From Candidatus Gastranaerophilales bacterium (GTDB taxonomy: Bacteria; Cyanobacteriota; Vampirovibrionia; Gastranaerophilales; Gastranaerophilaceae): DNA of 64,000 nucleotides. Shown here piece by piece: positions 1-64,000 of this stretch; the stretch's first letter is position 1, and each line of letters begins with the position of its first letter. Below the pieces are notes generated by a model. That model worked only from the letters and a program-made list of their open reading frames with translations, was not told the origin of the DNA and did no database searches. The stretch covers positions 124,001-188,000 of the forward strand of contig CALUVT010000001.1 in assembly GCA_944324345.1 (NCBI GenBank), given 5' to 3'. Both the position numbers and the translations under genes were made by a program.

Positions 1-1
1 T

Positions 2-295
2 AAATGTGCAAAAATTCATGATGCAAACGGAAGCAAACCTAAAGAACATGAAAATTGTTGTTTTGGAAAATTTGCAATTGAAAAGAAAAAATTGTATGAA
101 CAAATACGTCGAATTAAAACTGAAAATGATATACAAGCAAAAATGGAATTATTTATAGCTTATTGTGAAAAACGATTCAAGGAAAACTTAAAAATAAAAT
201 GGTCTATTCAAACTGAACATCAAAAAGCAATATTTGAAGATGACTGGTTTTTAGAAGAAAGCTGGAATAGTAACATTAAAGAAATTATCTCTTAA
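2..295 (+). CDS. Hypothetical protein, 5' end outside the window
   Basis: The reading frame is already open at the left edge and runs to a TAA at 293-295, so this is the C-terminal 97 residues of a longer protein. The only internal start is a TTG at 92, which has no ribosome binding site, so I treat the gene as partial. The visible part is rich in Lys and Glu and is probably helical. It has a small Cys/His cluster (a Cys, a His and a Cys-Cys pair) near the left edge that could be a metal site. No family recognised. Its end overlaps the end of the convergent gene on the minus strand by 11 bases. Confidence 0.45.
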   Translation, partial: KCAKIHDANGSKPKEHENCCFGKFAIEKKKLYEQIRRIKTENDIQAKMELFIAYCEKRFKENLKIKWSIQTEHQKAIFEDDWFLEESWNSNIKEIIS

Positions 296-1109
296 GATAT
301 AATTTGCTGGAGATACATGTATTTAAAATGCAAGAAAAATTTTTATCTATATCATATAAGAAAATTGATTTAAAATTTGACTCAAATTTATATTTAGATA
401 TTTCATCTGTAAAGGTACAATAATTACCTATTTTATTTGATGGTACTGTTACCAATAAGTAACACTCATCACATTTTATTTGATATTGTTTAATTTTTTG
501 ATTTTTTTTATTTATACATAATTGTAATTCATCACACGGATTAAATTTTAACATACCTGCATTGTTTACATGGCAATCATATTTTCCAGATGAAATAGAT
601 GGGAAAGCAACAATAGATATTTGATAATATTCATCTTCAATTTGAATCCATTGTTTGATAAGTTTTCCTAATTTGATATCTTTAATGTTATTAGAAGCAA
701 GTTTTCTTAATTCTTCTATAAAAAGATTTCGCAATGGAACTTTAGAAAAACCCGGATTATACGCTGCCTCTAAATGTTCATTCCAATTGCAACTAAAAAT
801 TCTTGGATCATATTTATTAATTAAAATAGAAATTGGTATATCATATTTTTTCTTTATTTCTTGGCATATTTTATTACCAGTTCTAGTTAATACTCTTGAA
901 AAATTAAGATGGTCGTGCTCAACATAAAATTCAGTAATTTCTAAACCTAATGTTTTGTTATCAAAAGTTCTTAGCAAAAAATCAGGAGTTTCATTACCCA
1001 CTTTTTCAACAACTTTTTTCTTTAAACACCAGTTATTGCCAACTTCCGTATTTAAGAAATCATTTAATAAACTATTTTCTTCCTCTTTTTTTGCATCATT
1101 TTTATTCAT
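285..1109 (-). CDS. Hypothetical protein with a PD-(D/E)XK-like nuclease motif
   Basis: 274 residues, not assigned to a named family. Residues 40-60 read E-T-P-D-F-L-L, then a short hairpin, then G-L-E-I-T-E-F. This is the layout of a PD-(D/E)XK nuclease core, with an acidic residue upstream and an E-x-x motif on the next strand. The usual Lys of E-x-K is a Thr here, so activity is uncertain; a neighbouring Glu (E60) could be part of a variant site. The rest is Lys/Asn-rich, with Cys residues near the middle and end. The ATG at 1109 has no Shine-Dalgarno, but a TATAAT lies 9 bases upstream, so the message may be nearly leaderless. It lies beside restriction genes, which suggests a defence or mobile-element role; that is inference. 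Confidence 0.6.
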   Translation of the reverse strand: MNKNDAKKEEENSLLNDFLNTEVGNNWCLKKKVVEKVGNETPDFLLRTFDNKTLGLEITEFYVEHDHLNFSRVLTRTGNKICQEIKKKYDIPISILINKYDPRIFSCNWNEHLEAAYNPGFSKVPLRNLFIEELRKLASNNIKDIKLGKLIKQWIQIEDEYYQISIVAFPSISSGKYDCHVNNAGMLKFNPCDELQLCINKKNQKIKQYQIKCDECYLLVTVPSNKIGNYCTFTDEISKYKFESNFKSIFLYDIDKNFSCILNTCISSKLYLKR

Positions 1110-1150
1110 TATATTTAAATTATATCAAACAAGTTGTAAATATTTTTCTT

Positions 1151-1408
1151 TTACATTTTCTCAATATACCAATTAGAATTTCCAAAGTGATTGAAGTTCC
1201 ATTGTAATTGGAAGTAGAAATTGTATTCCATTGAATTATCATCTTTAAAATTGTAAGAATATTTATTTAGCTGTGTTCTGCGATAACTTTCAAAAGCAGT
1301 TCGGATTTCTTTTGCAAACTTTTTTCTAAATTCAGAATAAGTTATTTCTAAAGTTTCTCTTGTAAGCTTATTTTTCAAAATCATCTTCAAATCCTCGTAT
1401 GTTATCAA
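1151..1408 (-). CDS. Small hypothetical protein (85 aa)
   Basis: The first ATG at 1408 lies inside the end of the upstream minus-strand gene (41-base overlap). It is the last of three small minus-strand genes (1783 to 1151) that run head to tail and look like one transcript. The protein is rich in Lys, Arg, Tyr and Phe, with a helical first half and aromatic C-terminus. No family recognised. The tight overlap and consistent strand are the main evidence that it is real. Confidence 0.5.
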   Translation of the reverse strand: MITYEDLKMILKNKLTRETLEITYSEFRKKFAKEIRTAFESYRRTQLNKYSYNFKDDNSMEYNFYFQLQWNFNHFGNSNWYIEKM

Positions 1409-1568
1409 GCTCTATGTTGTATCTTTTGCCTTGTTTATCAACGCAAGTCGCGTAATCTATCTCTGCATCTGCAAATTTATTTTTCCAAATACAAATCAGC
1501 AAGCCAATTTCTTGTGTTTTTAAATTCAAAACCTTTGTGCCATAAAGTGCATAGTCTTTTTCTGTCAT
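1368..1568 (-). CDS. Small hypothetical protein (66 aa)
   Basis: Starts at an ATG at 1568 that overlaps the stop of the upstream gene by 4 bases, the usual sign of translational coupling. The sequence alternates hydrophobic and charged residues like a small beta-barrel (a T-K-V-L-N-L strand, then G-L-L-I-C-I-W). It ends in an acidic tail. I do not recognise the family. Small proteins of this kind are common in phage and conjugative element cargo, which fits the neighbourhood. Confidence 0.6.
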   Translation of the reverse strand: MTEKDYALYGTKVLNLKTQEIGLLICIWKNKFADAEIDYATCVDKQGKRYNIELDNIRGFEDDFEK

Positions 1569-1783
1569 TGTTCTTTCCTTTCAAGTATTAAATTTGAATA
1601 GATATCATCAGGCTTTTGTGGGTCTATTAAAAACTCTTTCATAAATACAAACCTTTCTCCGTATTTGTTTTCACAAATTACAGTGTCGAAATTGTAGAAG
1701 GCAATTACTTTGTAATACTCATTATCATAGTTTTCAAAGCCTTTAATCTTTTTAAGTTTGTATTTTTTGCCTAATTCAATCAT
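1565..1783 (-). CDS. Small hypothetical protein (72 aa)
   Basis: Begins with ATG at 1783, preceded by an AGGGG-type Shine-Dalgarno about 6 bases upstream (read on the minus strand). It is the first gene of the three-gene minus-strand unit. The predicted protein is a compact mix of beta strands and basic residues (Lys-rich first 15 residues), with an acidic and hydrophobic C-terminal half. Its upstream region shares a 15-base element with the upstream region of the gene at 1932-2156, so the two transcripts may be co-regulated. No function can be assigned. Confidence 0.6.
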   Translation of the reverse strand: MIELGKKYKLKKIKGFENYDNEYYKVIAFYNFDTVICENKYGERFVFMKEFLIDPQKPDDIYSNLILERKEQ

Positions 1784-1815
1784 TGCTACCCCTTATATTC
1801 ATTTATAGCAATGAC

Positions 1816-1830
1816 ATTCATTACTCTTAA
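1816..1830 (-). promoter_or_regulatory. Shared upstream element, copy 1
   Basis: ATTCATTACTCTTAA lies 33 bases upstream of the start at 1783. A near-identical copy (one base different) lies 24 bases upstream of the start at 2156. The repetition in front of two separate minus-strand genes suggests a common promoter part or regulator site. Which protein binds is unknown. Confidence 0.4.
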
Positions 1831-1887
1831 CAAGTTAAATATCAAGCAAACTCTCTCAAAACTTATCATTCAGACACAATTCATTTT

Positions 1888-1942
1888 TTGAACACTTTTT
1901 GAACGCTATTTAAACAGGAGTTAAATACCATTTAAGAATTTT
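1888..1942. repeat. Array of five 11-bp direct repeats (left copy)
   Basis: Five back-to-back 11-base units begin at 1888, 1899, 1910, 1921 and 1932. Each opens with TTGAAC, TTAAAC, TTAAAT or TTAAGA and differs in its last few bases. A matching array with the same period, orientation and consensus (TTTAAAYAsC) lies at 9684-9738. Both arrays are preceded by GACACAA (1873-1879 and 9675-9681). The last unit overlaps the stop codon of the gene at 1932. Possible roles are arm-type binding sites for the recombinase encoded at 9074-9613, or the edges of an element. Confidence 0.7.
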
Positions 1943-2156
1943 TGTTGTCAGGATAGTTTATAAAAAATGCGTTTACAGTATCAGAATCTCGCCTTAAGTG
2001 TTCAACAATTGGAGTAAGATTATACAGCTCTTCAATTTCTTGCTGTGTCCTGCAAAAATAATCAATAACAACAGAAGTGTTATAAATCCGCTCAGCTAAT
2101 TTTTCTAACTTTCTAAAATCTTTTTGTTTAATCTTGTATTTCTTGATTTTACTCAT
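1932..2156 (-). CDS. Small hypothetical protein (74 aa)
   Basis: ATG at 2156 with a very strong Shine-Dalgarno (AAGGAGG) about 5 bases upstream on the minus strand. The protein is helical: a basic first third (Lys-rich, residues 1-25) is followed by an acidic, leucine-containing middle and a short Asn-rich tail. No family recognised. It lies just inside the left 11-bp repeat array and shares an upstream 15-base element with the gene at 1565-1783. A small regulatory or anti-restriction protein is possible, but nothing in the sequence proves it. Confidence 0.6.
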   Translation of the reverse strand: MSKIKKYKIKQKDFRKLEKLAERIYNTSVVIDYFCRTQQEIEELYNLTPIVEHLRRDSDTVNAFFINYPDNKNS

Positions 2157-2179
2157 ACGACCTCCTTTTCAGGTGTCGT

Positions 2180-2194
2180 ATTCATCACTCTTAA
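2180..2194 (-). promoter_or_regulatory. Shared upstream element, copy 2
   Basis: ATTCATCACTCTTAA, the second copy of the element at 1816-1830, lies upstream of the start at 2156. A TCAAG follows both copies at similar distance, so the similarity extends over about 35 bases. Confidence 0.4.
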
Positions 2195-2304
2195 ATTAAT
2201 TGATTTCAAGTTCAATGAGCTACTTTTCAGATTTCTTAACATAAATACGTGAAAAGATTTTTATGCTAATATTAAATGGGAGAGGGATGCTTTATAATTT
2301 TTAA

Positions 2305-2670
2305 GAGGGAAACAAGAATAAACAGAAACTTGCATCTAAAATTTGGGAATTTGCAAATAGAATGCATTCTAAAATAGAGGCAAATGAATACAATAATTAT
2401 ATTTTAGGTTTTATTTTTTATAAATTTTTATCTGATAAAGAAGAAAAAATATTAAAAGATAATGATGTTACAGAAAATGATATAAAAAATCTTACTGAAG
2501 ATGATTAGGAAACAATAGAATTTGTGCAAGATAAAATCGGATACTTTATAGCATATAAAGACTTATTTTCTACTTGACTTGCCAAAGGGTCTGATTTTAG
2601 TGTATCTGATGTAAGTGATGCATTATCTACGTTCACACGACTAATTAATCCAAATCATAAAAAGGTTTAG
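2305..2670 (+). pseudogene. Decayed type I restriction methyltransferase, hsdM N-terminus
   Basis: The frame with codons at 2305, 2308 and so on gives K-L-A-S-K-I-W-E-F-A-N, then S-K-I-E-A-N-E-Y and I-L-G-F-I-F-Y-K-F-L-S-D. After a TAG at 2506 it gives G-Y-F-I-A-Y-K-D-L-F-S-T, then TGA at 2575 where a Trp is expected, then L-A-K-G-S-D-F and L-I-N-P-N-H-K-K-V before a TAG at 2668. This is the conserved N-terminal domain of HsdM, the methylase subunit of type I systems. It has three in-frame stops and no start; AAG at 2314 sits where ATG is expected, after an AGAGGGA. The catalytic domain (NPPF motif) is missing. It was once a methyltransferase and is now dead. Confidence 0.85.
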
Positions 2671-2798
2671 GATGGAATATTCTTAGAGTTTTGTTTACAG
2701 ATTGGTGGACAAACAAAAAAGATTCTATTGAAAAGTTGAATGTTCAACTTAATAATTTATATAAAAATAGCAAAAGTAAGGAGTCTATTAATATATAA
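2661..2798 (+). pseudogene. C-terminal remnant of a helicase/nuclease with an MTES_1575-type REase domain
   Basis: In the +3 frame the stretch from 2661 reads G-L-G-W-N-I-L-R-V, then F-T-D-W-W, then K-K-D-S-I-E-K-L, ending with TAA at 2796. An LGW..R....DWW ending followed by a helical tail is typical of the REase_MTES_1575/DUF3320 C-terminus found on large SF1 helicases linked to defence. Only the last 45 residues remain. They overlap the end of the hsdM remnant in another frame, so the junction (around 2661-2680) is probably a deletion that joined two unrelated genes. Confidence 0.6.
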
Positions 2799-2881
2799 AT
2801 TATATAATTTATTATGTTTATGATAGAATGCTATAGGGTGTTGCAAGTCAGAATAACAAATTGAGCTCAGTAGGTATATAA

Positions 2882-5743
2882 GTGTTTTATTCATTAATTA
2901 AGAAAAAAAGAGATAGATGGTATAATTCATCAGAATGTACGGTTAAAGAACTTATTGAGTACATGACTAATGCTAATAAGTTAAGAGATGTACAGATTGA
3001 TGCTATAAAAACATATCTGTTTCTAAAAATTAAGTGCAATAATAAACCCTTATGGGAACTTTTTTATGAAGGTGTTTTTAATACTTTAGATGTTTCATCA
3101 CTTGAAATTGCTCAAGCTTCGAGAGATTATTTTGTTGAAAACCCTTGCGCTTTAGCTTTATACCAATATGCAACAACTAAAAACGATAAAGGCGAACAGG
3201 TTTCTATAAAATTAGAAAAAGAAATAAAGCAACATTTTGATAGAATTAACTATAAGCAAGTATTTCAAGATATTTTTTATGGTGTAAATTATACAGACTA
3301 CCTTTTTAGCTTACCTATGGGTGCAGGTAAAACATATTTAATGGCTTGTTTTATATATCTTGACCTATATTTTGCTCTTAACGAACCTGAAAACAGCAAT
3401 TTTGCACACAACTTTATAATCCTAGCTCCTTCAGGCTTAAAGAGTTCAGTAATTCCAAGTTTAAAAACAATACAAAGATTTAACCCAGAGTGGGTTATTC
3501 CTGAACCTACTGCAAGTAAATTGAAACACATAATTAAATTTGAAGTCTTAGACCAAGGGAAAACAGCAAGTAAAAGTAATAAAATAAAAAACCCTAATGT
3601 CCAAAAAATAGCTATATATCAACCTTTTGAAGAATTATTTGGACTTGTTGCCGTAACAAATGCAGAGAAGGTCATTTTAGATAGAGTAGAAAAGAAATCC
3701 GATGAACAGCAAAAATTAATGAGCGAAGAAGAACTTGCAAAATATAGAGCATCAAATGAATTAAGAGCATTAATCGGAAAAATTCCGAACCTATCAGTTT
3801 TCATCGATGAAGTTCATCACGCAACAAGCGATAGTATTAAATTAAGAACCGTTGTAACCGATTGGGGACAGAATAAAACCCTAAATTCTGTTGTCGGATT
3901 TTCTGGGACGCCGTATCTTGAGAAAGCTGATAGTGTAGTTATTTCAGAGGAATTAAAAACTCAAAATAAAGAGATTACAAATGTTGTATATTATTATCCG
4001 CTAGTTGAAGGGGTCGGAAACTTCTTGAAAAAGCCTGTTGTTAAAATTTCTGACACCTCAGATAGATTATCTATTGTAGAAAACGGTCTTGTAGAATTTT
4101 TTAATGCATATAAAGATACAGTCTATTCAGATGGAACAAAAGCTAAAATTGGTATATATTGTGGGTCTATTGAAAATCTTGAAGAACAAATTTATCCTTT
4201 ATGCTGTAATATAGCTTCCAAATATGAACTTAATCCTGATGAAACAATCTTAAAATTTCATAAGGGAAATAAAGAATATCCAGAGCCAGTTAATTCTGAT
4301 AAAGAATTTGCAATGCTTGATAGCGATATGTCCAAGATTAGAATAGTTCTTCTTGTTCAAATAGGTAAAGAAGGTTGGGACTGTAAGAGTTTAACTGGAA
4401 TTATCTTATCTCAAGAGGGTGATTGTCCTACCAATATGGTATTACAGACAAGTTGTAGATGTTTAAGACAAGTTGATAAAACAAACGAAGAAACAGCTCT
4501 TATTTACCTTAACAAAAGTAATGCTGATAAATTAAAGGTGCAGCTTGAAAAACAACATCATATAGGTCTTCAAGAGTTCCAAAACGGCAGAAAAAAAGAA
4601 CCCGACCTGTTAAATCGTTATAATAGAATGGATAAACAAAAAGTTCCTCCTATAGATTTTTATCAAATGAGAGTTGAGTACAATACTGTTATAGTTGAAA
4701 AATCTGACCCAAGTAAAATCGTAAATGTTGCAGATAATGAAGCAAGAAGTGAAGCTATAATGGAACAGGATTTCATGACTGGTGAAATTGTTAGTTATGA
4801 TCCAAATACAACTGAAAGAGGTGATATTGTGGCAAACTTCAATATCTGGCTTCATTCTATTGTTAAAGGAAGTTACAATACCCTTTCATACAGCACATTA
4901 AAACAATATGAATCTGAACTTAGGCAAATTTTTGACAAAATTACTTATGTAAAAGATGGAATAAAATATTTTTCTTCAAAGTTCAATACACAAAATATAG
5001 AAGCAAACATAAGAAAAGTATTTGCAGATGTAAGAGATATCCAAACAAAAGAAGAATTGATTAAAAAAAGCGCAAGTCTTCTTGTTGTGGAAAAATTAAC
5101 AAGCCCTATTGAAACATTTAATAAAGAACGTTTTACACCAAATTCTGATGTGGTAGAGACAATAATAAACGAGGACAGTGCAAAGGCTCTAACAGATGAA
5201 GAACATAAAATTGTTGAAATGCTAAAAAAATCGGGTAATATAGAAATGGCAAAAACGCTTGAAAATAAAGCAGTTATTACTCATCCTGAAAAAGATAAAA
5301 CATATCACTATTTGCCTTATAAAACAGATAGCAATTTTGAAATGTCGTATCTTAAAAATTTGCTGGCTCTAAAAGTATTTAATGATAATAATCTTGAAGT
5401 TTACTACAACGGGGATGAAACTTTAACTGATTTTACTCTTAAAACATATAAAAAGGGAGCTAATGGTTGGAAATATATAGGTAAATACACTCCTGATTTT
5501 CTTATTATTAAAAGAAATAATGATGAAATTGATAGAGTTATGATAGTTGAAACAAAAGGAAATGCTTTTGCTGATAAATTTAAAGATAAAAAAGAATTTA
5601 TGAAGGAATTTGTAAGACAAAATAACGAAAAGTTTAAATATAATCGATTTGATTTTCTATACTTGCAAGATGATTGGTCAAGTGAGAAAATTATATATGA
5701 AACAACAAAACACATTGAAGAATTTTTTAAAGGAGTCTGTTAA
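2882..5743 (+). CDS. Type III restriction endonuclease, Res subunit
   Basis: 953-residue DNA-dependent ATPase and endonuclease that partners the Mod protein encoded next. Superfamily 2 helicase motifs are in order: Walker A M-G-A-G-K-T near residue 145, D-E-V-H-H near 307, S-G-T-P-Y near 340, E-G-W-D-C near 497 and Q-T-S-C-R-C-L-R-Q near 522. The C-terminus carries a PD-(D/E)XK nuclease: T-P-D-F-L near 869 and V-E-T-K-G near 889. The chosen GTG at 2882 has no clear ribosome binding site, but the residues after it fit the usual start of this family; an ATG about 27 codons on is the alternative. The stop overlaps the mod start by one base. All motifs are intact, so it is probably active. Here res precedes mod, the reverse of the textbook order. 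Confidence 0.92.
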   Translation: MFYSLIKKKRDRWYNSSECTVKELIEYMTNANKLRDVQIDAIKTYLFLKIKCNNKPLWELFYEGVFNTLDVSSLEIAQASRDYFVENPCALALYQYATTKNDKGEQVSIKLEKEIKQHFDRINYKQVFQDIFYGVNYTDYLFSLPMGAGKTYLMACFIYLDLYFALNEPENSNFAHNFIILAPSGLKSSVIPSLKTIQRFNPEWVIPEPTASKLKHIIKFEVLDQGKTASKSNKIKNPNVQKIAIYQPFEELFGLVAVTNAEKVILDRVEKKSDEQQKLMSEEELAKYRASNELRALIGKIPNLSVFIDEVHHATSDSIKLRTVVTDWGQNKTLNSVVGFSGTPYLEKADSVVISEELKTQNKEITNVVYYYPLVEGVGNFLKKPVVKISDTSDRLSIVENGLVEFFNAYKDTVYSDGTKAKIGIYCGSIENLEEQIYPLCCNIASKYELNPDETILKFHKGNKEYPEPVNSDKEFAMLDSDMSKIRIVLLVQIGKEGWDCKSLTGIILSQEGDCPTNMVLQTSCRCLRQVDKTNEETALIYLNKSNADKLKVQLEKQHHIGLQEFQNGRKKEPDLLNRYNRMDKQKVPPIDFYQMRVEYNTVIVEKSDPSKIVNVADNEARSEAIMEQDFMTGEIVSYDPNTTERGDIVANFNIWLHSIVKGSYNTLSYSTLKQYESELRQIFDKITYVKDGIKYFSSKFNTQNIEANIRKVFADVRDIQTKEELIKKSASLLVVEKLTSPIETFNKERFTPNSDVVETIINEDSAKALTDEEHKIVEMLKKSGNIEMAKTLENKAVITHPEKDKTYHYLPYKTDSNFEMSYLKNLLALKVFNDNNLEVYYNGDETLTDFTLKTYKKGANGWKYIGKYTPDFLIIKRNNDEIDRVMIVETKGNAFADKFKDKKEFMKEFVRQNNEKFKYNRFDFLYLQDDWSSEKIIYETTKHIEEFFKGVC

Positions 5744-7614
5744 TGGCAACAAGATATATACCATACTTTCCTGAACCGATAGAAGGACAAGCAATACTAA
5801 ATAACTTTACGCGCACATTAAAATATTACGGTAATGACAAAGTTAAAGAAAACTTAAAAAGAGGTATGCCGTTATACGAAGTTGAAACAGTTGAGCGTGT
5901 TGGTGATAACCCAGATAACAATATGGTTATAAGAGGTGAATGTATTTCTGCCTGTGCATATTTAAAGGATAAAGGGATTAGCGTTGACCTTGTATATATA
6001 GATCCTCCTTTTGCATCAGGTGCTGACTATGCTAAAAAAGTTTATCTAAGACGTAATCCTAAAGTGGCTGAAGCTATTGCAAAAGCTGAAGAAGAAATTG
6101 AAATGAATGAGGATTTCAAGGCTTTTGAAGAAAAAATGTATGGTGATGTCTGGAATAAAGAAGATTATTTGAATTGGATGTATGAAAATCTGCTTGCAAT
6201 AAAAAGTGTTATGTCTGAAACAGCTTCAATATACGTACACCTTGATTGGCACATAGGTCACTATGTAAAAATTCTTATGGATGAGATTTTTGGTGAGGAT
6301 AGGTTTAGAAACGAAATAATATGGTATTATGCAGACTATATTCAAGGTAATGCTACAACTGGTTTTGCAAAAAAACATGATGTAATATACTTTTATACAA
6401 AGGACGAGAATTATCTCTTCAACAGAGTAACTGAAAAATTAGATAAACCAGTAACAAGAAATAAAGTTGTATGGGATAAAGAAACGCAATCACTCCAAGT
6501 TGCTAGAGATGAAAATGGGAAGATTATATATGAAACTTTTTACGAAAAATATTTAGATAGTGTTTGGGCTATTGGTCAAACTTCGGTGACAAGAAAGACC
6601 AGTTCAGAAAATGTTGGATATGCAACGCAAAAACCTGAAGCATTGTTAGAACGCATAGTAAAAGCAAGTTCCAATGAAAATATGATAGTAGCAGATTTCT
6701 TTGGCGGTAGTGGGGTTGCTGCCGCTGTTGCAAACAAACTCAATCGAAGATTTATTCATTGCGATATAGGAATAAATAGTATTCAAACAACAAGAGATAG
6801 GATTGTTTCTGATAATGCTCAGTTTGATATCCTTGAGGTAAAAGATGGAGTGTCTTTATATCGAAATCCAGTTCAAACAATGGATAAGATGAAAAGTTTA
6901 ATTAAAGGTTTAAGAAATGAAGATTCATTGGACGAATTTTGGGAAGGAGCTATCCAAGACAGTAAGGAAGGGTTAATTCCTGTATATGTACCAAACTTAA
7001 TGGATAGTTCTACAAAATTGTTAGATAAAGCATTAATGATTGATATAATAAGAAAAGCAATTCCTGATTTACCGGATGATGTAAAGAAGGTAATTGTATA
7101 CTACATCGACATAACCTCACTAGATGAAATTCAACAAGTAATAAAAGATGATGATACAACACTTGTTGAAATTGAACTCAGAGATTTAAAAGAGTTATTA
7201 TCAGATGTTGTTGTTGAAGATTACGTAGAATATTCAATACAAGAAGTTCAAGAAAAACTATTTAAAGAATATGAAGTAAGAATTGATAACTTTGTTAGTG
7301 ATAGAGTTATTCAAAAAATTGAAGATTATAATGCTAAAAGACAGGCGCAGTGTTTAAAATCTGCTAAAGAATATAAGCCTATCACAATAAGTGAAAACGG
7401 CTTAGAAACAATAGAATATTTATCGCTTGATTGTACGAATAAAGAAGGAGCGTGGAAAAGCGATAGTGAGATTAAAATTGATAAAAGCTCTTATGTTATT
7501 GTAAACGGTAAAAAGACTAAAGAATTTTGGAACGGTACAATAAAATCAGAACAAAAACCTCTAAGACTAAAAGTTCGTAATATTTGCGGTGATGAGACAA
7601 TAATCGTTCTTTAA
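5743..7614 (+). CDS. Type III DNA methyltransferase, Mod subunit
   Basis: 623-residue adenine methyltransferase that supplies both modification and sequence recognition for the system. The catalytic D-P-P-F is near residue 87, and the AdoMet-binding D-F-F-G-G-S-G is near 318. Motif IV before motif I is the beta-class order typical of type III Mod proteins. The segment between them holds the likely target recognition domain. Residues 370-623 form an extra C-terminal part of unknown role, ending in a beta-rich region. The start ATG shares its A with the stop of res, so the two are coupled. No long simple-sequence repeat is visible in the gene, so it does not look like a phase-variable phasevarion mod. 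The recognition sequence cannot be inferred. Confidence 0.92.
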   Translation: MATRYIPYFPEPIEGQAILNNFTRTLKYYGNDKVKENLKRGMPLYEVETVERVGDNPDNNMVIRGECISACAYLKDKGISVDLVYIDPPFASGADYAKKVYLRRNPKVAEAIAKAEEEIEMNEDFKAFEEKMYGDVWNKEDYLNWMYENLLAIKSVMSETASIYVHLDWHIGHYVKILMDEIFGEDRFRNEIIWYYADYIQGNATTGFAKKHDVIYFYTKDENYLFNRVTEKLDKPVTRNKVVWDKETQSLQVARDENGKIIYETFYEKYLDSVWAIGQTSVTRKTSSENVGYATQKPEALLERIVKASSNENMIVADFFGGSGVAAAVANKLNRRFIHCDIGINSIQTTRDRIVSDNAQFDILEVKDGVSLYRNPVQTMDKMKSLIKGLRNEDSLDEFWEGAIQDSKEGLIPVYVPNLMDSSTKLLDKALMIDIIRKAIPDLPDDVKKVIVYYIDITSLDEIQQVIKDDDTTLVEIELRDLKELLSDVVVEDYVEYSIQEVQEKLFKEYEVRIDNFVSDRVIQKIEDYNAKRQAQCLKSAKEYKPITISENGLETIEYLSLDCTNKEGAWKSDSEIKIDKSSYVIVNGKKTKEFWNGTIKSEQKPLRLKVRNICGDETIIVL

Positions 7615-7622
7615 GAGGCTTT

Positions 7623-8672
7623 ATGAGTGTAGAAATAGATGAAAAACTCAAACAATCAATAGTAAAGTACATAAAGAAAGACTGTAAACCTGAGGATATA
7701 ATTGTTGTAGAACAAGTTATAGAAGAAGTTTTGAATAGCGAAGAATACAAAGCTATGGAGTTTTTCTGGCAAAAAGACGGATTTGAACAGGTTTTAAAAA
7801 ATAGAGAATATTCAAGAGGTTTTGTCTCTCGTATAATGTTTGAATATCATCAACCCATTGTGCAGTTCGAAATCCTTATTGAACACTGTATTTTTCTTAT
7901 AAAAGAGTTTAAATATCCTTATAAAACACTCCCAAATACATGTAAAGTTTTAAATGGGATAGCAGCAAGAGCAATTCTTATTACAAATGAAATATTGTGT
8001 CTTATAAAAAACGGGTTTGCATCTGGGGCATTAGCAAGATGGAGAACCTTGTATGAATATAGTGTTATTTCAATATTTTTAGTAAAATTTGGCGAAGAGT
8101 ATGCAAAGAAATATTTAGCGTATAAAGATATTGCAAACTATAAGGAAGTAAAAGTATATGCACAACACTCGAAAACATTGCAATTTAACGATATTTCTAA
8201 ATCAGAGTTGGAAGAACTAAAGAAAAAGAGTGATGATGCAATGTTAAATTACCCAGATTTGAATGAAAGAGACTATTCTTGGGCAAAACCGAAAGTGAAA
8301 AATCCTACATTTAAAGCTATAGTTGAGAAAACAGATATTGAGTATTATGAACCATTTTATAAATTCGCTTGTAATTACAATCATGGTGGAGTGAATGGGT
8401 TGTTTTTTGACCTTGGACAGATACACGGACTTTCTGAAAAAGATTCTATTATAATTGCACAATCGAATTTTGGTTTCACAGACCCAGCACAACTCACAAT
8501 GAGAGCTCTTTTAGATATAATCTCGGCTTTATTATCACTAAATATTGATACCGAACAACTTTTCCAACTTGTATTTTTGAAAAATAAAATACCTGAAATC
8601 GCAGAAAGTTTTCATGAAGTTGAAAAAGATATAGAAGAACGGGAAAAGTGTTTTAGGCAACAAATTAAGTAA
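7623..8672 (+). CDS. DUF5677-family protein in the type III operon
   Basis: 349 residues starting 8 bases after mod, so part of the same operon. The central part (about 110-290) has the look of DUF5677: A-R-A-I-L-I-T-N-E-I, G-A-L-A-R-W-R-T-L-Y-E-Y, and later N-H-G-G. It is all-helical with a charged C-terminal end. The function of DUF5677 proteins is not known to me with certainty; many lie in defence and restriction loci. In this setting it could be an accessory or backup effector of the restriction system, which is inference from position only. No signal peptide or membrane segment is visible. Confidence 0.75.
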   Translation: MSVEIDEKLKQSIVKYIKKDCKPEDIIVVEQVIEEVLNSEEYKAMEFFWQKDGFEQVLKNREYSRGFVSRIMFEYHQPIVQFEILIEHCIFLIKEFKYPYKTLPNTCKVLNGIAARAILITNEILCLIKNGFASGALARWRTLYEYSVISIFLVKFGEEYAKKYLAYKDIANYKEVKVYAQHSKTLQFNDISKSELEELKKKSDDAMLNYPDLNERDYSWAKPKVKNPTFKAIVEKTDIEYYEPFYKFACNYNHGGVNGLFFDLGQIHGLSEKDSIIIAQSNFGFTDPAQLTMRALLDIISALLSLNIDTEQLFQLVFLKNKIPEIAESFHEVEKDIEEREKCFRQQIK

Positions 8673-8712
8673 TTTGCTTTAATTTGTTTAAAAAATTATA
8701 TAGTATAGATTA

Positions 8713-8951
8713 CCTACTGAACAACCATATTGCATTTTCCATTGTATGAACATTTTTATTATTTTAAAATCCATCACCTTCGGCTAAAGTTCGTTATATC
8801 TTTTTTCAAATACTGCAGAAATATATCTTAAAAAGATTAAACCAATAATGACTTTTCTATATGCAACAGCAGAAAAATGTCTTTATAAAGCACACACTGC
8901 ATTCCATATTTGTTTTTCAAATCCAATTTTTACACTGCCATTTCCAGCCAT
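8713..8951 (-). pseudogene. Second decayed hsdM, different subfamily
   Basis: Reading the minus strand from an ATG at 8951 (preceded by AGGAG) gives G-F-E-K-Q-I-W-N-A, a TAA, then A-Y-R-K-V-I-I-G-L-I-F-L-R-Y-I-S and F-E-K-R-Y-N-E-L and a TAG. After a frame change come G-D-G-F, a TAA, and H-T-M-E-N-A-I-W. This order is that of the N-terminal domain of the GFE..LW subgroup of HsdM. There are at least three stops and one frameshift, and the catalytic part is missing. It differs clearly from the remnant at 2305. The 401 bases between the DUF5677 gene and the recombinase hold only this remnant. Confidence 0.85.
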
Positions 8952-9073
8952 AAAAACTCCTAGATTAATTAACATCATATTTATAATATCACAAATATAC
9001 TTTTATAATTAGCCACAAAGTTGAAGTTTTAAAGTTTATAAGTGGTTTCTTATAAAATTAACTTTTACTATAT

Positions 9074-9613
9074 TTATAAATAAAAATTCATATAGCTTTC
9101 GTCTATTGTGTCTTGTTCGATGCCGATGTAGCGAAGCGTTACTGATGGTGAGGAATGGTTAAAGATTTTTTGCAGGAGTACTATATCATTATATTTTTTA
9201 TAATGATGATATCCGAATGTCTTCCTCAATGTATGTGTTCCGATTCTCTCCTTCACCCCGACGGCTTGTGCTGCCTTATTCAAAATTCTATATGCCTGTG
9301 CTCTATCAAGCCTGCAATGTTTTTGAGTATAAAAAAGCGGTTGCTCACTCGGTAAACCTTCTACAAATAAATCAATCTCCTCTTTCAAAAACCTATTAAG
9401 CGGGAATTTCTTATACTTATTCGTCTTTTTCTCTCTTATTTCAATATAATCTCTGCTTTTTACATCCCCTACATCAAGCGATAATATATCAGATATTCTT
9501 AGTCCCGTATTTATCCCAAAACTAAAAAGCAGTGCATCTCTTGGCTTTTTTGCCAAATATTTTTTAATCTTTTGAATATCTTCTATCTTTTTTATAGGTT
9601 GTACTACATTCAT
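9074..9613 (-). CDS. Short tyrosine recombinase (integrase), catalytic domain only
   Basis: 179 residues covering just the catalytic domain of the phage-integrase/Xer fold. The active-site set is complete: Arg in T-G-L-R-I-S-D near residue 38, a Lys in the following beta-hairpin, H-T-L-R-K-T-F near 127, N-H-S-S near 152 and the nucleophile Tyr in L-R-Y-I-G near 162. The usual N-terminal core-binding domain (about 100 residues) is absent. Reading further upstream meets no in-frame continuation, so this appears to be the natural form and not a truncation. It sits at the right end of the restriction island, with the second 11-bp repeat array about 70 bases upstream of its start. It may move or invert the island. 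Single-domain recombinases of this size are also known as integron-like or fimbrial-switch enzymes. Confidence 0.88.
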   Translation of the reverse strand: MNVVQPIKKIEDIQKIKKYLAKKPRDALLFSFGINTGLRISDILSLDVGDVKSRDYIEIREKKTNKYKKFPLNRFLKEEIDLFVEGLPSEQPLFYTQKHCRLDRAQAYRILNKAAQAVGVKERIGTHTLRKTFGYHHYKKYNDIVLLQKIFNHSSPSVTLRYIGIEQDTIDESYMNFYL

Positions 9614-9683
9614 TTTTAAACTCGCTTAATCACTCACAATGATTGCTTCCTCCGTATAAAAAGTAAAGTCTAATGACACAAAA

Positions 9684-9738
9684 TTTAAACACCATTTAAA
9701 CAGCGTTTAAATATCGTTTAAATAGCATTCAAAAACTA
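9684..9738. repeat. Array of five 11-bp direct repeats (right copy)
   Basis: Units start at 9684, 9695, 9706, 9717 and 9728: TTTAAACACCA, TTTAAACAGCG, TTTAAATATCG, TTTAAATAGCA and a weaker TTCAAAAACTA. Period and orientation match the array at 1888-1942, and GACACAA precedes both. It lies upstream of the recombinase start (9613), where it may also act in that gene's regulation. The 259 bases between recombinase and the HEPN gene hold this array and one hairpin, and no gene. Confidence 0.75.
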
Positions 9739-9786
9739 CCGCTTGAAAAAATCCGTTCACCCCTACCCACATATATTTACCCTCAA

Positions 9787-9815
9787 AATACAACACAACT
9801 TCATTTTGTTGTATT
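9787..9815 (-). terminator. Hairpin downstream of the HEPN gene
   Basis: Perfect 9-base arms (AATACAACA and TGTTGTATT) around an 11-base loop, 58 bases beyond the stop of the minus-strand HEPN gene. The T-run on the minus strand is short, so termination may be weak; a protein-binding site is the alternative. Confidence 0.4.
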
Positions 9816-9872
9816 CTTTGATGGAAATAATAGGTTGTAGTTTTAGACAATATATTCTCTGAATATTAATAG

Positions 9873-11483
9873 CTATGAATTAAGTTCTAAATCTCTTAGC
9901 CTACAATAGGATTTTTCTATTTTTAAATTATTTATCCAGGCAGATTTGTTTATGTATGTTTGTAACTCATTTTTTAAATTATACATTAGATTAATATTAT
10001 TCAGATAGTATTCATTAATATAATTTTTAAAATTGAGATTTGGGGTCCTAGTTTTGAATTTTTTTAGAAACATTTTATTTGAGATTAAATTTAGAAATAT
10101 CAGGATAGAAAATCTAGTATAATCAAAAATATTACTTGCTAAATTATCATCCTTGTTACAAGTAGGGTTTTGTCCATGTACGTATGAACAACGAGTTTCA
10201 TAAGCTTTATTAATATTTTTAGATATTTGTTTTTTATTTAATCCTAATGTTAATGATAGTAATTCAGAACATCTGTCTCTTAACTGTCTGGTTATTTTTT
10301 CTGAATTTGTATTAAAAAGAGCTTCTAGTGCCAAACAACAATAAGTAATTTGATGTGTCGGATGGATTTTATTAATTGCTTGTATGTAAAAATCAATTGC
10401 AATTTTTAAAAACAGAATTTCTTTATTTTCTATATTACCAATATAATATTGTACTAACTTTATAACCTTGGGAAAATTTTCTATTAGTACTTCATTGAGA
10501 CAAACAGGGATTCCGCCATCATATTGGACATTATTATTTTCGATTTCTGAAATTCCATCAGCAGAGGCATTTAGGAAACTGTATACCTTAGTAATGATTG
10601 CACAATTTTTTAGTGCTAAATTTATTGCAATAGGTAATAATTGCGGTTTACCATATACCTTATCTAAATCCTTAATTTTAAATCTATATTCAAGAATACA
10701 ATTTTCATCAGCATAACTAAACATAGTGCTATTTCGTTCTTTTTCATTTAATAATAGTTTTCTAATAGTTATATTGTTATCTATTTTATATTTAAATTTA
10801 TTTAACTTTATTCCTCTTAAAAAATATTGATGAGTTTGTGTTCTGTTAACAGTTTTTTCTTCAAAATAAAACAAATTTTCAATTATTTTATTTATGGCTC
10901 TTTTGTAAAAAAGGAGCTCTTTATTTAAAACTTTTTGTTTAGTAAGTTTAAAATTAAAATTTCTTTGTATTTTTTTTAATATATCTTTATATTCTTCCTC
11001 ATTACAATAATCAAATTTAAATAGCTCTTCACTCATTGTATAATTTTCTATTAATATATTATATTTATATGAGTGATAAAATATTGTGTTAAAAATAAGC
11101 TGAAAAAATTCCCTTAATAAATTTTTCATTTCCTGCAATGACAGTACATAAGCTTTTTCGACTGGAATTGGGTTATTGTCTCCATCCTTCCATAAATATT
11201 GCATGATATCAGCACCTTCTAAGATTACTTGCGGAACTAAAGGATTATTAATATATTTATCATAATATTTTCTATAAAATTCTTTATAAAAATGAAGTTT
11301 AGTTTCTTTAAAAATACATTGTTCTGTATCTTGAAATAAATTATTCATATTCTTATAAAGAGCAAATTGAAAAATGTCATCTTTTTCAAGAACAAGTTTT
11401 TTATAATCTAAAATATCTTTAGCAAGATCCTTTGCCAAATGTTTAAGTTTTCTTTTAATTTCTTTTATCTTTTTTTGTGGCAT
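9873..11483 (-). CDS. Large protein with a C-terminal Apea-like HEPN domain
   Basis: 536 residues. The C-terminal third has features of Apea-like HEPN domains: C-L-A-L-E-A-L-F near residue 382, a charged helix with R-Q-L-R-D-R-C, and the catalytic-type R-C-S-Y-V-H-G near 428 (an R-x4-H arrangement). HEPN proteins are commonly RNases in abortive-infection and toxin systems. The N-terminal 350 residues are Lys/Asn/Phe-rich, helical, and match nothing I recognise. No signal peptide. The ATG at 11483 lacks a Shine-Dalgarno but has a TATATT 9 bases upstream. It stands alone between the restriction island and HipBA. A solitary defence role is plausible; the domain call is moderately sure, the function is not. 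Confidence 0.65.
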   Translation of the reverse strand: MPQKKIKEIKRKLKHLAKDLAKDILDYKKLVLEKDDIFQFALYKNMNNLFQDTEQCIFKETKLHFYKEFYRKYYDKYINNPLVPQVILEGADIMQYLWKDGDNNPIPVEKAYVLSLQEMKNLLREFFQLIFNTIFYHSYKYNILIENYTMSEELFKFDYCNEEEYKDILKKIQRNFNFKLTKQKVLNKELLFYKRAINKIIENLFYFEEKTVNRTQTHQYFLRGIKLNKFKYKIDNNITIRKLLLNEKERNSTMFSYADENCILEYRFKIKDLDKVYGKPQLLPIAINLALKNCAIITKVYSFLNASADGISEIENNNVQYDGGIPVCLNEVLIENFPKVIKLVQYYIGNIENKEILFLKIAIDFYIQAINKIHPTHQITYCCLALEALFNTNSEKITRQLRDRCSELLSLTLGLNKKQISKNINKAYETRCSYVHGQNPTCNKDDNLASNIFDYTRFSILIFLNLISNKMFLKKFKTRTPNLNFKNYINEYYLNNINLMYNLKNELQTYINKSAWINNLKIEKSYCRLRDLELNS

Positions 11484-11659
11484 ATCAAGGAAAATATACC
11501 ACGAAAATAGATAACGGAATGTAATATTATTTTGGTATTAAGAATTTTGCCTATTGTTAAAATTATACAAAAGTTAACCCCACCTTTTGCTGTTTTAAAT
11601 CATACAATCTGAGTCTATTTATAGTTGCATTTTAGCCTTAAAGAATATGGGTATAAAAC

Positions 11660-11716
11660 AGATAATATATTATCTAATTATTGACTTTTTAGCAATAATA
11701 GTATAATATATTATCT
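11660..11716 (+). promoter_or_regulatory. hipBA promoter with two palindromic operators
   Basis: A perfect 16-base palindrome AGATAATATATTATCT lies at 11660-11675. A second copy of its core (ATAATATATTATCT, 11703-11716) ends right at the ATG (11717). Between them are TTGACT (11681-11686) and TATAAT (11702-11707), 15 bases apart. The second operator therefore covers the -10 box and start site. No Shine-Dalgarno is possible here, so the message is probably leaderless. HipB binding to both sites would give the autorepression usual for this family. Confidence 0.75.
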
Positions 11717-11995
11717 ATGAACAACTTTTTATTTAATCCTAAAACTCCTAATGAAATAGCAAAAGAATTAGTTGAAAAAATTAAGCAGCAACGTAAAAAA
11801 CTTAAGATTTCACAAATTCAGCTTGCTTCAAAATCGGGTGTCAGCCTTGGTTCTATCAAAAGGTTTGAATCTAAGTATGAAATATCATTGAATTCTTTTA
11901 TAAAAATTCTAATAGCCCTTAATTTAGAACAGGATTTAGAAAATTTATTCACACAAAAAAACTATAACTCAATTGATGAGGTTATAAATGGATAA
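11717..11995 (+). CDS. hipB: HipB-like antitoxin, XRE-family DNA-binding protein
   Basis: 92 residues with a helix-turn-helix of the Cro/C1 type at about 25-80 (Q-R-K-K-L-K-I-S-Q, then S-G-V-S-L-G-S-I-K-R-F-E). It is expected to neutralise the HipA kinase encoded next and to repress the operon through the palindromes upstream. Its end overlaps the start of hipA by 8 bases, so the pair is translationally coupled. ATG at 11717 is chosen because no other start precedes the helix-turn-helix; it abuts the operator. Gene symbol is by family and position. Confidence 0.88.
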   Translation: MNNFLFNPKTPNEIAKELVEKIKQQRKKLKISQIQLASKSGVSLGSIKRFESKYEISLNSFIKILIALNLEQDLENLFTQKNYNSIDEVING

Positions 11996-13091
11996 TTATA
12001 AATATTTAAAAGTTTTTTATAACGATATTTTAGTTGGAACTCTTGCCAAAACACCTGAAAGAGTTGTTGCTTTTGAATATGACTCAGATTGGTTAAATAA
12101 TGGATTTAGTATTTCACCTTTTAGTTTACCGCTCATCAAGAAAGTTTTTATACCCAAATACGAACCATTTGGCGGACTATTTGGCGTTTTTAATGACAGT
12201 TTGCCTGACGGTTGGGGGCGATTGCTTGTTGACAGATTGTTTTTGAAAAACAAAATAAATCCTGCTGAAATTGATAATCTTAATCGTCTTGCTGTTGTTC
12301 AGAAAAGCGGGATGGGCGCTTTAATTTATAAACCTGAGCATAGATTTGAATCAGAAAATAGCATTAGTGATTATGATATTCTTGCACAAGAGTGTTCAAA
12401 AATATTAGAATCGCAAAATTCGGATAATTTGGATGAACTTTTTCAGCTAGGCGGCTCATCAGGTGGTGCAAGACCAAAGATTTTGACATCTATTGACAAC
12501 GAGGATTGGATTATTAAATTTCCATCATCATCTGATCCTAAAAATATCGGGGAAAAGGAACATCAATATTCATTATGCGCAAAAGATTGCGGAATAAATA
12601 TGACTGAAACAAGGCTTTTCCCTTCTAAAATTTGTTCAGGATATTTTGGGATAAAAAGGTTTGACCGTAAAAATTGCAAAAAAGTTCATATGGTATCAGT
12701 TAGCGGACTTTTGGAGACAAGCCACAGGCTTCCTAATCTTGATTATAATACATTGATGAAATTAACACTTGAATTAACAAGAAATTATCAGGATATTGAG
12801 CAATTATTCAGGCTAATGTGTTTTAATGTATTTGCAAACAACAGAGATGACCATTCAAAAAATTTTTCTTTTCTTTTTGATGATGCAAAAAAAGAATGGC
12901 ACTTATCTCCTGCGTATGATTTAACTTACAGTTTTTCATTTAATGGAGAACACGCGACAACAATTAATGGCGAGGGTAAAAATCCGACTTTAGATAATAT
13001 TCTAGCCGTGGCAAAAAATATAGGACTCAAGGAAAAATTTGCAAAAGATATTGCATTAGATATTCAAAAAAAGTGCTCGAAATTATTTTAA
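11988..13091 (+). CDS. hipA: HipA-family serine/threonine kinase toxin
   Basis: 367 residues, a full HipA-like protein with the N-terminal subdomain (couple-type residues 1-100) and the kinase core. Visible motifs: F-G-G-L-F-G-V-F-N-D-S-L-P-D-G-W-G near 60-77, the glycine-rich G-G-S-S-G-G-A-R-P-K near 150-159 (phosphate-binding loop), the catalytic-loop N-R-D-D-H-S-K-N near 284-291 and the metal-binding P-A-Y-D-L near 304-308. HipA of E. coli inactivates glutamyl-tRNA synthetase by phosphorylation and causes persistence; the target here is unknown. The length is shorter than the E. coli protein (440) but no core motif is missing. Overlaps hipB by 8 bases. Confidence 0.88.
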   Translation: MDNYKYLKVFYNDILVGTLAKTPERVVAFEYDSDWLNNGFSISPFSLPLIKKVFIPKYEPFGGLFGVFNDSLPDGWGRLLVDRLFLKNKINPAEIDNLNRLAVVQKSGMGALIYKPEHRFESENSISDYDILAQECSKILESQNSDNLDELFQLGGSSGGARPKILTSIDNEDWIIKFPSSSDPKNIGEKEHQYSLCAKDCGINMTETRLFPSKICSGYFGIKRFDRKNCKKVHMVSVSGLLETSHRLPNLDYNTLMKLTLELTRNYQDIEQLFRLMCFNVFANNRDDHSKNFSFLFDDAKKEWHLSPAYDLTYSFSFNGEHATTINGEGKNPTLDNILAVAKNIGLKEKFAKDIALDIQKKCSKLF

Positions 13092-13178
13092 TTAACCTAA
13101 TCTTTTTGTCTATTTAATCTTTAAATAGAAGCTTCTTTAAAATTTCAATTTTATTCAAAGTAATAATATTAAATACTT

Positions 13179-13208
13179 GTAATATTATGTAATATTATGT
13201 AATATTAT
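13179..13208. repeat. Three perfect tandem copies of GTAATATTAT
   Basis: Three identical 10-base units run without interruption about 80 bases upstream of the membrane-anchored protein at 13287. One-helical-turn spacing puts all copies on the same DNA face, so this may be a regulator site; a slippage-prone simple repeat is the alternative. Confidence 0.6.
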
Positions 13209-13286
13209 TAGCAAGAAAAATATAATTTGTGTTTTTATATAGGTGTAAAGTATTTTTTAGTAAGTGAAATTAAGGTAGGTTGTATT

Positions 13287-14150
13287 ATGATTTCTTTTCA
13301 ATTATCTAAATTCAACACATCAAATACATTAAACACATCAAATAGTGTTCAGTTGGAGAAAGCAGAACCTGTCAAGGAATCAAATGAATCTAAAAGCACT
13401 GCAACAAAAGTCTTGCTTGGTGCTGGTGCATTGGCCGCTATTGTTGTTGGTGGGTTATTTTACCGTAATAAAGCAGCAGCGAAGAAAGCAGCAGAGGCTA
13501 TTGCTCAAGCAGCTAAAGAAAATGCAGAAAAGTTAAAGAAGTTAAAAACCCAAAAATCAGTTAATGCGGGAGAAACTGTTGCAGAAACAATAGAAAATAT
13601 TTTTGGGAAAGAATCATCAATAAAACCTCATACTTATGATACTTCATTAGAATTTCATACAATTCCTTGTTATAGAAACAGTAATGGATATAAAGATGGT
13701 TGGGTAACTAAAGCAGGTATAATAGAAGATATTCCTGCCAATATACCTGATCTCCCCATTGTAGCCAGCTCTATCAGTTATGTTCAAAATTTAGAGCCTA
13801 TATGTTTTTTTAAGAAAAAAGGTATAGCTATCTATAAGGGTTTTGTAGAAGGTTCAAAAAATAGGGTTGTACGTTTAGAAATGGATGACCCTTTTCGATT
13901 CGTTGGAGAATCCCCTACTAAGATTATTTTCTCAATAATTTCCCCAAATGATAAGTACACACCTGTACAACAAGATTTAATGAAATTAGCTCAAAATCCT
14001 GAAAAAATAGATGTAGATGTCTTTGATAGAATATCTAAGTTCAAAAATGATATTAGGGATGGTAAACCTATGTCAAGAGAAAACTATGGTAAATATGAAA
14101 ACCTTGATTATGATTTGATTCTTTCTGCAATTCAATCGATGACAAGATAG
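13287..14150 (+). CDS. Membrane-anchored hypothetical protein
   Basis: 287 residues from the ATG at 13287, which has an AGGTAGG-like ribosome site; a longer frame from a GTG at 13227 adds an unlikely hydrophobic leader. Layout: a Ser/Asn-rich N-terminus opening with I-S-F-Q, one transmembrane segment near residues 44-63 (L-L-G-A-G-A-L-A-A-I-V-V-G-G), then an Ala/Lys-rich coiled coil to about 95. A soluble C-terminal domain of about 180 residues follows. No catalytic motif seen. The topology suggests one end anchored in the inner membrane with the larger domain on the other side. Family unknown; possibly specific to this lineage. Confidence 0.7.
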   Translation: MISFQLSKFNTSNTLNTSNSVQLEKAEPVKESNESKSTATKVLLGAGALAAIVVGGLFYRNKAAAKKAAEAIAQAAKENAEKLKKLKTQKSVNAGETVAETIENIFGKESSIKPHTYDTSLEFHTIPCYRNSNGYKDGWVTKAGIIEDIPANIPDLPIVASSISYVQNLEPICFFKKKGIAIYKGFVEGSKNRVVRLEMDDPFRFVGESPTKIIFSIISPNDKYTPVQQDLMKLAQNPEKIDVDVFDRISKFKNDIRDGKPMSRENYGKYENLDYDLILSAIQSMTR

Positions 14151-14275
14151 AAACTAATATTAAATTAAAAATTAAGCTGACAGACTGATTGGTTGAAACC
14201 ATTTATAATATTAAGATATGTTGTTTCTTTGTCTTGGATTATTTGGGGCGTGGGTAGTTCTAAGCTTTCCGCCAC

Positions 14276-14437
14276 CTAACGGGCTTGCTCGTCAAGTCTC
14301 GCATCGTCTTCCTGAAAATCCGCTGCACTCAAGTACTCGTACTTGTTTGTCGGCGTTAAACGGTTACGCTTCGCTTTAGCCCTCTGCCGACAATCCGCTT
14401 TCTTGCACTCTTTTGCACTCCATTTGTAAAATTTCAA
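14276..14437 (-). CDS. Possible short protein (53 aa) in a GC-richer patch
   Basis: A minus-strand frame from a TTG at 14437 to TAG at 14276 encodes a protein-like sequence. It has a basic middle with two Cys (C-K-K-A-D-C-R-Q-R-A-K-A-K-R), then Y-E-Y-L-S-A-A-D-F, and an acidic end. Base composition is near 50% GC, against about 30% in its neighbours, and the codons used (GCG, CGT, GAC) differ too. There is no good ribosome site and no ATG, so it may be a gene fragment brought in by transfer and not an active gene. Treat as tentative. Confidence 0.35.
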   Translation of the reverse strand: MKFYKWSAKECKKADCRQRAKAKRNRLTPTNKYEYLSAADFQEDDARLDEQAR

Positions 14438-14510
14438 AACTTCATCAGGCTAAAATCGGCACGGTGTTTAAAGTTAAGCCCAGTGCAATAAAGTGCAAAA
14501 AAGTGCAATT
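14403..14510. repeat. Five 10-bp-phased AGTGCAA/TTGCACT repeats in inverted arrangement
   Basis: On the plus strand AGTGCAA occurs at 14482, 14492 and 14502, exactly 10 bases apart. TTGCACT occurs at 14403 and 14413, also 10 apart. The two groups face each other with about 60 bases between, and 17 bases of each pair with one mismatch (14403-14419 and 14492-14508). Iteron-like spacing on one DNA face suggests a binding array for a regulator or initiator. The XRE regulator next door has operators with related TTGCAT and GTGCAA half-sites. Apart from the possible ORF at 14276, the 416-base gap 14151-14566 holds nothing else I can identify. Confidence 0.65.
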
Positions 14511-14566
14511 TTATTTTTGCTTGTAAATTGAGATACCTCAAATTATCAATGAGATATAGATACTAA

Positions 14567-14779
14567 CTAAAAATTTAAAAATTCAGCTAATGTTAGATTA
14601 AAAGCTTTGGCAATATTTAATAATGTAAGATATTTAGGTTCAACTAACCCTTTTTCTATTCTGCTTATTGTAGATGGCTCAAGACAATTCTTATAACATA
14701 AAGCACTAATAGTAAGTTTTCGTTCTTTTCGTAATTTTTTTATGTGGTTACCTAATTTCTTTAATTCAATATCTTGCAT
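14567..14779 (-). CDS. XRE-family transcriptional regulator (70 aa)
   Basis: A single helix-turn-helix domain of the Cro/C1 type: I-K-K-L-R-K-E-R-K-L-T near residues 13-23, then L-E-P-S-T-I-S-R-I-E-K-G near 33-44 and an L-L-N-I-A-K-A-F closing helix. No extra domain, so it should act as a dimer binding a palindrome. Its start codon lies inside one inverted repeat (14774-14787) and a second lies 30 bases upstream (14809-14832), which fits autoregulation. It is divergent from the HAD gene at 14858 and may control it as well. Confidence 0.82.
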   Translation of the reverse strand: MQDIELKKLGNHIKKLRKERKLTISALCYKNCLEPSTISRIEKGLVEPKYLTLLNIAKAFNLTLAEFLNF

Positions 14780-14832
14780 ACATGCAATTTTAATGCTATT
14801 ATGACTTTAAATTTTGCATGCGTGCAAAATTT
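14774..14832. promoter_or_regulatory. Two inverted-repeat operators between XRE and HAD genes
   Basis: TTGCAT-AC-ATGCAA (14774-14787) spans the XRE start codon. AAATTTTGCA-TGCG-TGCAAAATTT (14809-14832) has perfect 10-base arms and lies between the divergent genes. Both contain a TGCA half-site and are probably bound by the XRE protein. Confidence 0.6.
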
Positions 14833-14857
14833 GAAAATTTAAAAGGTTTTATAAGAT

Positions 14858-15193
14858 ATGTTCACTAAAAAGATACTTATAGATTTAGACGGCGTACTAA
14901 ATGAGTACGAGAAAGAGAAATTCAATGAAAATTACATTCCTGAAATTAAGGTCGGGGCTTATGAGTTTTTAGAAACATTATCTCAAAGTGCTGAATTGTA
15001 TCTTTTTACATCGAGAAATTTGATGCTAGCAACTAAATGGCTAATTAATAACAATTTAGATAAGTTTTTTAAAGATGTGACTAATGTAAAATTGCCGTCT
15101 TATCTTTATATTGACGATAGAACGATTTGTTTCAAGGGGGATTATCGTAAAACTCTTGAAGAAATTGAAAACTTCAAAGTTTATTGGGAGTAG
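14858..15193 (+). CDS. HAD-superfamily phosphatase, small
   Basis: 111 residues. Motif I is L-I-D-L-D-G-V-L near 7-14 with the nucleophile Asp and the acid/base Asp. Motif II is L-F-T-S-R-N near 49-54, and the metal-binding acid pair is Y-I-D-D-R near 83-87. The short length and lack of a large cap resemble the 5'-nucleotidase type C or phage-type HAD proteins. It is likely to remove phosphate from a nucleotide or small metabolite in the cytosol; the substrate is not evident. It faces away from the XRE regulator and shares its operator region. Confidence 0.75.
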   Translation: MFTKKILIDLDGVLNEYEKEKFNENYIPEIKVGAYEFLETLSQSAELYLFTSRNLMLATKWLINNNLDKFFKDVTNVKLPSYLYIDDRTICFKGDYRKTLEEIENFKVYWE

Positions 15194-15232
15194 ATTTACA
15201 GCTATAATTTATATTTACATAAACATTTATTT

Positions 15233-16723
15233 TTACATTTCTACAAGGCTAAATTGGGGGTATTCTGTTCCTGCATCATAAATTTCCGGAGCTTTTTTTA
15301 GTCCGTTCATTAACACTTCATTGATTTTGACAGGTTCTCCGTTAACGAGAATGTCATTTTTAGGAGCCTCTTGAAGAGTTTTGAAACCCTGGCCTCCATC
15401 AGCTATATATGAATCTATGGCACATTTAAACTTTTGACCTATAGAGAGAGGGTTTCCATTTTTGTCTAAGAGAGGTTTTTCATCTACGTAAATTTGTTTA
15501 ACTTCCCATATTCCTAATTGTGGGTTATTTTGACCTTCTATTTTTATGTTATTTGAGCACTGTAAAAATCGGGGGTTGCTACTACCATAACCATTTGTCC
15601 TCAAGGCGTGTTGAAAAACTTCTTTCAACTGTGCGGTATCAAGTTCTACAGTTTTGATAGGTGTTTCTGCAATCATGGTTTTTTTGAACAAGTAGTTTGT
15701 TATATAGGCATTTTTTCTATATTCCATAGGTTTCATTAGAAAACCGGTAGAAAAAAATGCTATATCCGCATCGGTTACTGATTTCATTTCGTCAGCCAAA
15801 AAACTTCCCAAAGGGCAGGGTTTGGAATATCTTTTGGGTAAGTTCAAGGTATAAGGAGCAACTTTATCCAAGAGTCCGGAAGATTTTTCATAGTCATCAA
15901 GATCCTTTGAGAATAAACTGTCTACACTAAGGTGTTCACTCTCTATCATATCAACGTCGGTGACAGATCTGGATCCTTTATTATTCACTAAATTCATCTT
16001 ATACATAGAATCACTAAAAGGTTGCGGATAGTATATATTTAATTTAGTGTCAGGATGAACAAAATCATGGTCATGACCACCTATTACTACATCAATTTTT
16101 ATTCCATTTTTTTTACAGGTTTCAACAATGCTTTTGCTTGCCGGCATGTAGTCGTGATTTAAAATAACCACATTATCGGGTTTTTCTTTCAATATAGCTT
16201 TTTGAATTTCACTAATAACATCCGGTTGTTTTTTTGCAATAATCCCAAATCTTGCAGTGTTGATGTTGTCTATACAAAAACCTGTTACGAAAGTTCTATC
16301 TCCGTCACGTTCCACTATGGTATATGGTTTTAACCAATCAGGGCGTGTACCGTCAGTTTTAAATATATTCGCACAAACGGTTTTAATCCCTTTTGATGCA
16401 AATTTTTTTATTGTACTTACAAGATACTCTAAACTTTCTCTATTGAACCCAAAATCGTTATTCCCCAAAGTCATAACCATTTCAATATCAGGCTTTAAAT
16501 CTTTGAGTCTGATGTAACTGTCACGTTCCAGGTCTTTTGGATAAATTCCCTTAAATATATCTCCACAGTTCAGGAACAAAACATTTTTGTCTTTTCCGCT
16601 GTCTTTTAGAATTTTTGATAGGAAAGCTCTTGTCTTTCTTGTTTCCTGGTGAGAATCTGATATTGCATATATCTTTGTAATACCTGTAAATGTTTGGTTT
16701 TGTTTTGTTTTTGTTACTTGCAT
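15233..16723 (-). CDS. UshA/5'-nucleotidase-like metallophosphatase
   Basis: 496 residues. The metallophosphatase core runs from about 15 to 240: S-D-S-H near 24, C-G-D-I-F near 52, L-G-N-N-D near 85, N-H-D-Y near 188 and G-G-H-D-H near 214. These supply the di-metal ligands. The C-terminal half (about 280-480) matches the 5'-nucleotidase C-terminal substrate domain, with N-G and G-x-G-F-K-T-L type motifs. The protein has no signal peptide; instead it starts with Q-T-F-T-G. Classical UshA is periplasmic, so either this works in the cytosol or the N-terminal element is a lineage-specific export or localisation tag. The reaction is probably hydrolysis of nucleotides or nucleotide sugars. Confidence 0.85.
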   Translation of the reverse strand: MQVTKTKQNQTFTGITKIYAISDSHQETRKTRAFLSKILKDSGKDKNVLFLNCGDIFKGIYPKDLERDSYIRLKDLKPDIEMVMTLGNNDFGFNRESLEYLVSTIKKFASKGIKTVCANIFKTDGTRPDWLKPYTIVERDGDRTFVTGFCIDNINTARFGIIAKKQPDVISEIQKAILKEKPDNVVILNHDYMPASKSIVETCKKNGIKIDVVIGGHDHDFVHPDTKLNIYYPQPFSDSMYKMNLVNNKGSRSVTDVDMIESEHLSVDSLFSKDLDDYEKSSGLLDKVAPYTLNLPKRYSKPCPLGSFLADEMKSVTDADIAFFSTGFLMKPMEYRKNAYITNYLFKKTMIAETPIKTVELDTAQLKEVFQHALRTNGYGSSNPRFLQCSNNIKIEGQNNPQLGIWEVKQIYVDEKPLLDKNGNPLSIGQKFKCAIDSYIADGGQGFKTLQEAPKNDILVNGEPVKINEVLMNGLKKAPEIYDAGTEYPQFSLVEM

Positions 16724-16899
16724 ATTATTTCTTTCTTATTTGGGATAAAACTTCTAAATATTTTTTTTGTCAGTATTTTTTGTAAAAATTGTATTACAAT
16801 ATTCTGAATTAAACAAACATTAAGTAATATTGCACTGAATTTAAAAATAATTTTACAAACGATGTTTACTATTTAGAATTAAGGTGGTGATTAATTAAT

Positions 16900-17442
16900 A
16901 TGACTACCCCATTTCAGAAAAAATTCAAAGATTTATGTATGTACCTCGGAAGTAATAATAAGGCTCTATATGGGGCTTTGACTATTGCGGCTTCCAAGGG
17001 AATTTTGCGTCCTACATTTACGATGATGGACAAAAAGCAGGATAAAAATTCTAGAGTATATACAGCTTTTAGAGAAGGTTTGACAGGGGCAGTCGCATTT
17101 GTTTCTTATTTGGCTACTAATGCTGTTGTTGAAAAAGTTGCTTACAATTTAGCAAAAAAAACGAATCATTTAAAAGAATTGCCAAAGATGAAGTCAACAT
17201 TATCCTTAATCACTGTAAGTTTAACAGCTTTGTTTATAATTCCGGGTATTTGTAACGCTGCTACAAAGCCTTTGTTAAATGCTTTCACCGGTAAAAAAAA
17301 TAATCATTCTCAAAGTCAAAATTCACCTGTTAAACAAATTGATAAACCTGTAAAAAATGTAAATTTTGGAAATTACAAGACATTGAATGCATATAGTTTC
17401 AAAGATTTTTATAATTCCGGAATGAAAATAGGAGGGATGTAA
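16900..17442 (+). CDS. Membrane protein of unknown function, tandem paralogue 1
   Basis: 180 residues. Residues 38-60 contain R-P-T-F-T-M-M-D-K-K, then D-K-N-S-R-V-Y and R-E-G-L, a pattern repeated in the next gene. Hydrophobic segments follow at about 62-80 and 100-122 (L-S-L-I-T-V-S-L-T-A-L-F-I-I-P). The tail is Asn/Lys-rich. The ATG follows a GGTGGTGA ribosome site. The TAA shares its last base with the ATG of the next gene, so the three genes to 18385 form one operon. No family recognised. Confidence 0.7.
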   Translation: MTTPFQKKFKDLCMYLGSNNKALYGALTIAASKGILRPTFTMMDKKQDKNSRVYTAFREGLTGAVAFVSYLATNAVVEKVAYNLAKKTNHLKELPKMKSTLSLITVSLTALFIIPGICNAATKPLLNAFTGKKNNHSQSQNSPVKQIDKPVKNVNFGNYKTLNAYSFKDFYNSGMKIGGM

Positions 17443-18116
17443 TGCTTGATAAAGTTGCTAATATTCTCCTAAATCCTCAGTTTGTAAATTTTGCGAATAA
17501 CACAAAATATACTGTTACTACAGAGTCTTTCTTTAAGGCAACAGGAAGACCTGCCGCTATTATGATGGATAAAAAAGTGGATAAAGATACAAGAAAATAT
17601 GCCGCAACAAAAGAGGGTTTGTATCAAGCGTTGTGTGTCGGAATTTATCTGACAATGATTCCTTTTATTTTCCAAAAATATGGTTTTAAATTCGCTCAAA
17701 AATTAATGAAAGGTGATAAGGATTTTCCGGCTTTCAAAAATGCAAATGAATTTTTAAATTATGCAAAGCTTGCAAAAATGGACTTGAAAGAACGTAAAGG
17801 ACATAAATTGCTATCTAAAATTTCTGATAATCTGAAGGCAAATGATGAAGACAAATTGACCTTGAAAGAACATTTATTAAAAGATGAAAATCCACCTAGA
17901 TTTCCTTTCCCGAAAGGTGTTATTGAATTAAGTAATCTTGTTGGAACCGTTATAGGTTTGGCTTGGATTGCGTCGGAACTTAGCAATTATATTTTGCACC
18001 CGATAATGAAGCTTTTGGGATTTGAACAAGGGGCAAAAAATAGTACAAAATTAAATAAACAAGCAGAAACTAATAGTATTAATCTTAAAAATAAAAAACT
18101 GGAGGCAGTAGCATGA
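17442..18116 (+). CDS. Membrane protein of unknown function, tandem paralogue 2
   Basis: 224 residues, related to the preceding gene by the shared motif: G-R-P-A-A-I-M-M-D-K-K at 36-45, then D-K-D-T-R-K-Y and K-E-G-L. A hydrophobic stretch follows at 62-78 and another near 165-185 (V-I-G-L-A-W-I-A-S-E-L). A soluble Lys-rich loop of about 80 residues lies between them. Duplication followed by divergence is clear from order and motif. Its TGA overlaps the next ATG by 4 bases. Function unknown. Confidence 0.7.
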   Translation: MLDKVANILLNPQFVNFANNTKYTVTTESFFKATGRPAAIMMDKKVDKDTRKYAATKEGLYQALCVGIYLTMIPFIFQKYGFKFAQKLMKGDKDFPAFKNANEFLNYAKLAKMDLKERKGHKLLSKISDNLKANDEDKLTLKEHLLKDENPPRFPFPKGVIELSNLVGTVIGLAWIASELSNYILHPIMKLLGFEQGAKNSTKLNKQAETNSINLKNKKLEAVA

Positions 18117-18385
18117 GTGTTTTTGAAGCAGGTATGATGATTTGTTTTGGTATAAGCTGGCCTGTAGCAGCATTGAAAACTTATAGATGTAAATGTGTTA
18201 ATGGGAAAAGCATGCATTTTTCAATGTTGATTTTGTTGGGGTATATTTTTGGTATTACGCACAAAATTTTGAATAGTATGGATTGGGTATTTTGGCTATA
18301 CCTTTTAAATACGGCATTTTTACTAATTGATATGGCTCTTTACTGGAGGTATCGTAATAACAAAGTTCCTGTGACAGCATCTTAG
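18113..18385 (+). CDS. SemiSWEET-like three-helix membrane protein
   Basis: 90 residues with three transmembrane helices at about 5-22, 33-52 and 57-76. The first helix ends in S-W-P-V-A-A-L-K-T-Y and is followed by G-K-S-M-H-F, which is the PQ-loop pattern of SemiSWEET sugar transporters (there W-P-Q-x-x-K-T). The exact Pro-Gln pair is absent (Pro-Val). SemiSWEETs are dimers moving small sugars down a gradient; whether this one does is not shown. Coupled to the two paralogues upstream by a 4-base overlap. Confidence 0.6.
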   Translation: MSVFEAGMMICFGISWPVAALKTYRCKCVNGKSMHFSMLILLGYIFGITHKILNSMDWVFWLYLLNTAFLLIDMALYWRYRNNKVPVTAS

Positions 18386-18420
18386 AAAGTTACGGCGAAA
18401 TTTTGAGATATCAGGTTATT

Positions 18421-19200
18421 TTACTTTTTTGAACTTATTTCAGCCAGAAGTCTTTCAATTTCCTCTGTGTAGTCACCTTTGCCAACTGTCGAAATCAGCT
18501 CATAAGCTCCCTTTAATTCTTCTATTGCTTCTTTGGGTTTGGATTCTTTTATGATTTTTGCAATTTGTAATTTTATAAAACCCAGTAAGATTTGGTAATT
18601 TTCTCTAGGTTTTATTTCCCTTTTTACACTGCAAAATCTGTTTTTTGCACCTTCATAATTATTTATAATTCCATTGAGAGCTCTTTTCTCTTCATATAAA
18701 ATTTTAAGTAGTTTGTCACTTTGCGGACTGGTTATTGAATAAATTCTTCTTAAATCCTCACACCTTGCCATAATGTGGACAGGATCATGAAATCGTTTTG
18801 CAATTGCTAATCCGTTTGTTGCAAATTTTTCTACAAGCCAAGGGGAATTGTGATTTGCCTTTATCAGTACACTATACATTATTCCTGCTAAACTTCCGTT
18901 CCCTAAATTAACAAAATTTTCTGCTAATCTGGGTAGTTTTCTATTCATTCCATCTAACTGGTTTGTTGCTGTAAATTTATTTAAAACGGCATTTAGTGTT
19001 TTTAAAAAGGAATTGTGTTCAATATCTCCTTTTTCCGAAAGAATTTTTTGAACACTGCCTTCAAATACGTCAAATGCATCATTCGGGTTTTCAATTCTGT
19101 CGATATTTAAATTTAGCTTGTGTATTTGCGGCTTCTTTTTTTCTACAACTGTTTTTGCTTGTTTGATTATTTTGATAGGTTTATCGAGTTTTATTTTCAT
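18421..19200 (-). CDS. Helical repeat protein, unknown function
   Basis: 259 residues, almost all helix by composition, with a very basic first 30 residues (Lys-rich, T-V-V-E-K-K-K-P-Q). Later pairs of amphipathic helices, such as Y-S-V-L-I-K-A-N and L-L-G-F-I-K-L-Q-I-A-K-I, resemble tetratricopeptide-type helical hairpins without a strict consensus. No signal peptide. It is convergent with the preceding three-gene operon and ends 35 bases from it. A scaffolding role is possible; nothing more can be said. Confidence 0.65.
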   Translation of the reverse strand: MKIKLDKPIKIIKQAKTVVEKKKPQIHKLNLNIDRIENPNDAFDVFEGSVQKILSEKGDIEHNSFLKTLNAVLNKFTATNQLDGMNRKLPRLAENFVNLGNGSLAGIMYSVLIKANHNSPWLVEKFATNGLAIAKRFHDPVHIMARCEDLRRIYSITSPQSDKLLKILYEEKRALNGIINNYEGAKNRFCSVKREIKPRENYQILLGFIKLQIAKIIKESKPKEAIEELKGAYELISTVGKGDYTEEIERLLAEISSKK

Positions 19201-19331
19201 TTTTATATCCTTATAAAAGATTGAAAAACTGTCAAAATAAATTTTGCTAATAAAAATATTCTTTAATGTAAACGTTTATAAGTTATTTTTTTATGTAATT
19301 GGTGTATTTGTTGTATAATAATTTTGCTTGC

Positions 19332-19404
19332 GGGGCGTTAGCGCAGTTGGTAGCGCACGACACTGGCAGTGTCGGGGTCAGGGGTTCGAATCCCCTACGC
19401 TCCA
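19332..19404 (+). tRNA. tRNA-Ala (GGC)
   Basis: Cloverleaf can be drawn in full. Acceptor GGGGCGT pairs with ACGCTCC with one G-U. The D arm is GCGC/GCGC, anticodon stem CGACA/TGTCG with loop CTGGCAG, and T arm AGGGG/CCCCT with TTCGAAT. Anticodon GGC reads GCC and GCU Ala codons. The discriminator is A and the CCA end is not encoded. A TATAAT about 20 bases upstream probably serves as its -10 box. Confidence 0.96.
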
Positions 19405-19546
19405 TTTATCGAAAATATGTGAATTCATTTGTGTTTAGCTTCTGATTTTTACTTAAAAGATGTGTAAATATTTGTTAAATTCAGCTATTTGTATGTTAAT
19501 TGTTTTCTGAAAAAATGTTTTACTATAAATATAAAAGGAAATTTAT

Positions 19547-22417
19547 ATGTTTGGATTGCATAAAGTTGACGCTTCGACAAAAGTTAATAATAGCCAATCT
19601 GTAAATAATAAAAAATCTGCAAATAGTTATCCTCAAATAATATTTTTGGGTTCAAATGGAAAAACTTCCGTAACGAATTTTAATAAGTTTTTATGGGACA
19701 GTTACATTGACGGATTGGTTGACAAATCCTTAAAATCATTAGGAATTAAGGAATATAATTTTTCCGTATTAAAAGATGATAACACGGCAATAATGCAGTC
19801 ACAAAAACACTTGATTAATCTTTTAAAATACTATGAAGGAGATAAATATCATTACTATGAAGCTATAACCGTTCCTTATTCTGACAAATTCGGAACTTCT
19901 ACCTGTGGTTTTGGTGAAAGAACCAAAGAAATGAGAAATCAAGAAACAGCATATGAAAACTTGGTTAAACATATAGAAGAACATGCAAAATATGTTAAAA
20001 ATATACTTGGAGCAGAAACATATAATAGTCTCCCGTCTTCTATCAAAGAAGGATTAATAGATTTGTCATATAACAAAGGGCCTAAGGCAATCAGTGGAAA
20101 TCCAGAACTTAAACAGGCCATTAAAAATAAACAATACGACAAGGTTATAGAAAATCTTGTATATGTAACATCCGGAAAAAGCGGTGCATCTGAAAAATCT
20201 GATCCGGGTTTGTATCGGAGAAGTTTATCAAGGGCAATTTTGGCATCCAGAGATTTAGGCAATAACAGGAATGTTCAAAGAGTAATTGATGAAATATATA
20301 GTGATGCAAAAAACTGTCCAGGTCAGTCTATAAAAGATTTGGATAAAATATATTCGGCTTATAAAAACGGCAAAATAGATTCAAAAGCAATCTCTTGTGA
20401 ATCAGGGAAATATGAAGTTAAAAAGGGTGACACACTTTATTCAATAGCACGTCAATATTGTCCTGAAGGAGTTTCTGTTAACAGCTTAGTAAAAGAAATC
20501 GTAAGGATAAACCACAATGTAGAAACCCTTAAACCCGGATTTACAATAAATATTCCTTTGTCAATAGATGGAGAACCTTTAAAACTTGGACAAAATGAGG
20601 TTTCTCATGTTCAAAGTGTAAAGGAGAACCAATCCAGACAATCTGTAGCAAAAGTTAAAGGGAATTGTACTATTTCTGATGAGATAGAAGACTTTCATGT
20701 AGGCGAAGAATATAAAGGAAAAGGATATTTTGCTGTAGCCAGAGATATTCACAGTAAATATATAACACCTGATTTTTCAATATCAGATTTAAGTAAGAAA
20801 ATTTCTGCTTTAAATAATGGAAAACCTCTCGAAGTTGGCGATACCATAAAAATACCTGTTATAAAAAACGGTGAAGAACTATCTCAAATGCGGATCTCCG
20901 GGAGCAATAATACAAAATCAGAAGAATCACAAGTTTCAGAACCTGATGATTTAGGTATAAGTGCACCAAATCAATCGACCTCTTTAAAATCTATGATGTC
21001 TGAAATGAAATATAATGTATCTAAAGCGGGTAATACAGGATTAAATATCTTAACTTTTGATTATGTTGTACGCCAAGGTGATACTTTATATTCTATAGCT
21101 CAAAGGTACGGTATAGATGCCAAAACCTTAATGGCAAATAACAATTTATCCTCAAAATCGACAATAAAAGTCGGACAAAAAATCAAGATTAATAAAGTTG
21201 CATATAGTATAAAACGTGGAGATGTTTTAAACAAAGTTGCTGATAAATACGGTCTTAGTACATCATTTGTGCAGTCACTAAACGGAATAGAAAATGTTGA
21301 TAAAATAAAAGTTGGTGACTACATTGAAATTCCGGGTTACATATATAGTGTAAAACGTGGAGATAATGTGACAAAAATTGCTAATAATGCAGGAATTAGT
21401 CTTCAAACTTTAAAATCAGTCAATGGGTTAAAAAGTTCTGCAATTCAGCCAAATCAAAAACTATTAATTCTTTATAATGATGCTGACTACAATGTTGACG
21501 ATAGCAACCGAGAAGTTAAAATCAACGAATCCGGAAAGAAAATAGAAACCATAAAAATGGAAAAACAAGGGATTTATGCAAATCGTCCTCATTTAACAAA
21601 GACAAAAGTAAATGGTAAGGTAGTCGCAACCAGAGAAGTTTTTTATGATCCGAATATAAAGAAAGGACCTTTAAAAGGGAAAACAATAATTGTCAATGCA
21701 GGGCACGGCTTCCATCCTGACAATATCATTGATTGCGGTGTAAAAGGTCAAAAAGGCCTTGATGACGAATGGCTTATAAACTACGATAATGCAATGCGTT
21801 TAATTCAGAGATTGAAAAAACAAGGTGCTAAAGTTATTTATATTCAGGGTTATGAAGGAAAAGCTTCAAAAGGACAGGATTTGGTTAGCAAAGCAATAAG
21901 AGGCAAGAATAATAAGGCGGATTTATTTATTTCCATCCACGTAAATTCATCAAAATCTGCTAATCAGGAAGATAGAATGGATATTTTCTATCCGAGTGGT
22001 TCTGCTGATAGTAAGATATTAGCGGCGAAGTTTGAAAAAGAAATGGATGCATATGCTAAAAACAAAGATTATGCAAATTCTAAAAAATCCGGATATCAAG
22101 TTTTGAATACCGCTAAAAGTCGAAAAACCCCTTCAATATTGTGGGAAGTTGCTTTTATGAACTCTGTTGACGGAAGAAAAAAATTGAAAAATCCGAGATT
22201 AATGGATAAATATTCAGATATACTCTGTCAATCAGTTGTAGAATATTTTGGTGAGAAGGGCAAAAAATCTTATTATACTGTAAAACGAGGGGATTCCTTA
22301 GGCAAGATTGCGGAAAAATATGGTGTAACAATTGCTGAGCTTAAAGCAACTAATGATATTTCAGGGACAAATATTGATGTTGGGCAATTACTCGAAATCC
22401 CAAGTAAAAGTTCTTAA
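19547..22417 (+). CDS. Multidomain peptidoglycan hydrolase: GH24-like lysozyme, LysM repeats, amidase_3
   Basis: 956 residues. A phage-type lysozyme-like domain spans about 85-235, with the Glu in Y-E-G-D and the T-S-T-C-G-F-G loop. LysM repeats follow at about 288-337, 380-435 (weak), 504-548, 551-598 and 599-645. An N-acetylmuramoyl-L-alanine amidase of the amidase_3 type covers about 708-905: N-A-G-H-G, E-W-L-I-N and S-I-H-V-N-S give the zinc ligands, and the Glu is in L-W-E-V-A-F. A sixth LysM closes the protein at 907-953. It should bind peptidoglycan and cut both the sugar backbone and the peptide link. There is no signal peptide, so it needs another export route or lysis. An isolated gene with no phage genes beside it. 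Confidence 0.88.
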   Translation: MFGLHKVDASTKVNNSQSVNNKKSANSYPQIIFLGSNGKTSVTNFNKFLWDSYIDGLVDKSLKSLGIKEYNFSVLKDDNTAIMQSQKHLINLLKYYEGDKYHYYEAITVPYSDKFGTSTCGFGERTKEMRNQETAYENLVKHIEEHAKYVKNILGAETYNSLPSSIKEGLIDLSYNKGPKAISGNPELKQAIKNKQYDKVIENLVYVTSGKSGASEKSDPGLYRRSLSRAILASRDLGNNRNVQRVIDEIYSDAKNCPGQSIKDLDKIYSAYKNGKIDSKAISCESGKYEVKKGDTLYSIARQYCPEGVSVNSLVKEIVRINHNVETLKPGFTINIPLSIDGEPLKLGQNEVSHVQSVKENQSRQSVAKVKGNCTISDEIEDFHVGEEYKGKGYFAVARDIHSKYITPDFSISDLSKKISALNNGKPLEVGDTIKIPVIKNGEELSQMRISGSNNTKSEESQVSEPDDLGISAPNQSTSLKSMMSEMKYNVSKAGNTGLNILTFDYVVRQGDTLYSIAQRYGIDAKTLMANNNLSSKSTIKVGQKIKINKVAYSIKRGDVLNKVADKYGLSTSFVQSLNGIENVDKIKVGDYIEIPGYIYSVKRGDNVTKIANNAGISLQTLKSVNGLKSSAIQPNQKLLILYNDADYNVDDSNREVKINESGKKIETIKMEKQGIYANRPHLTKTKVNGKVVATREVFYDPNIKKGPLKGKTIIVNAGHGFHPDNIIDCGVKGQKGLDDEWLINYDNAMRLIQRLKKQGAKVIYIQGYEGKASKGQDLVSKAIRGKNNKADLFISIHVNSSKSANQEDRMDIFYPSGSADSKILAAKFEKEMDAYAKNKDYANSKKSGYQVLNTAKSRKTPSILWEVAFMNSVDGRKKLKNPRLMDKYSDILCQSVVEYFGEKGKKSYYTVKRGDSLGKIAEKYGVTIAELKATNDISGTNIDVGQLLEIPSKSS

Positions 22418-22498
22418 AATTTTTATTAACAAAAGTTACAATGTTTAAAGTTTTTGAAATTTAGTGCCGATAATACTCTTAGATTATATAGGAGTATT

Positions 22499-23410
22499 AT
22501 GAGTTTAGTTATTGATTCAAATATTGAATATTTGCAAACAGCCTTACACATTAGTGCTGTAAAGTTTCAAGAAGAATATGCAAATATGTCTGTTGATGAA
22601 ATTATTGAGGCAGAAGCTGCTCAAGGCAATCAACTGGCAATTCAACTTGCTCAGGAATTAACTTCTAATGTAAATCTTGTTATGGAATTATTTGATCTTG
22701 CAGACACAAATAACAAATATATGATACTAAGAGAATTAACGGCTCAGCAACTCCAACAGTTTTTACCCCAAATGGAAAACAAAGATTTATTACAAGGACT
22801 TTATTTTTTTACTGATGACAAGTTAATGAAAATGCTTGAGGAACTCCCTCCTGAGCAGCTTGTAAACACTGCTTTTGAATTATTTTCACAAGAAGAAATT
22901 GTTCAATTGATGCCAAATGAACAATTGGACAAATTTTTAACAAGTACAGATATTGATAAAAATAAAATTTTAAAACATATGCAATCAATTCCTGAAGAAT
23001 ATATTGCTCAAGTTTTGGAGCAAATATCCGGTGAACCTGTTGAAAGTATGAACAGTTACGATTTAACAAAGCAATTCGGACAACTTAATCCATTAGAATA
23101 TAAAGAGGCTTTACAATCTTTCCAGCCTACTCAAAAACAGCAGTTAGTTTTATCTTTGGGAAAAGAACACAATGAATGGTTTCAACTCTTTGATGCGGAA
23201 GCATATACAAATATAATCAATCGTGAGAAACAAAAACCTGAGATTATAAAAGGGATGTCCGTTATAGAGCCCGAATATATTCAAAAAATGATTGAAGAAT
23301 TACCTAACGATCTTTTGTCAATCGTTATTACTCAGATTGATACTGAAAAGTTTGCAGACATTTTGATGAATGAATTCCCTGAGGTTATGGCAGACATTAT
23401 TTTAAAATAA
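22499..23410 (+). CDS. Helical repeat protein resembling MgtE N-terminal/FliG-like folds
   Basis: 303 residues from an ATG at 22499 with a clear AGGAG ribosome site; an upstream TTG would add 15 doubtful residues. The middle and C-terminal parts consist of short acidic helical hairpins repeated about every 22-25 residues: L-P-P-E-Q-L-V, L-M-P-N-E-Q-L-D-K-F-L, I-P-E-E-Y-I-A-Q-V-L and L-P-N-D-L-L-S-I-V. This looks like the superhelix of MgtE_N or FliG middle domains. It has no membrane part, so it is not a transporter. Function unknown; Glu/Gln-rich and cytosolic. It follows the cell-wall hydrolase by 82 bases. Confidence 0.65.
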   Translation: MSLVIDSNIEYLQTALHISAVKFQEEYANMSVDEIIEAEAAQGNQLAIQLAQELTSNVNLVMELFDLADTNNKYMILRELTAQQLQQFLPQMENKDLLQGLYFFTDDKLMKMLEELPPEQLVNTAFELFSQEEIVQLMPNEQLDKFLTSTDIDKNKILKHMQSIPEEYIAQVLEQISGEPVESMNSYDLTKQFGQLNPLEYKEALQSFQPTQKQQLVLSLGKEHNEWFQLFDAEAYTNIINREKQKPEIIKGMSVIEPEYIQKMIEELPNDLLSIVITQIDTEKFADILMNEFPEVMADIILK

Positions 23411-23432
23411 GCCTGCGTTTTACTATATCTTT

Positions 23433-23969
23433 TTAGTCAAGAGAACTTTGTTCATTCAATATTTCAAGCAAGAAGTTTAGTGCTTCTTGAGAAAACATAA
23501 ATTTCATATTTTTGCGGTTGTAATTTGGGTTTAGTTTGAATTCTTTAACATTGATTTTATTTTTAAATCCACATGCGGCATACATAAGTCCTACAGGCTT
23601 GTTCTCGCTTGAAGACGGGCCTGCAACTCCGGTTGTACAAAGAACAATATCACTTTTTGTCAGTTGTAAAAGTCCTTGAGCCATTTCTTGAGCACATTGT
23701 GCACTTACGGCTCCGTATTCTTTTAATGTTTCAGGTGACACATTTAAAAATTTTGTCTTTGCTTCGTTTGAATATGTGACAAAATTTGCTTGAATGTATG
23801 CAGAACTGCCCGCTACGTCGGTAAGTCTGGAACTTATTAATCCGCCTGTACAAGATTCTGCAGTTGCAATTTTTAGTGCATTTCTAAGCAGGATTTTCCC
23901 AACTTTTACATGAGTGTCTGATTTCAAGCTTGATAAAAATGCTTTGATGTTTAAAATAGTTTTAATCAT
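23433..23969 (-). CDS. pncC: Nicotinamide-nucleotide amidohydrolase, CinA C-terminal type
   Basis: 178 residues covering the stand-alone CinA C-terminal domain, which converts nicotinamide mononucleotide to nicotinate mononucleotide and ammonia in NAD salvage. The signature A-E-S-C-T-G-G lies near residue 39, G-A-V-S-A-Q-C-A near 89 and T-T-G-V-A-G-P-S-S near 115. The N-terminal MoCF-like domain of full-length CinA is absent, as in E. coli PncC. It is convergent with the helical repeat gene and faces away from dnaB. Family call is firm; physiological substrate is by homology. Confidence 0.9.
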   Translation of the reverse strand: MIKTILNIKAFLSSLKSDTHVKVGKILLRNALKIATAESCTGGLISSRLTDVAGSSAYIQANFVTYSNEAKTKFLNVSPETLKEYGAVSAQCAQEMAQGLLQLTKSDIVLCTTGVAGPSSSENKPVGLMYAACGFKNKINVKEFKLNPNYNRKNMKFMFSQEALNFLLEILNEQSSLD

Positions 23970-24075
23970 ATACTGATTTTTGTTTTATAAATTTTTTTTG
24001 TCAACAAAATTTTACATGAAAATTTATTTTTTCCTTTTTATGTAATATCATGTAACAACAGGAGAAAATAAAAGC

Positions 24076-25452
24076 ATGGCTGTGAAAGAAAAAGAAAATA
24101 ATTTAGGGATGTTACCGCAGAATATTGAGGCGGAAGAGGCGGTTTTAGGTGCAATTTTGGTTAACCCGAATGTTATAACTAAAGTTGTTGAAGTTCTAAA
24201 GCCCGAGAGTTTTTATAAACCTGCTCACAGATATATATATGATGCCATGTTACAGTTATTTAATTCTAATGAAAGAATTGATATCGTTTCTGTTTCAGAT
24301 GTTTTGAGTTATAATTCCAAACTAGAAACTATCGGCGGACGTGCGTTTGTTAATGATTTGTGCTACAAAACCATTACTACATCCAACATTGAATACTATG
24401 CAAAAATTGTTCAGGAAAAAGCAATAAAAAGAGCACTCATTAACGCAGGCTCAGAAATTGTTTCGTTCGGCTACGACGTAAACCCTATTGACCAATCTTT
24501 AGACAGTGCGGAAAAGCTTATATTTGACATAGCTTCCAAAAAGGCTACATCTGATTTGGTTCATGTAAAAGATTTAGTTTTAAATACTTACGAAAAAATT
24601 GAGTATAGATATGAACACAAAGATGAATTAACAGGTGTTCCGACAGGTTTTTATGAATTGGATGCGATATTGAACGGGTTGCAAAAATCGGATTTAATTA
24701 TATTAGCAGCCAGACCTGCAATGGGTAAGACAGCTTTAGCGTTAAATATAGCCCAAAATGTTGCTCTGAAGGCTAAAACTCCGGTAGCGATATTTTCTCT
24801 TGAAATGTCAAAAGATCAGTTAATGCAGCGTATGTTGTGTTCTGAGGCTGAAATAGATTCCCAAAGAGTAAAAACGGGTAATATGCAAAGCAAGGACTGG
24901 GAAAAACTTGCAACAGCCATGAATGCTTTTGCACAAGCACCTATATACATTGATGATACGTCAGGTTGTACAATAACTGATATTCGTGCGAAATGCAGAA
25001 GATTAAAAATGGAAGAGAAAAATCTCGGACTTGTATTAATAGACTATCTTCAATTGATGGAAAGTGCAGGAAGAGAAGATAGAATGCAGCAAATATCAGC
25101 AATTTCAAGAGGTTTGAAAATTCTTGCAAAAGAATTGGATGTCCCTGTTCTTGCTCTTTCACAATTATCTCGTGCCGTTGAATCAAGAACTGATAAACGC
25201 CCTATGCTTTCAGATTTGAGGGAATCAGGTTCAATTGAGCAGGACGCTGATATTGTTATGTTTATTTATCGTGATGAATATTACAGAAAAGCTGATGAAG
25301 GGGAAGAAGATATTGCATCAAAGGCAGCTTCAAAGGGTGAATCTGAAGTAATAATCGCAAAGCACAGAAACGGATCCGTTGGTTCTGTTAAACTTCTGTT
25401 CCAAGGAAATATTACTAAATTTAAAAATCCGATTAAAACAGATGTATTTTAA
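24076..25452 (+). CDS. dnaB: Replicative DNA helicase DnaB
   Basis: 458 residues. The N-terminal helical primase-binding domain opens with L-P-Q-N-I-E-A-E-E-A-V-L-G-A near 14. The RecA-like ATPase has Walker A A-R-P-A-M-G-K-T-A-L near 210-220, followed by S-L-E-M-S near 240, D-Y-L-Q-L near 320 and S-Q-L-S-R near 365. D-L-R-E-S-G-S-I-E-Q-D-A-D near 380-393 closes the core. No intein. It unwinds DNA at the replication fork as a hexamer. ATG at 24076 with AGGAGA upstream. The last four bases overlap the end of the convergent gene. Confidence 0.97.
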   Translation: MAVKEKENNLGMLPQNIEAEEAVLGAILVNPNVITKVVEVLKPESFYKPAHRYIYDAMLQLFNSNERIDIVSVSDVLSYNSKLETIGGRAFVNDLCYKTITTSNIEYYAKIVQEKAIKRALINAGSEIVSFGYDVNPIDQSLDSAEKLIFDIASKKATSDLVHVKDLVLNTYEKIEYRYEHKDELTGVPTGFYELDAILNGLQKSDLIILAARPAMGKTALALNIAQNVALKAKTPVAIFSLEMSKDQLMQRMLCSEAEIDSQRVKTGNMQSKDWEKLATAMNAFAQAPIYIDDTSGCTITDIRAKCRRLKMEEKNLGLVLIDYLQLMESAGREDRMQQISAISRGLKILAKELDVPVLALSQLSRAVESRTDKRPMLSDLRESGSIEQDADIVMFIYRDEYYRKADEGEEDIASKAASKGESEVIIAKHRNGSVGSVKLLFQGNITKFKNPIKTDVF

Positions 25453-25844
25453 TGTTTTTTTAAATAATCATCAAAGCTTTTTATGTTAACCTTATATCCG
25501 CAACCTTCATGAAGTTTGCCAGGATAGAAAATTCTTTTTGCCGGGTATTTTCTGCACATTGGAAGCCGGTGTTCGTAATCCGAGCATAAGCCTTCTTTTG
25601 TTACAAGTTTACAGGCAAATATAAGATTCCCTTCTTCATCTTTGCCTTTTATGTAAAATCTTTTATAAGCAGGGAAAATAAACTGCATTATCTTAAATTC
25701 TTTTTCCGTATATGTGTCATAACTATACATATAATTGCAGCATTTTCCGCACTTTTTACACTCTCCGGTAATTTCATAAGTTACTTTTTCCGGTACAAAA
25801 TATGAGCGTATTTCGTTAATGATTACAAATAAAAAATCAAGCAT
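25449..25844 (-). CDS. YkgJ-type cysteine-cluster protein (paralogue A)
   Basis: 131 residues with the spaced cysteines of the YkgJ/UPF0153 zinc- or iron-chelating family: C-K-K-C-G-K-C-C near 31-38, then single Cys in F-A-C-K-L and L-C-S-D-Y, M-C-R-K-Y-P near 96 and a final G-C-G-Y near 116. The cofactor and role are not established. The first 20 residues are hydrophobic (L-D-F-L-F-V-I-I-N-E-I), perhaps a membrane contact. A clear paralogue is at 53848-54264. Ends within dnaB by 4 bases. Confidence 0.82.
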   Translation of the reverse strand: MLDFLFVIINEIRSYFVPEKVTYEITGECKKCGKCCNYMYSYDTYTEKEFKIMQFIFPAYKRFYIKGKDEEGNLIFACKLVTKEGLCSDYEHRLPMCRKYPAKRIFYPGKLHEGCGYKVNIKSFDDYLKKH

Positions 25845-25920
25845 AATTTAATGATAACACATTATATTTGCCAATAAAATTATTTTATAATAGAATTAGA
25901 AAGTTGATGAGGGAGTATCA

Positions 25921-28101
25921 ATGACAAAATATTATATAAACAGAAATTTAAAAGCTAAAGAAATGGCAAAAGCAAATATATCAAAGAAATCTAAAAATGA
26001 TGGCGGATTTTTTTCTACTCTTAAATTCATTTTTATAATGTTTTGTGCCTGTACATTAGCAGGTGTTGCATCTTTGGAATTGTACCTTTCATCTCTTCCT
26101 CCTATTGATAATTTGGATAAATTCAAGCCGAATATCGTTACAAAAATTTATTCTTCGGATGATGAGATAATAAAGACGTTTACTGCATATACTTATGAAA
26201 AAATTGAACTTAAAGATATTCCCGATAACTTGAAAAAAGCTTTAATTGCAACGGAAGATAAGAATTTTTACCGTCACCATGGCTATGATTTGACAGGTCT
26301 TGCTCGTTCAATGGTTCAAAATGTTATTGCAGGACGTGTTGTTCAAGGTGCAAGTACCATTACTCAGCAGTTGGCAAGGGTTTTATTTTTGAACAATGAA
26401 AGAACTTTTGACAGAAAATTGAAAGAGTTATTCATTGCTGCAAGGATTGAGAAAACCATTTCTAAAGATCAAATCTTAGAAATGTATATGAATAATGTAT
26501 ATCTAGGTGCAGGAGCATACGGCGTTGAAGCTGCTGCTCAAATTTATTTTGACAAACATTTAAAGGATTGTAGCCTTTCAGAATTGGCTTTAATAGCAGG
26601 TTTGCCACAGGCACCTTCTGTATATAATCCTTTTAATAACATGGATTTGGCTGTTCAAAGACGTAATCAGGTCCTTTTGAGAATGTATAAAATGCGTTAC
26701 ATAACAAAAGATGAGTATGAATCCGCAAAAGATGCGAAAGTTCGTCTTGCTAAAGTTCCGCAATTTTATACAACTAACAAAGCTCCATATTTTTGTGACT
26801 ACGTCTTAAAAGAACTGGAAAGCTTAGGTTTTGATGAAGCTGAAATTTCACAAGGCGGTTACAAGGTTGTTACTACCCTTAATTATAAAGCCCAAAAAGC
26901 AGCCGATGAAGCTATTACAAGAAACCTTGTAAACTGGGGACTTCGTGGGGACAAAAATCAAGCTGCGGTATTTGCATACAGCCCTGTTGATGGCAAAATT
27001 CTGGTCTACTCCGGCGGAAAAGATTATACAAAGAGTCAATATGACAGAGTAACTCAAGCTGTCAGACCACCCGGATCTGCGTTTAAGCCAATTGTATATG
27101 CAGCTGCCATGGAAAAAGGCATTAGTCCTAACGATATGATCGAAGACAGACCTATTACAATAGGACAATGGTCTCCTCACAATTATGGAAACAAATATAG
27201 AGGAAACATCCCTGTATATACAGCTTTGATGGTATCTTCCAATGTTTGTGCAGCAAGAATGATAAAAGAGGTTGGTATCCGTTCGGTTATTCAAATAGCA
27301 AGAGTTTTGGGTATCGAAACCCCTCTTGAATATGACTATACTATTGCTCTAGGATCAAATGGGGTAAAACTTTTCGAGTTTACAAGAGCTTACGGAGCTT
27401 TTGCAAACGGTGGTTATGTTGTTCAGCCTTATTCTGTTGAAAGAGTTGAAACATCTCGTGGCAAAGTTGTATATAGAGCTCCAAAAACGAAGATTTCTCA
27501 TCAATTAAGCATGAATACAGCTGCAGAAATGACCGCAATGATGAGAACTGTAATAACAAACGGAACAGGTCGTGCAGCCAATATTGGTAAACCTGCTGCA
27601 GGAAAAACAGGAACAACTGATGATAACAAAGACGCATATTTTGTAGGTTACACTCCAAATATCGTTGCAGGTGTCTGGGTTGGGAATGATGATAATACCG
27701 TTATGAATAAGGGTGTTCAAGGCGGTACTGTTCCTGCTTTAATATGGAAGGATATGATGAAAGTTGCTACAGAACCTTATGGAAAAGCAGAATTTAACTA
27801 TCCTGAAGTAAAGTTGATTCCATTTGCTGCAGGTTCTAATATCAAAATTATAGGTGAAGAAGAGAAAGTTCAGGAAGAAGCAAACAATCAAAATACCAAC
27901 GGTGATACAAATGGTTTGGATGCTCAGTCTGCTCAAACAGCTCAAGAAGCTGTTCAAAATGTGGTTAAAACAATAAACGCAAATAAAAAATCTGAGCCTT
28001 CAAAAATTCAACAAAACCCTCTTCCTGTTACCAAACCGGTTGCTCCTTCAAAACCTGCTTCAGCCCCGATTCCTATGGCTGTTCCGGATTCACTTCATTA
28101 A
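25921..28101 (+). CDS. Penicillin-binding protein 1A (bifunctional transglycosylase/transpeptidase)
   Basis: 726 residues. An N-terminal membrane anchor spans about 32-54. The GT51 glycosyltransferase follows: A-T-E-D-K-N-F-Y-R-H-H-G near 114-125 with the catalytic Glu, then G-A-S-T-I-T-Q-Q-L-A-R near 146 and R-K-L-K-E near 165. The transpeptidase has S-A-F-K near 389 (nucleophile Ser), S-S-N near 440 and K-T-G-T-T near 561. The last 100 residues are Gln/Asn/Pro-rich and disordered. It builds and cross-links peptidoglycan at the inner membrane. ATG after a GAGGGAG site. It is followed 26 bases later by rnhC, so probably co-transcribed. Confidence 0.95.
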   Translation: MTKYYINRNLKAKEMAKANISKKSKNDGGFFSTLKFIFIMFCACTLAGVASLELYLSSLPPIDNLDKFKPNIVTKIYSSDDEIIKTFTAYTYEKIELKDIPDNLKKALIATEDKNFYRHHGYDLTGLARSMVQNVIAGRVVQGASTITQQLARVLFLNNERTFDRKLKELFIAARIEKTISKDQILEMYMNNVYLGAGAYGVEAAAQIYFDKHLKDCSLSELALIAGLPQAPSVYNPFNNMDLAVQRRNQVLLRMYKMRYITKDEYESAKDAKVRLAKVPQFYTTNKAPYFCDYVLKELESLGFDEAEISQGGYKVVTTLNYKAQKAADEAITRNLVNWGLRGDKNQAAVFAYSPVDGKILVYSGGKDYTKSQYDRVTQAVRPPGSAFKPIVYAAAMEKGISPNDMIEDRPITIGQWSPHNYGNKYRGNIPVYTALMVSSNVCAARMIKEVGIRSVIQIARVLGIETPLEYDYTIALGSNGVKLFEFTRAYGAFANGGYVVQPYSVERVETSRGKVVYRAPKTKISHQLSMNTAAEMTAMMRTVITNGTGRAANIGKPAAGKTGTTDDNKDAYFVGYTPNIVAGVWVGNDDNTVMNKGVQGGTVPALIWKDMMKVATEPYGKAEFNYPEVKLIPFAAGSNIKIIGEEEKVQEEANNQNTNGDTNGLDAQSAQTAQEAVQNVVKTINANKKSEPSKIQQNPLPVTKPVAPSKPASAPIPMAVPDSLH

Positions 28102-28127
28102 TTTTCAGATGTAATAAAGAGAGGCTT

Positions 28128-28772
28128 ATGACTAATTTTGTAGCACATATTGGTACGGACGAATCCGGTAAAGGAGATTTTTTTGGTCCACTGGTTATTG
28201 CAGGGGTTCTTGTTGATGAGAAAAATTCGGAATTATTCAAAAATCTCGGAATAAAAGACAGCAAAAAATTATCAGATAAAAAGATGCTGTCTTTATCAAA
28301 CGAAATTAAAAAGAATGCCCCGCATTCTATTATTATGATTTCTAATTCTAAATATAATGAACTTTACTCAAATATAGGAAATTTAAACAGACTTCTCGCC
28401 TGGGGACATGCAAGAGCAATAGAAAATATTTTGAATAATACTACTTGTGAATACGCTTTATCTGACAAATTTGGTGATGAAAGTTTGATTAAATCTGCAT
28501 TAATGAAAAATGGCAGAAGTATAAGACTTGAACAAATGTGTAAAGCAGAAAGCGATATTGCAGTAGCTGCTGCGTCCGTTCTTGCAAGGGCCGCTTTTGT
28601 CCAGAAAATGCAGTCGATGGAAACAACTTATGGTATAAAATTTCAGAAAGGCTGTTCAAACCTTGTAAAAGATGTAGCTTTTGAATTTATTAACAAGTAT
28701 GGAAAAGAAAAATTAAAAGATGTTTGCAAAACACATTTTAAAACATATAATGAAATTTTATTAAATTGTTGA
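28128..28772 (+). CDS. rnhC: Ribonuclease HIII-like, without the N-terminal domain
   Basis: 214 residues. The type 2 RNase H core opens with G-T-D-E-S-G-K-G-D-F-F-G-P-L near 9-22, whose insertion (GKGDxFGPL) marks the HIII subtype over HII. Further acidic residues of the active site are in I-K-D-S-K near 45 and E-S-D-I-A near 141. RNase HIII usually has an extra N-terminal TBP-like substrate-binding domain of about 80 residues; here the core begins at residue 9 and no longer frame exists upstream. It removes RNA from RNA-DNA hybrids. Ends with TGA. Confidence 0.85.
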   Translation: MTNFVAHIGTDESGKGDFFGPLVIAGVLVDEKNSELFKNLGIKDSKKLSDKKMLSLSNEIKKNAPHSIIMISNSKYNELYSNIGNLNRLLAWGHARAIENILNNTTCEYALSDKFGDESLIKSALMKNGRSIRLEQMCKAESDIAVAAASVLARAAFVQKMQSMETTYGIKFQKGCSNLVKDVAFEFINKYGKEKLKDVCKTHFKTYNEILLNC

Positions 28773-28841
28773 AAATTAATTAAATATAGTTTATAATAGT
28801 ATATATTTGAGGGATGTTAGAATAAGCAACGAGGTGATTTG

Positions 28842-30716
28842 ATGAAGTTTGCTAAGGATAATTTTTTACATTTTGATGGTCGTATGAATAATATTTTAGT
28901 CAGGGAAAATAAGTGTTTCTATTCTGCTTTTACCCTAGCGGAAATGATGGTAGTCATGTTGATACTAAGTATCATAATGGCAGCAATGGCTCCAGTTATG
29001 ACAACAAGAAACAAACTAGATCAATCGGCTCCTTGGTCTTGGGCAACTAATGGATCAGATGCATATTATGGCATAGGAGATGCACAAGTCGCCATGATAG
29101 GTCAAGAAGAGGTAAAGCCGACAGATGATGGGGCAAGATTAATAATCAATTCCCCATCTAGTCTCAATCATATATTGTTTAAAAACGGTGATACGACTAA
29201 TGGCCTTTTAAACATGTCAAATTATAATGTTTTTCTTGGAAAACTTTCAAATGGTCAAACAATAGGCTCTCGTTCGACAGGTTTGGGATACGATATAGCC
29301 CCAAGCGGTCCTTTCTCAGTTTCATTAGGTATTCGTTCGTCATCAAGCGGTCAGTATTCATTATCTATTGGTCGTTCTAATAGTGCAGACGACTTGGGTT
29401 CAATAGCAATTGGTTCTGTAAATACAGCAACGGCACGTAATGTTATAGCACAGGGATCCAGTAATGAAGTGTCAGGAGACTACTCAATAGCAATCGGTCA
29501 AAGTAATACTGTAAGTGGTCAGGATTCCATTGTTTTAGGTCGCAGTAATACTTTAGATACAGATAATTCAATCGGTATAGGCTTGGGAGTAACGTCTGCA
29601 GAGAATAGTATTGCAATAGGGAATTCATCTGGTGCATCAGGGAGTAGTTCAATTGCTATAGGTTCAAATGCATTAGCTTCAACATATTTATCTATAGCAA
29701 TTGGAGCTGAAGAAGTGAATGTTTCTGGAATGTATGGAGTTGCTATTGGGAGTAATGTAGATGCATTAGGAGATTCAACTATTGCGATTGGTAATAATGC
29801 AGAGTCATTGCAACCTTCAGCAGTTTCTATTGGGGATGTTACTTCTGCTGGGAATGTTTCTGCAGTTGCCATAGGTAGTGAAGCTTCTGCAAGCGACATG
29901 TACTCTATAGCGTTAGGATATTCTGTTAATGCTACTGCATATAGAGCGATTGCTATAGGGAAATCAGCTTACGCATCAGGGAAAAATTCAATAGCAATAG
30001 GCCCGCATGCTAGAGCTACTGGCGAGGGGGCTATTGCAATAGGTCAAGAAGCTTGTAGTAATATAAGTGGGAAAAAGGTTGTTTGTATCGGATATCAATC
30101 CGGCCCAGAAGAAATTTCTTTGCGAACAGAAGATAACGTTATTTATCTTGGGAATAAAGATTCTACCGTATATATCCCAGGAAGTTTAATTGTTGGTGAT
30201 AATGTTTATTTAAATTCAAAGGGATCGGGTGCAATAATTTTAAGACCAAGTAATGCTAGGACTGTTCCTATGACTCTAAGAGCGGATGATCGGAATAATT
30301 TCAATAGAAACCCAGAGTATGCTGATAACTTAAGAAAGTATCCTACAGATGTTGCATCTGATGAGCAAACTCTTTTCAATAAGTATGGCCCACAGTCCGA
30401 TCGTCGATTAAAATATGTGGGCAGCGAAAGTACATCAGGCCTTGATAAAATTCGTCAGTTGAAAGTTTTCAATTACACGTTCAAAAAAGACAAAAAGAAA
30501 GTTCCGCATGTAGGTGTTATAGCTCAAGATTTGCAAAAGGTATTCCCTAATGCAGTGAAAAAAGGTGTAGACGGATTTTTGACAATTCGTATGGAAGATA
30601 TGTTCTATGCCATGATAAATGCTATTAAAGAACTTGATTTGAGATACAGGGCACAAGAAAAACGTATTGATGAGCTTGAAGCACGCATTCAAAAACTTGA
30701 GGCAAAATTGAAATAA
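28842..30716 (+). CDS. Chimeric surface protein: type IV pilin N-terminus, YadA-like head repeats, S74 chaperone
   Basis: 624 residues from the ATG at 28842 (GAGGTGA site). Residues 27-58 are a class III signal: Y-S-A then F-T-L-A-E-M-M-V-V-M and a hydrophobic helix to about 50. A prepilin peptidase would cut after A29, leaving Phe+1 and Glu+5. Residues about 150-418 hold around 18 repeats of 14-15 residues with an S-I-A-I-G core, the left-handed beta-roll of trimeric autotransporter heads. From about 515 comes a peptidase_S74 intramolecular chaperone with the Ser-Lys dyad in S-D-R-R-L-K. A coiled coil (I-D-E-L-E-A-R-I-Q-K-L-E) ends the protein. Expected to trimerise, self-cleave at the S74 domain and sit on the cell surface. 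A terminator follows. Confidence 0.88.
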   Translation: MKFAKDNFLHFDGRMNNILVRENKCFYSAFTLAEMMVVMLILSIIMAAMAPVMTTRNKLDQSAPWSWATNGSDAYYGIGDAQVAMIGQEEVKPTDDGARLIINSPSSLNHILFKNGDTTNGLLNMSNYNVFLGKLSNGQTIGSRSTGLGYDIAPSGPFSVSLGIRSSSSGQYSLSIGRSNSADDLGSIAIGSVNTATARNVIAQGSSNEVSGDYSIAIGQSNTVSGQDSIVLGRSNTLDTDNSIGIGLGVTSAENSIAIGNSSGASGSSSIAIGSNALASTYLSIAIGAEEVNVSGMYGVAIGSNVDALGDSTIAIGNNAESLQPSAVSIGDVTSAGNVSAVAIGSEASASDMYSIALGYSVNATAYRAIAIGKSAYASGKNSIAIGPHARATGEGAIAIGQEACSNISGKKVVCIGYQSGPEEISLRTEDNVIYLGNKDSTVYIPGSLIVGDNVYLNSKGSGAIILRPSNARTVPMTLRADDRNNFNRNPEYADNLRKYPTDVASDEQTLFNKYGPQSDRRLKYVGSESTSGLDKIRQLKVFNYTFKKDKKKVPHVGVIAQDLQKVFPNAVKKGVDGFLTIRMEDMFYAMINAIKELDLRYRAQEKRIDELEARIQKLEAKLK

Positions 30717-30744
30717 TGCTTTGTTAAATAATTTCAATTATAAT

Positions 30745-30768
30745 ACCGCATGAAAATGCGGTTTTTTA
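30745..30768 (+). terminator. Rho-independent terminator after the chimeric adhesin gene
   Basis: ACCGCAT-GAAA-ATGCGGT stem-loop (30745-30762) followed by TTTTTT. It separates the adhesin gene from the motor operon, so the two are transcribed apart. Confidence 0.88.
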
Positions 30769-30827
30769 TTTTGCCATATTCGACAATATATGTTATAATC
30801 CGAATAAGAGAAGATGATGGAGAGATT

Positions 30828-31733
30828 ATGAATTTAGTGCACATTTTTACGGATATTCCAATTCTTATTGTAATATTTACTTTTTTGTTTTCAATTGCTT
30901 ACTGTATGAAAAATTATATTTTTGTCAGTAAAAATTTGAAAATTTTATTAGCATTTATTTCAAGGTTTAAAAAAACAGATTTGAACTTCAGGTTCAAGGA
31001 AATTGACGAGTGGATGAGCATAAATCCTTATGTTTCTGCTGCTTGGTTGGAGTTTAAAAACACTCTTGTTTTTTCTGAATCTGTTGCACTAAAAGGTAAA
31101 AATAACGATTTGACTTACAAAGAGGTATCTTCGACTGTTCAAAATATCCAAACAACAGTTGATCCTTTGTACTTTTTTAATGAAGAAACTCTTATTACTT
31201 CGAAATTTAACAACAAGTTTTTGCAAACTGTGCCTACTATATTAACAGGTTTTGGACCTTTATTTACTTTCTTAAACATTGCAATTGCGTTTGGGAAAAT
31301 TGATTTTTCATCTCAAGAAAAAACAATTGCCTCTGTTGCGGGTTTGATGTCGAGCATGCAGACAGCTGCACTTGTTTCAGTTATTGCGGTTGGTTCTTCT
31401 CTTATATTCTTAATGTTTGAAAGAATTTCTTTCCAGCTTTTGTGTAAAAGACCTTTATCAGCTTGCGAAGATATAATGGGCAAGCTTTTTGATAATATTT
31501 CATCGGAGAAATTCTTACTTGAGCTTTTGAAAGAAACAAAAATTCAAAATAATTCAATATCAAATCTTATTACTGCAATGCCTCAACAATTTAAAGTAGC
31601 ATTGAATTCAGGAATTGCGAGTAATCTTGTCCCTTATCTTGAAAACCTCATATTTGGTATAAATCAAATGAACAAACACATGAAGGAAGTTGCCAAGAAA
31701 AGTGGAGGCGATGATGTTGATGATTTGTTCTAA
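30828..31733 (+). CDS. MotA/TolQ/ExbB-like proton channel protein, ZorA-like
   Basis: 301 residues from the ATG at 30828 (GGAGAG site); an upstream frame start at 30750 lies inside a terminator and is rejected. Transmembrane segments appear near 8-27, 140-165 (P-T-I-L-T-G-F-G-P-L-F-T-F-L) and 185-212 (A-A-L-V-S-V-I-A-V-G-S-S-L-I-F-L). The G-F-G-P-L-F-T-F-L and A-G-L-M-S-S-M-Q-T-A-A-L stretches are those of the MotA/ZorA superfamily pore helices. A cytoplasmic loop of about 100 residues lies between helices 1 and 2. The C-terminal tail is about 90 residues, much shorter than that of Zorya ZorA (several hundred). It forms a pair with the next gene, 18 bases on. Confidence 0.8.
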   Translation: MNLVHIFTDIPILIVIFTFLFSIAYCMKNYIFVSKNLKILLAFISRFKKTDLNFRFKEIDEWMSINPYVSAAWLEFKNTLVFSESVALKGKNNDLTYKEVSSTVQNIQTTVDPLYFFNEETLITSKFNNKFLQTVPTILTGFGPLFTFLNIAIAFGKIDFSSQEKTIASVAGLMSSMQTAALVSVIAVGSSLIFLMFERISFQLLCKRPLSACEDIMGKLFDNISSEKFLLELLKETKIQNNSISNLITAMPQQFKVALNSGIASNLVPYLENLIFGINQMNKHMKEVAKKSGGDDVDDLF

Positions 31734-31751
31734 CTATGAAGGGACGGGTAA

Positions 31752-32450
31752 ATGTCTTTAATGCTTAGAAAAACTTCTCAAGCGGAAGGTGATAACAATA
31801 TATTCTGGACTACTATGGCAGATTTGTTATTAGGTCTGGCTATTATTTTTATGACATTGTTTGTTCTTGCAATGACAGGTTTTACCCAGCAAACGTTAGA
31901 ACAGAAAAGGCACCAGATTGAGGTTAATAAGGAATTGATTGAAAATCTCAAAAAAGCTAATATAGAAGCTGAAGTTGATCCTATGACAGGTGATATAAAA
32001 ATTTCTGACTTGGAGTTGTTTGAGGTTGGCAGTTACAATCTTTCTTCTAAAGGTAAAAATTATTTGGATAAACTTGTTCCGATATATATAAATACTATAT
32101 TTTCTAAGAGTGAATTAATTGATGAAATAGAGAATATTATAATACAAGGTCATACAGACAGTCAGTCCTTTTCGGGGGTCAAAAATCCTGATGTTCAATA
32201 TTTGAAAAATATGGAACTAAGTTTGCAAAGGGCAAATTCTGTTGCGTCATATATGTTTAATACGAATATTGATAAGCAGTATAATAATAAATTAAAAAAG
32301 ATGCTTGTTGTTGAGGGTAAGAGCTATTCGGAACCTGTTTTGGTTAATGGGAAAGAGGATTATAACAAGAGCAGACGTGTTGAATTGCGTTTAAAAGTTA
32401 AGAAAATGGATATAACGGATATTATTTTTGGTGAGATACAGCATTTATGA
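31752..32450 (+). CDS. MotB/ZorB-like stator partner with OmpA domain
   Basis: 232 residues. One transmembrane helix near 19-42 contains the likely proton-carrying Asp in M-A-D-L-L-L-G-L. After a short coiled-coil linker comes an OmpA/MotB peptidoglycan-binding domain (about 90-220): [10 protein letters not shown] near 131, L-S-L-Q-R-A-N-S-V near 155 and S-R-R-V-E-L-R near 209. With the preceding gene it should make a 5:2 stator that turns proton flow into movement across the periplasm. Its TGA overlaps the start of the UPF0210 gene by 4 bases. Confidence 0.85.
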
Positions 32451-33808
32451 TAGATACTTCAGGAATTCTTGAAACAATAAATATGATAAAACTTCATAAC
32501 CTTGATATAAGAACGGTTACGATGGCTATAAGTTTAAGAGATTGTATGGGCTCTGATATTGATGTTGTATGCGACAAAATTTATAACAAAATTACTAAAT
32601 ATGCTAAACATCTTGTGGAATATGCAAACGAATTCGAAAACGATTATTCCATACCTATTGTTAATAAAAGAATTTCGGTTACTCCGATATCAATAATAGG
32701 AGAATCTTGTGACAACCCTGATTATGTTAAAATAGCGAAGACTTTAGATAAAGCTGCAAAGGCTGTAGGAGTAAATTTTGTAGGCGGTTTCTCCGCTCTT
32801 GTGGAAAAGGGGATGACAAAGGGCGATGAATTATTAATTGAAAGTATTCCTGAGGCTTTGGCTCAGACGGAGCGTCTTTGTTCTTCAATAAATGTAGCAT
32901 CTTCAAAGGCCGGTATAAATATGGATGCGGTTTTAAAAATGGCTCATATAATAAAAAAATCTGCCTGGTTAACTAAAGACTCTGATGGCATTGGTGCTGC
33001 TAAGCTTGTTGTCTTTTGTAATTCTCCCGGAGATAATCCTTTTATGGCGGGTGCTTTTTGTGGATATGGAGAGCCTGAGTGTGCTTTGAATATTGGAGTG
33101 TCTGGCCCGGGTGTAGTTAGAGCTGCAATTGAATCACTTGATAAGGATGCAGATATGAGTTGTTTGGCGAATAAAATTAAACAAATAGCTTATAAAATAA
33201 CAACAACAGGTGAACTTGTAGGGAGAAAACTTGCCCAAAGATTAAATGTTCCATTCGGGGTTATAGATTTGTCACTTGCACCAACACCTGCTTTGGGAGA
33301 TAGTGTAGCAGGAATTTTTCAGGCAATGGGGCTGGAACATGCTGGAGCTCACGGAACTACAGCTGCACTTGCTATGCTCAATGATGCAGTTAAAAAAGGC
33401 GGCATAATGGCAAGTTCTTATGTCGGAGGGTTGTCAGGAGCATTTATTCCGGTTTCAGAAGATGCAGGCATGATTGAGGCTGCATCCAAAGGATATTTAA
33501 CTTTTGATAAATTGGAAGCTATGACATCAGTATGTTCTGTCGGACTTGATATGATAGCAATCCCAGGTGACACAGAGGTTGAAACTATTGCAGGTATTAT
33601 AGCAGATGAAATGGCAATTGGAATGATTAATAAAAAGACTACTGCGGTTAGAGTTATTCCTGTTGCAGGGAAAAAAGTCGGGGATGAAGTTGTATACGGC
33701 GGCTTGTTGGGTAAAGCACCTATTATGGCAGTAAATAATTTATCTTCAAAAGGATTTGTACAAAGGGGCGGTAGAATTCCTGCTCCTATTCATAGTTTGA
33801 ATAATTAG
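32447..33808 (+). CDS. UPF0210 (DUF711/PFL family) protein
   Basis: 453 residues, the usual length of this family. Recognisable features are D-I-R-T-V-T-M near 19, V-G-G-F-S-A-L-V near 119, G-V-S-G-P-G-V-V near 222 and G-M-I-E-A-A-S-K-G near 342. The family has a glycyl-radical-enzyme-like fold (pyruvate formate-lyase related), but no activity is established to my knowledge. An ACT-domain gene often precedes it elsewhere; here the motor pair does, joined by a 4-base ATGA overlap. The coupling to a motor is unexpected and could be chance of operon structure. Confidence 0.88.
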
Positions 33809-33824
33809 GGGAAAGTAAAAATTT

Positions 33825-34151
33825 ATGAGCAGAAATTTAAAAGAATTGAGTGATGATTTAAAGGATTATATTATTGTACAGCAATCTGATGCTCATAACA
33901 AGGCTAATTTGCGGAAAGAAAGGTATAATAACTTAAAGCTTTCCATGGATATTGTTAGAAACTCAAGCCCGCATGTAGTAATTAGTATTGGGATGTCTGA
34001 AGCTGAATTCAATATTAGATCAGGCGATAAAACAAATGGAGGTTTAGGGCCTGATGAAAAATATGTTTATCGATGGCTTGGAAAGCCGGATTCTCTAACA
34101 GATTTGAATGATTGTTGGAAAGAAATGGCAAGAGAACACGGAAGGGGCTAA
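33825..34151 (+). CDS. Small hypothetical protein (108 aa)
   Basis: ATG 17 bases after UPF0210, probably the last gene of the operon. The first half is helical and charged. The second has G-M-S-E-A-E-F-N-I-R-S-G and G-G-L-G-P-D-E-K-Y-V, then a W-x-x-M end. No family recognised. Its last 4 bases overlap the end of uvrC on the other strand. Confidence 0.7.
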   Translation: MSRNLKELSDDLKDYIIVQQSDAHNKANLRKERYNNLKLSMDIVRNSSPHVVISIGMSEAEFNIRSGDKTNGGLGPDEKYVYRWLGKPDSLTDLNDCWKEMAREHGRG

Positions 34152-35809
34152 TTCTTTTTTATCATGTTTTTTGATCGCAGTTGTCTGTGATAAGTTATCG
34201 CAAATCTGTGTGCCTCATCTCTTATTCTTTGGAACAGGAACAGTGCACTGGAATTTCGAGGTAAAATAACAGGTTTTGATTGTTTTGGGAGGAACACTTC
34301 TTCATGCTTTTTTGCAAGACTAACAACATCAATTCCTTTTACTCCAAGCCCTTCAATAATTTCCATAACACTTGAAAGTTGACCTTTACCGCCATCAATT
34401 ATCATTAAATCCGGTTTTTCCCATTTCGCTTCACCCAAATGAGAAAGCCTTCTGGTTAAAACTTCTTTCATGGAAAGGAAGTCATCAGGTTTTCCCTCCG
34501 TCATTTTTACTTTAAACTTACGGTATTCTGATTTTTTAGGAAGTCCGTTTATAAAAGTTACCATTGAAGCTACAGTGTTTGTGCCTTGAATGTGCGAAAT
34601 ATCATAACATTCCATCCTGTGAGGGAAATTTTTAAGATTTAATTTTTCAGCCAAATATGAACCTATTTCATTAAAATCATCTCTGATTTTTGACATTTTT
34701 GAAATTTTCGCATTATCAAGAACAACTTTTGCATTTTTATCGGCAAGCATCAAGAGTTCTTTGCCTTGGGTGGATTTGCCGTAACTGATTTTGACCTTCT
34801 TTTGTGCAAGAATTTCAAGCCACTGTTCATAAAGTGCTTTTTCTCCAATTGTTTCTAATTCGTTTGAAACAATTCTGTCAGGGTATTCAAGCTTAAGAGT
34901 GCTGTAATACTCTTTGAAAAATGTTGCGAAAAATTCTGTTTTGTCTTCTTCTTCTACTTCGTACACAAAATCTTTTTTATCAATAAGTCTGCCTTCTCTA
35001 ATCATAAGAATTACTATAACAAATATACCCTCATCCGACATAAATGAAATTATATCTTCGTTCAATTTTGTATTTTCATAAACAACTTTTTGTTTCTCAA
35101 GGGTTTTAACTAAATCGTTATAGCTGTCGCGGAGCTTGGCTGCTTTTTCAAATTGAAGACTGTCTGAATATTTTTGCATTTGTTCTTTGATTTGTTTTAA
35201 AAGCTCTGATTGTCTGCCCGACAAAAATAATTCAGCTTGTTTAACAAGATTTTTGTATTCCTCTGATGTAACTTTATTTTGACAAGGTGCCATACATCTT
35301 CCAATGTGGTAGTAAAGACAGGGACGATCTTTAAATTTTGGGGTTTTACATTGCTTGAGCGGGAAAATTTTTTTTAAAAAATCCAAAGTTGCATGCATTG
35401 CTCTAACGTCCGTGTATGGACCGTAATAACGTCCTTTTTCGGGATTCATATTCTTTTTCCGTACTATTGTAATCCTTGGAAAATCTTCATCCGTAATCAA
35501 AAAGTACGGGTATTTTTTATCATCCTTTAAAAGTACATTATACTTGGGTTTGTATTTTTTTATTAAATGGCTTTCAAGAATCAGAGCTTCAACTTCTGTA
35601 TTTGTAATAATGTATTCGAGTCTTTCAATTTGGGATACAAGCACGTTTACCTTTACACTGTCGTGCTTTCTGTTGAAGTAACTCATTACACGGCGTTTAA
35701 GAATTTTGGCTTTACCAACGTAAATTACTTCCCCTGTTTTGTCGAAATATATGTAACATCCGGGAAGTGACGGTAATAATTTTAAAGTTTGTTTCAATTC
35801 GTCATTCAT
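34148..35809 (-). CDS. uvrC: Excinuclease ABC subunit C, lacking the helix-hairpin-helix tail
   Basis: 553 residues. The GIY-YIG 3' nuclease is at 15-95 (G-C-Y-I-Y-F, E-V-I-Y-V-G-K-A-K). The UVR/UvrB-binding motif lies near 205-235 (F-E-K-A-A-K-L-R-D). The RNase H-like 5' nuclease follows from about 390 (E-C-Y-D-I-S-H-I-Q-G, then I-I-D-G-G-K-G-Q-L near 475). It stops at L-R-S-K-N-M-I-K-K-N, where most UvrC proteins continue with a 50-60 residue (HhH)2 DNA-binding domain. It makes the two cuts of nucleotide excision repair. The stop overlaps the convergent gene's end. TATAAT lies 7 bases before the ATG with no Shine-Dalgarno, so the mRNA may be leaderless. Confidence 0.93.
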   Translation of the reverse strand: MNDELKQTLKLLPSLPGCYIYFDKTGEVIYVGKAKILKRRVMSYFNRKHDSVKVNVLVSQIERLEYIITNTEVEALILESHLIKKYKPKYNVLLKDDKKYPYFLITDEDFPRITIVRKKNMNPEKGRYYGPYTDVRAMHATLDFLKKIFPLKQCKTPKFKDRPCLYYHIGRCMAPCQNKVTSEEYKNLVKQAELFLSGRQSELLKQIKEQMQKYSDSLQFEKAAKLRDSYNDLVKTLEKQKVVYENTKLNEDIISFMSDEGIFVIVILMIREGRLIDKKDFVYEVEEEDKTEFFATFFKEYYSTLKLEYPDRIVSNELETIGEKALYEQWLEILAQKKVKISYGKSTQGKELLMLADKNAKVVLDNAKISKMSKIRDDFNEIGSYLAEKLNLKNFPHRMECYDISHIQGTNTVASMVTFINGLPKKSEYRKFKVKMTEGKPDDFLSMKEVLTRRLSHLGEAKWEKPDLMIIDGGKGQLSSVMEIIEGLGVKGIDVVSLAKKHEEVFLPKQSKPVILPRNSSALFLFQRIRDEAHRFAITYHRQLRSKNMIKKN

Positions 35810-35883
35810 TATCCATATTATAACATAGGTTCAATAATATATATGATTGAAAAAAATAAATCTGTAAATTATAATAGAAACAG

Positions 35884-36303
35884 ATGATACTGGAATTGCG
35901 AAAAGGATTTTTAATAGCTTTATTCATTGGCATAGGCTTTTCATTGATGCCTGTATTGGCTGCTCAGAAAGCTCCTGTATGGGAAGACTTTTGCCCTAAA
36001 GGTCTTGAAGATGCTGAATATAAAGAAATTCAATGGTTTTGGCCGGAGGGTACTAAGTCAACCCAAGAAATTTATAACTACTGGGCACAGAGGAGAGAAG
36101 AATTTAAATCAGGTTTGGCGGAATGCGAACAAATTCAAGGTGGTTTAAACAACAGTTGTTATGAAAATTTGCGTCAAAGACAGCTTTTTGTGAATGAACA
36201 GTACAATAAAGACATCAAACAGAAACAGATAACAAATCAAATATGGTTAGATGACCATGATAAAGGTTCAAGACCTATTATGATTAATATTTTTATGAAA
36301 TAG
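35884..36303 (+). CDS. Secreted hypothetical protein (139 aa)
   Basis: A typical signal peptide covers residues 1-27 (basic start, F-L-I-A-L-F-I-G-I-G-F core, cut after V-L-A-A). The mature part of about 110 residues is Glu/Lys/Trp-rich, with Cys residues in F-C-P-K, A-E-C-E and N-S-C-Y that could form disulfides. No family recognised; probably periplasmic. Gene starts 75 bases from the divergent uvrC start and is followed 38 bases later by the TPR-protease gene. Confidence 0.75.
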   Translation: MILELRKGFLIALFIGIGFSLMPVLAAQKAPVWEDFCPKGLEDAEYKEIQWFWPEGTKSTQEIYNYWAQRREEFKSGLAECEQIQGGLNNSCYENLRQRQLFVNEQYNKDIKQKQITNQIWLDDHDKGSRPIMINIFMK

Positions 36304-36341
36304 AATTTTTATCGTGTTTATTAATGTGGAGAATGTACATA

Positions 36342-37493
36342 ATGGATTTTAAACAGTCTTTAATATTGAGTAGCATAATCATTCTGGGAATAGTCGGGAT
36401 ATTTACGGGTTATTTAGTTTATCAAAATAATGTAAAAATTCATAGGGATTTTGTTGCAGCACAAGATGCTTTTAGAAATGCTGATCTTCAGCAAGCTGAA
36501 AGACTTTTGCAAGATGAGCCGCCGCGAGATATAGCTCGAGATTTTTATATTCTTAAATACAACGTGCAGATAAATTCAAATAAAATCTATCAGGCTGAAG
36601 AAACCTGTTTTAAGCTTTTGAAGTTAAACCAGAAAGATGCCTTTAGCAATTACTTATTGAGTTTAATATATTACAATTTAGGTGATAGTGATAAGACGGA
36701 ACTATATTTAAAAAATGCTGTAAAGTATTCTCCTGACAACGTTGATTACAAAATCGCTCTTGCAAATTTTTATGCAAATACCGGTAAAGATGATGAAGCT
36801 ATAAATTTATTTTTGGAGTTAAAAGAGCTAATTCCCGGTTATGAAGTAGCTTGGGCGACTATTGCCACGATTTATGAAAACAAAGGCGATTATGATAATG
36901 CGTTAAAATTCAGAAAAGAAGCTGCAGAAAAATTTAGCGATAACTCCTATGATCTTTATATGTTAGCTGCTTTGTATAATAAAATGGGGAAAAAAGATTT
37001 GGCAGCCGAATACTATGCAAAAACGGCAAAATTAGATACGCAAGGAAATACCGATGCGAAGTCTAAATATTTTGAAATAACGGGAAAGCCTTATCATAGT
37101 GCTCCTCAATTTAAAAATGAGAGTATTCCATATCAAAATGTAAATGGTTTGATGTTAGTAAATGTTTCTGTTAACGGTATTCCCGCAAGATTTTTAATTG
37201 ATACCGGGGCCTCAACTTCAGTTGTTTATGCAAATTTTCTCAAGAATAAGCATATCCCTGTAAAAACTAACATATTTGGGATTTCTCAGTCTGCAAACGG
37301 AACAAAAACTGTTACTCCGGTTGTAAATTTGAATATAAAGTTAGGAAGTCATGAATTTAAAGACTTAAAAACGTTTGTTATGCCTGTAGAAAATAAGGCA
37401 TTTGATGGAATTATAGGCACAGATATTCTTCAAAAACTTGATTACTACGCAGATCGACAAAGACAAATCATAACCGTAAGAAGTCTGGATTAA
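36342..37493 (+). CDS. Membrane-anchored TPR protein with a retropepsin-like aspartic protease domain
   Basis: 383 residues from the ATG at 36342, about 10 bases after GGAG; in-frame ATGs at 36324 and 36333 are less well placed. An N-terminal membrane anchor at about 5-26 is followed by four to five TPR-like hairpins (about 35-230: N-Y-L-L-S-L-I-Y-Y-N-L-G, V-A-W-A-T-I-A-T-I-Y). A single-domain aspartyl protease then spans 265-380 with the catalytic F-L-I-D-T-G-A-S-T near 284-292 and the flap/closing I-I-G-T-D-I-L near 358. This is the bacterial clan AA type, active as a dimer. Domain faces the periplasm if the anchor is N-in. Substrate unknown. Confidence 0.85.
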   Translation: MDFKQSLILSSIIILGIVGIFTGYLVYQNNVKIHRDFVAAQDAFRNADLQQAERLLQDEPPRDIARDFYILKYNVQINSNKIYQAEETCFKLLKLNQKDAFSNYLLSLIYYNLGDSDKTELYLKNAVKYSPDNVDYKIALANFYANTGKDDEAINLFLELKELIPGYEVAWATIATIYENKGDYDNALKFRKEAAEKFSDNSYDLYMLAALYNKMGKKDLAAEYYAKTAKLDTQGNTDAKSKYFEITGKPYHSAPQFKNESIPYQNVNGLMLVNVSVNGIPARFLIDTGASTSVVYANFLKNKHIPVKTNIFGISQSANGTKTVTPVVNLNIKLGSHEFKDLKTFVMPVENKAFDGIIGTDILQKLDYYADRQRQIITVRSLD

Positions 37494-37527
37494 TTGCGTT
37501 GATTTATAATAAAGATAAATAAAAAAA

Positions 37528-37551
37528 CGGGGGTAAATTCCCCCCGCTTTT
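37528..37551. terminator. Bidirectional terminator between the protease gene and gyrA
   Basis: CGGGGG and CCCCCG arms around a 7-base loop, with A-run before and T-run after, so it can end transcription from both convergent genes. Confidence 0.9.
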
Positions 37552-40113
37552 TTATTCTATATTGTTGTTATCTAAAAGACTTGTCTGTGAGATGTTTGAC
37601 TGAGTTTCTTGTGCATCCATCGCAGCAACATCTTTTTTAACTTGATCATCCTCATCAGGATTTACAATTTTGTTAACTGATACCACGGTGTCGTGATCTG
37701 TAAGATTTTGTGCTCTTACACCTGTTGCAGGACGTCCCTGACGAGAAATTGAACCGGCATTCAGTCTTGTAACAACACCGTTTGCGGTTACCATCATAAT
37801 ATCATCAGATTCTTTTACGATAGTCAATGCAACAAGTTTTGATGAAGTAGATTTAAACTTAGTTGCAATAAGCCCTATTCCGCCTCTGTTTTGGCTTCTG
37901 AATTCTGATAATTTTGTACGTTTACCAAAACCGTCGGATGTAACTACAAGTAAATCAGCATCATAATCACGCGGAACAATATCACAACCTACAATCTCAT
38001 CTCCTGTACGCAATTTCATAGATGTAACACCTCTTGCACTTCTTCCCAAAGGTCTTAAATCTTCAATCGGGAATCTGATTGCCATACCGCAAGATGTTCC
38101 GATAATAATTTCATCTCTTGCTGTTGCTAATTTTACCCAATCAAGCTCATCGTTTTCTTCCAAACCGATTGCTATAATTCCGTTTCTTCTGATATTTGTA
38201 AAGTTATCAAGTTCTATACGTTTGATATAGCCCTTTTTAGTAAGCATTATGAGGTTAAGATCATGAGAAAAATTACTTACAGGAACAACTGCTGTAATTC
38301 TTTCATCCTGATCAATTGGAAGGACATTAACTATTGGAAGTCCTTTTGCCTGACGTCCGCCTTCAGGGAAGTCATATACATTTAAGCTGTATACTGTTCC
38401 TTTAGATGAGAAGAACAATACTTTATCATGCATCATTGCTGTGAAGAAGTGTTGTATATCATCATCCTCTTTTGTTTTAATACCCGATTTTCCGCGTGTT
38501 GCACGATTTTGTCTCTCAAATGTATCCAAAGAAATTCGTTTTAAATATCCTTGATGTGTAATAAATACCGCCATCGGAGTGTTTGGAGTCAAATCTTCAA
38601 TTGTAACTTCTCCTTGTTCAGGCAATATTTGAGTTTTTCTGTCATCACCGTATTTTTCTTTGTCCTCAAGAAGTTCATTTTTGATGATGTTAAGGATTTT
38701 TTGACGGCTTGCTAAGATGTCTTCATATTCTGCAATTTTCTTAACAAGTTCATCATATTCGGCTTTAACTTTGTCCTGTTCCAAACCTGTTAATCTTCTC
38801 AATTGCATTTCAAGAATTGCATTTGCCTGATCAACGTCAAGCCCGAATCTGCTCATCAAACCTGTTCTTGCATCATCAGTAGTTTTTGAACTCTTGATAA
38901 GTTCAATAACTTCATCAATTGAACCCAAAGCAATAATTAATCCTGCTAAAATATGTGCTCTGATTTTAGCTTTTTTCAGGAAGAAAATAGTTCTTCTTGT
39001 AACAATTTCAACTCTGTGTTCTACAAATTCTGATAACACCTCATACAAATTCATCAATCTGGGTTGCTTACCGCACAATGCCAGCATGTTAACCCCGAAA
39101 GTTGTAGCAAGTTGGGTGTATTTGAATAAATTGTTTTTAACGACATCAGGTTTTGCGTCACGTTTAAGTTCAATAACAATACGCATACCCTCTCTGTCGG
39201 ATTCATCCCTAATATCTGAAATACCTGTAATTCTTTGATCTTTAACAAGCTCTGCAATTTTTTCAATTAAAACGGATTTGTTTACCTGATAAGGGATTTC
39301 TGTAACAACTATTGCAGTACGTCCCTGACGGCCACCTCCGCCTGCGATTTCTTCAAAATTTGCAACAGCTTGCATTTTGATAGAACCTCTACCTGTTTCA
39401 TAAGCTTGCTTGATATCATTTAGTCCGATAATAGTTGCAGCTGTAGGGAAATCAGGGCCTTTTACATATTCCATAAGTTCCGATACCGTGATATTGGGAT
39501 TATCAATCAGGGCGATTGTTCCGTCAACGATTTCACAAAGGTTATGCGGCGGAATATTTGTAGCCATACCGACAGCAATACCTGAACATCCGTTAAGTAA
39601 TAACATTGGAAGTCTTACAGGCAGAACTGAAGGTTCCTGTAATGAACCGTCGAAGTTCGGTTCAAATTCAACAGTTTCACAATCAATATCAGCAAGCATA
39701 GATTGGGTAATCTTGTGCATTCTAGCTTCTGTATAACGCATTGCAGCTGCACCGTCACCATCTACGGAACCAAAGTTTCCGTGACCGTCTACGGTTAAGT
39801 AACGAGTGGAAAAATCTTGAGCCATACGAACTAATGCCTCGTATACTGCTGTATCACCGTGAGGGTGATATTTACCTAATACTTCACCGACAATACGGGC
39901 ACATTTCTTAAAAGGTTTATCGGGAGTCATTCCAAGCTCATTCATCGCATACAAAATACGTCTATGAACAGGTTTTAAACCGTCCCTGACATCCGGCAGT
40001 GCACGTCCTACGATTACACTCATAGCATAATCTATATATGAACGTTTCATCTCTTCTCTTATATTTACAGGAACAATTTTCCCGTCAGCAAACATGTTTT
40101 GTTGATTGCTCAT
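37552..40113 (-). CDS. gyrA: DNA gyrase subunit A
   Basis: 853 residues. The breakage-reunion domain has the active-site Tyr in A-A-M-R-Y-T-E-A-R near 122 and the quinolone-region G-D-T-A-V-Y-E near 82-88. The C-terminal beta-pinwheel (about 510-810) carries the wrapping motif Q-N-R-G-G-I-G near 740, which matches the GyrA box and separates it from ParC. Partner GyrB is outside the window. At the quinolone hot-spot positions the sequence is G-D-T-A, with Thr where many bacteria have Ser; this is a natural variant in some groups. It introduces negative supercoils. The C-terminal 30 residues are acidic and unstructured. Confidence 0.97.
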
Positions 40114-40279
40114 GTTTTCCTACCCCTCTGTATTCATTAATAATTGATTTTTTGTCATGTAAGGGTTTATTTCCCTTGATAACATTGTATCACAAACACA
40201 TGTAATTGAGTAATTTTAAACTAATCTTTACAATAATAAATTTTTACAAAGGAGTAATATAGATGTTGATGTATTGTTT

Positions 40280-40822
40280 TTATTCGATTGTGTATTTTGA
40301 AGCTTCTTTGTTTAACATTTCCATATATTTTTTGTTATTTTTTTCGGCAAAATTTATTGCTTTTTTACGTGCTTCTTGTTGTCCGCCAAGTTCTGATGAG
40401 TAAAACCTTCTTGCAAATGAAAATCTGTCAAGGCCGCCGGTTTTGGAAGGTTTGTATACGGCTGTGTTGTATTCGTAATATTCCTTTGTATCAGGGTATG
40501 TTAAAAAGCCGACTATTGCAGCGTCAGGATATAAAAGTACGGATGCCCCTTTTGTTTGCTCTTGAATTTCATGAGCATACTGAGCTGCAGCGTCTGTCGG
40601 ATTGCTTAAATCAGGGAAATTGGTTAGGGATAATTTTGTATGCCAATTGTCTATATTTTCGTCTTTTAGATAGTAATTGTAATTTTTGGTTTTGCTTTCA
40701 GGATTTGAAAGAAGGTAGGTTTCTTTATCAAATTTTATTTTGTCGATTTGTGCAAAAGCCATACATTGACTTAGTGTTACTACGTTTATTAATACCAATA
40801 ATAATTTAATAAATTTATTCAT
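40280..40822 (-). CDS. Secreted hypothetical protein (180 aa)
   Basis: Starts at ATG 40822 with AAAGGA upstream; a longer frame from 40846 is less likely. Signal peptide at 1-25 (K-F-I-K-L-L-L-V-L, cut after M-A-F-A). The mature part, about 155 residues, contains W-H-T-K-L-S-L, a Y-P-D-A-A-I-V-G-F-L-T strand and a helical basic end with F-A-R-R-F-Y. No recognised family. Likely periplasmic or exported. Unlinked to neighbours in strand and spacing. Confidence 0.75.
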   Translation of the reverse strand: MNKFIKLLLVLINVVTLSQCMAFAQIDKIKFDKETYLLSNPESKTKNYNYYLKDENIDNWHTKLSLTNFPDLSNPTDAAAQYAHEIQEQTKGASVLLYPDAAIVGFLTYPDTKEYYEYNTAVYKPSKTGGLDRFSFARRFYSSELGGQQEARKKAINFAEKNNKKYMEMLNKEASKYTIE

Positions 40823-40945
40823 AAAAAATCCTTTCTTTGATTGCAAAGAAATTATTTACTTAATGTTTGTAAAAATCTATTACCCTTTTTGTTAGTTGAA
40901 TTGAACTGTTTATTGTATAATATTTATTAATAAGGAGATGGGATT

Positions 40946-41503
40946 ATGCCGTTTGAATTTGAACCGCAAAAGATTAAAGATGTAATTTTAGTTAAGCCGA
41001 AAGTTTTTGGGGATAACAGAGGATTTTTTATGGAAAGCTATAAAAAATCTGATTTTTACGCAAATGGTATAGCTGTTGAATTTAACCAGGATAACCATTC
41101 AAAATCCACTGCTCATGTTTTACGTGGGCTTCATTATCAGGCAAAGCCTTACGGGCAAGCAAAGCTTGTGAGATGCGGTCGTGGTAGAATTTACGATGTT
41201 GCAGTGGACATAAGACCTGAATCTGAAACTTTTGGACAGTATGTAAAAGTTGAATTGTCAGAAGAAAACAAGCACATGTTGTTTATTCCTGAAGGATTTG
41301 CTCATGGTTTTGTTGTTTTATCTGAGGAGGCTGAATTACTGTACAAGGCTAGCGGAGAATATGCACCGCTAGCAGACAGAGGGGTTTTGTGGTGCGATAA
41401 AGATATAAATATCGATTGGGAAATAGACTTTGAACCGATTTTGTCAGAAAAAGATAAGGTACAGCCATTTTTGAAGGATATAAACAAAGAGGAGTTATTA
41501 TAA
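40946..41503 (+). CDS. rfbC: dTDP-4-dehydrorhamnose 3,5-epimerase
   Basis: 185 residues, a cupin-fold RmlC. Key features are D-N-R-G-F-F-M-E near 24, the catalytic His in L-R-G-L-H-Y-Q near 58-64, K-L-V-R-C near 73 and F-I-P-E-G-F-A-H-G-F near 112-121. It epimerises C3 and C5 of dTDP-4-keto-6-deoxyglucose. First gene of rfbCBD, with one base between its stop and the rfbB start. AAGGAG precedes the ATG, and TATAAT is about 25 bases upstream. Confidence 0.95.
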   Translation: MPFEFEPQKIKDVILVKPKVFGDNRGFFMESYKKSDFYANGIAVEFNQDNHSKSTAHVLRGLHYQAKPYGQAKLVRCGRGRIYDVAVDIRPESETFGQYVKVELSEENKHMLFIPEGFAHGFVVLSEEAELLYKASGEYAPLADRGVLWCDKDINIDWEIDFEPILSEKDKVQPFLKDINKEELL

Positions 41504-41504
41504 T

Positions 41505-42482
41505 ATGAGAATACTTGTGACCGGTGGTGCAGGATTTATCGGAAGTTGTTTTGTCAGATATATGTTAAAAAATCATCCTGATTACAAAATAGTTAATCTG
41601 GACGCATTGACTTACGCCGGTAATATTGAAAACCTTGATGATGTAAAAGATAACCCGAATTATAAATTTGTTCATGGAAACATCTGTGATAAAAAGCTTG
41701 TTCCGGAACTGGTAGAACAAGTGGATATGGTCGTGAATTTTGCAGCAGAGTCTCATGTTGACAGGTCAATTACGGGCCCTGAAATTTTTATTGAAACCAA
41801 TGTAAAAGGTACATTGAATTTACTTCAAGCTGCAAGACAATTTAAAACACAAAGATACTTGCAAGTTTCGACTGATGAGGTTTACGGAACTTTAGGGAAA
41901 ACAGGATATTTTACGGAAACTACTCCTTTGGCTCCAAATAGCCCGTATTCAGCATCGAAAGCGTCTGCTGATATGTTGGTCAGAGCATATCATGAAACTT
42001 ATAATATGCCGGTTCTGACAACTCGCTGCTCGAACAATTACGGGCCTTACCAATATCCCGAAAAACTTATTCCGTTTTTCATATCAAAACTTTTGAGAGG
42101 AGAAAAAGTCCCTGTATATGGTGACGGTTTAAACGTTCGCGACTGGTTGTATGTTTATGATCATTGCTGTGCGATTGATACTGTTTTGCATAAAGGAAGA
42201 GTCGGCCAGGTTTATAATATCGGCGGACACAACGAAAAAACGAATATGGAAATTACTCACCTGATTCTTGATGCTATGGGCAAAGATGAAAGTTCTATTG
42301 AGTATGTACAGGATAGGCTCGGGCATGACAAGCGTTATGCAATTTGCAACGACAAAATTCAATCTGAATTGGGATGGAAACCTTCATTAACATTTGAAGA
42401 AGGCATAAAAATTACAATTAATTGGTATTTAAACCATCAGGATTGGATGAAAAGTATAGAAGCTAAAAAGGAATTAGTATAA
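41505..42482 (+). CDS. rfbB: dTDP-glucose 4,6-dehydratase
   Basis: 325 residues, extended short-chain dehydrogenase fold. The NAD site G-G-A-G-F-I-G-S is at 7-14. The catalytic S-T-D-E-V-Y-G is near 124-130 (Thr, Asp, Glu of dehydratases) and Y-S-A-S-K near 150-154. W-L-Y-V-Y-D-H near 215 fits substrate binding. It makes dTDP-4-keto-6-deoxyglucose from dTDP-glucose. Its TAA shares a base with the ATG of rfbD. No rfbA is linked, so the thymidylyltransferase must be elsewhere. Confidence 0.96.
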   Translation: MRILVTGGAGFIGSCFVRYMLKNHPDYKIVNLDALTYAGNIENLDDVKDNPNYKFVHGNICDKKLVPELVEQVDMVVNFAAESHVDRSITGPEIFIETNVKGTLNLLQAARQFKTQRYLQVSTDEVYGTLGKTGYFTETTPLAPNSPYSASKASADMLVRAYHETYNMPVLTTRCSNNYGPYQYPEKLIPFFISKLLRGEKVPVYGDGLNVRDWLYVYDHCCAIDTVLHKGRVGQVYNIGGHNEKTNMEITHLILDAMGKDESSIEYVQDRLGHDKRYAICNDKIQSELGWKPSLTFEEGIKITINWYLNHQDWMKSIEAKKELV

Positions 42483-43300
42483 TGAAAGTATTGGTGACAG
42501 GTGCAAATGGAATGTTAGGACAGGATTTGTGTCCTATATTAGAAGATAACGGTTACGAAGTTGTTGAAACAGATGTAAATACGTTGGATATTACAAATAT
42601 AGAGCAGGTAAAAACTGTTTTAAATAAAGAAAACCCCGATATTGTGGTTCATTGTGCCGCATATACAAATGTTGATAAGGCTGAAGAAGACTTGAAAACA
42701 GCTGAACTAATAAATGTAACCGGAACAGAAAATGTTGCAGAGGTATGCGGAAAATCAGGAATAACTTTAATTTATATCTCAACTGATTATGTTTTTGACG
42801 GGACAAAAAATTCTCCATATACACCTGAAGATATGCCAAATCCTATAAACAACTATGGAATTACAAAATATGAAGGGGAAGAAGCAGTAAGAAGTTTATG
42901 CGAAAAGTATTATGTGGCTCGTACTTCTTGGCTTTATGGTCATCATGGGAAAAATTTTGTAGAAACAATGTTAAAACTTGCTGACAACAATGAGGTTAAT
43001 GTTGTGGATGATCAAGTAGGCTGCCCAACTTGGACGGTTGAATTGGCAAATGGGATTGTCAAGTTGTTATCAAAACCTTATGGAACTTATCACATCTGTG
43101 GTTCGGGTTCAACAAGCTGGTACGGTTTTGCAAAGGAAATATTTGCACAGTCTAATCTGGATGTGAATTTGCATCCTTGTAAAACTGAAGCCTTTCCACG
43201 TCCTGCAAAACGTCCTTCGTACAGTGTTATGGAAAACAATGGTATCTGCAGAAATTGGCAAGCTGCGTTGAAAGATTATCTAAATTTAAGAGATGTTTAA
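42482..43300 (+). CDS. rfbD: dTDP-4-dehydrorhamnose reductase
   Basis: 272 residues. The NADPH site G-A-N-G-M-L-G-Q is at 7-14, S-T-D-Y-V-F-D-G near 99-106 and catalytic Y-G-I-T-K near 124-128. R-T-S-W-L-Y-G and a C-terminal R-P-x-x-S/R-P region follow. It finishes dTDP-L-rhamnose synthesis for surface polysaccharide. Last gene of the operon; it ends 8 bases from the convergent OmpH-like gene. Confidence 0.95.
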   Translation: MKVLVTGANGMLGQDLCPILEDNGYEVVETDVNTLDITNIEQVKTVLNKENPDIVVHCAAYTNVDKAEEDLKTAELINVTGTENVAEVCGKSGITLIYISTDYVFDGTKNSPYTPEDMPNPINNYGITKYEGEEAVRSLCEKYYVARTSWLYGHHGKNFVETMLKLADNNEVNVVDDQVGCPTWTVELANGIVKLLSKPYGTYHICGSGSTSWYGFAKEIFAQSNLDVNLHPCKTEAFPRPAKRPSYSVMENNGICRNWQAALKDYLNLRDV

Positions 43301-43308
43301 AAAAGTGA

Positions 43309-43776
43309 TTAATTTATAATAGCTGCAACTTGTTCTGTTATATCATCGCCGCCAAAAAGAACTGTATTTTTTGGAAGTACGATGTTGTAATTCATAGAAC
43401 GTGCTTTTTCTACCACAGCAGTTTTGATTTTGCTGTCAATTGCAGTAAGTTTTTTGTTGTACGATTCATCAAGAGCGAGCTTTTGACTGTTTATTTCATT
43501 TCTGTATTTTTCCTCAAGTGCGGAAATTTTTTGCGGGTCTTGTTCTTTAGAAATTTCTTCTCTTGCTTTGTTGATTGTAGATTGCATTTTTTGAATTTGT
43601 TTTTCTTGCTCTATTTTTAAATTTTTTATCTCATTAGAATTTGCAACAACTCTTTGAATATCTACAATTGCAACTCTATAATTTGGATTTGTGTTTGAAA
43701 CTGCAATGTTGTTTATAGAATATCCTGCTATAAATGCACCAATGATAAGTGTGCTTACCAGTATTTTTTTCTTCAT
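43309..43776 (-). CDS. OmpH/Skp-like periplasmic chaperone
   Basis: 155 residues from the ATG at 43776, which has GAAAGGA upstream; a TTG 25 codons earlier is unlikely. The signal or anchor helix spans 5-22 (L-I-I-G-A-F-I-A-G-Y). Then the family start strand A-I-V-D-I-Q-R-V near 36, a long coiled coil to about 120 (the Skp tentacles), and the closing V-L-P-K-N-T-V-L-F-G-G-D-D-I-T-E. Skp holds unfolded outer-membrane proteins in the periplasm. It supports a diderm cell plan. Confidence 0.85.
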   Translation of the reverse strand: MKKKILVSTLIIGAFIAGYSINNIAVSNTNPNYRVAIVDIQRVVANSNEIKNLKIEQEKQIQKMQSTINKAREEISKEQDPQKISALEEKYRNEINSQKLALDESYNKKLTAIDSKIKTAVVEKARSMNYNIVLPKNTVLFGGDDITEQVAAIIN

Positions 43777-44073
43777 AGTATAAATCCTTTCTATAGCAAA
43801 AATAATATAAAATAGAGAAGTTTTTATTCCCTGATAAGATATATTTTTCAATTAAACTTGGAGTAACAGGAATTGTAAAAATTTTTGCCAGTATAAAAAT
43901 GAGTTAAAATAAAATTATTAACAAATGTAAAGTTTGTATAAAATTAGCCTAAAATCCTTTAAAAAATGTGGGTTTAACCCCTATTCCTTCACAAAATCTC
44001 TTTAAAGTTTAAAAGGGAATTGTCCGTAACAATTATATGTTGAAGGTAAATGTGCAAAAAAGGAGAAAAATTT

Positions 44074-45198
44074 ATGGCAGGATTTGACATTTCGCAGTTA
44101 AAAGGTACACCACTGTACCAGTTGGCAAAAAACGCAAATGTATATGGAGGAAAAACCCTGAGCAAAACAGAGATGGTATTTTTCCAACAACAATGTAGGG
44201 AAATGGGTTTTAGTCCGGAACAGTATGGTTTAGAGATTATTCCTGAAGATATTGAAGGTGAAAATTACAAAGAAACCAGAAAAAATCAAGAAAAGCTTAC
44301 TGATTCTATAGAGGATGCATACAAAGGACAATTTGGCAAGAAAAACAATGCTATTGAAACTGCACAGGGAGCAGAGACAAAAGCTTATGCAATTATACAT
44401 ACAGCAAAAGAAGCTTTTACAAAAGCACATGGAGAAAATCTGAATTTTGTCCCAGATGATTTAGGGCATAGACCTAATTTTATGGATCCTCAGTATAAAG
44501 ATAATCTAACAAAGTACGTTACAGATTTAAATGTTTGGGCAGGCAGAGTCGCAGAAGATTATCGTAATGCCGCAGATATGACAAGTAAGGATTTGGCAGA
44601 AATGGTAATGAGAAACGATGATAAAAATGCTGCTATGAATGCGGGAGTCACTGTTGCGGTTGGCAAAGCTGTAATGGATAATCTGGGTGAATTGCAAAAA
44701 CAAATTGCAGATGGTACAGCCCAAATTATTAAAGAAGTCAAAATCCAAGGAAATGCAACAAGAGTTACAGTTCGAGATGCTCAAGGAAAAGTTATTGATG
44801 CAATTAAAACAGCAGAAGGTCATATAATATCTGAAACTCAATGGCAAAACTGGTATACTCGTAATCTTGTGATTGACCAAGGTAATCGTACACGTGAAAC
44901 AGTAAAAGAAGAAGCTGAAACAACAAGAGAAACAGTAGAAGATACTGCTCAACAAACTCAAGTACTAAACGGATACTCAGATAAAATTAATGTAGAATTA
45001 AAATCTAAAGTTTTGACAATTGGAGCTGAAACAAGAATTAGTAATATGAGAAATCTGATATTACAATCAGATTTGCCGTTTGAAGAACGTAAAAAGTTAA
45101 TGGCACATCTTGCAAGTTTTTCGACACAAAATTATTTTTCAGAAAGAGAATTAGATGCTGAAGAAGCAATTATAAATGTGGCTATCAACGGCATTTAA
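44074..45198 (+). CDS. Hypothetical helical protein (374 aa)
   Basis: Begins at ATG 44074 with GGAGAAA upstream; an earlier frame start at 44050 is unlikely. Residues 1-60 contain T-P-L-Y-Q-L-A-K and G-F-S-P-E-Q-Y-G. From 70 to 330 the protein is helical and charged, with Thr/Glu-rich heptad segments (T-R-E-T-V-K-E-E-A-E-T-T-R-E) that look like a coiled coil. No signal, no membrane span, no recognised family. Monocistronic, with a strong terminator after it. Confidence 0.75.
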   Translation: MAGFDISQLKGTPLYQLAKNANVYGGKTLSKTEMVFFQQQCREMGFSPEQYGLEIIPEDIEGENYKETRKNQEKLTDSIEDAYKGQFGKKNNAIETAQGAETKAYAIIHTAKEAFTKAHGENLNFVPDDLGHRPNFMDPQYKDNLTKYVTDLNVWAGRVAEDYRNAADMTSKDLAEMVMRNDDKNAAMNAGVTVAVGKAVMDNLGELQKQIADGTAQIIKEVKIQGNATRVTVRDAQGKVIDAIKTAEGHIISETQWQNWYTRNLVIDQGNRTRETVKEEAETTRETVEDTAQQTQVLNGYSDKINVELKSKVLTIGAETRISNMRNLILQSDLPFEERKKLMAHLASFSTQNYFSERELDAEEAIINVAINGI

Positions 45199-45213
45199 TT
45201 AAAAAATGTTTTC

Positions 45214-45246
45214 AAAGGCGGAGTTTTTATACCCCGCCTTTTTTCT
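45214..45246 (+). terminator. Terminator after the helical protein gene
   Basis: AAAGGCGG and CCGCCTTTT arms around a 12-base loop followed by T-run, 16 bases after the stop. Confidence 0.85.
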
Positions 45247-45389
45247 TTACGTAAAAATTGTGAAATATAAAATTTTTAATTGGTTACTTGGATTAATTTC
45301 ATGTTTTTTGTATTATATGTTTGCGAGTACATGTAAGCTCGGATATTAACGGCATCTGCCGTTTGTAAAAGCCGAAAAGGAGAGAAAAT

Positions 45390-46592
45390 ATGAAAAAATC
45401 AATTAAAGATTTAGGTGACGTAAAAGGTAAACGTGCTCTTGTAAGAGTTGATGTAAACGTACCTTTGGATGAAAACCACAATGTGACAGATGATACAAGA
45501 ATTCAAGCGATTGTACCAACAATTAGAGCATTGCAAGAAAAAGGAGCTAAAATTATTTTAATGGCTCACTTAGGCAGACCAAAAGGAGAATGGAAGCCGG
45601 AATTTACACTTGAACCTGTTGCAAAATATATGTCAAAAGTTTTGGGTGAAGATGTATTGTTCGTAAAATCACCTGTGGGTGAAGGTGCTGAAAAAGAATT
45701 GGCTAACTTAAAAGACGGTCAGGTTGCATTGTTAGAAAATATTCGTTACTACAAGGCAGAAGAAGCAAAAGATGATGATATGACATTTGCTGAAGAACTT
45801 GCAAAATTGGGTGATTTTTATGTAAATGATGCATTTGGAGCTGCTCACAGAAAACATACTTCAACAGCAAAAGTTGCTCATATTTTGAAACCGGCAGTTG
45901 CAGGTCTTTTGATGGAAAAAGAAATCAGATGTTTGTCACAAGCATTGGATAATCCTACAAGACCATTTACAGCGGTTGTAGGCGGAGCAAAAGTTTCTTC
46001 AAAAATTGGTGTGTTAGAAAATTTGCTTGACAAAGTTGATAACATGATTATTGGCGGAGGTATGGCTTACACATTTGTAAAAGCAAACGGCGGCAAGATT
46101 GGTAATTCAATTTGTGAAGATGACCAGCTTGAAGTTGCAAAAGCTATAGAGAAAAAAGCTGCTGATAAGGGTGTTAAACTTGTTATGGCAACAGATGTTC
46201 TTGTAACAGACGATTTTTCAGGTAACGGTACAAACAAAGTCGTTGCAATCAATGAAATTCCTGACGGCTTTGAAGGCGTAGATGCCGGCCCAGAAAGCCA
46301 AAAAGCATTTGCAGAAGTAATCAAAAATTCTAAAACAATATTGATGAACGGCCCTGTAGGTGCATTTGAAAATCCTAAATTTGCAGAAGGAACAAAAGCG
46401 GTATTGCAGGCAATTGTAGATGCAACTAAAAATGGTGCTGTATCTGTAATTGGTGGTGGTGATTCAGTTTCTGCAGCTAAAAAATACTTTAAAGCAGAAG
46501 ATTTCACACACGTTTCAACAGGTGGCGGTGCTTCTCTAGAATTTATTGAAGGGAAAGTATTACCGGGTGTTGCAGCTTTGGATGAAGCATAA
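45390..46592 (+). CDS. pgk: Phosphoglycerate kinase
   Basis: 400 residues, normal length. Conserved pieces are R-V-D-V-N-V-P-L-D near 19-27 (substrate Asp/Asn), H-L-G-R-P-K-G near 60-66, F-V-N-D-A-F-G-A-A-H-R near 146-156 and G-G-A-K-V near 193. The ATP-binding G-G-G-D-S-V-S-A lies near 353-360. It makes ATP from 1,3-bisphosphoglycerate in glycolysis. AAGGAGAG precedes the ATG. Transcribed alone and ended by the terminator at 46611. Confidence 0.97.
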   Translation: MKKSIKDLGDVKGKRALVRVDVNVPLDENHNVTDDTRIQAIVPTIRALQEKGAKIILMAHLGRPKGEWKPEFTLEPVAKYMSKVLGEDVLFVKSPVGEGAEKELANLKDGQVALLENIRYYKAEEAKDDDMTFAEELAKLGDFYVNDAFGAAHRKHTSTAKVAHILKPAVAGLLMEKEIRCLSQALDNPTRPFTAVVGGAKVSSKIGVLENLLDKVDNMIIGGGMAYTFVKANGGKIGNSICEDDQLEVAKAIEKKAADKGVKLVMATDVLVTDDFSGNGTNKVVAINEIPDGFEGVDAGPESQKAFAEVIKNSKTILMNGPVGAFENPKFAEGTKAVLQAIVDATKNGAVSVIGGGDSVSAAKKYFKAEDFTHVSTGGGASLEFIEGKVLPGVAALDEA

Positions 46593-46610
46593 ACATAAAA
46601 TACATTATAA

Positions 46611-46645
46611 AAAAGCTCTCTTTAACAAAAGGGAGCTTTTTTTTG
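46611..46645 (+). terminator. Terminator after pgk
   Basis: Twelve-base stem AAAGCTCTCTTT / AAAGGGAGCTTT with one T-G pair, loop AACA, then a T8 run. Confidence 0.92.
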
Positions 46646-46683
46646 TGGTAAAATAAGAGAAGTTATAAGAAGGAAGGACGCAG

Positions 46684-47613
46684 ATGAAAAATATTTTAGT
46701 AACAGGCGGAGCTGGATTTATAGGTTCACATTTGTGTGAAAAGCTTTTGTTGCAAGGGAACCATGTTATTTGTCTTGATAATTTCTTTACCGGTTCTCGC
46801 AAAAATATTGAACATCTGATGGACAATAAAGAATTTGAACTTATCAGACATGACATAATAGAACCTATTATTCTTGAAGTTGACCAAATTTATAATTTAG
46901 CTTGTCCTGCAAGTCCTATTCATTATCAATATAATGCAATAAAAACGATTAAAACTAATGTCCTTGGAGTGACGAACATGCTTGATTTGGCTGACGAAAC
47001 CAAGGCAAGAATTTTGCAGGCATCTACAAGTGAAGTTTATGGAGATCCGACAGTTCATCCGCAAAAAGAAACCTATTGGGGTAATGTAAATCCAATTGGG
47101 CTTAGGAGCTGTTATGATGAAGGTAAACGTGTAGCAGAAGCTTTGATGATGGATTATCACAGGCAGCACAAAGTTGATATTAGAATTATACGAATATTTA
47201 ATACTTACGGGCCAAGAATGGCTAAAAATGATGGCCGTGTAGTGTCAAACTTTATCATACAAGCCCTAAAAAATGAAGATATAACAATATACGGTGACGG
47301 GTTGCAGACCAGATCTTTTTGTTATGTCGACGATTTAGTTAATGGTATGGTTGCCTTGATGAACAAAGAGGACTTTATGGGTCCTGTAAATGTTGGCAAT
47401 GACGGTGAATATACTATAAAAGATTTGGCTGAAATTATAATAGATTTAACAGGTTCAAAATCAAAAATTATTTATAAACCTTTACCTTCGGATGATCCGG
47501 CTCAACGCCGTCCTGATTTGACTTTAGCAAAAGAAAAATTGGGATATGAACCGGTTGTGCATGTTCGTGATGGACTTATGAAAACAATTGAATATTTTAA
47601 AACGGTTTTGTAA
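46684..47613 (+). CDS. UDP-glucuronate decarboxylase (UDP-xylose synthase)
   Basis: 309 residues. NAD site G-G-A-G-F-I-G-S-H at 8-16. The family mark is [10 protein letters not shown] near 73-82, seen in UXS and not in 4,6-dehydratases. The catalytic S-T-S-E-V-Y-G-D-P near 115-123 and Y-D-E-G-K near 142 follow, then R-I-F-N-T-Y-G-P-R near 170. It converts UDP-glucuronate to UDP-xylose, a precursor for glycans. The AGGAAGGA site is about 7 bases from the ATG. A pathway UDP-glucose dehydrogenase is not in the window. Confidence 0.93.
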
Positions 47614-47668
47614 TTGTTGTCTTGTCATATTCCCAAAATTTTTAAACATAAAAAGATAAAATCATATC

Positions 47669-47697
47669 TTGCAATTGTACCTTTCATAACTTATAAT
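47669..47697 (+). promoter_or_regulatory. Promoter of the iron alcohol dehydrogenase gene
   Basis: TTGCAA (47669-47674) and TATAAT (47692-47697) with an exact 17-base spacer; the start site would be near 47704, about 23 bases before the ATG. This is the best sigma-70-type promoter in the window. Confidence 0.75.
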
Positions 47698-47726
47698 GTC
47701 ATTGAGTTAAGAAAGGAGAGTTTATC

Positions 47727-48935
47727 ATGTGGGAAAAGGATGTTAACATTAACGAAGTTAAAGAAATTCGCACAAGAACAACGGTTTATTTTGGTGTCGG
47801 TGCCATAAAAAAAATTGATGACATCGCAAAAGTATTAAAAGAAAAAGGAATTGATAAAGTAATAGTAATGTCAGGCAGAAATGCATATAAAGCTACAGGT
47901 GCTTGGGATTACGTTGAAAAAGCCTTAAAAGATAACGGTATAGGATACGTAAATTATGCGGAAGTTACTCCAAATCCAAACACTCATCATGTAAATGATG
48001 CGACAAAACTTGCAAAAGAATTTGGTGCCAAAGCTGTAATAGCAATTGGAGGAGGTTCTCCAACAGATGCCGGAAAATCAGTTGCAATTTTATTGGAATA
48101 TCCCGAAAAAACAGCTGAAGAATTATATGATTTCACATTCACTCCACAAAAGGCTGTTCCGATAGTTTCAATCAACTTGACTCACGGTACAGGAACAGAA
48201 ACAAACAGATTTGCGGTTGTAACAAATCTTGAAAAGAACTTCAAACCTGCAATTGCTTATGATTGTATATACCCAATGTTCGCAATTGATGATCCTCAAT
48301 TGATGACAAAATTGTCACCTAAACAAACAAGATACGTATCAATAGATGCAGTTAACCACGTTGTAGAAGCTGCAACTTCAGCAGTTGCATCACCTTATTC
48401 AATATCACTTGCAAAACAAGTAGTTGAATTGGTAGCAAAATATTTGCCAAAAGCCATTGCAAATCCTGAAGATTTAGAAGCTCGTTATTATTTAGCTTAT
48501 GCAGCTATGATGGGCGGTGTAAGTTTTGATAACGGGTTGTTGCACTATACACACGCACTTGAACATCCTTTGAGTGCTATAAAACCTGAATTAGCACACG
48601 GATTAGGTTTGGCAATTCTTCTGCCTGCTGTAATTAAGACAATTTATAAAGACAGACCGCATGTTTTGGCAGAAATTTTGGCACCTATTGCACCCGGTCT
48701 ATCAGGAGATCCGTCAGAAGCTGATAAGGCTGCAAAACTTGTTCAGGATTGGTTATTCTCTGTCGATGTAAAAGAAAAATTAGAAGATGAAGGGTTTACT
48801 GATGCTGATGTTGAAAGACTAACAGATTTAGTATATACAACACCTTCATTAAGCGGTCTTATTGATATTGCTCCATCAGGAAACGGTAGAGATGTCGTTA
48901 GAGAAATTTATAAAAACTCTGTAAGACCTTTATAA
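47727..48935 (+). CDS. Iron-containing alcohol dehydrogenase
   Basis: 402 residues of the group III Fe-dependent family. The NAD-binding G-G-G-S-P-T-D-A-G-K is near 107-116. T-G-T-E-T-N-R-F-A is near 160. Metal ligands are expected from D near 196, H near 211 (V-N-H-V-V-E-A), and H-A-L-E-H-P and A-H-G-L-G near 275-295. It reduces an aldehyde or oxidises an alcohol in fermentation; the exact substrate cannot be told. AAAGGAGAG precedes the ATG. A strong promoter and terminator frame it as a single gene, and a MarR-type regulator follows. Confidence 0.93.
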   Translation: MWEKDVNINEVKEIRTRTTVYFGVGAIKKIDDIAKVLKEKGIDKVIVMSGRNAYKATGAWDYVEKALKDNGIGYVNYAEVTPNPNTHHVNDATKLAKEFGAKAVIAIGGGSPTDAGKSVAILLEYPEKTAEELYDFTFTPQKAVPIVSINLTHGTGTETNRFAVVTNLEKNFKPAIAYDCIYPMFAIDDPQLMTKLSPKQTRYVSIDAVNHVVEAATSAVASPYSISLAKQVVELVAKYLPKAIANPEDLEARYYLAYAAMMGGVSFDNGLLHYTHALEHPLSAIKPELAHGLGLAILLPAVIKTIYKDRPHVLAEILAPIAPGLSGDPSEADKAAKLVQDWLFSVDVKEKLEDEGFTDADVERLTDLVYTTPSLSGLIDIAPSGNGRDVVREIYKNSVRPL

Positions 48936-48956
48936 TGAGATTGTTTAAATTTTTCA

Positions 48957-48989
48957 AAATACCGATATAATTATCGGTATTTTTTTTTG
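48957..48989 (+). terminator. Terminator after the alcohol dehydrogenase gene
   Basis: Eleven-base stem AAATACCGATA / TATCGGTATTT with TAAT loop, followed by a T8 run. Confidence 0.93.
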
Positions 48990-49044
48990 ACTTTTTTTTT
49001 AATTTTATTAAATCCTTAACGTAAAAATTTTATGGAGGATATGT

Positions 49045-49512
49045 ATTAAAAATAAAATTAGTTTTATAAACAGTTTAACTTTTCAGTTAGATATAACTTC
49101 AAGATTATTTTATAATTGTTCTAAGAAACTATTTGAAGATGATAAAACGAATAAACTCACACTGGAAGAATATGCAATTTTAGAAACTCTAATATATTAT
49201 CCTCATTTAAATGAAGAAGCAATGGCTAAAATTTTTACCAGACCTGTGTCTTGTATAAGGACAATTATCTCAAAACTAATTAAACACAGAATGATAAAAC
49301 CGGTTAAGAAAAACGAAAATTCAGACATTCAAGTTAAATATTATGAATTGACTTCTTATGGGGATAAAATCTATATGCAAAATAATTCTGCACAAGATTG
49401 TGCAATTATTTTACTTTCAAAGTTTATTTCTGAAAATGAGCTTGCAGCATTTACAAAAACTATCCTGAAAATTAGAAATATTTTAATATCACTTGGTTAT
49501 GTTGACATCTAG
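49045..49512 (+). CDS. MarR-family regulator with a probable ATT start
   Basis: 155 residues if translation begins at ATT 49045, six bases after a perfect GGAGG (49034-49038). From there the frame is open and reads as one MarR-type winged helix: L-T-L-E-E-Y-A-I-L-E-T-L near 43-54, a recognition helix in V-S-C-I-R-T-I-I-S-K-L near 70, and Y-E-L-T-S-Y-G near 98. The only ATG in frame is at 49222, which would remove the first third and the dimer helix. The ATG at 49041 is out of frame and ends after two codons. Deleting one T after it would restore the frame, so a recent frameshift is the alternative. It may regulate the dehydrogenase before it. Confidence 0.7.
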   Translation: MKNKISFINSLTFQLDITSRLFYNCSKKLFEDDKTNKLTLEEYAILETLIYYPHLNEEAMAKIFTRPVSCIRTIISKLIKHRMIKPVKKNENSDIQVKYYELTSYGDKIYMQNNSAQDCAIILLSKFISENELAAFTKTILKIRNILISLGYVDI

Positions 49513-49565
49513 ATAATTCATAATTGTTGTACTAAAAACTATTACTTTGTTTTATAATAATTTCT

Positions 49566-51311
49566 ATGAAAACTGTAGAACTTCTAGCACCTGCAAGAGA
49601 TAAAAAAACTGCTATAGCTGCAATCAATTGCGGATGTGATGCAATTTATATTGGAGCTCAAAATTTTGGTGCCCGAAAAAAAGTGCCTAATTCACTAGAG
49701 GATATAAAAGAAATTGTTGATTATGCACATAAATTTTATGTAAAAGTTCATGTTACTGTTAATACAATTTTGACAGATGATGAGATTATTGAGGCACAAA
49801 AATTAATTCAAAAACTTTATGACATTGGAGTAGATGCAATTATTGTACAGGATATGGGGATTTTTAAACTCGCTGTTGAAGGGAAACTTCCTCCTATACC
49901 GCTTCATGCAAGTACTCAGTGTGATAATAGATTCTTAGAAAAGATTAAATTTTTTGATGAAATGGGCGTTTCTCGTATTATTCTTGCAAGAGAATTGTCT
50001 CTGGAGCAGATTGAGCAAATTTGTAAAGATACAAGTGCTGAAATTGAGACGTTTGTTCATGGGGCTTTGTGTGTTTCATATAGCGGTCAGTGTTATTTCA
50101 GTTATTATATTGGAGGTCGTTCTGCAAACAGAGGAGAGTGTGCACAGGCTTGCCGTAAAAAATATTCTCTTGTTGATGAGAATGGAAATATAATTGCTAA
50201 GGACAAGTACCTCTTGAGCATGAAAGATTTTAATGCATCTAAACATTTGAAATCATTAATTAATTTAGGGGTAAAGTCTTTCAAAATAGAAGGACGTTTG
50301 AAAGATGAAAATTATGTCAAAAACGTTGTTGCATACTACAGAAACCAAATTGACAAGCTTGCGTCAAAAACATCTTCAGGCCGAATTTTTTACGATTTTG
50401 AACCGGACGTCAGAAAAAGTTTTAATCGTGGATTTACTGACTACTTTTTAGATGGGCGTGGAAGATGTTTTAATTTTGAAAGCCCAAAATCTTTAGGAGA
50501 AAAAATAGGAAAAATTACAAAAGTCGGTAAAGATTATTTTGAGATTGATTGCGGGAAAATTTCAAAGCAAGACGGCTTGTATTTTAACGGATTTGGTTGT
50601 CTTGTAAATAAAGTCGAAGGGAGAAAAATCTACCCTAACAAAATGGACGGGATTGTTGAAGGATTAAGTGTTTATCGAAATTTTGACAGCGAATTTGAAA
50701 AACAACTGGAGAATTCAAAAACAAAACGTCAAATAGGGGTTAAATTTATTTTCAAAAATAGTATTTTGAATGTTGTTGATGAGGATAAAAATTCTGTCAG
50801 CATAAATCTTTTAAAAAATGAAAAGGCCAAAAATCCCGACAAAATGAAAGAAAATTTTGTCAGCCAACTGAAAAAAACAGGGGATAGTGATTTTTATGTT
50901 GAGAGTATAGATATTTTTGATGAAATTCCATTTATGCCTATTTCTCAAATTAATGAAATTCGTCGCAGGATATTATCTGACTTAATGGTTGAGAGGTTAA
51001 AAAATTATAAAAGAGAATTTCAAAAACCTTTAAAATATTCTAAATTCCCTCAGACAGAAGTTGATTACAGAGCTAATATACACAACAAATACGCAAAATG
51101 TTTTTATGAAAATTCAGGTTGTACGGTTTGTGAAATGTCTGCTGAGAGTGGAGCTTTTCCAAAGGAGCTAATGCGTACAAAACATTGTTTGAAATATGCT
51201 TTTAACATGTGTAAATCACCAAAAAAATTGTTTCTTGTTGATGAAAAAGGTAAAAAATATCCTCTAAAATTTGATTGTAAGAATTGTGAAATGGTTATTT
51301 TAGCCAGTTGA
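49566..51311 (+). CDS. U32-family peptidase-like protein (tRNA/rRNA hydroxylation type)
   Basis: 581 residues. The start E-L-L-A-P-A-R-D near 5-12 and G-C-D-A-I-Y-I-G-A near 22-30 are the U32 barrel. F-V-H-G-A-L-C-V-S-Y-S-G-Q-C near 164-177, G-E-C-A-Q-A-C-R near 190 and L-S-M-K-D-F near 215 give the Cys/iron-sulfur region. The C-terminal extension after about 420 adds a Cys cluster (S-G-C-T-V-C-E-M, H-C-L-K-Y, N-M-C, C-K-N-C). Relatives such as TrhP and RlhA hydroxylate tRNA or 23S rRNA using prephenate, with no need for peptidase activity. Which RNA is modified here is unknown. The end overlaps the convergent hydrolase by 17 bases. Confidence 0.85.
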   Translation: MKTVELLAPARDKKTAIAAINCGCDAIYIGAQNFGARKKVPNSLEDIKEIVDYAHKFYVKVHVTVNTILTDDEIIEAQKLIQKLYDIGVDAIIVQDMGIFKLAVEGKLPPIPLHASTQCDNRFLEKIKFFDEMGVSRIILARELSLEQIEQICKDTSAEIETFVHGALCVSYSGQCYFSYYIGGRSANRGECAQACRKKYSLVDENGNIIAKDKYLLSMKDFNASKHLKSLINLGVKSFKIEGRLKDENYVKNVVAYYRNQIDKLASKTSSGRIFYDFEPDVRKSFNRGFTDYFLDGRGRCFNFESPKSLGEKIGKITKVGKDYFEIDCGKISKQDGLYFNGFGCLVNKVEGRKIYPNKMDGIVEGLSVYRNFDSEFEKQLENSKTKRQIGVKFIFKNSILNVVDEDKNSVSINLLKNEKAKNPDKMKENFVSQLKKTGDSDFYVESIDIFDEIPFMPISQINEIRRRILSDLMVERLKNYKREFQKPLKYSKFPQTEVDYRANIHNKYAKCFYENSGCTVCEMSAESGAFPKELMRTKHCLKYAFNMCKSPKKLFLVDEKGKKYPLKFDCKNCEMVILAS

Positions 51312-52005
51312 TACAAGTATTTATAAACTTTTCCGGTTCATCAAGATACAAGTCTTCTGCGTGGATAGAATTAAATAATTCAAAATGTTTTTTACAAATA
51401 GCTTTATCGTAAAGCTTTTTAGTATGCCAATTGTGTACTGTAGGATCTTTCACCCCCGCAATGAATAGTGTTGGTGTTTTTACATTTTCTATTATCTCAA
51501 TAGGTTTAATTTTTTTTCTAATTATTAATGACGGTCTCACAGATATCCAGCGTTTCAGTTCAAATTTTTTTAGTGTAGGAATCCAAGCTTCTTTTTTCCA
51601 CATTTGGTTTTCAATTTTGCTAAAATCTGATGGGGCTGAAACAACTATAATTTTGTCTATATCTGAATGAATTGCTCCGTGGATTAAAGCTATTGCTCCA
51701 CCGAGAGAAAAACCTATAAGATAAATTTTTTCATAATACTTTTTTGCATAATTAACAACTGTTTCTAAATCAATTGTTTCTTTGCTTGTGAACGTGTAAA
51801 ATCCTGAACTTTTTCCATGGCCTCTGCAATCGAAAGATATTACTTCAAAGTGTTCGGAAAAATCTTTTGCCATAGAAGAAAAAGCCTTGCTGTCCTTTGT
51901 CATAAACCATCCGTGAATTAGTATTACCAATTCTTTATGACCTGATTTATGGTGGTTTACAGCAATTTTTATACCATCTGATGTCTTTAAGAAAAATTTT
52001 TCCAT
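51295..52005 (-). CDS. Alpha/beta hydrolase
   Basis: 236 residues from ATG 52005; a TTG two codons earlier is possible. Oxyanion loop I-H-G-W-F near 31, D-C-R-G-H-G-K-S-S near 59-67, nucleophile elbow G-F-S-L-G-G near 97-102, acid in G-V-K-D-P near 183 and His in S-I-H-A-E-D near 212. A serine esterase or lipase-like enzyme of the cytosol; substrate unknown. It shares 17 bases at its end with the U32 gene on the other strand. Confidence 0.88.
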   Translation of the reverse strand: MEKFFLKTSDGIKIAVNHHKSGHKELVILIHGWFMTKDSKAFSSMAKDFSEHFEVISFDCRGHGKSSGFYTFTSKETIDLETVVNYAKKYYEKIYLIGFSLGGAIALIHGAIHSDIDKIIVVSAPSDFSKIENQMWKKEAWIPTLKKFELKRWISVRPSLIIRKKIKPIEIIENVKTPTLFIAGVKDPTVHNWHTKKLYDKAICKKHFELFNSIHAEDLYLDEPEKFINTCINWLK

Positions 52006-52136
52006 GCACAAATATCATAGCACATGTTTTGACTTTATTTTAAAAAACCTTAAATAAAATGTGAAGATATCATACGAAAGTATGACGCAGTATAGCAGGT
52101 TTTGGTATATAGTGAGAATACCAGAGGGTAGAATTT

Positions 52137-53651
52137 GTGTTAAACGGAATATTTCAACGGCCTTATTTAAATAAAGACGGGCGAAGTCTTGTAAAGAGAA
52201 AACAAGACGAAGAGCAAAATACGTCTTCAGCTCAGCGTGAAAAGCAAGCTGATGGCGATTCAAAAAGTCGCGGCCTTCAATATACAGAACAAAGAAAACC
52301 TTCCTATACCCCTGCCTATCAAAAAAACAGCGGAGAACAAGTTGATTGGCGTCAAATGCGGTCTCAAATCCAAAGCCAAGTTCAACAAAGAAATACTCAG
52401 CAGACCGTTCAAACTCAGCCTGTTTCACAAAATACAGCTCAAAATCGCAGTGCGGTTATAAATATTGCACAAATTCTAAAAGATTTTAATAACACGGCAA
52501 TAGCAATCGGAACACCTGATGATTTGAAAGAGGAAGTAAACGGTTATTTGTCGCTTATTGAATCACAGGTAAAAAAAGATAACCCTAATACAAAATTAAT
52601 TAAATCCAATTTAAAAAATGCTTCAACTATTCTTGATGACTATATTTCAAAAACCCTAAACAAAGAGTCAAAAGTTGTTGAAAATTGGGTTGATGCACTA
52701 TTTTTACAACAGATTGATTTTAAATATGATGAAAATGAAATAAATCCGCAATTCTTAGTTAAATTCCCCGAAGGAAGTACGAACAAACAAGAAAAGGCCG
52801 AAAGCAAAACAACTGTTCAAGATACAGTATCAGAACCTGTTCAACAGGAGATTGAAACAGATTCAAAAGTTGTTTCTTTAATCCCACAAGATAAAGAATT
52901 GAAATCTCTTTTTATTCAGTCTAAAAAATTAGCATACGCAAACGAACCTGAAAAGGCTATTCAAACTTTTCAAAAAGCTATGGTGAGAGCTGATGAAGTT
53001 GGTGATAATGAAACAAAATCGAAAATTTATTATGAAGTAGGCAGAATTTATGATGATCATAACTTTTATGCTCAGGCTCTAAAAAGTTATAACAATTCAA
53101 TCCAAAACACGAAAGACAATAACGTAAAAACAAAAGCACACTATTCTATGGCACAAATTTATGACGATGTAAATCAGATTAAACCGGCTCTTGATCATTA
53201 TTTTAATTCAATATCTTTTGCCGGCGAGGCTGAAAATCTTGCTGCACAGTCTACATCTTTAACTAAAATGGGCAATATTTATACAGATATGTACGATGAT
53301 GAGGCATTAACTTATTACTCTGTAGCAGATGATCTTGCTTCTCAAACAGAGAATTCTAAGATAAAAGGATTTGTATCATCAAGTCTTGGTAATGCTTATG
53401 AAAGATTTGGCGAATCTCAAAAGGCACTAAGATCTTATTCAAAAGCTGTTCAACACTACGCAGATGCTGAATCTCCATTAAAAGTTGCACAAAATTATTC
53501 AAAAGCAGCTGATATAATGGTTGAATACAGCAATGTGGAAAAAGCTAAAGGTTTGCTTACTAAGGCCCAAAATTATGCACGTCAAACGGATGATGTTAAT
53601 TTAATGACAGAGATTAATGATAAATTAAGTGCCCTGCAATTACTGGGATAA
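52137..53651 (+). CDS. TPR-repeat protein (504 aa)
   Basis: Starts at GTG 52137 about 10 bases after AGAGGG. The first 110 residues are Gln/Lys-rich and unstructured. Residues 110-190 form a helical domain. From about 260 to 500 there are six or so TPR hairpins (I-Y-Y-E-V-G-R-I-Y-D-D-H, A-L-K-S-Y-N-N-S-I, G-N-A-Y-E-R-F-G-E-S). TPR arrays carry protein-protein contacts. No signal peptide or membrane span. Partner not evident. A hairpin follows at 53700. Confidence 0.85.
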   Translation: MLNGIFQRPYLNKDGRSLVKRKQDEEQNTSSAQREKQADGDSKSRGLQYTEQRKPSYTPAYQKNSGEQVDWRQMRSQIQSQVQQRNTQQTVQTQPVSQNTAQNRSAVINIAQILKDFNNTAIAIGTPDDLKEEVNGYLSLIESQVKKDNPNTKLIKSNLKNASTILDDYISKTLNKESKVVENWVDALFLQQIDFKYDENEINPQFLVKFPEGSTNKQEKAESKTTVQDTVSEPVQQEIETDSKVVSLIPQDKELKSLFIQSKKLAYANEPEKAIQTFQKAMVRADEVGDNETKSKIYYEVGRIYDDHNFYAQALKSYNNSIQNTKDNNVKTKAHYSMAQIYDDVNQIKPALDHYFNSISFAGEAENLAAQSTSLTKMGNIYTDMYDDEALTYYSVADDLASQTENSKIKGFVSSSLGNAYERFGESQKALRSYSKAVQHYADAESPLKVAQNYSKAADIMVEYSNVEKAKGLLTKAQNYARQTDDVNLMTEINDKLSALQLLG

Positions 53652-53699
53652 TCAATAATCCTATTTGTAGAAAGAAATACTTTTTAGGGACAAAAAAAA

Positions 53700-53715
53700 G
53701 ACCTCGTTTGAGGTC
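53700..53715 (-). terminator. Hairpin with minus-strand T-run
   Basis: GACCTC-GTTT-GAGGTC; the T-run (A8 on the plus strand just before it) suits termination of minus-strand transcripts, though the nearest minus gene is at 54257. On the plus strand the U-run is missing. Confidence 0.5.
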
Positions 53716-53847
53716 AAGGTTGGTTATTTTGGTTATGTTATAGTAATTATGATTATTTCCTTTTTACATTGTTTATAATTATCCTGAATTTTTAGATTTG
53801 CCATAAGCTATTAAAATGTTTACAAAACTTTATGATATTATGTAGAT

Positions 53848-54264
53848 ATGCTTAAGGAATTAAAAAAGTTCTTCTTATCAAAAGTATTAAGACGTAAATA
53901 TTATAGAACCGGAAAATGCAAAGCTTGCGGAAAGTGTTGTACTCAAATATATGTAAAACACTACAAGCATGTAGTTCAGGATGAAAAAGAGTTTGAAAAA
54001 CTCCAATATTTACACAGGTTTTATACCTATTTAAAAATTATAGGCAAGGATGATATCGGTTTAATATTTGAATGTCAAAACCTTGATCCTGTAACACACA
54101 AATGTAAAATACACAAAACCCGTCCTGGAATTTGCAGGAGATACCCGCAAGAAGAACTGTTTTCCATGGGTGGAGCTTTATCTGAAGACTGTGGTTACAA
54201 GATGGAGCCTATCATACCATTTTCTGAAGTTTTAGAAAAAGAAAGTCGTAAAAAATTTAAGTAA
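53848..54264 (+). CDS. YkgJ-type cysteine-cluster protein (paralogue B)
   Basis: 138 residues with the same Cys pattern as the protein at 25449: C-K-A-C-G-K-C-C near 24-31, F-E-C-Q-N and K-C-K-I-H near 73-91, G-I-C-R-R-Y-P near 97 and D-C-G-Y near 117. The gap between the first two Cys groups is almost equal in both. Metal-binding family of unknown role. The last 8 bases overlap the minus-strand gene at 54257. Confidence 0.82.
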   Translation: MLKELKKFFLSKVLRRKYYRTGKCKACGKCCTQIYVKHYKHVVQDEKEFEKLQYLHRFYTYLKIIGKDDIGLIFECQNLDPVTHKCKIHKTRPGICRRYPQEELFSMGGALSEDCGYKMEPIIPFSEVLEKESRKKFK

Positions 54265-54820
54265 TATCTGTTTTATTTGTTTCGACAATTTCAAATATAT
54301 CTTCAGGCTTACTTCCTTTAGGAGCTTCAATAGTCAATTCAAGATTGTCTTTTAAAGAATGGAAGATAAGATTTTTATCTTTAAAATCTTTAGTTCCTAC
54401 AAGAATAGATGTATCAATATCTTGTCTATCACAAAGCACGTTTGCTACTTTGTTTAATGTTATTATTGTATTTTCACCGTTTTTGGAGTCAATTTTGCTG
54501 CCACCAATAATCCAAGCAGTTAATTTTGCTTTAGATGTTGCTAACATGTCGTCCAAAGCTTTATTTAATTCAGCAAGTTTATTTTTCATTTCAGCATTAG
54601 TAGGAATAAATTTTAATATCCCCCCTTCTTCATTTCTTAGGAAAACTAATATATTATCAGCATATGTTTGTGCTGTGTATATTTGACCATTGCGAATAAT
54701 ACATTTGTTGTCCGGTCTTAGATTTCTGGATCTTCGTTCAGTTATCTCTGCAATTTCTCTAAATTTATTAGGGCTAAACATTAAATTTGTATGCCCTTGA
54801 AAGCTTACGTTGTTCATCAT
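54257..54820 (-). CDS. Lineage-type hypothetical protein with N-terminal SFQG
   Basis: 187 residues. It begins M-M-N-N-V-S-F-Q-G-H, an N-terminal mark also seen in variant form in the metallophosphatase at 15233 (Q-T-F-T-G). A basic helix (I-T-E-R-R-S-R-N-L-R) follows. Two alternating strand/helix domains include Y-A-D-N-I-L-V-F-L and A-W-I-I-G-G-S-K. No catalytic motif. AAAGGAG site before the ATG. Family not recognised. Confidence 0.7.
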   Translation of the reverse strand: MMNNVSFQGHTNLMFSPNKFREIAEITERRSRNLRPDNKCIIRNGQIYTAQTYADNILVFLRNEEGGILKFIPTNAEMKNKLAELNKALDDMLATSKAKLTAWIIGGSKIDSKNGENTIITLNKVANVLCDRQDIDTSILVGTKDFKDKNLIFHSLKDNLELTIEAPKGSKPEDIFEIVETNKTDIT

Positions 54821-54951
54821 TTTCTAAACTCCTTTTTGTTTCCTGTTTTAAATAAAATATGTAAAAATATTTTTTGCTACTTTCGGGCAATGAAAAATTT
54901 TGCATTATCGCTTAAGCTAAAAAAGTAGAATATATTGAAAGGCTGGTAAAA

Positions 54952-55272
54952 ATGAAAAATATAATATTAATAATAAGCTTATTTTGTTTTACAGTTCCGG
55001 TATTTGCAGTTTGTAGCATTACCGGTGGAGCTTGTAGTGCAAATTATACACCCAACTGGGAGTCACCTCCGCTGGATGAGAAGTATGATCCGGATTATTT
55101 AGAAGATCTACAAAAAACGGATGCGTTCCAACCCAAATATATAAAACCTTATTATGACGAGCTAATAAATACGGAATCTGCACAGGGTGAATCTGATTAT
55201 AATTCAAATTGTCAATTCGGAGTTTGTATGCCTGGACAGACAACAGGAGCTGGGGCGGAAATTACCGAATAA
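54952..55272 (+). CDS. Small secreted hypothetical protein (106 aa)
   Basis: Signal peptide 1-20 (I-I-L-I-I-S-L-F-C-F, cut likely after V-F-A). The mature 86 residues are acidic and Pro/Tyr-rich with C-S-I-T-G-G-A-C and N-C-Q-F-G-V-C, two Cys pairs probably joined by disulfides. Single gene with terminator. No family recognised. Confidence 0.75.
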   Translation: MKNIILIISLFCFTVPVFAVCSITGGACSANYTPNWESPPLDEKYDPDYLEDLQKTDAFQPKYIKPYYDELINTESAQGESDYNSNCQFGVCMPGQTTGAGAEITE

Positions 55273-55299
55273 AAAAAGCGGGCTGGTCCCCCGCTTTTT
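55273..55299 (+). terminator. Terminator after the small secreted protein
   Basis: AAAAAGCGGG / CCCGCTTTTT arms with a 7-base loop and T-run. Confidence 0.92.
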
Positions 55300-55493
55300 T
55301 TCAGACTAATTTGTAAAAATGTTTATCTGCTAATTAAAACTTTAAATTTTTTTTATGTTTAATATCTTCATTTTTTTGATGATTTCTGGTTGAGGAAATA
55401 TTAATTTTTTGTTTATTTTTTTAAGATTTAAAAAAATAAGTGTTATAACATGAATATAATTAATGGAATGTTAATGATTAGTAAAGGAGATAA

Positions 55494-57341
<1,848 letters not shown>

Positions 57342-57362
57342 CTATTTCTAAAGTCATAGTCT

Positions 57363-57398
57363 AAAAACGACCTCAAAACAAATGAGGTCGTTTTTTTT
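57363..57398 (+). terminator. Terminator after dnaK
   Basis: AAAAACGACCTC / GAGGTCGTTTTT arms, 10-base loop, then T-run. Confidence 0.95.
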
Positions 57399-57513
57399 GT
57401 AAAAGTAAAATTTTTTGTAATTAATCATTTAAATTTAGCAATTTTTGTATCATTTTTGTTTTTGTAAGTACATAGGTGTAGAAAAAATTTTTTTGATCAA
57501 AAGGAGATAATCT

Positions 57514-57750
57514 TTGATTAAAAACGTTCCACAAAATAGTAATATCTCAACTCAAAATTATGATGCTGCTCAGCAATATTTGAGCAATCAAATCAAGCAG
57601 CCAAAAAATTTAACTGACTTAAAACGTAATGCAAATTTAAAATTGCAGCAAGTCCAACTTGCAAGAAAGCAGGGTAATATAGAAATGGCTGCGATACTTG
57701 CGTATGAGTATCAGCGTATAATCCAAGATATAAATAATTATTACAAATAA
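57514..57750 (+). CDS. Small helical protein (78 aa), TTG start
   Basis: TTG at 57514 lies 7 bases after AAGGAG; no other start is in reach. The first 20 residues are Asn/Ser/Gln-rich, the rest two helices (L-T-D-L-K-R-N-A-N-L-K-L-Q-Q, A-A-I-L-A-Y-E-Y-Q-R-I). Unknown family. A terminator follows directly, supporting a real gene. Confidence 0.7.
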   Translation: MIKNVPQNSNISTQNYDAAQQYLSNQIKQPKNLTDLKRNANLKLQQVQLARKQGNIEMAAILAYEYQRIIQDINNYYK

Positions 57751-57783
57751 AAAAAACGGTTATAAAAAACCGTCTTTTTTATT
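57751..57783 (+). terminator. Terminator after the small helical protein gene
   Basis: ACGGTT / AACCGT arms around a 6-base loop within A- and T-runs, so it may act from both sides, ending gatA as well. Confidence 0.82.
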
Positions 57784-57805
57784 TTAAAGCATATTTTAAC
57801 ATTAA

Positions 57806-59269
57806 TTATATATTAGCCAATTTTAGGTAATAATCATTTGCTCTTTCAAATTTATGAGCTGCGTTAAACAATCTGCTTTCTTGCAGCTGCGGAGCCAGAA
57901 TTTGAAGACCGATTGGCATACCGTCTTTGTCAAATCCTGCAGGAACGCTCAATCCCGGAATACCTGCCAAGTTTGCAGAAATTGTTGCGATATCTGTCAA
58001 GTACATTGCAAGAGGATCTGATGCTTTTGCACCGAGTTCGAATGCTGTATTCGGGCATGTTGGTGAAATTAAAATATCAGCTTTCTTAAATGCTTCAACA
58101 AAGTCTTGAGTAACTAAAGCTCTCATCTGTTGTGCTTTCTTATAATATGCATCATAGTATCCTGATGATAAAGCGTAAGTTCCAAGCATTATACGACGTT
58201 TAACTTCAGGTCCAAATCCTTCTGCACGAGTTTTTGTGTACATTTCCATAAGGTTTTTGGCATCGGGTGTTCTGTATCCATATTTTACACCATCAAAGCG
58301 TGCCAAATTGGAAGAACATTCAGCAGTTGCCAAGATATAGTAAATACCGATTGAGTGTTTTAAGTTTGGTAGTGAAATTTCAACAATTTCGGCTCCAAGT
58401 TTTTTGTAATCTTCAATGGCTCTTTCAACGGCCTTTTGAACATCTTCTGATAGCCCTTCAGTCATAAGTTCTTTTATAACTCCGACTTTCATTCCTTTAA
58501 TATCGTTGTTTAAGTTAGCTGCATAGTGCTCAACAGGCAAGTTTAAAGAAGTACTGTCTTTAGGGTCATGTCCTGAGATTACTTCCAATAAATTTGCCGC
58601 ATCTTCAACAGTTCTGGCAAACGGCCCGATCTGATCAAGAGAAGATGCAAATGCAATTAATCCATATCTTGAAACGCGGCCATAAGTTGGTTTCATCCCT
58701 ACAATTCCGCAGAAAGATGCAGGAAGTCTTATTGACCCACCGGTATCAGATCCAAGAGCTAAAGTTGCTTCGCAAGCTGCAACAGATGCTGCTGATCCGC
58801 CTGATGAACCGCCCGGAACTTTCTTTAAATCCCAAGGGTTGTGAACTTTTTTGAAAGCTGAATTTTCGTTGGATGAACCCATTGCAAATTCATCTAAATT
58901 CGCTTTTCCAACGATAGGAACCAGGTTTCCTAACAATTTTTCGGTTATAGTTGCGTTGAAAGGTGAAACAAAGTTTTCCAGAATTTTAGAAGATGCTGTT
59001 GTTTTAGAACCTTTCAAATTCATGTTATCTTTTAAAGCAAGAGGGATACCTGCAAGAAGAGGTAATTCCTCGCCTTTTGCAATTTTCTCGTCGACTTTTT
59101 TAGCTGTATTTAATGCAATTTCTTTAGTCAATGAATTAAATGCCCCCAATTTTTCATCGAGTTCGTCAATTCTTGCAAATGCAGCATTGGTTAATTCTAC
59201 AGCTGAAATTTCTTTATTTTTTAAAGCTTTGCTTTGTTCCGTGGCTGATTTTTTCAAAAGCTCGTTCAT
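57806..59269 (-). CDS. gatA: Glutamyl-tRNA(Gln) amidotransferase subunit A
   Basis: 487 residues of the amidase-signature family. The Ser-cisSer-Lys triad is visible: Lys in L-K-D-N-M near 80, the cis-Ser in G-G-S-S-G-G-S-A-A near 153-161 and the nucleophile Ser in D-T-G-G-S-I-R-L near 175-182. It releases ammonia from glutamine for GatB, which converts Glu-tRNA(Gln) or Asp-tRNA(Asn). gatB and gatC are not adjacent. ATG after AAGGAGAT. Confidence 0.95.
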   Translation of the reverse strand: MNELLKKSATEQSKALKNKEISAVELTNAAFARIDELDEKLGAFNSLTKEIALNTAKKVDEKIAKGEELPLLAGIPLALKDNMNLKGSKTTASSKILENFVSPFNATITEKLLGNLVPIVGKANLDEFAMGSSNENSAFKKVHNPWDLKKVPGGSSGGSAASVAACEATLALGSDTGGSIRLPASFCGIVGMKPTYGRVSRYGLIAFASSLDQIGPFARTVEDAANLLEVISGHDPKDSTSLNLPVEHYAANLNNDIKGMKVGVIKELMTEGLSEDVQKAVERAIEDYKKLGAEIVEISLPNLKHSIGIYYILATAECSSNLARFDGVKYGYRTPDAKNLMEMYTKTRAEGFGPEVKRRIMLGTYALSSGYYDAYYKKAQQMRALVTQDFVEAFKKADILISPTCPNTAFELGAKASDPLAMYLTDIATISANLAGIPGLSVPAGFDKDGMPIGLQILAPQLQESRLFNAAHKFERANDYYLKLANI

Positions 59270-59395
59270 AATATCTCCTTAAGGCTATTCGATTATTTAT
59301 AAAAAAATTTTATGACAAAAATAACTCTTTAGCAAGCAGTTTTGCAAGGGTGGAGAAATTTTGGATTATTTAGCTAATTTATTTGCGGGGAGGGA

Positions 59396-59977
59396 TTAAA
59401 GTTTTTGCATTTTTTTGTTTATTTCGGAGTGAATACGGTTGGCCCGATAAAGATAATTGGTTAATTTTTCGTAATTTGCTTTTGTCTCTCCGTAAGGAAC
59501 TTTCATTGCAATCAATTCATCCACATTTTCGTTAATACTTGTTAATGTTTCCAGAGAATCGCTCATGTCCAAAATTGATTGAACTTTTTTAGACATACGT
59601 GCAATAATTTTTCTTGATACAAAACGTGCAAGACGATGAATGGGGGAAAGTTTAACCTTCTTTTTTTTAGGGGTAATTACATCGGTAAGTTTTTCTGTAA
59701 TATTCCGTTTTGAATATTCTTCCCTTAATTGGACAAGTTCGTTTTCTATACGCTTGGCCCTGATTTTCAAATCCATTACATCTAAAAGTTTGCCTAAAAG
59801 TTCTGCCCCTTTTATTTTTGAATTTAGAGCATCCAAAGCTTCTTCTTTTTCTGCTATGAGGCATTCAAGTTTTAGGGTTTTGTCGTCAAGGTCTTTAAAT
59901 GAGTTGTCATTTAAAATATTCAAATCGTAGTCATTTAATCTTTTATTAAAATTTGTCTGAAATAAATTATTGTTCAT
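59396..59977 (-). CDS. Hypothetical coiled-coil protein (193 aa)
   Basis: Helical throughout: L-E-C-L-I-A-E-K-E-E-A-L-D-A-L near 37-51 and R-I-E-N-E-L-V-Q-L-R-E-E-Y near 76-88 are coiled-coil-like. A basic stretch (P-K-K-K-K-V-K) comes near 102 and hydrophobic helices after. No family recognised. It lies between gatA and the LPS permease on the same strand; the gaps are 126 and 37 bases. Confidence 0.7.
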   Translation of the reverse strand: MNNNLFQTNFNKRLNDYDLNILNDNSFKDLDDKTLKLECLIAEKEEALDALNSKIKGAELLGKLLDVMDLKIRAKRIENELVQLREEYSKRNITEKLTDVITPKKKKVKLSPIHRLARFVSRKIIARMSKKVQSILDMSDSLETLTSINENVDELIAMKVPYGETKANYEKLTNYLYRANRIHSEINKKMQKL

Positions 59978-60014
59978 TTCAAGTTTTCCTAAAACCTGTA
60001 AATTATAAAATTTG

Positions 60015-61130
60015 TCACTCTATTGTATAAACTTTTTTGTAATAAAGAATTACACCAACTAAAGTAAGTACAATATTTGGCATCCACGCTGCCAAAAATG
60101 GCTGCAAAGTACCGGCTTCCCCAAAAGATATTGAGAGTGCCCTGATTAGATAATATGCAAAAATTATCAAAATACTGAACAAAAATCCTCTGTTATAACG
60201 AACTCTAGGTGGTGTTATTGCAAGCGGAACTCCTATCAAAACAAGTGCAATTGTTGTTAGGGGAAGTGCGAGTTTGTCATAAAGTTCTATGTGTATGACA
60301 TTTTTTTGTTCGTCATTAATGTGATTATGCCTGATATAATTTATTAGTTGAGTAAAATTCATTTCCTTTGCAACGTTTTTGTTTAATTCTTTGGACATAT
60401 CAAGTCCAAATTTTATAATCGATTTATCAAATAAAGTTGTATTCAATATCTTGCCGTCATCCCCAACGGTGTACACAGCTCCTTTTTCAAATTCCCAGCC
60501 TTCAGGGGAGGTTTTGCCTTCATCTGCTTGCAAAACTTGTATAGTACCTTGTTTTGCGGTATCAAGAACAGTAATATTATGTAAAACCTTATCTTCACAA
60601 AAACCAACATAAAAGAGTCGTTTTAAACTTTTTCCGTCATTTAATTCTTTGAAGACAAAATTCTGTTTGCCTTCAGGAATATTTTTCTGTCCCAAAGACC
60701 ATAAAGCAAGATCTTTTGACTGTTTTGTCATAATAGGTACAATACTTTCATTTATGACAAAACTGCATATAGACATGATAAATGCAAAAATAAATATAGG
60801 TTTTGCAATTCTATTCAGACCTATTCCGCAAGCTCGCATGACAGTAATTTCAGATTTTAAACTCAAACCGTTTAAAGTCATAACGGTTGCAAGCAAAACA
60901 CCCATTGGTATTGTCATAACAATTACTTGTGGCAAGTTTAAAATAATCATCATCAAAGCTACTTTGAAAGGAATTCCAAACAACGAAATCTGCTTTATAA
61001 GTGTAATAAAAGTGTCTGATGCAAATATGATTGACGTAAAAACGCAAACACCCATGATAAACATCTCAATTATCTGCCTTAAGATATATTTATCAAGTAT
61101 TGAAATTCTGCTGTCATCAAAGTTTGCCAT
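60015..61130 (-). CDS. LptF/LptG-family lipopolysaccharide export permease
   Basis: 371 residues with six transmembrane helices in the usual layout: three near 24-45, 60-82 and 100-125, a periplasmic beta-jellyroll domain from about 140 to 265, then three at 275-295, 305-322 and 335-360. I-L-D-K-Y-I-L-R-Q near 11-19 is the family start. It extracts lipopolysaccharide from the inner membrane with LptB ATPase and hands it to LptC. Which of F or G it is cannot be decided, so no symbol. It is good evidence of an LPS-bearing outer membrane. Confidence 0.9.
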   Translation of the reverse strand: MANFDDSRISILDKYILRQIIEMFIMGVCVFTSIIFASDTFITLIKQISLFGIPFKVALMMIILNLPQVIVMTIPMGVLLATVMTLNGLSLKSEITVMRACGIGLNRIAKPIFIFAFIMSICSFVINESIVPIMTKQSKDLALWSLGQKNIPEGKQNFVFKELNDGKSLKRLFYVGFCEDKVLHNITVLDTAKQGTIQVLQADEGKTSPEGWEFEKGAVYTVGDDGKILNTTLFDKSIIKFGLDMSKELNKNVAKEMNFTQLINYIRHNHINDEQKNVIHIELYDKLALPLTTIALVLIGVPLAITPPRVRYNRGFLFSILIIFAYYLIRALSISFGEAGTLQPFLAAWMPNIVLTLVGVILYYKKVYTIE

Positions 61131-61154
61131 AATTTAATATTACTGGAAACAAGT

Positions 61155-62126
61155 TTATTTATCAAATTCAATAAGAACTTTTAACGTTTCTTTTTCCTTG
61201 TTTTTTTCAAAAGCTTCAATAGCATCATCAGCTTTATATGTTGCCGAAATAAGAGGAGAAAAATCTATTTTCCCTGATTTCAAAAGCCTTAAAGCAGGCC
61301 CGAATTGACCGCATCTTGAACCTAAAACAGTTATTTCATCAATTACTATAGGTGCAAGATTGAATTCTTTTGACGCTGCAACTGTGCTTTTTAAAACCAG
61401 AACTCCACGGGGTTTGGTCAATGCAAGAGATGTTTCAAATCCTGAAACAGAACCTGTTGCTTCGACTACTACATCATAAATTTTTTCAACCTTCAAATCA
61501 TTTAAAAGCTTTGTTTTTACCCCTTGAGCACTGGCAATATCAAGTTTATTTTGATGTTTACCGACTAATGTAACATCATAATTCTGTGCGTTAAGAGCTA
61601 AAGCAGTAATAAGCCCCAATTTCCCGTCTCCTAGGATTATAACTTTTTGGAAAGGTTTTATATGTAACTGTTCTGTGATTTCACAAGCTGCAGCAAGAGG
61701 TTCTACAAAAACAGCCTGTTTATCAGGAACATTATCAGGAACTTCAAAGAGGACTTCCAAAGGCATTGTGAAATACTGTGCAAATACTCCGTCCTTTCTC
61801 CAAATCCCTAAAGTATGGCGATCCGGACAATGGCGATAAAGTTTTTCTGCACAATAAGGGCAATCAGGTTTTTTACACCCATAGCTGATTTCAGGAACTA
61901 CACGTTTACCCAAAAGAGATTGGTCTTCATCGTTAATTTCTTCGACAACCCCAACAGCTTCGTGCCCTAAAATCCCTTTATAGCCCATATATCCTTTTGT
62001 AATTTCGTAATCGGTATTACAAATTCCTGCCAGCGTTACACGTACAAGTGCTTCTCCTTTTTGCGGAACAGGTTTTTTATAATCGTTAACTAACTTTAAT
62101 CCTTCATCAAATACTACAGCCTTCAT
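61155..62126 (-). CDS. Zinc-dependent medium-chain alcohol dehydrogenase
   Basis: 323 residues. Catalytic zinc: Cys in G-I-C-N-T-D near 36 and G-H-E-A near 53-56. Structural-zinc Cys cluster C-K-K-P-D-C-P-Y-C and R-H-C-P near 84-105. Rossmann nucleotide site I-L-G-D-G-K-L-G-L near 167-175. The catalytic domain lies first and last, as in the family. It may act on a sugar alcohol or other polyol; substrate not evident. Confidence 0.9.
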   Translation of the reverse strand: MKAVVFDEGLKLVNDYKKPVPQKGEALVRVTLAGICNTDYEITKGYMGYKGILGHEAVGVVEEINDEDQSLLGKRVVPEISYGCKKPDCPYCAEKLYRHCPDRHTLGIWRKDGVFAQYFTMPLEVLFEVPDNVPDKQAVFVEPLAAACEITEQLHIKPFQKVIILGDGKLGLITALALNAQNYDVTLVGKHQNKLDIASAQGVKTKLLNDLKVEKIYDVVVEATGSVSGFETSLALTKPRGVLVLKSTVAASKEFNLAPIVIDEITVLGSRCGQFGPALRLLKSGKIDFSPLISATYKADDAIEAFEKNKEKETLKVLIEFDK

Positions 62127-62211
62127 CCTTAATCTCCTTATAAAATAAATTTAGCATAAAAAAAAAGTACTATAAAGAATTTTGTTAGAAATATTTGGAA
62201 GTTTAAAAAAA

Positions 62212-62415
62212 TTATGAACCTTCGGCAACTACTGTTGCGATTAATTCTCCGTAGCTGTTCATAGAGCCGTCTGTTTCTTCAACTACGTAGCTATAACCTT
62301 CTTTGCCTTTTATCGCTTTTTCGGCTTTTTCTAATGCTTCATCATAATCTTTAGTTTCTGCAACCAGAGTTTTTGAAAATTCTGAACGATCTTTTAATGT
62401 ATAGATATGGTACAT
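62212..62415 (-). CDS. Small hypothetical protein (67 aa)
   Basis: ATG with AAGGAGGT upstream. Two strands and a helix: M-Y-H-I-Y-T-L, D-E-A-L-E-K-A-E-K-A-I-K, Y-V-V-E-E-T-D-G-S. Compact acidic protein of unknown family. It starts 14 bases after the cysE stop on the same strand, so probably in that operon. Confidence 0.75.
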   Translation of the reverse strand: MYHIYTLKDRSEFSKTLVAETKDYDEALEKAEKAIKGKEGYSYVVEETDGSMNSYGELIATVVAEGS

Positions 62416-62429
62416 TTTTGCAACCTCCT

Positions 62430-63086
62430 TTATTTATTTAATTTTTCAATTTTTTCTTTTAATTCTATTACTTCGTATTTTAATCTGTTAAGCTCACATT
62501 TCACCGGATCGGGGATTCTGTTGTGCATTAGAACACCGTTTTTGTCTTTAATTTTTCTATGAACAACTCTGCCTGGAACCCCTATAACTGTTGAATATTC
62601 AGGGACATCATCAACTACAACAGAGCCTGCGCCGACCCTGACATAATCGCCTAAAGTTATGTTTCCCAAAACTTTTGCTCCGGCTCCGACGATTACTCCA
62701 TTCCCAAGTGTTGGATGTCGTTTGCCGTGTTCTTTCCCGGTGCCGCCCAATGTAACCTGCTGATATATCAAAACGTCATCGCCAATTATGGTTGTAGCCC
62801 CTATTACAACACCCTCTCCGTGGTCTATGAAAAATCTTCTGCCGATTTTAGCGGCAGGATGAATTTCAATACCTGTGATAATCCTTGTTATATAAGATAT
62901 AATTCTTGGGATAAGCGGAATGTGCCACTTGTAGAGCCTATGTGCAAATCTGTATGCTATAAGTGCGTGAAGACCGGGGTAACACAATATAACTTCAAGT
63001 AAATTTTCGGCAGCAGGGTCTTTATCGTAGATTACCTGTATGTCTTCTTTTACTTTTGTTATTCCGCGTTTAATTATTTTAAACAT
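62430..63086 (-). CDS. cysE: Serine O-acetyltransferase
   Basis: 218 residues. An N-terminal helical region (1-60) is followed by a left-handed beta-helix of hexapeptide repeats: A-K-I-G-R-R-F-F-I-D-H-G near 78-89, T-I-I-G-D-D-V-L-I-Y near 97, G-G-T-G-K-E-H-G-K-R-H-P near 112-123 (active-site His and the acetyl-CoA lid) and V-G-A-G-A-K-V-L-G-N near 132. It makes O-acetylserine for cysteine synthesis. The shorter N-terminus is of the EpsC/NifP class. The small gene at 62212 follows it. Confidence 0.94.
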   Translation of the reverse strand: MFKIIKRGITKVKEDIQVIYDKDPAAENLLEVILCYPGLHALIAYRFAHRLYKWHIPLIPRIISYITRIITGIEIHPAAKIGRRFFIDHGEGVVIGATTIIGDDVLIYQQVTLGGTGKEHGKRHPTLGNGVIVGAGAKVLGNITLGDYVRVGAGSVVVDDVPEYSTVIGVPGRVVHRKIKDKNGVLMHNRIPDPVKCELNRLKYEVIELKEKIEKLNK

Positions 63087-63135
63087 TGTAATTTTAACCT
63101 ATATTAAAAATCCTTTTTTGAAATCGGAGGCCAAA

Positions 63136-64000
63136 TTAGATTAATTTAGCGAACTTTCTCTTACCTGCCTGTAATATTACGCTTTCGTTAAAGTTAAATA
63201 CATAGGCTGTATCGGTAATTTTTTCACCGTCGACTTTCACCCCTCCGCCTTGGATTAGGCGTTTTGCTTCACCTTTGCTTGCGGTAAAATTCAGTTCAAC
63301 CAATACATCAAGTACTGACTTTCCGTTCATTCCGGAAACTTCTTCGATATTATCCGGAATACCTTTATTCGAGACGACGTTTATGAAGGCATCTTGAGCT
63401 CTTTTAGCCCCCTGTTCTCCGTGGTATTCGGATGTAATTGTATATGCAAGTTTCATTTTTATATCACGCGGATTGACTGAATTGTCAGCGATTTGTTTGT
63501 CAATTGTTTCAAGTTCTTCTTTTGTGACGTCAGTCAGAAGGCTGAAATATCTTGATATCATATTGTCAGGAATACTCATTAATTTCCCAAACATATCAAC
63601 TTCACTGTCTGTTAAAGATATACAATGTTCCGGATATGTTTTTGACATTTTAACAATGCCGTCTGTCCCTTCTAAAAGCGGTAAGAGCATTACAAGTTGA
63701 GGGTATTTCTTACCGTAAGCTGCTTGAATATCTCTTCCGAGAAGGGTGTTAAATCTCTGATCTGTTCCGCCAAGTTCTATGTCAGAATCTATTTCTACAG
63801 AATCGTATGCTTGCATTAAAGGGTAGAAAAATTCATGTATGGCGATTGGTTTACCTTCACTGTAACGTTTTGCAAAATCGTCTCTTGTCATCATTTGTGC
63901 AACCGTAACTTGTGATGCAAGTTTAAGAAGATCAGTAAATGTCATTTTATGAAGCCAATCAGCGTTATTGACAACTTCTGCCTCGGATACATCCAAGACT
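63136..64000 (-). CDS. tyrS: Tyrosyl-tRNA synthetase, C-terminal part (start outside the window)
   Basis: The frame is open to the right edge, so the N-terminal HIGH region is missing from the window; a TTG at 63996 is not the true start. Visible: F-T-D-L-L-K-L-A near 20, E-L-G-G-T-D-Q-R-F-N near 75-84 (tyrosine/ATP site), the V-K-M-S-K-T-Y class I signature near 116-122 and a C-terminal S4 RNA-binding domain (A-S-K-G-E-A-K-R-L-I-Q-G-G-G-V near 240-255). It charges tRNA-Tyr. The stop lies 49 bases from the cysE start. Confidence 0.96.
   Translation of the reverse strand, partial: VLDVSEAEVVNNADWLHKMTFTDLLKLASQVTVAQMMTRDDFAKRYSEGKPIAIHEFFYPLMQAYDSVEIDSDIELGGTDQRFNTLLGRDIQAAYGKKYPQLVMLLPLLEGTDGIVKMSKTYPEHCISLTDSEVDMFGKLMSIPDNMISRYFSLLTDVTKEELETIDKQIADNSVNPRDIKMKLAYTITSEYHGEQGAKRAQDAFINVVSNKGIPDNIEEVSGMNGKSVLDVLVELNFTASKGEAKRLIQGGGVKVDGEKITDTAYVFNFNESVILQAGKRKFAKLI

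Follow-up and report, generated by a model that had tools for sequence, protein, structure and literature searches.

A single gene in the window, by which we mean the whole 64,000-nucleotide stretch of Ca. Gastranaerophilales DNA analyzed here, encodes a protein of 624 amino acids that is probably a modular minor pilin, with a YadA-type head trimerized by a self-removing Peptidase_S74 domain and displayed on a type IV pilus, most likely at the tip. Judging from sequence comparisons and a structural model, we give this reading a probability of about 0.6. The preliminary description of this DNA had placed a prepilin site and pilin helix, a YadA-like head, and an S74 domain in one chain, and all three parts were found with Pfam: N_methyl at residues 28–49, just over the cut-off (5.8e-5, 22.9 bits versus 21.2), YadA_head in six stretches (7.6e-29), and Peptidase_S74 at residues 519–573 (6.2e-16, 58.9 bits versus 22). 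The gene and its parts are arranged as follows, in window coordinates.

28769–28797, + strand: sigma-70-like promoter match TTGAAA-17-TATAAT, 11/12 consensus positions (a consensus match only)
28842–30716, + strand: coding sequence, 624 amino acids, comprising prepilin, connector, YadA-type head, neck, S74 chaperone, and coiled coil
28842–28928, + strand: prepilin leader M1–A29, with the predicted PilD cut before F30 (N_methyl match)
28929–29006, + strand: pilin alpha1-N helix, residues 30–55, with Glu5 = E34 and Pro22 = P51 (helix 32–55 in the AF2 model)
29007–29315, + strand: beta-rich conserved connector, residues 56–158, with invariant Trp65 (no PDB match)
29316–30092, + strand: YadA-type left-handed beta-roll head, residues 159–417, 19–20 coils of 14 residues
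30093–30395, + strand: neck or stalk upstream of the cleavage site, residues 418–518 (low-confidence model)
30396–30413, + strand: predicted autocleavage site between Q518 and S519, with the dyad S519 (30396–30398) and K524 (30411–30413) in SDRRLK
30396–30596, + strand: Peptidase_S74/ICA intramolecular chaperone domain (PF13884, 6.2e-16)
30591–30713, + strand: C-terminal helix, residues 584–623, presumed to form a trimeric coiled coil as in MyRF (AF2 helix)
30745–30762, + strand: intrinsic-terminator-like hairpin with a T run

The ATG start is preceded by GAGGTG, a ribosome-binding-like site, and because the gene has its own promoter-like match and terminator-like hairpin, it appears to be monocistronic. 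Right after it (window 30828–32450) lies a MotA/ZorA-like and MotB/ZorB-like pair (PADLOC ZorB1 2.2e-52 and ZorA1 2.8e-20, with NCBIfam scores below its cut-offs), an orphan ZorAB-like motor for which no ZorC/D/E-like partner was noticed in the surrounding ORFs that were read. Two further genes of the window were noted: a 956-residue two-enzyme wall hydrolase (19547–22417) with a phage-lysozyme-type domain, five LysM domains, and an Amidase_3 domain, and a retropepsin-like aspartyl protease domain fused to TPR repeats (36324–37493).

The head had initially been described as about 18 repeats of 14–15 residues. The repeats themselves stand, with the count revised to 19–20 coils and the spacing to exactly 14 residues in almost all cases: residues 159–413 contain 20 motif matches, two of which overlap, giving 19 coils. 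When the head sequence was shuffled 2000 times, the mean number of matches was 1.2 and the maximum was 6. In the AF2 monomer model, the pLDDT exceeded 90 across most of residues 220–420, and the solved structures nearest to the modeled head in a PDB comparison were the heads of trimeric adhesins: BpaC (Z 29.2, 306 aligned, rmsd 10.0), UspA1 (Z 21.1, 228 aligned, rmsd 2.1), CbpF (Z 18.0, 146 aligned, rmsd 1.3), BoaA (Z 17.1, 126 aligned, rmsd 1.8), and YadA (Z 15.2, 158 aligned, rmsd 2.6). Left-handed-solenoid enzymes, GlmU and LpxD for example, ranked below the adhesins, with Z values under 10. The predicted beta-roll fold, on which the preliminary description had made its proposal depend, is thus supported by both the monomer model and the adhesin matches. 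Two proteins of other kinds were interspersed among the adhesins, a subunit of curli at Z 17.0 and an ice-binding protein at Z 13.0, so the head fold alone is no proof of trimerization.

The case for a trimer comes from the other end of the chain. The last 106 residues consist of the S74 domain and the helix at 584–623, and the sequence matches of this part in the PDB were the ICA of MyRF and a tail fiber. MyRF is cleaved between P586 and S587, and its dyad S587/K592 equals S911/K916 of endoNF (PMC8326128); the MyRF dyad is active only in the trimer (PMC8326128; PMC3742443). The Ser-Lys dyad claimed for the present protein proved to be S519/K524, five residues apart as in MyRF and endoNF (PMC8326128), and on the strength of this identical spacing, cleavage is predicted between Q518 and S519. 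By analogy with the S74 domain family, therefore, the 624-residue protein would be expected to trimerize and to cut itself. The S74 domain and the neck were modeled with low confidence in the monomer, as one would expect if they fold only as a trimer. Across 74 prepilin-S74 proteins, Ser519, Asp520, Arg522 (S+3), and Lys524 (S+5) are invariant, as are Gly558, Ala561, and Gln562. This invariance of the dyad is not automatic, since the Ser/Lys-type pattern is kept in only 50/89 viral S74 ORFs; truncated or divergent viral ORFs may account for part of that lower retention.

At the N-terminus, the class III prepilin signal has its cleavage point between A29 and F30 and the Glu5 residue at E34. E34 and Trp65 are invariant in the same 74 proteins, and P51 (Pro22) is invariant in the 64 sequences that were aligned, whereas the leader varies widely in length among the S74 prepilins of the order. 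The N-terminal model, which was built on these 64 sequences and covers 130 residues from A29, shows a helix of 23 residues (about 4–26) followed by the beta-rich connector, for which the comparison with the PDB gave neither a match nor a recognizable pilin globular domain. In many of the genome's other prepilins, no Pro or Gly interrupts the helix before about residue 55, so the second half of the pilin helix (alpha1-C) seems to have been lost from the S74 prepilins. With that half missing and a connector that matches no pilin fold, the usual packing inside a filament is doubtful.

The genome (1.76 Mb, 99.9% complete) encodes the pilus machinery that the originally proposed export route presupposes: a secretin gene, after which come genes for a PilB-type ATPase carrying MshEN domains and for a PilC-type protein. 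It also encodes a PilT-like ATPase and a prepilin peptidase, PilD, that is bifunctional (A24 plus its N-terminal domain). An outer membrane is expected from two Omp85-family genes. The statement that the C-terminal barrel usual for trimeric adhesins is missing also held, since YadA_anchor had no Pfam match in the protein and none over the cut-off in the genome; the usual trimeric-autotransporter exit is therefore absent for this head. The weak YadA_anchor match that the genome does contain was rejected, being pyruvate kinase. The S74 gene lies outside the pilus operon, and it is one of many with a prepilin-type start: the genome has 68 N_methyl matches, most of them in open frames of 200–300 residues, and in many the helix is long and classical. 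This is far beyond the needs of one pilus, and some of the prepilin-like signals may serve other ends.

These features bear on the main rival reading, according to which the prepilin start is a mere PilD-processed inner-membrane anchor, and the needle would remain in the periplasm or leave by some other route without being a pilus subunit. The short alpha1 helix, the connector with no PDB match and no recognizable pilin globular domain, the position of the gene outside the pilus operon, and the 68 prepilin-type genes all agree with such an anchor. In known pilins, Glu5 is required for uptake into the pilus and not for cutting by PilD, and its invariance in all 74 proteins argues for a pilin, as does a family f7 operon in which three S74 prepilins occur with a small prepilin, as with minor-pilin genes. 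Moreover, a variable adhesin-type head makes most sense outside the cell. We regard the anchor as possible but on the unlikely side.

The variability of the head is apparent within the genome itself. A paralogue of the same build occurs about 59 kb away on the same contig (C1:211965-213554). Between the two proteins, the leader (residues 1–25) is 28% identical and residues 26–125 are about 96% identical; the helix, connector, and S74 domain as a whole share about 96–97% identity, whereas the heads form a mosaic of 12–88% identity with a near-identical island at 226–275. In the stretch L158 6834-12929, the paralogue lies just upstream of flagellar-looking fliN/fliP/fliQ/fliR genes, as judged by eye from the translations. 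In the multi-copy genomes G042, G045, and G146, the helix/connector and S74 parts are on average closer within a genome than between genomes, and S74 prepilin copies from one genome group together in the tree. The pattern fits a head that varies freely, together with either gene conversion acting on the ends or an expansion that is recent. Constant ends with diverging heads look like the diversification of a surface ligand.

Other members of the order keep several distinct S74 prepilins side by side. In genus g6 there are three types from separate clades, two encoded by adjacent genes and one by a convergent gene. Tandem triplets encoding distinct S74 prepilins occur in families f6 and f7 (L219 610-5086; L220 767-4184; L221 994-4923), with genes that overlap by a few bases or nearly abut. 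In the f7 triplet (L219), a small prepilin comes next after the three S74 prepilins in one operon, an arrangement that resembles a minor-pilin operon. Given these triplet operons, a mixed trimer is possible.

In the mechanism that we propose, the class III signal would insert the chain into the inner membrane so that its C-terminus faces the periplasm, and PilD would cut after A29, as suggested by the prepilin signal and the presence of PilD in the genome. Three S74 domains and their coiled coils would then meet and set three chains in register, allowing their 14-residue coils to wind into a trimeric left-handed beta-roll. Within the trimer, S519 and K524 would cut between Q518 and S519, freeing the 106-residue chaperone. 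The type IV pilus machinery would incorporate the mature trimer, three alpha1-N helices under one rigid needle, as a minor component that most likely sits at the tip, and the trimer would pass the secretin and act as a variable adhesin. Uptake and display by the pilus are the least certain step. A tip-cap position would suit three helices under one needle, as modeled for TcpB (PMC9565799), and a position in the body of the filament is unlikely for a rigid trimer.

Two extensions of this mechanism seem doubtful, to about the same degree. As a sub-variant, the different S74 prepilins of one cell could assemble into hetero-trimers and hence into a mixed tip complex. The near-identical S74 domains of the two genes in the present genome and the maintenance of three distinct S74 prepilins in f6 and f7 (in tandem) and in g6 would be consistent with this, but many genomes have a single S74 gene, where only a homotrimer is possible, and MyRF and the endosialidase form homotrimers (PMC3742443). 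Alternatively, the S74 chaperone might build the pilus tip as such: a homo- or heterotrimer of one or three co-translated kinds of S74 prepilin would be locked together in the inner membrane, cut free, and seed the filament, so that a phage-type chaperone would do the job of the GspI-J-K or CofB complexes.

The combination of a prepilin with an S74 domain has been reported before. It is among the 15 commonest modular-pilin architectures, in a catalogue of 264 modular type IV pilin architectures, and was taken to carry a peptidase module (Raynaud 2021, PMC8179133). Trimeric tip minor pilins are likewise established (CofB and TcpB; PMC9565799), so the novelty that the preliminary description ascribed to joining a pilin with S74 and to building a trimeric surface fiber by this route was too strong. 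The 2021 reading itself, a pilin bearing an active peptidase effector, follows from the listing of IPR030392 as peptidase activity (PMC8179133), but in the S74 domains studied to date, the cleavage is a single cut in the domain's own chain, made once the trimer has formed (PMC3742443, PMC8326128), and in nearly all members the domain sits after the repeat head and ends in a helix, presumably a coiled coil. We therefore consider an effector role highly improbable.

Across the order Gastranaerophilales, S74 was found in 99/192 genomes and 21/45 genera. The S74 genes of the present genome number exactly two, each built from prepilin, YadA head, and S74, and all YadA_head matches of the genome fall in them. 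In the first set of relatives, comprising 79 S74 ORFs, the prepilin motif with Glu5 was present in 72/72 of the 5'-complete ORFs; the other 7 are cut at the 5' end by a locus or contig border, and the two for which only the chosen locus border is responsible carry the motif when extended. In families f1, f6, and f7, every 5'-complete, unbroken S74 ORF that was read has a prepilin start, including three f6/f7 ORFs whose prepilin start reads FSLIEA. One ORF that seemed to have no prepilin (L182 593-1888) was rejected as an exception: its head contains a frameshift, a prepilin start lies just upstream in the other frame, and the same genome also has intact S74 prepilin copies. The sole exception is a phage-like S74 ORF without a prepilin start (L222) in an f4 bin with 7% contamination. 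When 74 members were searched with Pfam, S74 was detected in 74/74, N_methyl in 69/74, and YadA_head in 21/74, and NTAIG-like repeats exceeded those of each protein's own shuffles in 67/74. The N_methyl figure is not independent because the 74 were chosen by the prepilin motif; the 72/72 count is. On the ORFs read, the combination of prepilin, head, and S74 is thus the rule in the order. No prepilin start was found among the S74 ORFs recovered from other (photosynthetic) Cyanobacteriota, and a match from Saprospiraceae (L094) was set aside because its signal peptide looks ordinary and the prepilin motif is missing. A phage tail fiber or prophage remnant with a chance hydrophobic start helix is the least probable reading: the S74 domain and portions of the head match phage tail-fiber families, but at <60% identity, the neighbors are chromosomal housekeeping genes with no adjoining phage structural genes, and none of the 68 5'-complete viral S74 ORFs has a prepilin start.

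The protein as we read it, a trimeric pilin with a removable chaperone, shares features with several known systems. Like PilB and PilC of Streptococcus sanguinis, it joins a large non-pilin module, which the filament would present, to a class III signal and alpha1-N (PMC8179133). In the S. sanguinis PilB, the pilin module is full and the additional domain is a folded vWA, whereas here a short helix carries a repeat-head module, and S74 would be a folding helper expected to leave rather than an effector. As in CofB and TcpB, three chains with three N-terminal helices would form a trimeric beta-rich tip, a likeness proposed here from the literature only; for these type IVb proteins, no S74 is described, they trimerize by their own beta domains, and their pilin domain is predicted to be complete (PMC9565799). 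The head repeats and fold are those of the trimeric autotransporter adhesins YadA, BpaC, UspA1, and CbpF, but there is no C-terminal anchor barrel, for which the inner-membrane and pilus route would substitute. With endosialidase tail spikes and MyRF, the protein shares the Ser-Lys pair five residues apart, the C-terminal helix, and a beta-helical upstream neighbor (PMC3742443, PMC8326128), and its Arg at +3 corresponds to R590 of MyRF (PMC8326128). In MyRF, the helper stays in the endoplasmic reticulum membrane, whereas in the present protein it is the passenger that would stay anchored and the helper that would leave. Compared through the literature, PilV of IncI plasmids with a shufflon is also a minor pilin whose N-terminal part is constant and whose adhesive end varies (PMC9045228). 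PilV varies by site-specific inversion of its 3' end (PMC9045228), whereas in the S74 prepilins it is the middle that differs from one whole-gene copy to another, flanked by ends that stay constant.

In the open literature, with subscription papers mostly outside the scope, our searches brought up no study of S74 pilins as trimers and none of S74 pilins in Gastranaerophilales. As far as we could find there, the following are new: a YadA-type head in the prepilin and S74 context, the invariance of the dyad, the occurrence of S74 almost only in prepilins in three families of the order, the pattern of constant ends and variable heads, the short helix with a connector of its own, and the triplet operons. 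If the proposed reading is true, the pilus route gives a large group of gut bacteria a way to export trimeric adhesin needles, aided by a self-removing helper, where an outer-membrane barrel is used elsewhere. The published interpretation would then be corrected, with S74 being an assembly chaperone that marks a pilin as trimeric rather than a peptidase effector. The constant ends and variable head point to a family of surface ligands that is diversifying in host-associated, mostly uncultured bacteria.
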